Shown here piece by piece: positions 1-36,118 of a stretch of DNA of 36,118 bases. The notes under the pieces are model-generated. The model made no database searches and was not told the origin of the DNA. It worked only from the letters and a program-made list of their open reading frames with translations. This DNA is from Armatimonadota bacterium. Its GTDB lineage: Bacteria > Bacteroidota > Ignavibacteria > OLB7. Location: contig JADZEY010000072.1 of the NCBI GenBank assembly GCA_020850315.1, forward strand, positions 1-36,118. The letters are read 5' to 3'. Each line of letters starts with the position of its first letter. Position 1 is the stretch's first letter. Made by a program: the position numbers and the translations under genes.

Positions 1-22
1 CCCCCCCCCCCCCCCCCCCCCC
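1..22. repeat. poly-C tract at window edge
   Basis: Twenty-two consecutive C residues open the window and may extend beyond it. The tract lies downstream of the stop codon of the T9SS cargo gene. It may be a genuine slippage-prone homopolymer or an assembly or sequencing artefact at a hard-to-read end; the sequence alone cannot separate these. Positions 23-59 contain nothing else I recognise. Confidence 0.8.
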
Positions 23-59
23 ACGCCCGTTTATTGGTGCGGAAAGTCTTTTTTTTCGA

Positions 60-3000
60 TTACCGTGAGATCATCACCGGGATCACGCTTCGCTGCGTTC
101 CAAGCCGTAGTTCAAGGAAGTAGAAGCCGGATCCAACAGTGCTGAACGTCAGTGCCGTTTCTGCCTCGTTGCCGGTTCCTTCCGGCAGCGGGAGGGTGGC
201 TACGTCGCGGCCTGTGGGGTCAATCACCACTGCCACGGGGTGGCTTCCTTCCGGGGCGGTGAACCGGAGTGTTGCCCCGGCGGCATTGGCTGGTGAGGGG
301 AACAACCCGTTGATTTTTGCTGGTCTTCCGAACAACTCAGCTTGGTCAATCTGGCACCCATCAAGAAAAACTTTCCCGGGTGAGGTCGCCAGCGCGGCTC
401 CCGATTCCAGCAATGCGAACTCCTCCACCACAACCTCATTCTGCGGCTTTCCGGTGACTAAGCCCTCCATTGTTAGCCGTGCAAGCTCAATGCTGGCAAG
501 CGCGGAAGGATCGGTGGAACTTAATTCAATCACCCCCGCCGAACGTCGTTGCCACGTCACGCCACGCCCGGTAACATTGCTGAGAAGAAGGGAGGTTGGA
601 TTGAACCGGATACGCGCCCGGTAACCGCCGCCAGCCGCTGTTGTGCCGGGCGAGCCGGACGCGTACAATCGCAGGTCAAACGTCTGGTTCACCTTCTGGT
701 AGGCGGTATCCAGATAGACAAACGGAGGTGTGCTGCCGCTTCCGGTGATGGTCACGGGAATTGTGCCGCCATTCTTCAGCAGGAACATCCCTTCTGCCCG
801 ATAGCTTCTGATCTCCTTCGGGAAAAACTCCACTGAGTAGCGCGTTGCCCCCGATGGCGGGATCGTGACGGGGAATTGTCCCGCTACCGTGAAATCAGCA
901 CTGTCGCCAGTTTGCCAGCGGAAACCGGTGACTTCGGTTGGGCTGCTGGTTCGGTTGCTGACCACCAATGCGTCCGTGGCCGCCAAGTGTGTTTTGTTCA
1001 TCACCGCGCCAAGATCCAGTCGGATGGGGTCGGCACCAACGCCGTTGGTGGTTCCTTCGCCGCGCAGTTGGATTGCGGTTGTTCCGCCAAATCCAACCAG
1101 TGAGATTTCCCCTTGATAGGGGGCCGCAGCCACCGGAGCAAACGTTGCCGAAATCCAGATGGTATCACTTCCCAGTCCGCCCAGCTGTTGGCTTGCTGCC
1201 GGGAACTGGGCCGCAAAAACGTTCTCGGGATTGCTGGCGAAACTGAGCGAGCTGACGGTTGCAACTGCTTCCCCAACGTTGGTGATTCCGATACGAATCG
1301 GCTGGCTTATCGTGTTGATCTGCACCGGCCCAAACTCGGCAGGGGCGTTAATCAGCCGAAGTTGCGGCGGGCGCGGAAGTGCGCGACCGCGAATTGGAAT
1401 CCGAATCGGGTCGCCATCGGAAAAAGTGATCGCCACCTCTGCAGAAAAACTTTTCACGCTGTTGGGGGCAAACGTCAGGCTGAAGCTGGATTGATCTCCC
1501 GCCTCCAGTTTCACACCAATGTTCCCCTTTACTGCAAACACGTTGTCGGCATCCCCGTGGATGGTTGCGCTCGTGATCGCAATGGTTGCGCTGCCACTGT
1601 TGGTCAGGGTGATAGTGTCGGTTGCAGTGATAGAGCTTCCGTTCTCGACATCTCCAAAATCAACCTCGGCGGGGGTTACTTGAAGGTCCCGAATTTCCCC
1701 AGTCCCCTGCATCAGCAACGCCGCAGTTGTGCCCGATGCAGCGGTTGCGCGGATGCTTGCAGTGCGGGAACCGGAGGCTGTTGGAGTAAACTGGATATCG
1801 ACCCACAGGGTATCAGTCGCGGGGCGCACGGTTGCTGGCAGGTTCAGCGGAAGGATGGTGAAATCTCCCGAAGCGGCTCCTTCCATCGCCAGGGTGGCGA
1901 TTCGTTCCGGCGTATTTCCCCGATTGAGCAATCCAACCCGGAGCGTTCGTGAGGAATCCACCCGCACGTTGCCGAAATTGGTTGTTGGCGCAATCCAATC
2001 AAGCCGCCGGGTGGTGGCAATCCCTTCCCCGCGAAGCTCCACACGGATACGGTTGTTGTTCGGAAGCAAGAAGTTGGCTTGTGCAATGCAGTTCCCTGTC
2101 CGATTTGGAGTGAACTGCACGCCGAAACGGTGGCTTCGATTCGTTGGATTGAAGTTGGCCGGAAGGTTGCCGACCACAGCAAACATTGCTGAATCGGAGC
2201 CATCAATCCGCACTCGTGCAATGGTTGCCGGGGGGGGGAGCAGTTTGCTGATAAGGATGGTATCGGCAAGGGTGATGGTGTCGCCAATGGCAAGCTGGCC
2301 AACATCAATCAACCGTGGCAACACCGCAAAACCATCATCCTTTCCGGTGGCCGAAAGTGGGATACGGATAAGGTCGCCATCCTCGGCTCGCAACTGAAGT
2401 TCTGCCGAGCGTAGCCCAACAGCCGAGGGCGCGCATTCAACACCAATCATCAGCGAATCTTGGATACCACGCTTCAAGCGGTAGGGGAGCGGCGGCGGCG
2501 GCGGGGCGATCTGGAAATCCCGGGCATCAGCCCCTGATAGTTGGATGCTGGTGAATCGTTTGTCGTCGGCTCCAAGAACAGAGATGGCAACCCGCTGTTC
2601 TGGCCCGACGGCTCCAACAGGAATCTCGCCAAATTGAAGGCTACGGGGGCGGATGAGATACTTGGAGCGAACCACAACAACATCAAGCCACACCTCCACT
2701 TCAAAGCGATCATCGTGATGGTGGTTCAGCCACAATTTTGTGAACATCCGGCCTGTTTGCCGTGGCACAATTCTGATCAGCAAGGTATCAAAACCGTTCG
2801 GCGGGATTGTGCGTGGGATTGCGCCAGCACGTTCCAGATAGAACTGGCCGTTGCTGTCGTCAAGCGCAACCGAATGAACAATGAAAGGGAAGCAGCTGGA
2901 AGGATTCCGGAACACAACTTGGCGGAAGGTAGTGTCCCCTAACGGTACCGTATCCAAGATTGGTTTTTTGGGGCCGGGGAGGGGAGGCGGAAAAAGCTCA

Positions 3001-3434
3001 AGCCATGAAATCTGCGCCTGCCCCGAAAGATTCACCTGCACAGCAACCTTCTCTACCCCTTTCACCGACCACCGAATGATGAGTTTATCGGTGTACTTGC
3101 CGGAGAATTTTGGGGTGAACGTGACTTCCACATCGGTGAACGCTCGGGGGCCAATGCTGCGGGTTTTTTGGGTTGCGCGGAACCCCACTTGCTTCTCGGT
3201 GAACAGGCCATCAATGCGGATGGAGTCGGTCAGCGAACGATTCTCCAGCCGCACGGTTCTGGTAGCGGTATCCTTCCCCGCCTGGATACATCCGGCGAAC
3301 TCTATCTGATCCGGCAGAATGGCTAACTGTGCAACACACGTTGCCGAATCCAACATCCCCACGGCCAGAAGGAGCAATGCAGCTGCCAAGCCCCGCAAAG
3401 CCAGAGTACGCCCGCCGATAGAAGGTGTGTTCAT
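60..3434 (-). CDS. secreted choice-of-anchor-D repeat protein with cohesin-like and T9SS sorting domains
   Basis: The 1124-residue product begins with a hydrophobic signal peptide (about residues 10-36, ending near CVAQ). A long array of immunoglobulin-like repeats of the ASPM/SPD-2/Hydin or 'choice-of-anchor D' kind follows, with recurring elements such as 'DFGDVENGS' and 'FTPTASGSR'. Residues about 903-1033 resemble a cohesin-like beta-sandwich ('RARIRFNPTSLLLSNV'). The last 91 residues (1034-1124) match a T9SS type-A sorting domain, with 'LFPSPANA' near its start and 'GSGFYFLELRLG' near its end. The protein is therefore expected to cross the outer membrane by T9SS and be surface-attached or released. 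Its specific role is unknown; adhesion or structural scaffolding is plausible. Stop is TAA at 60-62 and start is ATG at 3432-3434. It is divergent from the neighbouring sigma gene. Confidence 0.9.
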   Translation of the reverse strand: MNTPSIGGRTLALRGLAAALLLLAVGMLDSATCVAQLAILPDQIEFAGCIQAGKDTATRTVRLENRSLTDSIRIDGLFTEKQVGFRATQKTRSIGPRAFTDVEVTFTPKFSGKYTDKLIIRWSVKGVEKVAVQVNLSGQAQISWLELFPPPLPGPKKPILDTVPLGDTTFRQVVFRNPSSCFPFIVHSVALDDSNGQFYLERAGAIPRTIPPNGFDTLLIRIVPRQTGRMFTKLWLNHHHDDRFEVEVWLDVVVVRSKYLIRPRSLQFGEIPVGAVGPEQRVAISVLGADDKRFTSIQLSGADARDFQIAPPPPPLPYRLKRGIQDSLMIGVECAPSAVGLRSAELQLRAEDGDLIRIPLSATGKDDGFAVLPRLIDVGQLAIGDTITLADTILISKLLPPPATIARVRIDGSDSAMFAVVGNLPANFNPTNRSHRFGVQFTPNRTGNCIAQANFLLPNNNRIRVELRGEGIATTRRLDWIAPTTNFGNVRVDSSRTLRVGLLNRGNTPERIATLAMEGAASGDFTILPLNLPATVRPATDTLWVDIQFTPTASGSRTASIRATAASGTTAALLMQGTGEIRDLQVTPAEVDFGDVENGSSITATDTITLTNSGSATIAITSATIHGDADNVFAVKGNIGVKLEAGDQSSFSLTFAPNSVKSFSAEVAITFSDGDPIRIPIRGRALPRPPQLRLINAPAEFGPVQINTISQPIRIGITNVGEAVATVSSLSFASNPENVFAAQFPAASQQLGGLGSDTIWISATFAPVAAAPYQGEISLVGFGGTTAIQLRGEGTTNGVGADPIRLDLGAVMNKTHLAATDALVVSNRTSSPTEVTGFRWQTGDSADFTVAGQFPVTIPPSGATRYSVEFFPKEIRSYRAEGMFLLKNGGTIPVTITGSGSTPPFVYLDTAYQKVNQTFDLRLYASGSPGTTAAGGGYRARIRFNPTSLLLSNVTGRGVTWQRRSAGVIELSSTDPSALASIELARLTMEGLVTGKPQNEVVVEEFALLESGAALATSPGKVFLDGCQIDQAELFGRPAKINGLFPSPANAAGATLRFTAPEGSHPVAVVIDPTGRDVATLPLPEGTGNEAETALTFSTVGSGFYFLELRLGTQRSVIPVMISR

Positions 3435-3539
3435 AGTGGGAAAGGTAGAAGGCTGCTTCCTATCACATTGCAGAGAAGATCACCCTGCACCACATAAAGT
3501 AACGACAAGAACTGCTACGTAGAAAAAATGCTGTGGCGT

Positions 3540-3547
3540 TACCTTTG
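3540..3547 (+). promoter_or_regulatory. possible TAnnTTTG -7 promoter element
   Basis: TACCTTTG exactly fits the Bacteroidota -7 consensus TAnnTTTG and lies 26 nt before the sigma-factor ATG. I see no good -33 TTTG at the usual distance, so this rests on one half of the promoter. Confidence 0.35.
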
Positions 3548-3573
3548 GTGCAACCATCGGATCAACCGCATTG

Positions 3574-4188
3574 ATGACCCGCACAACCGCACAATACGCC
3601 AATGCTTCGGAGCTGGAAATCTTCCAACAATTCTTGGGAGGCGATGACCAAGCGTTTGTGCAGCTGTTTGAACGCTACGACCGCCGATTACGGCTCTACT
3701 GCATCAAAATCGTTGGCGACCAACAGGTGAGCGAGGATTTAGTGCAGGAGTTGTGGGAGCGGGTGATACGAATGCGGCGCGAGCCAGTGCAGATTAACGA
3801 GCCGGGGAAGTACTTCATGACAATGGCGCGCAATCTTTGCCTGAAATATGTGCAACGCACCCGCCGCCATACTTCGCTGGATGATCTTCTGGAAGCCGAG
3901 CACCCAGCCGCCGAACACCACGAGCAATCGCACCTTGAAGAGCTTGTGGCAATGTACGTCCCCAAGCTGCCGATTGACCAACGGGAAGTCCTGGTGCTGC
4001 ATCATTACATGGGATACCCCTACGAAGAAATCGCAACGATGCGAGGGGAGACACTTGGCTCGGTGAAAATGCGGGCAATGCGGGCACGCACAAAACTGGG
4101 CCGCATGATTTCAGCAGTGATTGACATCAGCAAGGGGGAGGAGGAACGGCCTCCCTCTGGTGATATACTTGGAGAGAACGACCGATGA
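3574..4188 (+). CDS. ECF-type RNA polymerase sigma factor (first of three)
   Basis: The 204-residue product has sigma-70 region 2 at about residues 25-100, including 'QAFVQLFERYDRRLRLYC', 'EDLVQELWERV' and 'YFMTMARNLCLKYV'. Region 4 is at about 125-178, with the helix-turn-helix 'YPYEEIATMRGETLGSVKMR'. Regions 1 and 3 are absent, as in ECF sigma factors. It should direct RNA polymerase to a dedicated promoter set. A TTG at 3571 precedes the ATG in frame; I chose ATG 3574. The gene overlaps the next one by 4 nt (ATGA), implying translational coupling with the probable membrane regulator at 4185-4910. A second pair of the same design lies at 31218-32408. Confidence 0.92.
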   Translation: MTRTTAQYANASELEIFQQFLGGDDQAFVQLFERYDRRLRLYCIKIVGDQQVSEDLVQELWERVIRMRREPVQINEPGKYFMTMARNLCLKYVQRTRRHTSLDDLLEAEHPAAEHHEQSHLEELVAMYVPKLPIDQREVLVLHHYMGYPYEEIATMRGETLGSVKMRAMRARTKLGRMISAVIDISKGEEERPPSGDILGENDR

Positions 4189-4910
4189 CACAGAATGAAC
4201 ACGAGATGCTTGTTGAGAAGTACCTTGCCGGCGATATGAACACCGCCGAGGAGAGCGACTTTTTTATCAACGTGGCACTTGATAACAACCTACGCCAAAC
4301 CCTTCGGGCACAGCACACGCTACGCCGTGCGTTTGCTGCGGATCTGCAGACCGCTGTTCCACAGCAGGCGGCCTACCGGTCCAGTATCATGGCATTGCTT
4401 GCCACCACCCAGGTGATTGGCGGGGCAGGGATTGGTGCAGGGGCTTCCGGGGCAGCGTCTGGCTCGGGTGCTGCCGGCGCGGGGGCCGCTGCGGGATCGG
4501 TTGCCGGATCAGCCGTCACAGGAACCGTGCTGACCAAGGTGATACTTGGAACCGCCGTCGGGCTATCCCTTGCTGGTGGAACGCTGTACGTTGCCGATCA
4601 ACTCAGCAGCAGCAACCAACCTGCAACCCCGAACGCTGCTCCAGTTCAACGTCAACTTGAAGCCCTGCCGCCGCAGCTTCAACCGCCAGCCGCACCAGCG
4701 ACGGAACAACCTGCACAGTCGCAACAGGCTGCCGAGCCAGCAAAACGGTATCGAGTTCCCAGCCATACGGCAAAGCAAGGTGGAAACTCCAGTGAAAATT
4801 CCGAACACTTTAACAGCGGCAACGAGGTGTACCGCCTTGAATCAACCACCACCTCGCAGCAGGGGGAAGTTACGGTGACGAAAAAAGGAAAGGCGACAGA
4901 AGACAAATAG
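4185..4910 (+). CDS. single-span membrane partner of ECF sigma factor (putative anti-sigma or signalling protein)
   Basis: The 241-residue protein has a short N-terminal helical cytoplasmic domain (about 1-75; 'LVEKYLAGDMNTAEESDFF'). A Gly/Ala-rich stretch (about 78-112) and one membrane segment (about 117-137) follow, then a Pro/Gln/Ala-rich extracytoplasmic tail. The order sigma gene, then overlapping membrane gene, is the usual arrangement for sigma/anti-sigma pairs. The zinc-finger HxxxCxxC motif of ZAS anti-sigma factors is absent, so an anti-sigma role is inferred from context only. The N-terminal pattern (Y..G..T.EE......L......LR.Q...H) recurs in the product of 31788-32408, indicating a paralogous family. 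The start ATG overlaps the sigma stop codon. Confidence 0.85.
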   Translation: MTQNEHEMLVEKYLAGDMNTAEESDFFINVALDNNLRQTLRAQHTLRRAFAADLQTAVPQQAAYRSSIMALLATTQVIGGAGIGAGASGAASGSGAAGAGAAAGSVAGSAVTGTVLTKVILGTAVGLSLAGGTLYVADQLSSSNQPATPNAAPVQRQLEALPPQLQPPAAPATEQPAQSQQAAEPAKRYRVPSHTAKQGGNSSENSEHFNSGNEVYRLESTTTSQQGEVTVTKKGKATEDK

Positions 4911-4952
4911 CATTGTTCTCCGGTGTATCCTCTTCATTAGCGATACATCGTT

Positions 4953-4989
4953 ACGTGCCGAACGGGTTGACGTGTCCCGTTCGGCACGT
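4953..4989 (+). terminator. hairpin after sigma/partner operon
   Basis: A perfect 14-bp inverted repeat (arms 4953-4966 and 4976-4989) encloses a 9-nt loop. The following sequence is only weakly T-rich (TAGTTT), so it is a probable but not ideal intrinsic terminator. The rest of the 176-nt gap before the metH-like gene shows nothing else I recognise. Confidence 0.55.
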
Positions 4990-5086
4990 TAGTTTGTGGG
5001 GGATAGGGGTGGGCAAGCAAGCTCTGCTGCCAAACCCTTCCGGAAGGTGAGTCTGAAGCGGGCTACTGGATATAACGGCAAAAATC

Positions 5087-6925
5087 ATGACAACCACACA
5101 ATTCCTCCAACTTCTGAACGAACGTGTCCTGCTGTTCGACGGCGCAACGGGGACCTCACTGCAAACCCAATATCTAACCCCCGAAGATTTTGGCGGACAT
5201 AACCTTGAAGGGTGCAACGAATACCTCTGCATCACCAATCCCGACGCTGTTCGCAAGGTGCATTATGGCTTTTTGGAGGCAGGGGCCGACATCATCGAAA
5301 CAAACTCGTTCGGTTCGGCCTCCATTGTTCTTGCCGAGTACGACCTTGCCGACCGTGCCTACGAGCTAAGCCATCGTTCCGCCCAGATTGCCCGCGCCTG
5401 CGCCGATGAATACTCCACCCCCGAACGCCCCCGGTTTGTTGCGGGATCCATTGGCCCCACCACCAAACTTCCATCGCTTGGCCAAATTGACTTCGACACA
5501 ATGGCCGCCTCGTTCCAAGAACAGATTGCTGGATTGATTGATGGTGGTGCGGATCTTCTCTGCATCGAAACCTGCCAGGATCCACTTCAAATCAAATGCG
5601 CGCTGTACGGAGCCATGAACTACTTCCAGCACAGTGGTCGCCAAGTTCCCATCATCGCCTCGGTGACAATTGAGTCCACTGGAACCATGCTGATGGGAAC
5701 CGAGATTGCTGCGGCGCTGGCGATTCTTGAGCCGTACGACATCATCACCGTGATCGGAATGAACTGCGCCACTGGCCCGAAGGAGATGGAGGAGAACCTC
5801 CGCTACCTTTGCCAAAACTCCCCAAAACCAATTTTTGTGATGCCGAACGCTGGCATTCCAGAGAATATCGGCGGCAAGGCGCACTACCACCTTTCGCCCG
5901 AGGAGATGACCATGTGGATGAAGAAGTTTGTGGGGGATTTCGGCGTTGCGATGATTGGTGGCTGCTGCGGCACAACCCCGGAACATATCCGGGCACTGCG
6001 CCAACTGATTGACACCACCCCACGCGCAAACCGGCAATGGGAGTACACCCCCTCGGTTGCCTCGCTCTACTCGGCGGTGACGATGCGGGTGGACCCCGCG
6101 CCGCTGCTGATCGGCGAGCGTTGCAATGCCAACGGCTCCAAAAAATTCCGCGAACTGCTTGCCCGCCAGGACTACGACGCGATGGTCGCAATGGCCAAAG
6201 AGCAGGTTCGCGAAGGGGCGCACGTTCTAGACCTGTGCGTGGCCTACGTTGGCCGCAATGAACAGCAGGACATGACCGAAGCCGTCAAGCGAATGGCAAC
6301 CCAAGTCGCGCTTCCGCTCTGCATTGACAGCACCGAGACCCACGTGCTGGAAGCTGCATTGAAACTGTACGGCGGGCGCGCAATCATCAACTCCATCAAT
6401 CTTGAGGATGGAACGGAAAAGGCTGATGCTGTGCTGGAGCTTGCCCGCAAATTTGGCGCGGCGGTGATCGCGCTGGTGATTGATGAACAGGGGCAAGCGG
6501 TGGATTTCGACCGCAAGGTTGCCATTGCCCAGCGTATCCGCGATTACGCCGTTCAGCAGCACGGGCTTCGCGAAGAAGACCTGATTTTTGACGCGCTTAC
6601 GTTCACGCTGGGAACCGGACAGGAGGAACTGCGCCGAAGCGGAGCCGATACCATCAACGCCATTCGTGAGATTAAGCGGCGGATGCCGGGGGTGAAAACT
6701 GTGCTTGGCCTCAGCAACTGCTCCTTTGGATTATCCCCCCTGACGCGCCAAGTGCTGAACTCCGTCTTCCTCCATCATGCCGTGGAGGCGGGGTTGGATA
6801 TGGCGATTGTCCACGCCAGTAAAATCATGCCGCTCTACCGATTAGATCAGCGTGGCGTTGAGCTTGCCACCGACCTCACGTTCGATAATCGGAAGTATGA
6901 AGAAATGGCCACCCAAGTAGAGTGA
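5087..6925 (+). CDS. metH: methionine synthase N-terminal half: homocysteine-binding plus methyltetrahydrofolate-binding domains
   Basis: Residues about 10-310 form a homocysteine S-methyltransferase barrel. Its zinc ligands are Cys227 (in 'IGMNCATGP') and Cys293-Cys294 (in 'GGCCGTTPEH'). Residues about 330-600 form a pterin-binding barrel, recognisable by 'IGERCNANGSKKF' and 'DSTETHVLEAAL'. In full-length cobalamin-dependent MetH (about 1200 residues) these are followed by the cap/B12-binding and AdoMet reactivation domains. Here the protein stops at residue 612, at a domain boundary, and waaA begins 33 nt later, so no frameshifted remainder is present. It should bind homocysteine and methyl-folate, but a separate corrinoid protein would be needed for B12-dependent methionine synthesis. 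Alternatives are a split MetH with its C-half elsewhere, or a B12-free or B12-in-trans methyltransferase. Confidence 0.88.
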   Translation: MTTTQFLQLLNERVLLFDGATGTSLQTQYLTPEDFGGHNLEGCNEYLCITNPDAVRKVHYGFLEAGADIIETNSFGSASIVLAEYDLADRAYELSHRSAQIARACADEYSTPERPRFVAGSIGPTTKLPSLGQIDFDTMAASFQEQIAGLIDGGADLLCIETCQDPLQIKCALYGAMNYFQHSGRQVPIIASVTIESTGTMLMGTEIAAALAILEPYDIITVIGMNCATGPKEMEENLRYLCQNSPKPIFVMPNAGIPENIGGKAHYHLSPEEMTMWMKKFVGDFGVAMIGGCCGTTPEHIRALRQLIDTTPRANRQWEYTPSVASLYSAVTMRVDPAPLLIGERCNANGSKKFRELLARQDYDAMVAMAKEQVREGAHVLDLCVAYVGRNEQQDMTEAVKRMATQVALPLCIDSTETHVLEAALKLYGGRAIINSINLEDGTEKADAVLELARKFGAAVIALVIDEQGQAVDFDRKVAIAQRIRDYAVQQHGLREEDLIFDALTFTLGTGQEELRRSGADTINAIREIKRRMPGVKTVLGLSNCSFGLSPLTRQVLNSVFLHHAVEAGLDMAIVHASKIMPLYRLDQRGVELATDLTFDNRKYEEMATQVE

Positions 6926-6958
6926 GATACACCCACAACAGAGACTGGCCATCCTGCC

Positions 6959-8203
6959 ATGCTTCTATTCTACCGCTGTCTGATTCGCCCGCTGCTTGAT
7001 GCTGTGCTTCGGGCAATGGCCCTCTGGTCCCCGAAGGCACGGCTGACGTGGCAGGGGAGAAGGGGGTGGAGAACGGGGCTGCAACGGCTTTCGGAAACGG
7101 CAGGGGTGCGGGTGCATTTCCATGCGGCTTCCGTGGGTGAGTTCGAGCAGGCAAAGCCGATTATTGAAGGGCTGCGGTCTCACTTCAAGCAAAGCGTTAT
7201 CACCGCCAGCTTCTTTTCATCAAGTGGGATGCAGCAGCAGGGAGGCTACGTCGGGATTGATGCTGCCTGTGCCCTTCCCCCCGACCGCCCGAAAGAAATC
7301 CGCGAGTTTCTTGATCGCCTTCGCCCCCAGCTTATCATCATCATCCGCTACGACCTCTGGCCGGAACTGTTGGCCGAATCGAAACGCCGGGGAATCCCGG
7401 TGGTGCTTGTCTGTGGTGTGCTGCATAGCGGTTCGGCGCGGATGTTTCCGGTGGTTCGGTTTTTCTTCCGGTGGCTGTACGGCCAGCTTACCCTTGCTTG
7501 CGTGGTTGGCGCGGATGATGCCGCTGCATTCCAACAACTTGCTCCCGGCCTTGAACTCCATCTTGCCGGCGACACCCGCTACGACCGCGTTCTTGCCCGC
7601 ACCGCCCAGATCTCAACCGCACCGCTGCTTGCTCCGCATCTGGCAGAATATGGCATCACCCTAATCGCCGGAAGCACCTGGCCCGATGACGAACGGCTGA
7701 TTGCTGAAGCCACCGACCCCCGCCTCCGGATTGTGCTGGTCCCGCACGAGCCTACCCCGCAACATCTGGCTCCGCTGTGCCAGCAATTCCCCGCTGCGCG
7801 GCTGCTATCGGAGCTTGAACCAGCCAGCCAAACCAACCTCTATTCGGTGATTGTTGACCGCACCGGAATCCTTTCTGGACTCTATCGGCAGGGGGAAATC
7901 GCCTATGTTGGGGGCGGGTTTGGCGCGGGGGTGCACAGTGTGTTGGAGCCAGCGGCCTACGGGATTCCGGTGGTTTGTGGCCCCAACATTGGCCGCTCGC
8001 GCGATGCTGTGGCAATGCAGAAATCGGGGGCGTTGGTGGTGGTGCGTGATGCCGATTCGCTGCGGGGTGTGCTGCTGCGGTTGCTGGATGATCCCGCCGA
8101 ACGCGCCCGGTTGGGAAAGGCTGCGCGCCAGTTTGTGGAGTTGCGTGCAAACGCCACCGAACGAATCATTTCAACACTTTTGAAGAAGGGGTGGCCCGCG
8201 TAA
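6959..8203 (+). CDS. waaA: 3-deoxy-D-manno-octulosonic acid (Kdo) transferase
   Basis: This enzyme transfers Kdo from CMP-Kdo to lipid A precursor at the inner face of the cytoplasmic membrane. The 414-residue length fits the family (about 425 in E. coli). An N-terminal hydrophobic/basic anchor precedes the diagnostic 'HAASVGE' motif at residues 55-61, whose Glu61 corresponds to the catalytic base. 'YDLWPELLAESKRRGIP' follows, and the C-terminal nucleotide-sugar site contains 'GGGFGAGVHSVLEPAAYG'. The gene is 33 nt after the metH-like gene on the same strand and probably co-transcribed with it. It implies a Kdo-containing lipopolysaccharide or lipooligosaccharide outer membrane. Confidence 0.93.
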   Translation: MLLFYRCLIRPLLDAVLRAMALWSPKARLTWQGRRGWRTGLQRLSETAGVRVHFHAASVGEFEQAKPIIEGLRSHFKQSVITASFFSSSGMQQQGGYVGIDAACALPPDRPKEIREFLDRLRPQLIIIIRYDLWPELLAESKRRGIPVVLVCGVLHSGSARMFPVVRFFFRWLYGQLTLACVVGADDAAAFQQLAPGLELHLAGDTRYDRVLARTAQISTAPLLAPHLAEYGITLIAGSTWPDDERLIAEATDPRLRIVLVPHEPTPQHLAPLCQQFPAARLLSELEPASQTNLYSVIVDRTGILSGLYRQGEIAYVGGGFGAGVHSVLEPAAYGIPVVCGPNIGRSRDAVAMQKSGALVVVRDADSLRGVLLRLLDDPAERARLGKAARQFVELRANATERIISTLLKKGWPA

Positions 8204-8220
8204 ACCTCCTCTGAAATCTC

Positions 8221-8228
8221 TATCTTTG
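8221..8228 (+). promoter_or_regulatory. possible TAnnTTTG -7 element before larC
   Basis: TATCTTTG lies 23 nt before the larC ATG. The same octamer, or a one-base variant in the context TATCTTYGCCCYCC, precedes the restriction-modification gene at 23353-23360. No convincing -33 box is visible. Confidence 0.4.
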
Positions 8229-8251
8229 CCCTCCAATTTCGGAGCTAACGG

Positions 8252-9724
8252 ATGAAGATTGCATATTTCGATTGTTTCTCGGGAATCAGCGGCGATATGG
8301 CCGTTGGTGCATTGCTGGATGCCGGTGTGCCGCTTGGCGTGGTGGAAGAAGGGCTTGCACGGCTTGGCCTTTCCCCCAACCAACTGACGGTGCGCACCCG
8401 CCCGATTGTTCGCAGCCAAATCCACGCGATAAAGTTCGATGTCCTTGGGACCGATGGAGGGAGCTTCGATGCTGGAGCCGGGGGGCATCATCACCACGAC
8501 CATTCCCACGACCACGGTCATTCCCACGACCACGGTCATTCCCACGATCACGGTCATTCCCACGATCACGGTCATTCCCACGATCACGGTCACGATCATC
8601 CCCACAGCCATTCTCACAGTCATTCGCACGTTCACAGCCACGCCGTAACCGACGTTGTGGGTGAGTATGAGGAGGAAGGTGAGAGCCATCATCACGATCA
8701 TAGCCATGGCCACAGTCACGCTCATCATCATCACGGCAGCTATGCCCAGATCATGGAGTTGGTTGATGGAAGCAGTTTAGCCGAGGGGGTGAAGGAGCGG
8801 GTGCGGAAAATTTTCCGAACGATCGCCATTGCCGAAGGGCGCATCCACAACATGGATCTGAGCGAAGTTCACTTCCACGAAGTTGGCGCGTTGGACTCCA
8901 TTGCCGACATTGTTGCGGTGGCACTCTGTTTGGAGCATCTGCGGGTTGACCAGGTCTATTCTTCGGTGGTTCCGTTGGGGTCGGGGGGGATGATCCGAAC
9001 TCAGCATGGTGTGATGCCGCTTCCGGCACCGGCGACGCTGGAAATCTTGAAAGGCTATCCCATCACCCTTACCAACATCCCAATGGAGCTAACAACTCCA
9101 ACCGGCGCGGGCATCCTGAAGGCGCTGTCGCATGGGACGATTGAGCTTGAACAGCTTCAGGTGGAGCGGGTGGGGTTTGGTGCTGGCACGCGTGAGCTTG
9201 CCGATCGCCCGAATCTGCTGCGGGTGGTGATTGGTGAGATGATCGGCGAGGAGGAGTTCGACACCGTGACGATGATTGAAACCAACATTGATGACATGAA
9301 TCCGCAGGTCTATCCGTTTTTAATCGAGCGGTTGCTGGAATCGGGGGCGGTGGAGGCCTACTTGACTCCGGTCATCATGAAAAAAGGGCGGCCCGGGATG
9401 GTGTTGTCGGTGCTGGCGCCGCACGGTGCGGTTGACGAGCTGACAAAGGTGATGTACCGCGAGACCACCACAATCGGGGTGCGCTACCAAACCCTTACCC
9501 GACGCAAACTGATCCGCGAAGAAATTTTAACTCCATCGGAATATGGAGTGGTGAGGATGAAAAAAATCAACAGCGCGGGGGAGCTGCGGGTGATACCGGA
9601 GTATGACGAAGCAAAGCGAATCGCCCGCGAGCGTGGGCTGCCGCTGCAAATTGTGCTGCGCAAGTTGGGTGATGTTGCGCGCCAAGCCGCCAGCACCTTA
9701 TCGAAGCAGGAAGAGGAGGCATAG
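8252..9724 (+). CDS. larC: nickel-pincer cofactor biosynthesis protein LarC with His-rich insert
   Basis: LarC inserts nickel into the pyridinium-bis-thiocarboxylate mononucleotide cofactor used by lactate racemase and related enzymes. The 490-residue product starts with the family's 'YFDCFSGISGDM' motif and contains 'VHFHEVGALDSIADIV' and, near the C-terminal part, 'IETNIDDMNPQVY'. In lactobacilli LarC1 and LarC2 are joined by a programmed frameshift; here both halves form one uninterrupted frame. Residues about 79-161 are an extreme His-rich segment built partly from five HSHDHG repeats, probably a nickel-storage or capture region. No larB or larE homologue is in the window. The gene sits 48 nt after waaA. 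Confidence 0.92.
   Translation: MKIAYFDCFSGISGDMAVGALLDAGVPLGVVEEGLARLGLSPNQLTVRTRPIVRSQIHAIKFDVLGTDGGSFDAGAGGHHHHDHSHDHGHSHDHGHSHDHGHSHDHGHSHDHGHDHPHSHSHSHSHVHSHAVTDVVGEYEEEGESHHHDHSHGHSHAHHHHGSYAQIMELVDGSSLAEGVKERVRKIFRTIAIAEGRIHNMDLSEVHFHEVGALDSIADIVAVALCLEHLRVDQVYSSVVPLGSGGMIRTQHGVMPLPAPATLEILKGYPITLTNIPMELTTPTGAGILKALSHGTIELEQLQVERVGFGAGTRELADRPNLLRVVIGEMIGEEEFDTVTMIETNIDDMNPQVYPFLIERLLESGAVEAYLTPVIMKKGRPGMVLSVLAPHGAVDELTKVMYRETTTIGVRYQTLTRRKLIREEILTPSEYGVVRMKKINSAGELRVIPEYDEAKRIARERGLPLQIVLRKLGDVARQAASTLSKQEEEA
8501..8590 (+). repeat. five tandem 18-bp units encoding HSHDHG
   Basis: Five consecutive 18-bp copies (8501-8518, 8519-8536, 8537-8554, 8555-8572, 8573-8590) differ only by a GAC/GAT synonymous change shared by the last three. 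The near-identity at DNA level suggests recent expansion, so copy number may vary between strains without breaking the frame. Confidence 0.95.
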
Positions 9725-9750
9725 CCCCCAAAACCAGAGTCCAATCCTGA

Positions 9751-10461
9751 ATGGCCGCAACATCAGCCTATCCAAACTGGCCGCCAAGCCTTCAATCACA
9801 ACGCGGGATGCGTGGGGTGGCGGTGGTTTCCGTTGCAGGGGTTGGGTTGGTGGTGATTCGCTCAATCATTGTTGGGCATTCTTCATTCCTGTTTCTTTGT
9901 TGGAACTTGTTGTTGGCTTTGCTTCCACTGCTGTTTGCCCACGCTGCCGCACGAAGCGTAGCATCGGGAAAAGGGCTCTGGTGGGCGATGCTCTGGTCGC
10001 TGTTGTGGCTCCTTTTTTTTCCGAACGCGCCCTACATCATCACCGACTTTGTTCATCTTGGCTCGCGCGATGCAATCCCGCTCTGGTTCGATGCCGTGAT
10101 GATTGGGAGTTTCGCTTGGGCCGGGCTGATGCTTGGCTTCCAATCACTTTGGCTGATGCAGGGGCTCATCACCAAAAAGTATGGGGGCCGGATCGGGTGG
10201 AGCTTTGTGGTAGTGGTGATGGTGGTCTCCAGTTATGGAATCTACTTGGGGCGGTTTCAGCGGTGGAACAGTTGGGATATTGTCACTCAGCCAGTGGCGT
10301 TGGTTGCCGATATTTTCTCCAGCATCGCCCATCCCGCCACCACTCCCCAGGGGCTTGCGCTGACGGTCGGAATGGCAGTATTCTTGCTGCTGGCCTACTG
10401 CTGGATTGCGATAGCACGGAATGGAGGAGGCGCGGAACGTAGGCCAACAGAGAAATCGTAG
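9751..10461 (+). CDS. DUF1361 family integral membrane protein
   Basis: The 236-residue protein is almost entirely hydrophobic, with roughly six predicted membrane segments. It carries the DUF1361 signature around 'FFPNAPYIITDFVHL', followed by a conserved aromatic/charged loop. The biochemical role of DUF1361 proteins is not established. It begins 26 nt after larC and ends 37 nt before the UDP-glucose dehydrogenase gene, so it is probably in the same transcript. That gives no firm functional link, though both neighbouring pathways are envelope- or metal-related. Confidence 0.85.
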   Translation: MAATSAYPNWPPSLQSQRGMRGVAVVSVAGVGLVVIRSIIVGHSSFLFLCWNLLLALLPLLFAHAAARSVASGKGLWWAMLWSLLWLLFFPNAPYIITDFVHLGSRDAIPLWFDAVMIGSFAWAGLMLGFQSLWLMQGLITKKYGGRIGWSFVVVVMVVSSYGIYLGRFQRWNSWDIVTQPVALVADIFSSIAHPATTPQGLALTVGMAVFLLLAYCWIAIARNGGGAERRPTEKS

Positions 10462-10498
10462 TTCAGAACAATTCATTTACTAAACAACATCGAACATC

Positions 10499-11848
10499 AT
10501 GCCATATACCATTGCTGTTGTTGGGACCGGATACGTCGGGTTAGTGTCTGGGACCTGCTTTGCTGAATCGGGGAATCAAGTCCTTTGCGTGGATGTTGAT
10601 CCCAAAAAAATTGAGATGCTGGAATCGGGGGGGATTCCGATTTACGAGCCGGGGCTGGACCTTCTGCTGGAACGGAACATCCGCGAACGCCGCATCCGAT
10701 TCACGCTGGACTTGGAAACCTCCGTTCTGAAATCGGAGATTATCTTCCTCTGCCTTCCAACCCCACCCGACGAGGATGGCTCGGCTGACCTGAAATATGT
10801 GCTGCAAGTGGCCCGCGACATCGGCCAGATATTGCACCGCAACCCCGATGCTGGCTACAAAGTGATTGTTGACAAAAGCACGGTTCCGGCCGGGACCTCC
10901 GAGCTTGTCCGCGACACCATCCGCCAGCACGCCCCCAACGCCGATTTCGACGTTGCCAGCAATCCGGAATTTTTGCGCGAAGGGCACGCCGTGGAAGATT
11001 GCATGAGGCCCGAACGTGTGGTCGTCGGGACCAGCAGCCCCCGCGCACGCAAGGTGATGATGGATCTGTACGAGCCGTTTGTCCGCAGCGGCAATCCCAT
11101 TTACATGGTTTCCGAACGGAGTGCCGAGGTTGCCAAGTATGCTGCCAACTCCTTCATTGCCATGCGGATTAGTTTTATGAACGAGATGGCAAATTTCTGC
11201 GAGCAAGTTGGGGCCGATATTGATGAGATTCGCGTGGTGATCGGTTCGGATTCCCGCATCGGAAAGAAGTATCTGTTTCCCGGCATCGGCTACGGCGGAA
11301 GCTGCTTCCCGAAAGACGTGCGTGCAATCCTGAAAACCGCCACCGATCATGGTGCCGAACTGGAGCTTATCAACGCTGTGGAGCGGGTGAACCAGAAACA
11401 GGGGCAGTTGTTTTTTGAGAAAATCATGGCGCACTTTGATGGGAAGCTGCAAGGAGTCCGTTTTGCGGCATGGGGGCTGGCGTTCAAGGCCAACACCGAC
11501 GACGTTCGCGAGTCGCCAGCGTTCCGGGTGATTGACCTGCTGATCGAGGCCGGTGCCGACGTTACCGCCTACGACCCCGAAGGGATGGAAGGGGCGCGGC
11601 AACGCTACGGCGACCGCATCCGCTACGGGGCCGGGATGTACGAAACCATCCGCGATGCCGACGCACTGGTGATCCTGACCGAATGGAATGAGTTCCGCAA
11701 CCCAGACTTCCAGCGGCTGAGCGATGGAATGCGCGGCAACGTGATCTTCGATGGCCGCAACTTGTTCACTGCCGAAGATGTTGCCCAGCGCGGCTTCCGC
11801 TACTACTCCGTTGGCCGTCCCTTGCAGACAGGGGTGGAGAACGGTTGA
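10499..11848 (+). CDS. ugd: UDP-glucose 6-dehydrogenase
   Basis: The enzyme oxidises UDP-glucose to UDP-glucuronate with two NAD+, supplying precursors for capsule, exopolysaccharide or LPS sugars. The 449-residue product has the N-terminal Rossmann motif 'VVGTGYVGLVSG' (residues 7-18), the central helix region 'KYAANSFIAMRISFMNE', and the catalytic cysteine Cys269 within 'GIGYGGSCFPKDVRA'. A C-terminal NAD/UDP-binding domain includes 'GLAFKANTDDVRES'. The length is typical of the bacterial two-domain form. Start ATG 10499 places the GxGxxG motif at the expected distance from the N terminus. Confidence 0.95.
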   Translation: MPYTIAVVGTGYVGLVSGTCFAESGNQVLCVDVDPKKIEMLESGGIPIYEPGLDLLLERNIRERRIRFTLDLETSVLKSEIIFLCLPTPPDEDGSADLKYVLQVARDIGQILHRNPDAGYKVIVDKSTVPAGTSELVRDTIRQHAPNADFDVASNPEFLREGHAVEDCMRPERVVVGTSSPRARKVMMDLYEPFVRSGNPIYMVSERSAEVAKYAANSFIAMRISFMNEMANFCEQVGADIDEIRVVIGSDSRIGKKYLFPGIGYGGSCFPKDVRAILKTATDHGAELELINAVERVNQKQGQLFFEKIMAHFDGKLQGVRFAAWGLAFKANTDDVRESPAFRVIDLLIEAGADVTAYDPEGMEGARQRYGDRIRYGAGMYETIRDADALVILTEWNEFRNPDFQRLSDGMRGNVIFDGRNLFTAEDVAQRGFRYYSVGRPLQTGVENG

Positions 11849-11902
11849 GGTTGAGTGCATCCCCCAACCTTGTAACGAACATTTGTTTTGCGAAAAATCC
11901 TG

Positions 11903-11933
11903 TTGTGCTATCGGGGGCGTGGGCGCATATTTG
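11903..11933 (+). promoter_or_regulatory. possible promoter of tRNA-Lys
   Basis: TTG at 11903-11905 and CATATTTG at 11926-11933 are 20 nt apart. This resembles a Bacteroidota -33/-7 pair with one mismatch in the -7 box, placed directly before the mature tRNA start. Confidence 0.35.
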
Positions 11934-11937
11934 CCGC

Positions 11938-12010
11938 GCTTCCTTAGCTCAGTTGGTAGAGCAACTGACTCTTAATCAGTGGGTCGCCGGTTCGAGTCCG
12001 GCAGGGAGCA
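11938..12010 (+). tRNA. tRNA-Lys (anticodon CTT)
   Basis: The cloverleaf can be drawn by hand. The 7-bp acceptor pairs 11938-11944 with 12003-12009 (one G-U), the D arm is at 11947-11962, the 5-bp anticodon stem has loop CTCTTAA (anticodon CTT), and the T arm is GCCGG/CCGGC. The discriminator is A12010. CCA is not encoded (CTA follows), so it must be added after transcription. Confidence 0.96.
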
Positions 12011-12014
12011 CTAG

Positions 12015-12053
12015 AAAAAAAGCGACGAGCTTCGATCCCGTCGCTTTTTTTTT
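12015..12053 (+). terminator. intrinsic terminator of tRNA-Lys
   Basis: A GCGACG/CGTCGC stem flanked by A7 and T9 gives an extended A-T/G-C hairpin with an 11-nt loop and a nine-T run, five bases after the tRNA. Confidence 0.92.
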
Positions 12054-12206
12054 ATTTGATGGAATCTTTCCCTTCGTTTGTGCCGCGTGGGGAAAGGGTA
12101 CTATTTTCGGCCTGAGCTTCATTTGGCCAAACGTCATTGCTGCCAAGCGTTGGCGGCTGTGGTGTGTTGTTTGTTTCACTAACAGGGGGAGGTTTCCCTA
12201 TCCTTC

Positions 12207-13568
12207 ATGGATGACCCGTTTATAGGACTACTGATTACCATGGTGTTGGTGCTTGCCAACGCGTTTTTTGTGGCTGCCGAGTTCGCTATCGTCAAGGTGC
12301 GTGCTTCGCAGATTGAGTTGAAGGTGCAAACCGGCAGCAAAGTTGCCAAAATGGCGCAACGTCTGCTCCTTCATCTTGATGAATACCTATCGGCCACGCA
12401 GCTTGGGATCACCCTTACTTCGCTGGGGCTGGGTTGGGTTGGCGAGCCAGTGGTCAGCAAGCTGATTATCGGTTTTATGAGCTTTGTTGGCCTTGAACCA
12501 GACCCTGAGGTCGCTCATAAAATTGCACTCCCAATCGCTTTCCTTTTCATCACCTTCCTGCACATTGTGTTTGGCGAGCTTGCGCCAAAATCGTTGGCTA
12601 TCCAACGCTCGGAGCAAACCACGCTGGCCATTGCCTACCCGCTGCGCGTCTTCTACCTCCTTCTGAAACCTGCAATCACAGCACTGAACGGGACAGCCAA
12701 TTTGTTGCTTCGGGCCATTGGCATTCAGCCCGCAAACGAATCCGGCCACTACCACAGCGGTGAAGAACTTCGGTTGCTGTTAGAGCAAGGCCGCGAAGGG
12801 GGAGCGCTGGAAGAGAGCGAGCATGAGTTGATTGAGAACGTGTTTGAGTTCCGCGAGAAAATCATCCGCGAGGTGATGGTCCCGCGCGTCAACATTGCCG
12901 CAATCAACATCGAATCCCCGCAGGATGAGATCATCAAGTTTGTGCTGGAAGAAGGCTACACCCGAATGCCGGTCTATGAAGGCTCCATTGATAACATCAT
13001 CGGGATCATCTACTCCAAAGACCTGATTACCCTGATGGAGCATAGCAACCTGATTATCCTGCAAGACTTGCTCCGCTCACCATATTTCGTCCCGGATACC
13101 AAGCCGATTTATGAACTACTGCGGGAGTTCCAACGGAAGAAAATCCAACTTGCGATTGTGGTGGATGAGTTTGCCGGAACCGCAGGGCTGGTGACGATGG
13201 AAGACATCTTGGAAGAACTGGTTGGCGAAATCCAGGATGAGTACGACGAGGAAGCCACCGGCGTGGAGCCAATCGGCAATGGTGAGTATGTGGTGATGGC
13301 CGGCATGACCATCAGCGACGTGAACGAACACATCGATGGATTTCTGCTGCCGGAAGGGGAAGATTACACCACCATTGGCGGGCTGGTCAACAAGTGGTTT
13401 GGGCATATCCCGCAAGAAAATGAATCGTTCGAGCGGGACGCTGTGCGGATGACAATCGTCAAAACCCACAACCGCCGTGTTGTTCAGGTGAAGATTGAGG
13501 ACCTGAACCACGACAATCGCTTCAACGGCCTAAACGCTTTTCCGCCGGAAACAATGGGGGAAGAGTGA
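12207..13568 (+). CDS. CNNM/CBS/CorC-domain membrane protein (hemolysin C family)
   Basis: The 453-residue product has the classic three-part layout. An N-terminal CNNM (DUF21) transmembrane domain spans about residues 1-195 ('FFVAAEFAIVKVRASQIE', 'LGITLTSLGLGWVGEPV'). A pair of CBS domains lies at about 205-330 ('VMVPRVNIAAINIESP', 'VVDEFAGTAGLVTMEDILE'). A CorC_HlyC domain lies at about 345-440. The family is implicated in magnesium/cobalt homeostasis; the old 'hemolysin' label is misleading. It follows the tRNA-Lys terminator by about 150 nt, so it has its own promoter, which I could not identify. It is followed by repeats. Confidence 0.92.
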   Translation: MDDPFIGLLITMVLVLANAFFVAAEFAIVKVRASQIELKVQTGSKVAKMAQRLLLHLDEYLSATQLGITLTSLGLGWVGEPVVSKLIIGFMSFVGLEPDPEVAHKIALPIAFLFITFLHIVFGELAPKSLAIQRSEQTTLAIAYPLRVFYLLLKPAITALNGTANLLLRAIGIQPANESGHYHSGEELRLLLEQGREGGALEESEHELIENVFEFREKIIREVMVPRVNIAAINIESPQDEIIKFVLEEGYTRMPVYEGSIDNIIGIIYSKDLITLMEHSNLIILQDLLRSPYFVPDTKPIYELLREFQRKKIQLAIVVDEFAGTAGLVTMEDILEELVGEIQDEYDEEATGVEPIGNGEYVVMAGMTISDVNEHIDGFLLPEGEDYTTIGGLVNKWFGHIPQENESFERDAVRMTIVKTHNRRVVQVKIEDLNHDNRFNGLNAFPPETMGEE

Positions 13569-13587
13569 GGGGATACATGGAAGGGGC

Positions 13588-13637
13588 TAGTCTCTGGTCA
13601 TTAGTCTCTGGTCATTAGTCCTTGGTCATTAGCAAAG
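13588..13637 (-). repeat. 14-bp tandem repeat (STRR-like), reverse orientation
   Basis: Three 14-bp units (13588-13601, 13602-13615, 13616-13629) are followed by a partial unit. Read on the minus strand it becomes CTTTGCTAATGACC followed by GACTAATGACCAGA-type units. This matches the pattern CTTTGCTACTGACC seen at 20198-20225 and 22525-22542 in the opposite orientation. It is one member of a dispersed intergenic family with a 7-nt periodicity. Confidence 0.85.
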
Positions 13638-13677
13638 AAATGGTTCTTCACTGCATCTCGTTCTCCGCTTATGCTGA

Positions 13678-13711
13678 GCTTCGTCGAAGCCTGCCCTGGG
13701 CTTGCCGAAGG
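13678..13711. repeat. palindromic intergenic element
   Basis: GCTTCG-T-CGAAGC (13678-13690) is a perfect hairpin, followed by CCCTGGGCTTGCCGAAGGG (13694-13712). The shape is of REP-like dispersed palindromes. The CTTCGxCGAAGC core also occurs inside the element at 34261-34380. The remainder of the 251-nt gap before metG shows nothing else. Confidence 0.6.
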
Positions 13712-13819
13712 GTATGAGCCGAGCCACAGAACGAGCAATCTTTCACTATTCAAATTCTGCGAAAGGTGAGGTAGCAATCGCCAATCACCTTCAATCAACC
13801 GATTCCCGAATCCCGACCG

Positions 13820-16015
13820 ATGACCTCATTCAAACGGACCCTTATCACCAGTGCGTTGCCCTACGCCAATGGATATATCCATCTTGGCCACCTTGCTGGC
13901 GCGTACCTTCCTGCCGACATTTACACCCGCTTCCTTCGTGCAACCGGCCAGGAAGCGATTCACATCTCAGGATCGGATGAGCATGGCGTGGCGATAATGA
14001 TTACCGCCGAAGAAGAACAATCCACCCCCCAGCAGGTTGTTGATAAATACCACACTGCCAACGCCGCCGCGTTTGCCGGGCTTGGCATCGCCTTCGATAT
14101 GTACGGGCGAACAACATGGCAGGAACATCACGCAACAGCACAGGAGTTCTTTCTGGCTTTGCACCAACAAGGCTACCTTGTTGAAAAAGATGAGGAGCAG
14201 TTCTATGACCCCGAAGCTGCCATGTTCCTCCCCGACCGCTACGTGGAGGGTATCTGCCCGGTATGTGGTTTCGAAGGGGCCCGCGGCGACCAGTGCGATA
14301 ACTGCTCCAGCACCTACAACCAAACCGAGCTGAAAAACCCGATCAGCAAACTCACCGGAAAAACACCGGAAAAACGGACAACCCGCCATTTCTATTTCTC
14401 GCTTGGCAAGTTCCAGCAGCGGCTTGAGCAGTACGTGGAGCAGCACAGCCACGATTGGCGCGACCACGTCCTTCAGCAATCGCGGAGCTGGCTGAAACAG
14501 GGGTTGGGGGATCGCGCAATCACCCGCGATTTACCCTGGGGAATTGATGTCCCGCTGGAAGGCTACGAAGGGAAAAAACTCTACGTCTGGTTCGATGCTC
14601 CGTTCGGCTACATCACCAACACCAACGTGCTGATGAAAGGGCGCGGCGATGCCGAAGGCTGGCGGCGTTGGTGGCAAGACCCCGGCACCCGCTACGTTGC
14701 ATTCATCGGCAAGGATAACATCTGGTTCCACACGCTGATGTTCCCCGCAATGCTGATGGGATGGAACGACCAGCAACGGGAGCAATACGTTCTTCCCGAC
14801 AACGTTCCGGCCTGCAACTTCCTGAACCTTGAAGGGAACAAGTTCAGCAAGTCGCGGAAATGGGGGATTGACCTGCAAGACTACTTGGCCGAATTCCCCC
14901 CCGACCCGCTTCGGTACACCATTGCTGCCAACTTGCCGGAAAACAAGGATGCTGATTTCACTTGGCGCGAGTACCAGGCCAGAACCAACAACGAACTTGC
15001 CGACATCCTGGGCAACTTCGTCAACCGGACGTTGCAGTTTACCGCACGCTACTTCGATGGAACCGTTCCGCCGCTTGCCGCCGATCCCACAAAGGAATCG
15101 AACCTTCTGGCATTGCTGAACGAGGACCTTCGCCGGATTGCTACCGACGGACGCAGCGATGCAGAAGCAATCGAAGAGCTTGCCACAAAATATCTGAACT
15201 ACCTTACCCGCAACGATGCCGTGATGCTGGCTACGCTTGCGCGCGCGCCGGTCTGCATCGCCGACCTTTACTCACTCTTCCGGTTCCGCGATGCGGTGCT
15301 GGAGACCATGAACCTTGCCCGCGCAGCCAACAAGTATTTCAACGATTCGGAGCCCTGGAAAACCCGCAAGGATAACCCAGCGCGCACGGCAACATCACTG
15401 AATATCTGTCTGCAAGTGGTGCGTTCGCTGGCGGTGCTGTTCCGGCCTATTATCCCGTTCACCTCCGATGCAATCTTCGGCCTGCTAAAACTTCAACCGA
15501 CCGAAACCGCTTGGTATTCAGCCGGAACGCTAACCCTTGCCACTGGCGCAGCGATTGCCGAGCCGGTGATTCTGTTCAACAAAGTGGAGGATAGCGTTGT
15601 GGAAGCACAGGTGGCCAAACTTGGTGCTGGCGGCGCAGCGGCTGCCGAAGCAAAGAAGGAGCCGATACACGTTGAGCTGAAGCCGGAGATCACGATTGAC
15701 GATGTGATGAAATTGGACCTTCGGGTGGCAACGGTGCTGGCTGCCGAGCGGGTGAAGAAATCGGAAAAACTGCTGAAGCTACAGATCAGAATTGGGGATA
15801 TTGAACGCCAGATTTTAGCAGGGATTGGGAAGGTTTATCAGCCAGAAGAAATGGTGGGAAAGAAAATCGTGGTGGTGGCAAACCTGAAACCTGCCACGCT
15901 GATGGGGCAGCAATCGCAAGGGATGCTGTTTGCAGCAAACTCACCCGATGATGTTCCAACAATCGTCACGGTGTTGAACACTGATGATGTTGATGATGGG
16001 TTTATTGTGCGGTAG
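13820..16015 (+). CDS. metG: methionyl-tRNA synthetase with C-terminal tRNA-binding domain
   Basis: This class I synthetase charges tRNA-Met and the initiator tRNA. The HIGH-type motif is HLGH at residues 21-24 and the KMSKS-type motif is KFSKS at 341-345. A zinc knuckle is formed by Cys146, Cys149, Cys159 and Cys162, indicating the four-cysteine MetRS1 class. After the anticodon-binding helical domain (about 390-570), residues about 625-731 form an OB-fold tRNA-binding domain of the Arc1p/EMAPII/Trbp111 type ('DLRVATVLAAERVKKSEKLL'), involved in dimerisation and tRNA affinity. The 731-residue length is normal for this architecture. The ATG at 13820 gives the HLGH motif its usual N-terminal position. 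Confidence 0.96.
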   Translation: MTSFKRTLITSALPYANGYIHLGHLAGAYLPADIYTRFLRATGQEAIHISGSDEHGVAIMITAEEEQSTPQQVVDKYHTANAAAFAGLGIAFDMYGRTTWQEHHATAQEFFLALHQQGYLVEKDEEQFYDPEAAMFLPDRYVEGICPVCGFEGARGDQCDNCSSTYNQTELKNPISKLTGKTPEKRTTRHFYFSLGKFQQRLEQYVEQHSHDWRDHVLQQSRSWLKQGLGDRAITRDLPWGIDVPLEGYEGKKLYVWFDAPFGYITNTNVLMKGRGDAEGWRRWWQDPGTRYVAFIGKDNIWFHTLMFPAMLMGWNDQQREQYVLPDNVPACNFLNLEGNKFSKSRKWGIDLQDYLAEFPPDPLRYTIAANLPENKDADFTWREYQARTNNELADILGNFVNRTLQFTARYFDGTVPPLAADPTKESNLLALLNEDLRRIATDGRSDAEAIEELATKYLNYLTRNDAVMLATLARAPVCIADLYSLFRFRDAVLETMNLARAANKYFNDSEPWKTRKDNPARTATSLNICLQVVRSLAVLFRPIIPFTSDAIFGLLKLQPTETAWYSAGTLTLATGAAIAEPVILFNKVEDSVVEAQVAKLGAGGAAAAEAKKEPIHVELKPEITIDDVMKLDLRVATVLAAERVKKSEKLLKLQIRIGDIERQILAGIGKVYQPEEMVGKKIVVVANLKPATLMGQQSQGMLFAANSPDDVPTIVTVLNTDDVDDGFIVR

Positions 16016-16054
16016 GTTGGTAGTGGGAATTTTGAACAAAGCACGGAAATCACG

Positions 16055-16303
16055 ATGGCACAGCAACGACGAATCACAAGCCTAACGCTCCGTTCATTAC
16101 TGACGGAGTCTGCCCCGATGCGCGGGCTTCCTATCCGTGTTATCCAACAGTTAGTCCGCTACTACGGCGACTGGCGATGCTCGCGCGATGTGATAAGCCG
16201 ACTTGATGAATCGGGCGCGGCGGCGCAGCCGGCTGCTGGCCGCAACAGTAGCGGCGGAGCCTCCGGCTACTTCCACACGCTCCGCTCCTTCTACGCACGC
16301 TGA
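16055..16303 (+). CDS. small basic hypothetical protein
   Basis: An 82-codon ATG-initiated frame lies in the 338-nt gap between metG and the aspartate kinase gene. The predicted product is basic and has no signal peptide or membrane segment; a Gly/Ala/Ser-rich stretch sits at about residues 54-70. I recognise no family. The upstream 'CACGGAAATCACG' offers only a weak Shine-Dalgarno match. It could be a real small gene or a chance open frame; codon bias alone cannot decide in this GC-rich background. Confidence 0.35.
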   Translation: MAQQRRITSLTLRSLLTESAPMRGLPIRVIQQLVRYYGDWRCSRDVISRLDESGAAAQPAAGRNSSGGASGYFHTLRSFYAR

Positions 16304-16353
16304 CCCACAGAACTTCCACACGCACCTTCTTCACACACAGGGTTAAGCAGCAT

Positions 16354-17724
16354 ATGATCGTCACAAAATTCGGCGGGGCGGTGCTTGGCAACGCCGCTGG
16401 CGTGAAAAGCGCGTGCGCCACAATTTGCACGCTTCCTTCGCCACAGTTGGTGGTGGTTAGCGCGTTTGCCAACGTCACAAACTGGCTAGAGCAGATTGCC
16501 CACCGCGCTACGGAAGACCCCACCGAAGCCTTCCGGTTGCTGCAAGAATTGCTGAAACACCACGAGCACATCGCCGCCCAGCTTCTTCCCGAACCAGCCT
16601 ACGCCGATTGGTTGAACCACGCTATCCCGTGGGCCGCACGGCTGGATGAAATCGTTCAGGGCTTATCCATCGTCCGCGAACTTTCGCCGCGCACCTTGGA
16701 TATGATTGTCCATTATGGCGAACGCTACTCTTCCTCCATCGTTGCCGCTGCGCTGCAGCAAGCAACCACCATCCCGGTAGTCCCGATTTCCGCGCTGGAG
16801 CTGATCATCACCGATGATGCCCACCGCTACGCCCGCCCCAACATTGAACTAACCCGCGAGCGGGTCCAGGCGCTGCTGCATGAGTATCGCGGCAAAGAAG
16901 TGATCCTTCTGACCGAAGGGTATATTGCCCGTGGGGCATCGGGCCAGGTGACAACTATGGGGCGCGAAAGCTCCTCCTACACGGCCACGCTGTTGGGCCA
17001 GCTTCTTCAGGCCGATGAAGTCCGTATCTACACCGATGTCCCCGGCGTGATGACCGCCGACCCCGCCATTATCCCTGCCGCCGAAACTATCCCCACCATG
17101 AGCTACGAGATGGCCAATGCCCTTGCCGAGCTTGGCGCAAAAGTGCTGCACCCGCGCACGGTTGCTCCGGTGGAGCGTGCCAGCATTCCGCTGGTGATTA
17201 CCTCGCTGCAAGGGGGGGGGAAGTCCACCGTGATCGCTTCCCAGCCGAACAATGTGGCGCGTGGATCCCGCTCGATAGCCTTGCTTCCCGAAGCAACCGT
17301 GGTGATGATTGAGACTGAGGTTGCAAATGCACAGTTCGACCAATTCTGCCAGACGCTTGCCGCCCAGGTTCCGCTGCTGTGGCGGCATCACTTCCGCCGG
17401 AAACATACGGTGGTGACGGCATTGCCAATCGAGCCGGGAATCCGGTTGCCGTCGGAGTACGTTCAGGGCTACATCCGTGCCGATATTCACGATGCTGCGG
17501 TCGTCTCGTTGGTGAGCCAGCATCCCATTCCCATCCGAGAGCTCCAGATGTTTTTCGGTGTTCTGAAATCCCAGCCGATACTGGCGTTGCAGGGGGGGGG
17601 GGATGCACGCACGCTGAGTGTGGCAATTGCGCGGGAACACGCACACCAGATTGTGGAGCAATTACACCAGCTGATAGCTGCCCCTACCGTTCCGCAGGTG
17701 TCTGATTCAGTTCTTGTGTGGTGA
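16354..17724 (+). CDS. lysC: aspartate kinase
   Basis: The enzyme phosphorylates aspartate, the first step to lysine, threonine and methionine. The 456-residue product shows the KFGG motif at residues 5-8, 'YGERYSSSIVAAAL' at 121-134, the nucleotide-site region 'TTMGRESSSYTATLLG' at 200-215, 'YTDVPGVMTADP' at 226-237 and 'LGAKVLHPRTV' at 260-270. Two ACT-type regulatory segments should occupy about 300-450, but they are weakly conserved. In the common form GRxGSDYTA the Gly and Asp are conserved; here both are Ser (GRESSSYTA). Two long G-runs (9 G at 17212-17220 and 11 G at 17592-17602) lie in frame and encode Gly triplets. The next gene starts 6 nt after the stop. Confidence 0.92.
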   Translation: MIVTKFGGAVLGNAAGVKSACATICTLPSPQLVVVSAFANVTNWLEQIAHRATEDPTEAFRLLQELLKHHEHIAAQLLPEPAYADWLNHAIPWAARLDEIVQGLSIVRELSPRTLDMIVHYGERYSSSIVAAALQQATTIPVVPISALELIITDDAHRYARPNIELTRERVQALLHEYRGKEVILLTEGYIARGASGQVTTMGRESSSYTATLLGQLLQADEVRIYTDVPGVMTADPAIIPAAETIPTMSYEMANALAELGAKVLHPRTVAPVERASIPLVITSLQGGGKSTVIASQPNNVARGSRSIALLPEATVVMIETEVANAQFDQFCQTLAAQVPLLWRHHFRRKHTVVTALPIEPGIRLPSEYVQGYIRADIHDAAVVSLVSQHPIPIRELQMFFGVLKSQPILALQGGGDARTLSVAIAREHAHQIVEQLHQLIAAPTVPQVSDSVLVW

Positions 17725-17730
17725 TGCTTC

Positions 17731-19662
17731 ATGCGCCCAATTCTACCAACCCTCCTTGCCTTGCTGCTTCTGGTTGCACGGGGGGGCGTTGCCGTTGGGC
17801 AGGTTCCGGTGCTTTCCGACACGCTGTTGCGCCCGCAATGGTTGGCCACCCGCACCGAACGCTACGTGGCAACCCATGCAACGTCAATCTTCCTTGATTA
17901 CTCACTTCAGCAACCTTCACTTGTTGGGCATCTGCAGGGGGTGTTTGGTTCCACAACCACACTAACCGCCAACCGCCCCACCCGCGACCGATTGGATGCA
18001 CAGCTGGAGTTTGCCCTTCCGATAGGGCTGGCGATTCAGCCCTACGTTCTTGCCGATGGTGTGATGCTGGACGAAGCAGGAGCCGGAACCAGCCGCATTC
18101 CTGGGTTCAACAACACCACGGCTGGATTCTTGGGGGCTGGGCTTCGCTGGGGCGATAGTGCCAACCTGAACCACATCGGCGTTGCTGCTGGCGGCGGCTA
18201 CAATCGCCAGTTGAACGTTCACAACAACGGCCTTGCCCTGGTGGCCAACGCGGCGGCGGCGTTGGAGCTTGCCGGGTACTCCATCACCCTGGACGGCGAT
18301 GGACGCTGGTACAACCTTCAACCCCTTTCCAATCTGAACACCGCCTTGCAGTTCAGGGCCATGCGCCAATTTGAGGAGCGCGCCGTTGGCCAGCTTGAAA
18401 TCCAATATGACCTTGCCCGCTCCGATCTGTACTTGGCCCGCCCCGAGGAAGACATTTTGGCCAATGGCGGGGCCGGCTACATTGGGCTGGAGCGGCGGCA
18501 GGATAATCGTTTGGGGGTGTTTGCCCAGGTGGGGCTTCCAATCATGGATGAGGTGGATATTTCCATCGGAAGCACCATTGCGCGCCAGGGGTATGGCGTG
18601 TTCCAGCGGGGGGATATCGCCGTGCCGGTTCAGCACGAACGGAATCCGTTTTTGCTTGATCGCCATGATCTTTCCATCGGTGTCTTGTCGCGGCTGGCTT
18701 GGCTTCCGCTGGGGGGAAGGGTGGAATTGAAATTGGAGTACAACACAACCGAGCAGGATAACCTTGTGGAGGCGGTCGCGCCAATCAGCGATGTGTTGCT
18801 GAAGGAGAAGCGCGAGACCAATTCCTTGAACGATTTTGTTTCCGAGCAGATATTGGCTTCGGCGATTGCCGAGCATCAGTTTGGCGGCGGCGACACGCTT
18901 GGTGTTGTGGGGTCGGTTGGCATTTACCGCTACAACACCCCAGCCGGAAACTTCATTGACTACGACCAGCAATCCATCCATGCCCAGGCGTATTACCGCC
19001 ATTCGTTTAGCCCTTTTCTGCTGGCTGGCCTAACCGTGCAAACATTTCTGACCCATCTGGTGTATCTATCGGGGCGATTCAGCAGCGATAATTCTTGGAA
19101 CCGAATCTTCCGATTCTCTCCATCGGTGCAATTCCAGCCGGGGGAGTGGTTGCGGAACGAACTGGTTGCCGAAGTGAGTGCAAACTACACCCAGTATGAT
19201 TTCGAGGAGTTGTTCCAGACCGTGCGGGGGCGTTCCTTCCGCGAGCTTCGCCTGCGCGACTCGCTAACCGCACAGCTCACGAACTCACTCACCCTTTGGA
19301 TTTCCGGGGAATTGCGGGTTTCCGAGCGGAGCAGTTTCAGCTGGGCGCAATTTGCCGAAAGCCCGCTGGAGCGAACCCGAACCGAGGGGGGGGAAGCGGG
19401 GATTGCAACCGAGCGGTACGCCGGAATCACGGTGGGGATTGGGGGGAAATTCTTCAGGGTGAAATCGTTCCGAAGCAATCCACAGAACACGTTGGAGCCG
19501 TATTCGGATCGGGTTTCGGTTGGGCCCACGGTGCGGCTGGTTGCCGAGCTTTCTGCGGCAAGCCGAATCGAGCTTCAGGGGTGGTGGGAACATCAATTCA
19601 GCGACAGCCAGCTAACCGGACGCACACCTTCGTTGTTTCTGGTTGCCGGACTTCAACTCTAG
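17731..19662 (+). CDS. putative outer-membrane beta-barrel protein
   Basis: The 643-residue product has a signal peptide (about residues 1-25, ending near VAVGQV). Many alternating hydrophobic/polar beta-strand segments follow, with Gly- and aromatic-rich turns (for example 'LGVVGSVGIYRYNTPAGN', 'ITVGIGGKFFRVKSF'), and the protein ends in a strand 'LFLVAGLQL'. This pattern suits a large outer-membrane barrel, but I recognise no named family. It starts 6 nt after lysC and precedes a GHKL ATPase by 32 nt. That implies co-transcription, though no pathway link is evident. Confidence 0.7.
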   Translation: MRPILPTLLALLLLVARGGVAVGQVPVLSDTLLRPQWLATRTERYVATHATSIFLDYSLQQPSLVGHLQGVFGSTTTLTANRPTRDRLDAQLEFALPIGLAIQPYVLADGVMLDEAGAGTSRIPGFNNTTAGFLGAGLRWGDSANLNHIGVAAGGGYNRQLNVHNNGLALVANAAAALELAGYSITLDGDGRWYNLQPLSNLNTALQFRAMRQFEERAVGQLEIQYDLARSDLYLARPEEDILANGGAGYIGLERRQDNRLGVFAQVGLPIMDEVDISIGSTIARQGYGVFQRGDIAVPVQHERNPFLLDRHDLSIGVLSRLAWLPLGGRVELKLEYNTTEQDNLVEAVAPISDVLLKEKRETNSLNDFVSEQILASAIAEHQFGGGDTLGVVGSVGIYRYNTPAGNFIDYDQQSIHAQAYYRHSFSPFLLAGLTVQTFLTHLVYLSGRFSSDNSWNRIFRFSPSVQFQPGEWLRNELVAEVSANYTQYDFEELFQTVRGRSFRELRLRDSLTAQLTNSLTLWISGELRVSERSSFSWAQFAESPLERTRTEGGEAGIATERYAGITVGIGGKFFRVKSFRSNPQNTLEPYSDRVSVGPTVRLVAELSAASRIELQGWWEHQFSDSQLTGRTPSLFLVAGLQL

Positions 19663-19694
19663 ACTCTACAAGATTTTAGCAGGGATCAACACAA

Positions 19695-20135
19695 GTGGCA
19701 CAGACGAACAACAGCGGAACCATCCTTCTGCAAAAGCGATTTTACACCAACAAGCAGGAGCTTTCGCTGCTGCTGCGCGAGCTTGAGCGGCTGCGCCCGC
19801 AGCTGCCGATCAGCAGCGACCAGTTCCACAACTTGGTGATAGCCATGACCGAGGCCGTCAACAACGCCATTGTTCACGGCAATCAGTTGGACCCCGGCAA
19901 GCAGGTCTTCTACGAACTTTCCACGACTGATACGGGGGTGCGGTGTGTGATTGAAGATGAAGGGGAAGGATTTACGATAGAGGACCTTGCCAACCCCATC
20001 AGCCCCGAAAATTTACTGATGGAAAGCGGGCGCGGAATGTTCATTATCGGCGCGCTGATGCAGGACCTGAAAGCAGTGAAAACCGAGAAAGGAATGCGAG
20101 TGGAGTTCCTGTGTACCGGGGGCTTGGGAGCGTGA
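19695..20135 (+). CDS. GHKL ATPase of the anti-sigma-factor (RsbW/SpoIIAB-like) type
   Basis: The 146-residue single-domain protein contains the HATPase_c_2 motifs. The N-box 'TEAVNNAIVHGN' (52-63) has Glu53 and Asn57, the G1 box is DEGEGF (88-93) and the G2 box is GRGMFII (112-118). Such stand-alone domains usually act as serine kinases or anti-sigma factors in partner-switching modules with STAS-domain antagonists and PP2C phosphatases. No STAS or PP2C gene is adjacent here, so partners must be elsewhere. Translation starts at GTG 19695, preceded by AGGGA about 10 nt upstream. Confidence 0.88.
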   Translation: MAQTNNSGTILLQKRFYTNKQELSLLLRELERLRPQLPISSDQFHNLVIAMTEAVNNAIVHGNQLDPGKQVFYELSTTDTGVRCVIEDEGEGFTIEDLANPISPENLLMESGRGMFIIGALMQDLKAVKTEKGMRVEFLCTGGLGA

Positions 20136-20138
20136 GGA

Positions 20139-20255
20139 AATGCCGAGTGTCGAATGTCGAATGGAGGAAATGTCAAATGTCAAATGTCGAATAACCTCTT
20201 TGCTACTGACCACTGACCACTGACTACTGACCACTACCCAATGCCCACTGCCCAC
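20139..20255 (+). repeat. heptamer-based tandem repeats (STRR-like)
   Basis: The stretch is composed of short units with 7-nt periodicity: ATGTCAA/ATGTCGA copies, then ACTGACC/ACTGACT copies, then CCCAATG/CCCACTG copies. A 28-nt segment (20183-20210) is exactly repeated at 22510-22537. The start codon of the following glycosyltransferase gene lies inside this repeat. Confidence 0.9.
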
Positions 20256-21593
20256 GCTCCCACCCGTTTCCTCCTTCTCCTTGGTGGCTTGGTCTTTCTT
20301 CTACTTGCTCCGCTCCCGTTTCTTGGCGATCTGCGCACGGCATTGTTGGAGTATCTAGTTCTCACCGTTTCGGCCACACTTCTGCTTGGGGTTGGTTGTT
20401 GGCTAAGTTTCAGGAATGGATGCCAGCTTCCGGCGCGCCACATTCTGTTGGTTGCCGGGCTGCTTCGCCTTGCCATGCTGCCGATGATGCCGTCGCTGTC
20501 GGATGACGTGTATCGCTACTTGTGGGATGGCCGATTGCTACTGCATGGCCAAAACCCGTATCACGTCACCCCAGCGGAAACCACATTTCGGGATGAGCTG
20601 TTCCAGCTTCAGGGCTATCCCACCACTCACACGATTTATCCGCCGGGTGCGCAGTTGCTATTTGCCGGGGCCGTTGCCGTCGGCCAGACCTTCGGTAGCA
20701 GTTGGCAATGGGATTTCCTGATCTGGAAATTGATGGTGATCGCTAGCGAGTTGCTGGCTATTTACCTGCTGCTGCGGTTGTTGCAATCGCAAGGGATGCC
20801 GGCTTGGTATGGGGTGCCGTATGCTTGGCATCCGTTGGTTGTGGTCGAGCTTTCGGGCCAGGCCCATACCGATGCCTTCTGGGTGCTGGCAATCGCGTTG
20901 ATGCTGTGGGGATTTGCTTCCGGTTCCGCCGGGAAAGGGTTGCCGGCAGCCGTGGTTGGTGGGGCGGTCAGGGTGTTCCCGTTCGTGGCTGTGCCGTTGT
21001 GGTGGCGGTTCCTTCCTGGCCGCGATGTGCTTGTTGCGCTGGCTTGGTCTGCAGGTGGATTGCTGCTGCTGATCCCATTTCTTGATCCCGTAGCGGCGGG
21101 GAATTATCTGGAGGTGATGCTGCGGTTCACCAACTACTATGAGTTCAATGGTGGGGCCTACTACGGGATGAAATGGTTGCTGGATGCCCTCCATCTTCAG
21201 CCATCGAATCAGATAGCGGGGGGGGTGCTGTTGGGTGTACAGTTGGTGGCGTTTGTGTGTATCTGGAGTTGGCCAACGAAAGATCGCTCCGTGCGCTCGC
21301 TTGCGTGGCGGATGCTGCTGCTGCTCACCTTCCAGATCGCGCTGCCAGCAAAGGTTCATGTGTGGTATTTCGTTGCCCCGCTGTTTCTGCTGCCGATAAC
21401 GTGGGAGCGCGGGTTGCGCTGGGGATGGTGGTGGCTGGCGTTGGTGGCTCCGTTCACCTACATCGCCTACACCGGGCCGGAAGTGGTGGAACCAACCTGG
21501 CTGCTGGCGATAGAGTGGGGGGGATTTGTGCTGCTGGCCGCTGCCGAGCGGCTCCAGAAAAAAAACAGCCCGACCAACCTTGGCCGGGCTTGA
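20241..21593 (+). CDS. polytopic membrane glycosyltransferase, GT87/mannosyltransferase-like
   Basis: The 450-residue protein has about ten to twelve membrane segments. After the second segment comes the motif 'SDDVYRYLWDGRLL' (86-99) followed by 'HGQNPY', typical of polyprenol-phosphate-sugar-dependent GT-C fold enzymes such as GT87/DUF2029; the acidic pair Asp88-Asp89 is the likely catalytic site. It probably transfers a sugar from a lipid carrier to an envelope acceptor outside the cytoplasmic membrane. Donor and acceptor cannot be read from sequence. The ATG 20241 falls within a tandem repeat and lacks a Shine-Dalgarno sequence, yet the first membrane segment begins at about residue 10, so the true start must be close by. 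Confidence 0.8.
   Translation: MPTAHAPTRFLLLLGGLVFLLLAPLPFLGDLRTALLEYLVLTVSATLLLGVGCWLSFRNGCQLPARHILLVAGLLRLAMLPMMPSLSDDVYRYLWDGRLLLHGQNPYHVTPAETTFRDELFQLQGYPTTHTIYPPGAQLLFAGAVAVGQTFGSSWQWDFLIWKLMVIASELLAIYLLLRLLQSQGMPAWYGVPYAWHPLVVVELSGQAHTDAFWVLAIALMLWGFASGSAGKGLPAAVVGGAVRVFPFVAVPLWWRFLPGRDVLVALAWSAGGLLLLIPFLDPVAAGNYLEVMLRFTNYYEFNGGAYYGMKWLLDALHLQPSNQIAGGVLLGVQLVAFVCIWSWPTKDRSVRSLAWRMLLLLTFQIALPAKVHVWYFVAPLFLLPITWERGLRWGWWWLALVAPFTYIAYTGPEVVEPTWLLAIEWGGFVLLAAAERLQKKNSPTNLGRA
21567..21590 (-). terminator. terminator of the lipoprotein gene, overlapping the end of the glycosyltransferase gene
   Basis: Arms 21567-21575 and 21582-21590 form a 9-bp stem on the minus strand with one G-U pair, a 6-nt loop and then a nine-T run. 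On the plus strand the same position is an A-C mismatch and the T run is only five, so it serves the minus gene better. It lies entirely within the last codons of the plus-strand gene. Confidence 0.8.
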
Positions 21594-21617
21594 AGTTTTT
21601 CAGTGACTCCGGAACCC

Positions 21618-22061
21618 TTACGGGTTGCGGCGAACGCTTGATTCCTGCGAGCTACTGTTGCTGCTTCCGCTTGGTGTGCGGCGGACGTTCGACTCCTGCG
21701 AGCTGTTGGTGCTTCCGCCACGGCGCACTTCCGATTCTTTTGCAGTGTTCTGCCCAGCGCGGCGTGTTTCCGATTCGGTTGACTTATTCTCGGCTGGTTT
21801 TGCTGTGGTCTTCCCTGCGGCACCTTTCTCATCATCCTTGTGGTCGTGATTGGCGTCGCCATGGTCGTCATGCTTCATGGTGGAATCATGCTTCATGGTG
21901 TCGGCTGCGGGCGGTGCCGGGGTTGGTGTTGGCGCAGGCATTGCCGGAACGGAGTCCTTTTTTGTTGTGTCGGTTGCCGGGGCTTCATCGGCTTTTTTGC
22001 CACAGGCCACAACGGTAAGGGCTGTGATTGCCAGAGTTAGGAAAATCGAGCGTGTTTTCAT
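21618..22061 (-). CDS. low-complexity lipoprotein with His/Asp-rich and ESxxRR repeat segments
   Basis: The 147-residue product starts with a lipoprotein signal peptide ('LAITALTVVAC'; lipid-modified Cys20). A Pro/Thr-rich linker follows, then a His/Asp/Lys-rich segment ('MKHDSTMKHDDHGDANHDH') that could bind divalent metals. The C-terminal region has four spaced ESxxRR motifs (ESETRR, ESEVRR, ESNVRR, ESSVRR). I recognise no family; it probably sits in the periplasm or outer membrane. I chose the internal Met at 22061 because only that start puts the lipobox at a normal distance; an upstream in-frame ATG at 22121 would add 20 unlikely residues. Confidence 0.75.
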   Translation of the reverse strand: MKTRSIFLTLAITALTVVACGKKADEAPATDTTKKDSVPAMPAPTPTPAPPAADTMKHDSTMKHDDHGDANHDHKDDEKGAAGKTTAKPAENKSTESETRRAGQNTAKESEVRRGGSTNSSQESNVRRTPSGSSNSSSQESSVRRNP

Positions 22062-22118
22062 GGTTGATTGTTGGGATATGCTTGAATGCTTAAGTACGTG
22101 TGCTGCACGCAGCCGCCG

Positions 22119-22126
22119 CAAAGATA
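22119..22126 (-). promoter_or_regulatory. possible TAnnTTTG -7 element before lipoprotein gene
   Basis: On the minus strand TATCTTTG occurs 57 nt upstream of the chosen lipoprotein start, the same octamer as before larC. A -33 box is not obvious. Confidence 0.4.
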
Positions 22127-22261
22127 GCAGATGCGCGGCGAAGTCCTGTGAGGAATTTTCGGTGCCGAAGATTAACGGGCGGAACGGACATCCCTCCGGA
22201 ACACCCCGCCGCCTAACGTTCTGCTACACATTCCCCCTGCCACATCGGCAGCGTGGCGGGC

Positions 22262-22269
22262 TATATTTG
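22262..22269 (+). promoter_or_regulatory. possible -7 element of tRNA-Val
   Basis: TATATTTG, a perfect TAnnTTTG match, ends 12 nt before the mature tRNA-Val 5' end, a fitting place for a tRNA promoter. No clear TTTG is found at the -33 distance. Confidence 0.45.
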
Positions 22270-22281
22270 CAGCCCGCAAAT

Positions 22282-22358
22282 GGGGTTATGGCACAGTTGG
22301 TTAGCGCGCTTCCTTGACATGGAAGAGGTCACAGGTTCGAGTCCTGTTAACCCCACCA
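22282..22358 (+). tRNA. tRNA-Val (anticodon GAC)
   Basis: The acceptor pairs GGGGTTA (22282-22288) with TAACCCC (22348-22354). The anticodon stem CTTCC/GGAAG encloses TTGACAT (anticodon GAC), the T arm is ACAGG/CCTGT, and the discriminator is A22355. A CCA tail is encoded at 22356-22358, unlike tRNA-Lys in this window. The D stem has one A-C mismatch. Confidence 0.95.
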
Positions 22359-22362
22359 AGCA

Positions 22363-22397
22363 CGGCGATTCCTGAATTGGAGTCGCCGTTTTTTTTT
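22363..22397 (+). terminator. intrinsic terminator of tRNA-Val
   Basis: Arms 22363-22372 and 22379-22388 pair (one G-U) around a 6-nt loop, followed by nine T residues. Confidence 0.92.
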
Positions 22398-22660
22398 GTG
22401 CGCCCCCCTGCTACGCGGCAAGCCGCTTCGCGTCCCCCCAAGCCTGGGGGGAAGACAAGGGGGAATGGAGAATGGAGAATGGGGGGAGTGCCGGATGGGG
22501 GGAATGTTGAATGTCGAATAACCTCTTTGCTACTGACTACTGACCAATCCCCAACTTCCTCTGTGCGCCCCCCTGCTACGCGGCAAGCCGCTTCGCGTCC
22601 CCCCAAGCCTGGGGGGAAGACAAGGGGAATGGAAGGAGTGCCGGATGGGGGGAATGTCGG
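22397..22660. repeat. pair of 66-bp direct repeats plus heptamer repeat copy
   Basis: A 66-bp sequence containing GCGGCAAGCCGC-type and CCCCCCAAGCCTGGGGGG palindromes occurs at about 22397-22462 and again at 22562-22627. Each copy is followed by a related 'GGAGTGCCGGATGGGGGGAATGT' tail. Between them, 22500-22550 carries a copy of the ATGTCGAATAACCTCTTTGC heptamer family. I see no gene in 22398-22680; open frames there are translations of the repeats. Confidence 0.85.
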
Positions 22661-22680
22661 ATGAGGGGAATGTCACTGTG

Positions 22681-23025
22681 CTATGCTCCAATCGCAAGCG
22701 CAACGGCGTTCACAATCTCGTTAAGTTCATCGTCGGTAACTACGCCTAACCGTTTGGTGAATCGCTGTAGGTCAAAAGACTTGACCTGTGAGCAATCTAC
22801 ATTCGACGTTTTAGAAAGCCCATTATCAGGGGTTGGTTCTAACCTGATAAAGAAGAACGCAATGTGGTGTGGTTGCCAGTTCCGTATGGGAACAACAATC
22901 CTTACGGGAAGCCGACGAAGCCCTGAGTGGTTGATGACAACGCCGGGGCGCGTTTTCAGTATCTCACTTCCTGTTTGTGGCTCAAAATTTATCAGCCAAA
23001 CCTCTCCACGTTCGGGGTTGCGCAT
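22681..23025 (-). CDS. MazF/PemK-type mRNA interferase toxin
   Basis: The 114-residue product begins 'NPERGEVWLINFEPQTGSE' and continues with 'KTRPGVVINHSG' and 'RIVVPIRNWQPHH', the core of the MazF/PemK endoribonuclease fold. The N-terminal Arg-Gly-Glu-Val-Trp and the KTRP motif are the substrate and active-site strands. It should cleave mRNA at short sequence motifs when freed from its antitoxin. It begins 3 nt after the antitoxin stop codon on the same strand, the standard toxin-antitoxin order. The C-terminal 'LQRFTKRLGVVTDDELNEI' is also typical. Confidence 0.9.
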   Translation of the reverse strand: MRNPERGEVWLINFEPQTGSEILKTRPGVVINHSGLRRLPVRIVVPIRNWQPHHIAFFFIRLEPTPDNGLSKTSNVDCSQVKSFDLQRFTKRLGVVTDDELNEIVNAVALAIGA

Positions 23026-23028
23026 CCG

Positions 23029-23232
23029 TTAAAACTCCACCACATCCTGATTGCCGTCTATCACTTCGTACTCTGGCAACACGTTTTCCACTTGCTGCCG
23101 AATGATTGCTTCGCGTTGTTCGCGGGGAAGTTGGCGTAACTCGGTTGCCGTCATCGTACGGGAACGGTCGTTGCATGGTTGACCAATCTGGCCAACACCT
23201 TGCACCGCCACATTGTTGTGATGCCCTTTCAT
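23029..23232 (-). CDS. antitoxin partner of the MazF-type toxin
   Basis: The 67-residue acidic protein ends in 'QREAIIRQQVENVLPEYEV', a helical toxin-binding tail typical of small antitoxins. I recognise no DNA-binding family in its N-terminal half, but its position 3 nt upstream of a MazF-type toxin makes the role clear. The start at 23232 is set by an AGGAG Shine-Dalgarno sequence eight bases upstream. An in-frame ATG at 23289 lacks this and would add 19 residues. A shorter start at the internal Met (residue 27) is possible. Confidence 0.8.
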   Translation of the reverse strand: MKGHHNNVAVQGVGQIGQPCNDRSRTMTATELRQLPREQREAIIRQQVENVLPEYEVIDGNQDVVEF

Positions 23233-23352
23233 AGTGTTCACTCCTGTCTTGGTTGACGCAAAATAACCGCTGGCGATTGTGCTTTGCAATACTGCTCAGG
23301 AAAAAGAGTGGGGCCGCCGCCGCCCCCTTGCGTTTTCTTCGCCCCCCAGCCG

Positions 23353-23360
23353 TATCTTCG
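23353..23360 (+). promoter_or_regulatory. possible -7 element of the restriction-modification gene
   Basis: TATCTTCG differs by one base from TAnnTTTG and shares the context TATCTTYGCCCYCC with the larC upstream region. It lies 46 nt before the ATG at 23407, in the divergent gap between the toxin-antitoxin operon and the R-M gene. Confidence 0.35.
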
Positions 23361-23406
23361 CCCCCCTAACTTCTCCTGTTCCCGTCCACTTCCTTGCTCA
23401 ACCATC

Positions 23407-26400
23407 ATGTTCGATTCTGCTTTCCAACAGGTCCAGGTGCTGGCCGAACGCTTTGCCGCTAACCAACGCCACTACCTTAGCCCAGCCTACGACGAAGCCA
23501 CAGCACGCAAGGACTTCATTGATAAATTCTTCATCGCCCTGGGCTGGGATGTCAACCACGAATCCCAAACCAACCCCTACGAGCAGGAAGTCCGCATCGA
23601 AAATAAGGTCAGCATGAAAGGAAGCATTGGCCGCCGCGCCGATTACGCATTCTTCCTTGCTCCAAATTTCCGCGAGGAAGATGTTGCCTTCTTTGTGGAA
23701 GCCAAAAAGCCTTCCCGCTCACTTGCCAACAAGGATGACTACTACCAAACCATCCGCTACGGCTGGAACCGCGGCACCCCAATCTCGGTCCTGACTGACT
23801 TCGAGGAGTTCCACATTATTGATTGCCGCAGCAAGCCAGACCTGAACACCGCGCTGAACCGCAAACTTGCTTCCTTTCACTACACCGACTTCGCCAATCC
23901 CGAAAAATTCCGCGAAGTCTATCACCTCTTCAGCCGCGAGGCCGTTGCCAATGGGGGCCTGCAACGCTATGCCGCCACACTCCCCAAGCCAAAAGGGAAG
24001 TCCGCCATCGGCCTGTTCAAAGGGGGATTCCAACCGGTTGATGAAGCCTTTCTGGAAACCCTGGACGGCTACCGCGATACCCTGGCCCGCGCCTTCAAAA
24101 ACCGCAACCCAGCGCTGGATAGCCAAGCGCTTACCGAAGCCGTCCAGCGCACACTGGATCGCGTGGTCTTTATCCGCTTTCTGGAAGATCGCGCCATCGA
24201 AGAACCACGAATGAAGGAGTTCGGCGAAGGGAAAGGCTCGGTCTGGACCGACTTCATCGCCTACTGCCACACGCTGGACCTGAAGTACAACGGGATGCTG
24301 TTCAAGCAGCACCCCATCATTGATTCCGCCACCTTTACCCCGCCCGACGACGCAACCTTCCGGGGAATTATCGAAGAGTTCACCGACCCAACAAGCCCCT
24401 ACAACTTCGATCAAATCCCCATTTCCATCCTCGGCAGCATCTACGAACGCTTCCTCGGCAAGGTCATCACCGTCACCGCCAAACGCGCAACGGTGGAGGC
24501 GCGCCCCGAAGTCAAAAAAGCCGGCGGCGTGTTCTACACCCCCGACTACATCGTCCGCTATATCGTCCAGGAAACCATCGGCCAGCTGCTGGGCGACCCC
24601 ACCAACGGCGGCAAATCCCCAGCCGAGATCGAACAGATGGCCTTTGCCGACATCGCCTGCGGAAGCGGCTCGTTCCTGATCGAGGTCTATGCCTTCTTGA
24701 TAGAGTATCACCTGCGGTGGTACGCCGCCAACCCAACCGCAACCACGAAGGACGACACAGCCACCCGCGACGGATTGCCGAAACTGACAATCCAACGGCG
24801 GCAAGCAATCCTGCTGAACAATGTGTTCGGCGTGGATATTGACTTCCAAGCAACCGAAGTCACCCAACTAAGCCTCTATCTGAAACTGCTGGAGGAGGTC
24901 ACCATGCAGGAAGCCGACACCTTCGCGCAGCGGAAACGGCGGCTGCTGCCGGACTTGCGGAAAAACATCGTCTGCGGCAACAGCATTGTGGAAGAAGACT
25001 ACTGGGGGATGCTGAACGCCGAAGCCGACGACCCCACCGAAGAACGCCGCGTGAACGCGCTGGACTACGCCGCCGCCTTCCCAACAATCATGCGGCGCGG
25101 CGGGTTCGATGCAGTCGTCGGGAACCCGCCGTATGTGCGGCAGGAGACGTTGGGTAAGGCGTTCAAAGACTATGCAAAGCAAACGTATTCCGTGTATTCA
25201 GGAACTGCCGATCTGTACGTTTACTTTTTTGAGAAAGCCCACCGTGTGTTAAAGCCAGGTTCTGGTTTGTTTGGAGTAATCTGTTCAAACAAGTTCATGC
25301 GGGCGAACTACGGTAAGCCATTGCGCCAATTCTTGGCAACCAACACAGCATTACGGGCAATCATTGATTTTGGTGAACTTCCGGTGTTTCAGAATGCAGC
25401 CACGTTTCCGGCTGTTTTTCTAACCCGTAATGAAACAACAACGGATCAACGCTTCACCTTTTCAGCAATCAAACGATTGTCGTTTGAATCATTATTAGAG
25501 GAAGTAGAAGCAACAGCCGTTGAACTTGATAACCGTTCATTAAGTGGGGATAGTTGGACATTAGCACAAGGGAATGAAGTAGAAGTTATTGAGAAGATGA
25601 AAGCAATAGGAGTGCCGTTAGGTGAGTATCTCAAAGGCAAAGCAAAGATCAACTATGGAGTAAAAACTGGACTGAACGAAGCGTTTGTAATTGATAAAGT
25701 AGTTCGTGAACGGTTAGTAGCAGAAGACAAGAACAGCAAATCCTTGATTCGTCCTTTCGTTGCTGGCGATGATGTTCGGAAGTATCATATACGGTTTCAA
25801 GATCGTTATTTGCTTCTTATTCCTAACGGCTGGACACGGAAGCAATCAGGGGCAACAAAAGAAGCGGATGCTTGGAAGTGGTTTCAACAACATTACCCAG
25901 CAATAGCAAACCATCTCACACAGCATGAAGTAAAAGCAAGGAAGCGAACCGATAAAGGAGAGTTCTGGTGGGAACTCCGACCGTGTGATTATTATGAAGA
26001 ATTTGATAAAGCAAAGATTGTGTGGCCAGAAATTGCGAAGGAGAGTCGCTTCACTTTAGACCTCAACAAAATGATGCTGAATAAAACTTGTTTCTTCATT
26101 CCAATCAGTGATTACTACTTACTGGGCTTATTAAATACATCGGCTATATGGTTTTTTCTGAAGAATACTTGCTCTGTTTTAGGAGATGCCAATAAAGGGG
26201 GGCGATTATTACAACAAACAATCTATACGTCGAAAATACCAATCCCCGTCCTAGACCTCTCCAACAACAGTGAGCGTGAGCAGCACGAGCGGATGGTGGG
26301 GTTAGTTGAGCAGCGGATGGAGTTGCAGCGGAAGTTCGACGGTGCGATAAGCGAGCAGGATCGGGACCGCTACGAGCGTTCGATTGCGCGCGCCGAGCGA

Positions 26401-26472
26401 GAGATCAACGCGCTGGTGTACAGGTTGTACGGGCTAACAGCGGAAGAAGTAGCGATGGTGGAGGGGGGATAG
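23407..26472 (+). CDS. type IIG-like restriction-modification enzyme (Eco57I-type methylase, fused nuclease)
   Basis: This 1021-residue polypeptide combines cleavage, methylation and recognition. The N-terminal nuclease domain (about 1-200) has a PD-(D/E)xK-type site: Asp79 in 'RRADYAFF' and Glu98-Ala-Lys100 in 'FFVEAKKP'. A helical connector follows. The N6-adenine methyltransferase domain has 'FADIACGSGSF' (motif I, 413-423), 'FGVDIDFQATEV', and NPPY (motif IV, 573-576). The C-terminal half is the target-recognition region and ends in a coiled segment with 'DRDRYERSIARAEREINALV'. The DNA from about 25140 to 26235 is visibly more AT-rich than both flanks, suggesting exchange of the recognition part. 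I chose the ATG at 23407; an upstream in-frame ATG (23284) would add proline-rich sequence not typical of the family. Its last 141 bp are duplicated downstream. Confidence 0.9.
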   Translation: MFDSAFQQVQVLAERFAANQRHYLSPAYDEATARKDFIDKFFIALGWDVNHESQTNPYEQEVRIENKVSMKGSIGRRADYAFFLAPNFREEDVAFFVEAKKPSRSLANKDDYYQTIRYGWNRGTPISVLTDFEEFHIIDCRSKPDLNTALNRKLASFHYTDFANPEKFREVYHLFSREAVANGGLQRYAATLPKPKGKSAIGLFKGGFQPVDEAFLETLDGYRDTLARAFKNRNPALDSQALTEAVQRTLDRVVFIRFLEDRAIEEPRMKEFGEGKGSVWTDFIAYCHTLDLKYNGMLFKQHPIIDSATFTPPDDATFRGIIEEFTDPTSPYNFDQIPISILGSIYERFLGKVITVTAKRATVEARPEVKKAGGVFYTPDYIVRYIVQETIGQLLGDPTNGGKSPAEIEQMAFADIACGSGSFLIEVYAFLIEYHLRWYAANPTATTKDDTATRDGLPKLTIQRRQAILLNNVFGVDIDFQATEVTQLSLYLKLLEEVTMQEADTFAQRKRRLLPDLRKNIVCGNSIVEEDYWGMLNAEADDPTEERRVNALDYAAAFPTIMRRGGFDAVVGNPPYVRQETLGKAFKDYAKQTYSVYSGTADLYVYFFEKAHRVLKPGSGLFGVICSNKFMRANYGKPLRQFLATNTALRAIIDFGELPVFQNAATFPAVFLTRNETTTDQRFTFSAIKRLSFESLLEEVEATAVELDNRSLSGDSWTLAQGNEVEVIEKMKAIGVPLGEYLKGKAKINYGVKTGLNEAFVIDKVVRERLVAEDKNSKSLIRPFVAGDDVRKYHIRFQDRYLLLIPNGWTRKQSGATKEADAWKWFQQHYPAIANHLTQHEVKARKRTDKGEFWWELRPCDYYEEFDKAKIVWPEIAKESRFTLDLNKMMLNKTCFFIPISDYYLLGLLNTSAIWFFLKNTCSVLGDANKGGRLLQQTIYTSKIPIPVLDLSNNSEREQHERMVGLVEQRMELQRKFDGAISEQDRDRYERSIARAEREINALVYRLYGLTAEEVAMVEGG

Positions 26473-26581
26473 GGTATACTCGGGTGGATTGAGATTGCGA
26501 GATGCTCTATTGAGTGGCCCCTGATGGGTGCGCTTGCCCCCGGCAGAATGGGGGCAGCGACGGCAACACCATCGCTCTCCA

Positions 26582-26809
26582 CGCCCCAACGGGGCAGACT
26601 ACCATAGCCCAGGGCAACGCCCTGGGTAGCCCAACCCAACACTACTCCAAGCCCTGAAAGGGCGGCACAACAATGTCACCACCACCATGTACTGAACATG
26701 GGGGGGATACGACGGCGTATTGAATTGCCCCTTCAGGGCGTTGATGTCATTGAGGGGATTGTGTTCCCAGGGCGTTGCCCTGGGCTGGCGTATGTTGCCC
26801 CTTCAGGGC
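26582..26809. repeat. mirrored cluster of GC-rich palindromes
   Basis: Left group: CGCCCCAACGGGGC (26582 on), CCCAGGGCAACGCCCTGGG (26608-26626) and GCCCTGAAAGGGC (26651-26663). Right group, in mirror order: GCCCCTTCAGGGC (26727-26739), CCCAGGGCGTTGCCCTGGG (26766-26784) and GCCCCTTCAGGGC (26797-26809). The two groups are inverted copies of one multi-hairpin element with central palindromes of identical arms. They lie between the R-M gene and its duplicated tail. The rest of 26473-26887 shows no gene. Confidence 0.85.
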
Positions 26810-26887
26810 GGACGATGGATGTTCGCAATCTCATTTCACCCGAGCATCGAACTCCATTCTATCTTGCCTGTTCCCCTGTCTTGGTTG

Positions 26888-27032
26888 GCGGAAGTTCGAG
26901 GGTGCGATAAGCGAGCAGGATCGGGACCGCTACGAGCGTTCGATTGCGCGCGCCGAGCGAGAGATCAACGCGCTGGTGTACGGGTTGTACGGGCTAACAG
27001 AGGAAGAAGTAGCGATGGTGGAGGGGGGGTGA
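26888..27032 (+). pseudogene. duplicated 3' end of the restriction-modification gene
   Basis: Positions 26888-27028 repeat 26328-26468 with only about three base differences, at a fixed offset of 560 bp. The copy encodes the same coiled C terminus ('AISEQDRDRYERSIARAE') and ends in its own in-frame TGA. It has no methylase or nuclease portion and no credible start, so it is a remnant of a second R-M gene or of a recombination event at the recognition cassette. Confidence 0.88.
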
Positions 27033-27475
27033 AAAAAAATGCTTGCATTGTACCATCCGGCGGAAGTATAATTGCCCGTGGATAATCAAGTGCCGTTCGG
27101 CATATAGCGCAGCGAAGGCCTGGGGTGATGCAGCGTAGGACGAAGCGTACAACATCGCGCATGGGGTGGTAAGGAGCAGGAAGCGGTACGCCATTATTTT
27201 TGGGTGTACATGCACGAATCCCTCCGATTCGTTCGACCTATCCTCGAACAGAGTACCCACTGACTCATAACCAGATGTCAAGGCGACTGGCGCGACGTGA
27301 AGGCCTGTAGCCGCAAACTCCACTGCAGAACAGAACGCAGCATTGCCTTTTATTTTTTGAAGGCGGTGAGACATTCGCAACAGCAGCTGTGCCAACGCTT
27401 GCAGCGATGCCGAACGGCAACTTTTTTTTAGAAAATCTTGCTCGGTTCTTCATGGGCCGTGCGAGGTACAGGATG
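27033..27475. other. gene-free region with 13-bp inverted repeats
   Basis: No convincing protein gene is seen. TGCCGTTCGGCAT (27091-27103) recurs inverted at 27407-27419, 329 bp end to end, and the right copy is directly followed by an eight-T run (27422-27429). The interior has no coding signal I trust. It may be a mobile-element relic or an untranslated RNA; neither can be decided from sequence alone. Confidence 0.5.
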
Positions 27476-27509
27476 AGCGGTCACGGTGGTGCGTGGCCGC
27501 TTTTTTTTT
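27476..27509 (+). terminator. intrinsic terminator, plus strand
   Basis: AGCGGTCAC (27476-27484) pairs with GTGGCCGCT (27493-27501), with one G-U, around an 8-nt loop, and a nine-T run follows. It ends any transcript coming from the R-M gene, its tail duplicate or the gene-free region before it. Confidence 0.85.
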
Positions 27510-27634
27510 GCATTTTTTTTTCATTGTTGCCGCCTTTGTACAAACTGCCCTTCGGCTCTGGCTCCCTCTCTCTCTGGCAGTGGACGAAGTTCGACGGGGT
27601 TCAGCATGGCTTTGCATAGGGTGAGGTACCAAGC

Positions 27635-27675
27635 AAAAACCGCCGCACAGCTTGTTGTTGTGCGGCGGTTTTTTT
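27635..27675. terminator. bidirectional intrinsic terminator
   Basis: A 15-bp stem (AAAAACCGCCGCACA against TGTGCGGCGGTTTTT) with a 9-nt loop has T runs on both strands. It lies 16 bp beyond the tricorn-protease stop codon on the minus strand and also blocks read-through from the plus strand. Confidence 0.92.
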
Positions 27676-27690
27676 GCTTTTGTTGTTTGT

Positions 27691-30600
27691 TTAGGGGCTC
27701 ACCCTTCCGTTGTGCTTCCGTTTTGGTAGCGGGGCGGGCGCAAGCATTGGGCGGTCGCCAAATTCGGGTTGGTTGGTTGGGTGCTCATCCAGCAGGCGCA
27801 GCACTTCGGCAATTCCCCGTTCCAGTTGCGGGTCGCGCCCGGCAACGTGGTCTTGTGGGGTGATGTCAATGTCAATGTCGGGGTCGGTTCCGTAGTTCTC
27901 CAATCCCCACTGCACATCCATAAACCAGGTGCTGAACTCTGGCTGCGTTGTCACCGCTCCATCCACCATTGGGTTGCGTGGCCAAATTCCCACAACTCCG
28001 CCCCAGGTCCGTTTGCCAATCAATGGACCAAGTTTCATCAGCTTGAAGCTGTGGGAGAAGATGTCGCCATCGCTTCCGGCGTTCTCGTTGGTTAGTGCCA
28101 CCATTGCCCCGCGGACGCTGTTGCTGGGATAGGGGCTTGGCAAGCCGTAGCGTGGCAGGCTGTAGCCGATGGTCTTGCGGGCCAATTTCTCCAAGATCAG
28201 CTGCGAGACGTGGCCACCACCGTTGAAGCGAACATCCACCACCAGTGCGTCGCGCAGTGATTCGGCAAGGAACCCGCGGTGGAACTCGCTGTATCCAAAC
28301 GCCCCCATGTCGGGGATATGGACGTAGCCCACGCGCCCGTTTGTTGCTTCGTGAACTTTGCGGCGGTTTTCGTTCACCCACTCCCGATACCGAACGGAGC
28401 CTTCGCCTCGCAATGCCTTTATCTGGACGGTTTTTTCTTCGGCTGAGCTTTCGCCCCGGTAGGTAATGGCAACATCACTGTTGGCCATGTTCACCAGCTG
28501 CACCGATGGGCCGTTTTCTTTGGTGAGCCGTTTTCCGTTAATCGCCACAATGGCATCCCCTTCGGCAATGTTCACCCCTGCGCGATCCAGCGGCGAGCCG
28601 AACCGCTCGCTCCAAGAATCGCCCCGCACAATGCGCCGAACCCGCCAGACGTTGGCCGATTCATCCCATGCCAGATCGGCGCCCAAAAAGCCCTGGGCGT
28701 AGTGTGGCGATGGCCGGTAATCGCCCCCAATCTCGTAAGCGTGCGATGTCCCCAACTCACCATGAAGTTCCCAGATTAAATCGCTGAACTCCGAGCGGCA
28801 TCCAATTTTTTCCAGCAGGGGGAGGTAGAGTGTGTAGATGTTGGCCCAGTTCAGCCCCAACAGCCCTTCGGTCCAGAAGTAATCGCGCTGCAATCGCCAG
28901 GCTTCGCGGTACATCTGCCGCCATTCCTCGCTGGGGACAACGCTGATTTTTGGGCGGCTGAGGTCAATCCAACCGCTGTCATCGCCGCTCTCCTTGCTGG
29001 GGTCTGGCTTGTTGGCGGTGGAGATCACGCGCAGGCGTTTTCCCGAGCGGTAGATCAGCGTGTCGGTGTCGGGAAGCAGTTCAATCTCGCTGATGCCGCT
29101 GGCGTAGGTTTCGCTCTTCATCGTCTCCAAGTCGTAGCAATCCAGCACCCCCGATGGAGCCGCTTCCGCATAGATATTGCGGCTAAGGCTTCCCTGCGGT
29201 TGGTGGTTCACAAAGAAGACTTTCCCCTTTGCCCCTTTCACTTGCGAGTATCGCCCTTCCGGAACCGGGAAGGGGAGCAGGCGGCGGGTGATCCCGTCGA
29301 AGTCAATGGTGATGCCCTTCGGGGTCTCGGCTTCATCCTGCTTGTGCGTTTCGTTGAATTGCTCCATGAAATCTTTCATGGATTTTGGAGCTTTCGGCTG
29401 TTTGATGAAGGGGTTCTCGGTCTCCTTCTGCAACGTCACCAAGTACGGACGCACGCCGCGTGGGAAGCTGAGATCGAAGTGGAGGTTATCGTACACCGGA
29501 TCGTACTCGCGGTAGCTGAGGAAGTAGAGGTATTTCCCTTCGGGGTCGAACGAAGGGGCCACATCCTGAAGCGTCGGCTCGGTCACTTGGTGTTTTTCGC
29601 CAGTGGTGATGTTGACGATCATGATGAAACTGGTCTCGGTGGTATCGGCATGGTTAAACGCCAGCCATTTGCCATCGGGGGACCATGCGATGGAGGTGTC
29701 GTGAAGCGTCGGGCTTCGGTCAATCACCGTCATCTCACGTTTCTGAAGATCAACCAGCAGCACCTCATTCCGGTTATTGCTGATCGCCACGTGGTCGGCG
29801 GTGGGGGAGGGGAGCAGTTCGATAGCATGGCCGATATCCAAATCCTCGAATCGCTCTTCGGGTTGCTGGCCGCCACCGCCCAACAGCACCAGCCGCTCCT
29901 CGCCGCTGGCATCGCTGATTGCCACCAGCCGCTCGCCATCATGCAGGTAGGTTGCCAAACGATAGCGCACGCCATCTTCGATGCCGTAGTAGCGCACTGC
30001 GCCAGCGTTATTCCCCATGGTAACCGGCTTCCCCCGAAGCACCAGCGCGACCGAGTGCCCTTTGGGGTGAAGGGTGTAGTTCTGCAAGTAATTGCCGCCA
30101 TCCACAAACCGGCGTTGCCGTTGTGCGCGTGGGGAGTGGTAGTCAATCTGGATTTTGTTGGTGTGCTCGGTGGCGGGGTCGAACAAGTAGAGGTCGCCGC
30201 CGGCGTGATAGACCACACGGTTCCCATCGGTGGAGGGGTTGCGGACAAAGAAGTCATCGTGGTCGGTGTGGCGGGTAAGGTCCGCCCCATCGGTGGTGCA
30301 GCTGTAGATATTGCCGTAGCCTTCGTGGTCGCTCACGAAGTAGATTCGTTCCCCGATCCACATTGGCGAAGCGTAGTTGCTTCGTAGCGTCAGCAGTTTG
30401 CGGAAGGTTCCGCTTCCGTTTGGGTCAATCCACAGTTCCCCTGCGGTTCCGCCGCGGTATCGTTTCCAGCGTGCTGGATCGGTGGTGTTGCGGCCAATCA
30501 CCACACCACCGTTTGGGCCAAACGCCACGTTGTACGCCGGACCAACCGGCAGCTTCTGGAACTCACCTCCGTTGGGGGAAATGGAGTAGGGGAGCATGAT

Positions 30601-30939
30601 GTGTGGGAAGGGCTGGCCCTGGTTGGTAGTAAAGATGATTTGGCCTCCATCGGGAGCCCAAGCCACGGGGCGTGCAACGGAGCCAAGCCACGTAAGGCGT
30701 TGCGCTTCGCCGCCAACCGAGGGCATCACGTATAACTCGTATGTGCCTTCTTCGCTGGCCATGAAGGCAAGCCATTGTCCATCGGGGGAAAGGATTGGGC
30801 GGGCCACGTCGCTAACGCTGGTGGTAAGCCGGCGGGCGATTCCCCCCGATGCAGGAACCGACCACAGGTCATCCTCGCTAACGAAGATCACCGTGCCGTT
30901 GTGGATAGTGGGGTAGCGATAATAACCGGATAAAGCCAT
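27691..30939 (-). CDS. tricorn-type protease (S41 family)
   Basis: The 1082-residue product follows tricorn protease order. N-terminal beta-propeller repeats come first (for example 'PILSPDGQWLAF', 'IAWSPDGKWLAFNH'), then a second propeller, a PDZ-like segment ('GDAIVAINGKRLTKENG') and the C-terminal S41 catalytic core. By position the catalytic set corresponds to Ser732-His733 in 'LGTSHAYE', Ser912 in 'NGGGHVSQ' and Glu952 in 'NENAGSDGD'. No signal peptide is visible, consistent with a cytoplasmic enzyme that trims peptides released by larger proteases. GAGGAG lies 11 nt before the ATG. The gene stands alone, ends at a bidirectional terminator, and is divergent from the second sigma factor. 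Confidence 0.94.
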   Translation of the reverse strand: MALSGYYRYPTIHNGTVIFVSEDDLWSVPASGGIARRLTTSVSDVARPILSPDGQWLAFMASEEGTYELYVMPSVGGEAQRLTWLGSVARPVAWAPDGGQIIFTTNQGQPFPHIMLPYSISPNGGEFQKLPVGPAYNVAFGPNGGVVIGRNTTDPARWKRYRGGTAGELWIDPNGSGTFRKLLTLRSNYASPMWIGERIYFVSDHEGYGNIYSCTTDGADLTRHTDHDDFFVRNPSTDGNRVVYHAGGDLYLFDPATEHTNKIQIDYHSPRAQRQRRFVDGGNYLQNYTLHPKGHSVALVLRGKPVTMGNNAGAVRYYGIEDGVRYRLATYLHDGERLVAISDASGEERLVLLGGGGQQPEERFEDLDIGHAIELLPSPTADHVAISNNRNEVLLVDLQKREMTVIDRSPTLHDTSIAWSPDGKWLAFNHADTTETSFIMIVNITTGEKHQVTEPTLQDVAPSFDPEGKYLYFLSYREYDPVYDNLHFDLSFPRGVRPYLVTLQKETENPFIKQPKAPKSMKDFMEQFNETHKQDEAETPKGITIDFDGITRRLLPFPVPEGRYSQVKGAKGKVFFVNHQPQGSLSRNIYAEAAPSGVLDCYDLETMKSETYASGISEIELLPDTDTLIYRSGKRLRVISTANKPDPSKESGDDSGWIDLSRPKISVVPSEEWRQMYREAWRLQRDYFWTEGLLGLNWANIYTLYLPLLEKIGCRSEFSDLIWELHGELGTSHAYEIGGDYRPSPHYAQGFLGADLAWDESANVWRVRRIVRGDSWSERFGSPLDRAGVNIAEGDAIVAINGKRLTKENGPSVQLVNMANSDVAITYRGESSAEEKTVQIKALRGEGSVRYREWVNENRRKVHEATNGRVGYVHIPDMGAFGYSEFHRGFLAESLRDALVVDVRFNGGGHVSQLILEKLARKTIGYSLPRYGLPSPYPSNSVRGAMVALTNENAGSDGDIFSHSFKLMKLGPLIGKRTWGGVVGIWPRNPMVDGAVTTQPEFSTWFMDVQWGLENYGTDPDIDIDITPQDHVAGRDPQLERGIAEVLRLLDEHPTNQPEFGDRPMLAPAPLPKRKHNGRVSP

Positions 30940-31217
30940 TGCGTAACCTGCTCCTCAGGTGGTTGTTGTTTATGATGAAAGTGATGTTCGTTGCGTAGCT
31001 GCTTCCAGGACGCTGACGTTGCGTGCTGCTTGCGGGGGCGTGCAAAATACATCAACGGCGGCAAGGTTTGGGCGTGCCATACCCGCTAAATTGTTGGTTG
31101 TTGCACTTGAAAATTGCGGAATCTTGCCGGATGCAACTGCTGCTTGGCAAGATCGGTTTCGTAACTTGCTGCAAATCACGGGAAACCTTCCAACCAACCT
31201 TGTGTTCTTGACCACAC
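30940..31217. other. divergent intergenic region between tricorn protease and ECF sigma genes
   Basis: It must hold promoters for both flanking genes, but I find no clear TAnnTTTG pair. A hairpin ATCTTGCC (31121-31128) / GGCAAGAT (31146-31153) sits about 65 nt upstream of the sigma start and would be in its leader if transcription starts before it. Short open frames here look spurious. Confidence 0.4.
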
Positions 31218-31775
31218 ATGCATGACGCCCCTCATATTGACGGGCCAAGCGATGAAGAACTGATGGAGCAATTCAAAGGCGGCAGTGAACAAGCCTTTGT
31301 CGCGCTCTATAAACGATATAACCGTCGCGTGTACGCGTACTGCCTGAAGATGCTTGGCCAACGCGAAGCTGCCGAAGACCTTTTCCAAGAAGTCTTCGTT
31401 CGGGTAACCCGTAAACGTGACCATTTCCAAAGTGGGAATTTTTCCGCTTGGCTGTTCGCCATCGCTCGGAACCTTTGCCTTAACGCCATCCGGGACAGAG
31501 TACACCACGTCCCGATTGATGACGTACACGAAAGCGCAATGGCGTTCCAGCCGCCCGACGAATACGACGAAAACAGCGAAATCTTAAAAAAAGCTATCGA
31601 AAAATTACCAAACGAGCTTCGCGAAGCTCTGGTGCTGCGGGTCTATAATGGTTTCAGCTATAACGAAATCTCGGAGATCACTAACACCAAATTAGCAACA
31701 GTAAAAGTGCGAATCTTCCGGGCAAAGCAACGGCTGTATGATATTCTGGCACCATACTTTCTTGATAAAGTATAA
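31218..31775 (+). CDS. ECF-type RNA polymerase sigma factor (second)
   Basis: The 185-residue product has region 2 at about 25-95 ('QAFVALYKRYNRRVYAYC', 'EDLFQEVFVRVTR', 'WLFAIARNLCLNAIRD'). Region 4 is at about 125-178 ('LPNELREALVLRVYNGFSYNE', then 'TKLATVKVRIFRAKQRL'). Its sequence and its partner gene resemble the pair at 3574-4910, so the two are probably paralogues with separate regulons. It is followed 12 nt later by the membrane partner. ATG 31218 is the first in-frame start, with no strong Shine-Dalgarno sequence. Confidence 0.93.
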   Translation: MHDAPHIDGPSDEELMEQFKGGSEQAFVALYKRYNRRVYAYCLKMLGQREAAEDLFQEVFVRVTRKRDHFQSGNFSAWLFAIARNLCLNAIRDRVHHVPIDDVHESAMAFQPPDEYDENSEILKKAIEKLPNELREALVLRVYNGFSYNEISEITNTKLATVKVRIFRAKQRLYDILAPYFLDKV

Positions 31776-31787
31776 AAGGTATAAAAC

Positions 31788-32408
31788 ATGACGACACAAG
31801 AACTTCTCATCGGATATTTTGAAGGGGGCTTGACCCCAGAGGAATCTCTCCATTTGGAGACGATGCTCTCCGGCTCGGCAGAGCTTCGGGCGCAGTTCAA
31901 TCAGCATCAACAGATTCATTCCATGATGCAGCGCGAAGCCGAGGAAACCAAGCCATCGGAAACGTTGGACGAAGCAACAATCGGCGCGGCGCTTGGCCTG
32001 CTTGGCCAAACCGTTGGCGGGGCCAGCATTGCCTTCTGGAGCGGAACAAAAATTGCAGCAACGATTGGAACAGTAGTGGTTGGTGGCGCGGTGACATGGT
32101 TTGCAGTCACCCAAAATCCTGAACCGCCGCAAGCCCCGTCGGCAACCACTACCCAGCCAGCCCCAACCATCCAAACCGCTCCAGTGCCCCAGTTGCCGGA
32201 TCCGGCGGTTGCGCCGGTGACGGAGCAGGCCAGTTCAAGCGGCAGCACGAAACAAACTGCCCCAGCAAGTAGCTCGAAAGAATCGAATACGTTCCGATCA
32301 AAGGGGGAAAAAGGAGGTAGCGAAGCAGGAGATCATAGAGGCTTTAACCTTGAAGGAGAAACACCAGTGCCAATAGATCAAGAGATCAAGTTTAAGCCTA
32401 ACAGGTAA
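31788..32408 (+). CDS. single-span membrane partner of second ECF sigma factor (putative anti-sigma)
   Basis: The 206-residue product has the same plan as the product of 4185-4910. A short N-terminal helical domain ('LLIGYFEGGLTPEESLHLE', 'ELRAQFNQHQQIH') leads to a Gly-rich approach and one membrane segment (about 88-107). A Pro/Thr/Gln/Ser-rich extracytoplasmic tail ends with charged residues. There is no zinc-binding HxxxCxxC. The anti-sigma or signal-transducing role is inferred from the conserved sigma/membrane-protein arrangement. A terminator follows 18 nt after the stop, making this a compact two-gene operon. Confidence 0.85.
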   Translation: MTTQELLIGYFEGGLTPEESLHLETMLSGSAELRAQFNQHQQIHSMMQREAEETKPSETLDEATIGAALGLLGQTVGGASIAFWSGTKIAATIGTVVVGGAVTWFAVTQNPEPPQAPSATTTQPAPTIQTAPVPQLPDPAVAPVTEQASSSGSTKQTAPASSSKESNTFRSKGEKGGSEAGDHRGFNLEGETPVPIDQEIKFKPNR

Positions 32409-32425
32409 GATTTTTTTTTTCAAGC

Positions 32426-32456
32426 AAAACGGCTCTTCGGAAGAAGGGCCGTTTTT
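32426..32456 (+). terminator. intrinsic terminator of second sigma operon
   Basis: AAAACGGCTCTTC (32426-32438) pairs with GAAGGGCCGTTTT (32443-32455) around a 4-nt loop with one G-U, followed by T residues. A ten-T run (32411-32420) also precedes it. Confidence 0.88.
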
Positions 32457-32775
32457 ATTTCCCCACCACCCCCGTAGTGTCGAATTTCGCGGCCATGGAG
32501 AGAATTCTTCCTTCCCCAAGCACGGGGTGACGATTCTTCTTTACCTTGCCGCCCCAGTTCATCGTTGGGTGAAGGCTCAGTGGGGGAGAGATAGTTTGCA
32601 GGCAGTAATTTTTTTTGCGTGCATTCTGTCTGGTTTTGGCAAGTTTATACGTTATAGGGTAGTGACGGGATTAGCATATAATTCTTCTTGAACAGGAATG
32701 CCCTCTCCTAACCACCCAAGAAGCCGTGCCACGCCACGGGATCCCGTCTAATTGTTTGATTTCAGGAGTTGTCTG
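32457..32775. other. intergenic region before third sigma factor
   Basis: No gene is seen. Base composition begins to fall here relative to the left part of the window. A TATAAT-like sequence at about 32676 lacks a matching -35, so I do not call a promoter. Confidence 0.4.
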
Positions 32776-33348
32776 ATGTCCTTCTCATCCCAGAATGGAT
32801 ACGCGGGCGATGCCCGTATCCCGATAGAGTTCGTGTCGCTTCTTCAGGATTGTTTGGGTTCTGCCAGAAGCCCCATCCACCAATGGCTGAAACAGTGCTT
32901 CCAAGAGGAAGATGACCGGAAAGAAGTGTTGGCCATGGCGTTAGAAAGGGCATGGAAGCACTTCCGAAGCCATTACCCTGAAGCACGATTGCAAAGCAAA
33001 GAAGGGTTTGAACCGTGGCTGATGGTTATTGTACAGCATTGTGCACGCGACTACTTGAGGCAGCAAAAAGCGAAGGGAACGAGAAGGAAAGGGAGGGAAA
33101 AATTTGACGAAGCAACTCACACGGGAGCGGGAGCGGGAGCGGATATATCAGTTGAACAGGGGATAGATATAGCAATAATGCTTGATTCTTTATCCGAGAA
33201 GGATCGGGAGGTTCTAAGGCTGCATCTTCAAGGCTTCTCATGCAAAGAGATAGCCGATAGAATCGGCAGTACCGAGGGAGCGGTGCAGCGGCGAGTAAGC
33301 CGCGCTAAAGCAGCATTACGCGGCCGTTTCCCAAATCGGGAAGGCTAA
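32776..33348 (+). CDS. ECF-like RNA polymerase sigma factor (third)
   Basis: The 190-residue product has a divergent region 2 (about 45-105; 'ALERAWKHFRSHYPEARL', 'WLMVIVQHCARDYLRQQK'). A short Gly/Ala linker is encoded by a hexamer microsatellite near 33121, and region 4 is clear (135-185; 'LDSLSEKDREVLRLHLQG', 'CKEIADRIGSTEGAVQRRVS'). The start at 32776 is preferred because CAGGAG lies seven bases upstream; an in-frame ATG at 32752 lacks a Shine-Dalgarno sequence. Unlike the other two sigma genes it has no membrane partner next to it. A secreted Cys-rich protein and a thioredoxin-like protein follow. Confidence 0.88.
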   Translation: MSFSSQNGYAGDARIPIEFVSLLQDCLGSARSPIHQWLKQCFQEEDDRKEVLAMALERAWKHFRSHYPEARLQSKEGFEPWLMVIVQHCARDYLRQQKAKGTRRKGREKFDEATHTGAGAGADISVEQGIDIAIMLDSLSEKDREVLRLHLQGFSCKEIADRIGSTEGAVQRRVSRAKAALRGRFPNREG

Positions 33349-33695
33349 GGCTGATACACACGGAAGAACTGGGATTGCGAAACTATAGCCATATAGATTT
33401 GCTTCGCCCCGACAGAAGGAGGGTAAACAATGCCTTCGTCTCCAATTTGTGCTCCGATGCAATCGGGGTAAACAGGAATGACAGCGAAAAAAGCACAAAC
33501 TGAGCAGTTCTGAATAGACCAACAGAGCGTGCTGAACAACAGGTCAGTAACTGTACATGCGTTATGTTGGTGGTGGTGAATCTTGATGCCTTCCTACAGC
33601 ATTGAAGATGCCCCCCTACCACCTGTAGGAAATGGACGTGCATGGCTGAGATAGAACAGGTAGTAACCTATCAAAAATTCTAAGGAGTAAAACAG
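33349..33695. other. 347-nt leader/intergenic region before the Cys-rich protein gene
   Basis: No protein gene is supported; three overlapping minus-strand frames lack start signals and family features. TAGATTTG (33394-33401) fits TAnnTTTG but is about 300 nt from the next gene. AGGAG precedes the next ATG at the proper distance. Confidence 0.4.
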
Positions 33696-34190
33696 ATGAG
33701 CAAGCTTCAGAGAATGGCGTTCTTAATAGCCATTGCTATATTTGCTACAAATATAGCCTATAGCCAAACTTCTTCAACTGTGTTTGCCACTATGGTAAAC
33801 GGATCGCCACAGCTCTCCATTAGCCAATCAACCTTGATTGCGGCTTTTGAGGACGAGTTTAATGATGGCTCAGTAATTTCTACGGTGACAATCGAAAATT
33901 ACGCGTCTTCTGGCAATCCTGCAAAATATTGGTTGATTGCAACAGGTAAGAAAAATGACACCTTATCAAGAACAATGGCTGTGGCATTGGATCTTAGCAA
34001 TGGAGAATTTCGAACTACCGATCCTAGACATAGTTGTAAAGGTAATTGGTGTAGTGAATGCGCGTTTAAACGAGTAGATGGTGGAGGAATTGTAGGGTGT
34101 AAATGTGAGGACTGGATTAGTCTTGGATGCGATCACACTGTTACTACCGGAGCAAGACGAGGTGGATACGGAGTTGGTACTCTACCATAA
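33696..34190 (+). CDS. secreted protein with C-terminal six-cysteine/histidine module
   Basis: The 164-residue product starts with a signal peptide (about 1-23, ending AYS before Gln24). A moderately polar domain (25-110) follows, then a compact Cys-rich end with Cys114, Cys119, Cys122, Cys135, Cys137, Cys145 and His147 (Cx4CxxCx12CxCx7CxH). Six cysteines could form three disulfides, or with His147 bind metal. I do not recognise the family. A good Shine-Dalgarno sequence (AGGAG, 8 nt before ATG) supports expression. The DNA is AT-rich compared with the left of the window. The neighbouring thioredoxin-fold protein could be its folding or redox partner, which is inference from proximity. Confidence 0.75.
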   Translation: MSKLQRMAFLIAIAIFATNIAYSQTSSTVFATMVNGSPQLSISQSTLIAAFEDEFNDGSVISTVTIENYASSGNPAKYWLIATGKKNDTLSRTMAVALDLSNGEFRTTDPRHSCKGNWCSECAFKRVDGGGIVGCKCEDWISLGCDHTVTTGARRGGYGVGTLP

Positions 34191-34198
34191 CTTTAAAG

Positions 34199-34245
34199 CC
34201 CTTTCTGTTTTTTAACTCTGTACAGTGAATAATAAACAGAAAGGG
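34199..34245 (+). terminator. inverted repeat after Cys-rich protein gene
   Basis: CCCTTTCTGTTT (34199-34210) and AAACAGAAAGGG (34234-34245) are perfect 12-bp arms with a 23-nt loop, then TGTTT. It is a likely terminator, although the loop is long. Confidence 0.6.
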
Positions 34246-34260
34246 TGTTTCTATTCACTG

Positions 34261-34380
34261 ACCTTACGCACACGCCGTCTTACTCCCCCCCCTTCCGTCA
34301 TTGCGAGGAGTCTTCGACGAAGCAATCTCGCGGGTTTTTCGGTGATCATCGGACGCACTGCTAATGGTATTGCGTAAGGT
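34261..34380. mobile_element. 120-bp MITE-like element with terminal inverted repeats
   Basis: ACCTTACGCA (34261-34270) and TGCGTAAGGT (34371-34380) are exact 10-bp terminal inverted repeats; one base further the match becomes imperfect. The interior is GC-richer than the flanks and contains the palindromic core GTCTTCGACGAAGCAATC, similar to widely scattered bacterial intergenic repeats, plus an 8-C run. No target-site duplication is evident. It has no coding capacity and may be a non-autonomous element. Confidence 0.6.
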
Positions 34381-34420
34381 TAGTTATTCATAATGCACTA
34401 AACAAATAAAGGGTTATACA

Positions 34421-35644
34421 ATGCTGCATACTTATTGGCTAAGTCAAAAAATAAAGGTAGTTATTCTAATTACTATGATGCTTTTTCTTGTATACAATAT
34501 TGCTCATTCACAATCCAATAATTCTATGAAGAAAGATAGTCTAAACGAAATGCTTTATCATGCACGTAAAGCATTTACAAATGTGTACACCGCAAAGTAT
34601 TATGTACATCTCTATCAAAGCAAAGTAGAAGGTGGAGCTATTATTCGTAGCGGAAATGTGTTTTTATCTCGAGATACTGTAGATAATCCGTTGGGATGGG
34701 ATATTCGTTTTGAAGCTGATAATGGCATGGTTTACTGCTATACAAGAAAAGAAATAAAAATTTTAGATCCAAACTCTCGTAAAATTATTATTGTTGACGC
34801 TTCACAGGGAGCTTCTGAAATGATTAAGGGAAATGCAATCTCAGATTTGTTTTTTAATGTTCTAACTGATACGACTGCATGGCAAAGAATTCTTAATTTA
34901 TCAAATAATATTTCATTTGAAAAAGATCAATACATTGATGATGCTATTTGCAAAATAGTGCAGGTTGAATATCCTGATACCGAATTATTTAGTCAATTAA
35001 AAACATATTTATTTATAAATCCAAATAATTTTTTTACTTATCAAAAAATAAATCATTCGATATTTAACAATATTCAATTAATTGATACTTTGTCGTTTTC
35101 TAAAATAGAAATAAATAAACCATTAGATTCTTCTATATTTACTATAGAAAAGCCAGATGGTTATTCGGAGTACAGGATGTCAAAGACAATATCAAAAGAA
35201 AAATCGTTGCCTCTTGGGTCTCAATCTCCTAAGTGGTCGTTACTTAATCAGAAAGGAGGATATATTTCTAGTGAAAATTTAAAAGGGAAAATATTATTAC
35301 TAGACTTTTGGTATTCAACATGTGGACCTTGTTTAGAGTTCATGCCAATAATACAAAGAGTTCATGAGCGATACCAAAATCAAGGAGTAGTAGTTATTGG
35401 TATGAATAGTAAAGAGAAAAAAACTGCTAATGCAATTAATTTTATGAGAAAAAATAATTATACATATACCCTTGCGCTTCAAGCTGACAGTGTTGCTATC
35501 GCATTTTGTGTGGATTCATACCCTACTACATATATAATAGATGACGAAGGGAAAATAGTATATAAAGAAATTGGTTTTAATAATCAAGCAGAAGAAACAA
35601 TTAATAAGACGATCAATGCTATCTTAAATAAGAATAAGGAATAA
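34421..35644 (+). CDS. exported two-domain protein: LolA-like N-terminal region plus TlpA-like thioredoxin domain
   Basis: The 407-residue product has a signal peptide or anchor (about 10-30, ending AHS before Gln31). Residues about 40-245 suggest a LolA/outer-membrane-lipoprotein-sorting-like beta-sheet fold ('WDIRFEADNGMVYCYTRKEI'). Residues about 262-400 form a TlpA/ResA-type thioredoxin domain with the redox pair Cys301-Cys304 in 'WYSTCGPC' and the cis-proline loop 'SYPTTYIID'. It should act as a disulfide oxidoreductase in the periplasm. The gene is strongly AT-rich. AAAGGG lies about 8 nt before the ATG. It is the natural candidate partner for the upstream Cys-rich secreted protein. Confidence 0.82.
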   Translation: MLHTYWLSQKIKVVILITMMLFLVYNIAHSQSNNSMKKDSLNEMLYHARKAFTNVYTAKYYVHLYQSKVEGGAIIRSGNVFLSRDTVDNPLGWDIRFEADNGMVYCYTRKEIKILDPNSRKIIIVDASQGASEMIKGNAISDLFFNVLTDTTAWQRILNLSNNISFEKDQYIDDAICKIVQVEYPDTELFSQLKTYLFINPNNFFTYQKINHSIFNNIQLIDTLSFSKIEINKPLDSSIFTIEKPDGYSEYRMSKTISKEKSLPLGSQSPKWSLLNQKGGYISSENLKGKILLLDFWYSTCGPCLEFMPIIQRVHERYQNQGVVVIGMNSKEKKTANAINFMRKNNYTYTLALQADSVAIAFCVDSYPTTYIIDDEGKIVYKEIGFNNQAEETINKTINAILNKNKE

Positions 35645-35664
35645 TCAATATGTAGATTTTACAA

Positions 35665-36118
35665 ATGAAAAGTAATAAATACATTCTATATAAGTTTATC
35701 TCAATACTTTTTATGCTTCTATTATGTTCATGTATTGATAGACAATTATTATTTGCTCAAGTTACTTCATTACCTATATCCTCCACTACTGGCACCACCC
35801 TAAACTTCTCCCTTGTCCAATCAGCATCATGGAACATTGCACAAGGGGATGAACTCCTGCTTTCAGCGCGCATCGCAACCCGTAGCTCCTATCAGTGGAC
35901 GATTGCACCATGCCGGCTTCGCACCAACCTTACTCTTACACTCGGCGGTAGCTACCGCGATGACTCTATCCCAGAAAACTCCTTCCGCCTCAGCGAGAAT
36001 GAAGCCTTCGCCGAAGGAACCTTGACCTTCCCCATCGGCTGGAGGGTTGATCCCTACTTCAGTGCCAACTTCCGCACACCACTGACCGAATCCTTTGCCA
36101 TTGCCGGACCACAACGAA
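35665..36118 (+). CDS. exported outer-membrane-type protein, partial (DUF3078-like), 3' end outside window
   Basis: An open frame of 151 codons starts at ATG 35665 and is still open at the last base. Residues 1-31 are an AT-rich signal peptide ('FISILFMLLLCSCIDRQ') with either a lipobox-like LCSC or a signal-peptidase site after FAQ. From about residue 45 the sequence shows barrel-like strands ('LNFSLVQSASWNIAQGDEL', 'NLTLTLGGSYRDDSIPENS'), resembling the DUF3078 pattern of Bacteroidota outer-membrane proteins; that family assignment is tentative. DNA composition changes sharply from AT-rich to GC-rich at about 35785, inside the gene. Confidence 0.7.
   Translation, partial: MKSNKYILYKFISILFMLLLCSCIDRQLLFAQVTSLPISSTTGTTLNFSLVQSASWNIAQGDELLLSARIATRSSYQWTIAPCRLRTNLTLTLGGSYRDDSIPENSFRLSENEAFAEGTLTFPIGWRVDPYFSANFRTPLTESFAIAGPQR

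Follow-up and report, generated by a model that had tools for sequence, protein, structure and literature searches.

What joins four genes that stand in line at the right-hand end of the window (the whole 36,118-bp stretch of DNA analysed here), and does the thioredoxin encoded there act on the cysteine-rich protein encoded just before it? The original prediction, made from the sequence alone, had placed all four on a single strand in a set order and read them as a sigma-controlled module in which the thioredoxin processes the Cys-rich protein. The genes were found exactly as placed, accompanied by several intergenic elements:

32602..32675, + strand: approximately 70-bp upstream, promoter-like conserved element of the sigma cassettes (nhmmer; dyad test)
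32776..33348, + strand: ECF-type sigma factor, no anti-sigma (Pfam, TIGR02937, paralogue comparison)
33537..33660, + strand: 124-bp imperfect-hairpin leader directly 5′ of the Cys-rich gene (copy search in five genomes of the order)
33696..34190, + strand: small exported Cys-rich protein (P0001), 164 amino acids, the founder of its family
34200..34244, no strand assigned: terminator-like inverted repeat downstream of the Cys-rich gene, with 15-nt arms of 93% identity
34257..34384, no strand assigned: MITE-like insertion bounded by 14-nt terminal inverted repeats, in the gap that separates the Cys-rich and thioredoxin genes
34421..35644, + strand: exported LolA-like domain fused to a TlpA/ResA-type thioredoxin (P0002)
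35665..36118, + strand: first part of the gene for a DUF3078-type outer-membrane protein (P0004)

The window is the whole of contig C72, one of 138 in a 4.24-Mb assembly, and therefore ends at an assembly break; the final 168 bases overlap the first 168 bases of contig C39 at 97%, and the fourth gene runs on in C39 to base 608 of that contig. The comparison covered five genomes of the order, among them the window's own (G000) and that of a sister species in its genus (G004, recorded as a metagenome-assembled Chlorobiota bacterium); wider searches covered up to 395 genomes each. In the sister genome the two flanks of the C72/C39 join (the window's left flank and the truA side of C39) map to one place with nothing between anti-sigma and truA, so that the approximately 13 kb from the end of anti-sigma to truA constitutes an extra block in the window's genome. 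The DNA here is AT-rich and unlike the left of the window, as had been noticed, with GC content falling from 0.55–0.59 to 0.33–0.36 and to 0.29 in the thioredoxin gene by itself. At all measured loci the thioredoxin genes exceed their flanks in AT content, by a small margin at some and a large one at others (GC 0.29 versus 0.56 in G000; 0.29 versus 0.55 in G004), and the same holds for the propeller genes found in related cassettes, while the barrel gene of the sister genome is close to genome composition. The AT-richness of the thioredoxin and propeller genes could be explained by either recent acquisition or relaxed constraint. An origin from a phage or plasmid was rejected, as collections of both returned no match.

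The Cys-rich protein carries an N-terminal signal-type helix, a conserved N-domain of approximately 75 amino acids and a tail with six cysteines between residues 114 and 145 (C114, C119, C122, C135, C137 and C145), which bears out the predicted secreted protein with six clustered cysteines. It has no significant match in Pfam or NCBIfam, neither of which holds a model for it, and its family is previously undescribed. Its AlphaFold model (pLDDT 82) comprises the N-terminal helix, a small alpha/beta domain and a disordered end; the N-domain is predicted to be folded (pLDDT approximately 90), and a fold identity for it was sought and rejected, as no PDB structure matched (best E 0.34). Pfam scans detected neither the type 9 secretion C-terminal sorting domain (PF18962) in P0001 nor the NVEALA domain in any of 14 family members at E ≤ 1. 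Profiles built from two, then 14 and 16 members recovered the family in 18 of 391 genomes of the class at E ≤ 1e-5, one of these matches (G453) being false. One relative (L170, in G638) shows by eye an extension resembling a sorting domain, with no Pfam hit. Cysteine patterns vary widely among the tails, and the most widespread tail type shows no tie to thioredoxin.

P0002 belongs to the TlpA/ResA superfamily, as judged by its sequence (AhpC-TSA, E 6e-17), its fold and its catalytic residues, C301-G-P-C304 and the cis-proline P368. Its model matches LolA structures as well as ResA/DsbE thioredoxins, the best PDB matches being Chlorobium DsbE (3gl3, E 4e-12) and ResA, so the predicted exported LolA-like/TlpA-like oxidoreductase stands. 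The LolA fold of the N-terminal domain is itself a prediction of moderate model quality (pLDDT 74; E in the 1e-10 range; TM-score by target 0.54–0.75, with 0.75 for 4mxt), and no Pfam LolA family matches at E ≤ 1. Thioredoxin partners at other loci carry other N-terminal domains and share 12–18% identity with P0002; across 13 of these thioredoxins the sole invariant positions are F296, C301, C304 and the cis-proline. One further copy (G195:C30), left outside the 13, has lost its CXXC to an assembly frame-shift and is followed by a second thioredoxin with a CKPC motif. The fourth gene, anticipated as the beginning of an outer-membrane-type protein, appears to be a fragment of a DUF3078-type barrel, cut by the contig end. 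Four of nine P0004-type relatives match DUF3078 (PF11276), weakly to clearly (best E 2e-7), and the window fragment has no significant match to PF11276; the gene appears DUF3078-like, with membership clear for the relatives only.

The evidence that carries the partnership is adjacency. At 14 of the 20 loci in the class with known downstream sequence, spread over five families, the Cys-rich gene is directly followed on its strand by a gene for an exported CXXC thioredoxin. In the discovery set downstream sequence was readable at 13 loci, 11 of which had the pair, and later searches added three of seven (present in G392, G561:C70 and G680; absent in G638, G398, G431 and G457). With 12 redoxin-type matches in the 4.24 Mb of the window's genome, the expectation for chance adjacency lies well under 1% per locus. 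Of 12 measured pairs, 11 have intergenic distances between −58 and +127 bp, and the two genes overlap in four; the window pair is spaced by 230 bp that hold the terminator-like hairpin and the MITE-like element. G392 shows the same set of Cys-rich, thioredoxin, barrel and sigma genes as the window. What had been proposed as a processing enzyme next to its substrate is therefore supported as a partnership conserved within the class. The conditions named beforehand as refuting it, a neighbourhood not conserved in relatives or two exported genes that mostly occur apart, do not hold there, but six of the 20 loci in the class and all five loci outside it have no thioredoxin gene next door, which means that the Cys-rich protein can occur without such a neighbour. 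A match between the evolutionary distances of the two proteins was also sought and was not significant (Mantel r 0.24, p 0.08).

A second line of evidence lies at the very end of the Cys-rich protein. Twelve copies carry as their very last residues [HYE][LI]GxF followed by an aromatic or polar residue, whereas the 40 residues ahead of this signature align poorly. All 12 have a thioredoxin neighbour, compared with two of 13 copies that lack the signature (the window copy, whose end GGYGVGTLP is at best a degenerate version, and that of G392). Fisher's exact test gives 2e-5, a value overstated because the copies are related; with one entry per family and state the contrast is 5:0 versus 2:7 (p 0.02). 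Family f10 includes all three states (G561/G680, G392 and G598), which argues against simple descent of the association. In many copies the signature probably serves the partner as a tag for docking or sorting.

Taken with the adjacency, we consider it likely, although well short of certain, that the thioredoxin acts on its Cys-rich neighbour. The two proteins would form an exported module: the Cys-rich protein would leave the cytoplasm by the Sec route with its conserved N-domain and fast-diverging Cys tail, and the thioredoxin encoded beside it would handle the thiols of that tail in the periplasm, whether by making, correcting or breaking disulfides. The last residues of many copies would tether or sort the protein to the enzyme, the DUF3078-type outer-membrane protein would often complete the operon and, in the window's genus, the module would be set behind a dedicated ECF-type sigma factor. 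More tentatively, the signature may be a short docking tag by which each fast-diverging Cys-rich protein reaches the thioredoxin encoded next to it. The enzyme would then be a dedicated redox chaperone addressed by a tag, and would tolerate free variation of the Cys region ahead of that tag.

The alternative that fares best is in part a special case of this reading: the thioredoxin may keep a CxGxxCxxCxF...GCxC...CxH tail reduced for metal binding, much as TlpA does with copper-site proteins. The closest folds to P0002 are those of ResA/DsbE/TlpA-type thioredoxins, of which the studied members, ResA, CcmG/DsbE and TlpA, are mostly reductants, and several tails have CxH or NH at their end. The wide differences in cysteine pattern speak against it, as do the tails of G450 and G438, which are of the window's type yet lack two of the six cysteines, and we noticed no metal transporter or metalloenzyme beside the pair; reductive metal loading, and with it the metal handling of the original prediction, is a minority possibility that we regard as rather doubtful.

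How far the sigma factor belongs to this partnership is a separate matter. It matches Pfam region 4 clearly (E 5e-12) and region 2 weakly (E 0.005), with no other regions, and scores 59.7 bits against TIGR02937 (cut-off 42.9), placing it among ECF-type sigma factors; the linker between regions 2 and 4 carries a GGGAGC hexanucleotide repeat of three units in the window and up to 17 in a sister species. A cognate anti-sigma gene next door is typical of ECF factors and is not obligatory. None is visible at any of the seven paralogous loci, which bears out the description of this sigma factor as partnerless; the anti-sigma-like gene at 31788–32408 follows another ECF gene (31218–31775). Profile searches returned seven strong paralogues (three in the window's genome, four in the sister) followed by a sharp fall to generic ECFs, with no strong match elsewhere in 395 genomes of the phylum, a sample that excludes the sister genome. 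By nhmmer the approximately 70-bp element precedes six of the seven genus paralogues and occurs nowhere else in the approximately 1.06 Mb searched.

Every sigma paralogue with enough sequence is followed by a gene for a small exported protein (contig C81 of G000 stops 350 bases past its sigma gene, with signs of an insertion element), and the partners beyond vary by cassette: the LolA–thioredoxin in the window, a YCF48-type propeller in G004:C75, propeller lipoproteins, or none in G004:C100. Small CXXC proteins of the propeller cassettes were considered as thioredoxins, and profile comparison did not support this. The mutL–accC site holds a different cassette in each species (G004:C100 versus G000:C51), and together with the window site it documents cassette turnover between the sisters. 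Across the five genomes of the order the 124-bp leader occurs only four times, always immediately 5′ of the Cys-rich gene of a cassette or, in G000:C81, at such a site; at C75 and C81 it comes after what by eye appears to be the decayed 3′ end of another Cys-rich gene, which suggests that cassettes may recombine at the leader. As a structured regulatory RNA the leader was unsupported, the window copy folding no better than shuffled sequences (z 0.23), covariation too weak (one double change and several broken pairs) and Rfam without a match.

Outside the genus, ECF-type genes stand beside the Cys-rich family in G195:C30, G392 and G598, which with the window makes four of 20 loci in the class, only weakly above what the many ECFs per genome would lead one to expect. 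Given a subfamily confined to the genus, the varying partners and this low count, the sigma factor is best read as a genus-level addition to the module, and an operon conserved together with the sigma factor was rejected, as strong subfamily matches are genus-only and the partners of the paralogues differ. The sigma gene does lie upstream of the pair, as originally described, but control by it is putative and its tie to the pair weak. What is conserved is the pair of thioredoxin and Cys-rich genes; the sigma cassette is a local, exchangeable form of this pair.

These observations bear on the further possibility that the two proteins are neighbours only through a larger envelope operon comprising the DUF3078 barrel and sometimes the sigma factor, with the thioredoxin serving other proteins. 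Such an operon would fit the barrel after the pair at six loci (G000, G004, two in G195, G561 and G392), the genus sigma paralogues that pair other small exported proteins with propellers, and LolA–TlpA proteins without a Cys-rich neighbour in G001:C58. Yet eight of the 14 pairs stand without barrel or sigma (G147, two in G235, two in G413, G407, G561:C70 and G680), and the overlapping genes of four measured pairs and the link between tail and thioredoxin point to the pair itself, leaving this explanation unlikely. A secreted toxin or bacteriocin-like peptide served by an accessory disulfide enzyme, after the model of the sublancin operon (sunA with bdbA/bdbB), would suit a conserved N-domain with a fast-diverging Cys tail, AT-rich partner genes and cassette turnover at the mutL–accC and window sites, but is less probable still, given a Sec-type signal sequence instead of a double-glycine leader, an N-domain predicted to be folded, the lack of phage or plasmid matches and, by eye, no SunT-like peptidase/ABC exporter or immunity-like gene among the neighbouring ORFs.

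A thioredoxin acting on its Cys-rich neighbour would involve a family that has no Pfam or NCBIfam model and occurs across several families of a little-studied class. Its C-terminal signature can be tested, and the enzyme may know its partner by it. Within the genus, the putatively sigma-driven cassettes combine a small exported protein with an AT-rich partner gene for a thioredoxin or a propeller, and both components are exchanged among loci and species. Literature searches on Kapabacteria sigma factors, NVEALA and DUF3078 returned nothing on this module, and no open-access paper on NVEALA peptides was found.

Comparison with known systems places the Cys-rich protein in none of the families tested. 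Bacteroidota NVEALA peptides are small, exported and Cys-containing and accompany 6-bladed propeller lipoproteins; this lead shares with our loci a small exported Cys-containing protein beside a propeller or thioredoxin, whereas the proteins tested here have no Pfam match to NVEALA or propeller families. P0002 resembles LolA/LolB carriers in the predicted fold of its N-domain and differs in its fusion to a thioredoxin and in lacking a Pfam LolA match. With TlpA, ResA and CcmG (DsbE) it shares an exported thioredoxin domain with CXXC and cis-proline, which is joined in these proteins to a second, large domain (LolA-like in the window, others elsewhere) and has a specific Cys-rich neighbour instead of genes for cytochrome c or CuA biogenesis, none of which was noticed beside the module. 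Dedicated enzyme–substrate pairs for disulfide chemistry are, to our knowledge, known but few. BdbA and BdbB are the thiol-disulfide enzymes of sublancin, with BdbB encoded in the operon of its substrate (PMC6391423); TlpA is a multifunctional oxidoreductase (PMC4460558) that reduces ScoI according to work cited there, and the same paper cites DsbL/DsbI as a dedicated oxidase for arylsulfate sulfotransferase. Sublancin–BdbB and TlpA–ScoI show that such pairs can run in either redox direction. The substrate family, exporter and enzyme family differ from those of sublancin and DsbL/DsbI, and no glycosyltransferase, SunT or DsbB-like partner was seen; what is alike is that one exported substrate has a thiol-disulfide enzyme of its own and, by analogy, the module described here may work as such a pair.

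The linker joining regions 2 and 4 of the ECF-type sigma factor is encoded by a hexanucleotide repeat (33119-33147 in the window, and in the sigma genes of loci L068, L069 and L071), which allows the linker to grow or shrink with the reading frame intact. The GGGAGC unit occurs 3 times in the window and 8 and 17 times elsewhere, while the repeat in L071 is CACAGG, in 11 copies.

The same site between mutL and gcvH/accC holds a different sigma cassette in each species (L069, contig C100 of the sister genome G004, versus L070, contig C51 of G000). One set of three proteins recurs in two loci:

L070, 5785-7884: small exported protein (~100 aa) together with a propeller-like lipoprotein and a small protein bearing CXXC
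L071, 8224-10399: the same three-protein arrangement

The last 17 residues, EYFGDIQSAFKRILKIK, are the same in both species' small CXXC proteins, despite an overall identity of just 37%. Elsewhere, an insertion sequence has likely come between the sigma gene on C81 and the Cys-rich gene on C91: the end of L068 and the start of L032 have matching inverted 24-base ends.

One member of the Cys-rich family, in genome G638 (L170, 6328-7170), carries a C-terminal extension similar to a type IX secretion sorting domain, for which Pfam returned no match. Lipoprotein relatives in another class (L137, L138 and L139) adjoin an M48-type peptidase gene.

In L068, L030 and L074, a LuxR-type regulator is followed by a different exported Cys-rich protein of ~205 aa, 33-38% identical among the three genomes; this pairing is another type of small-protein cassette.
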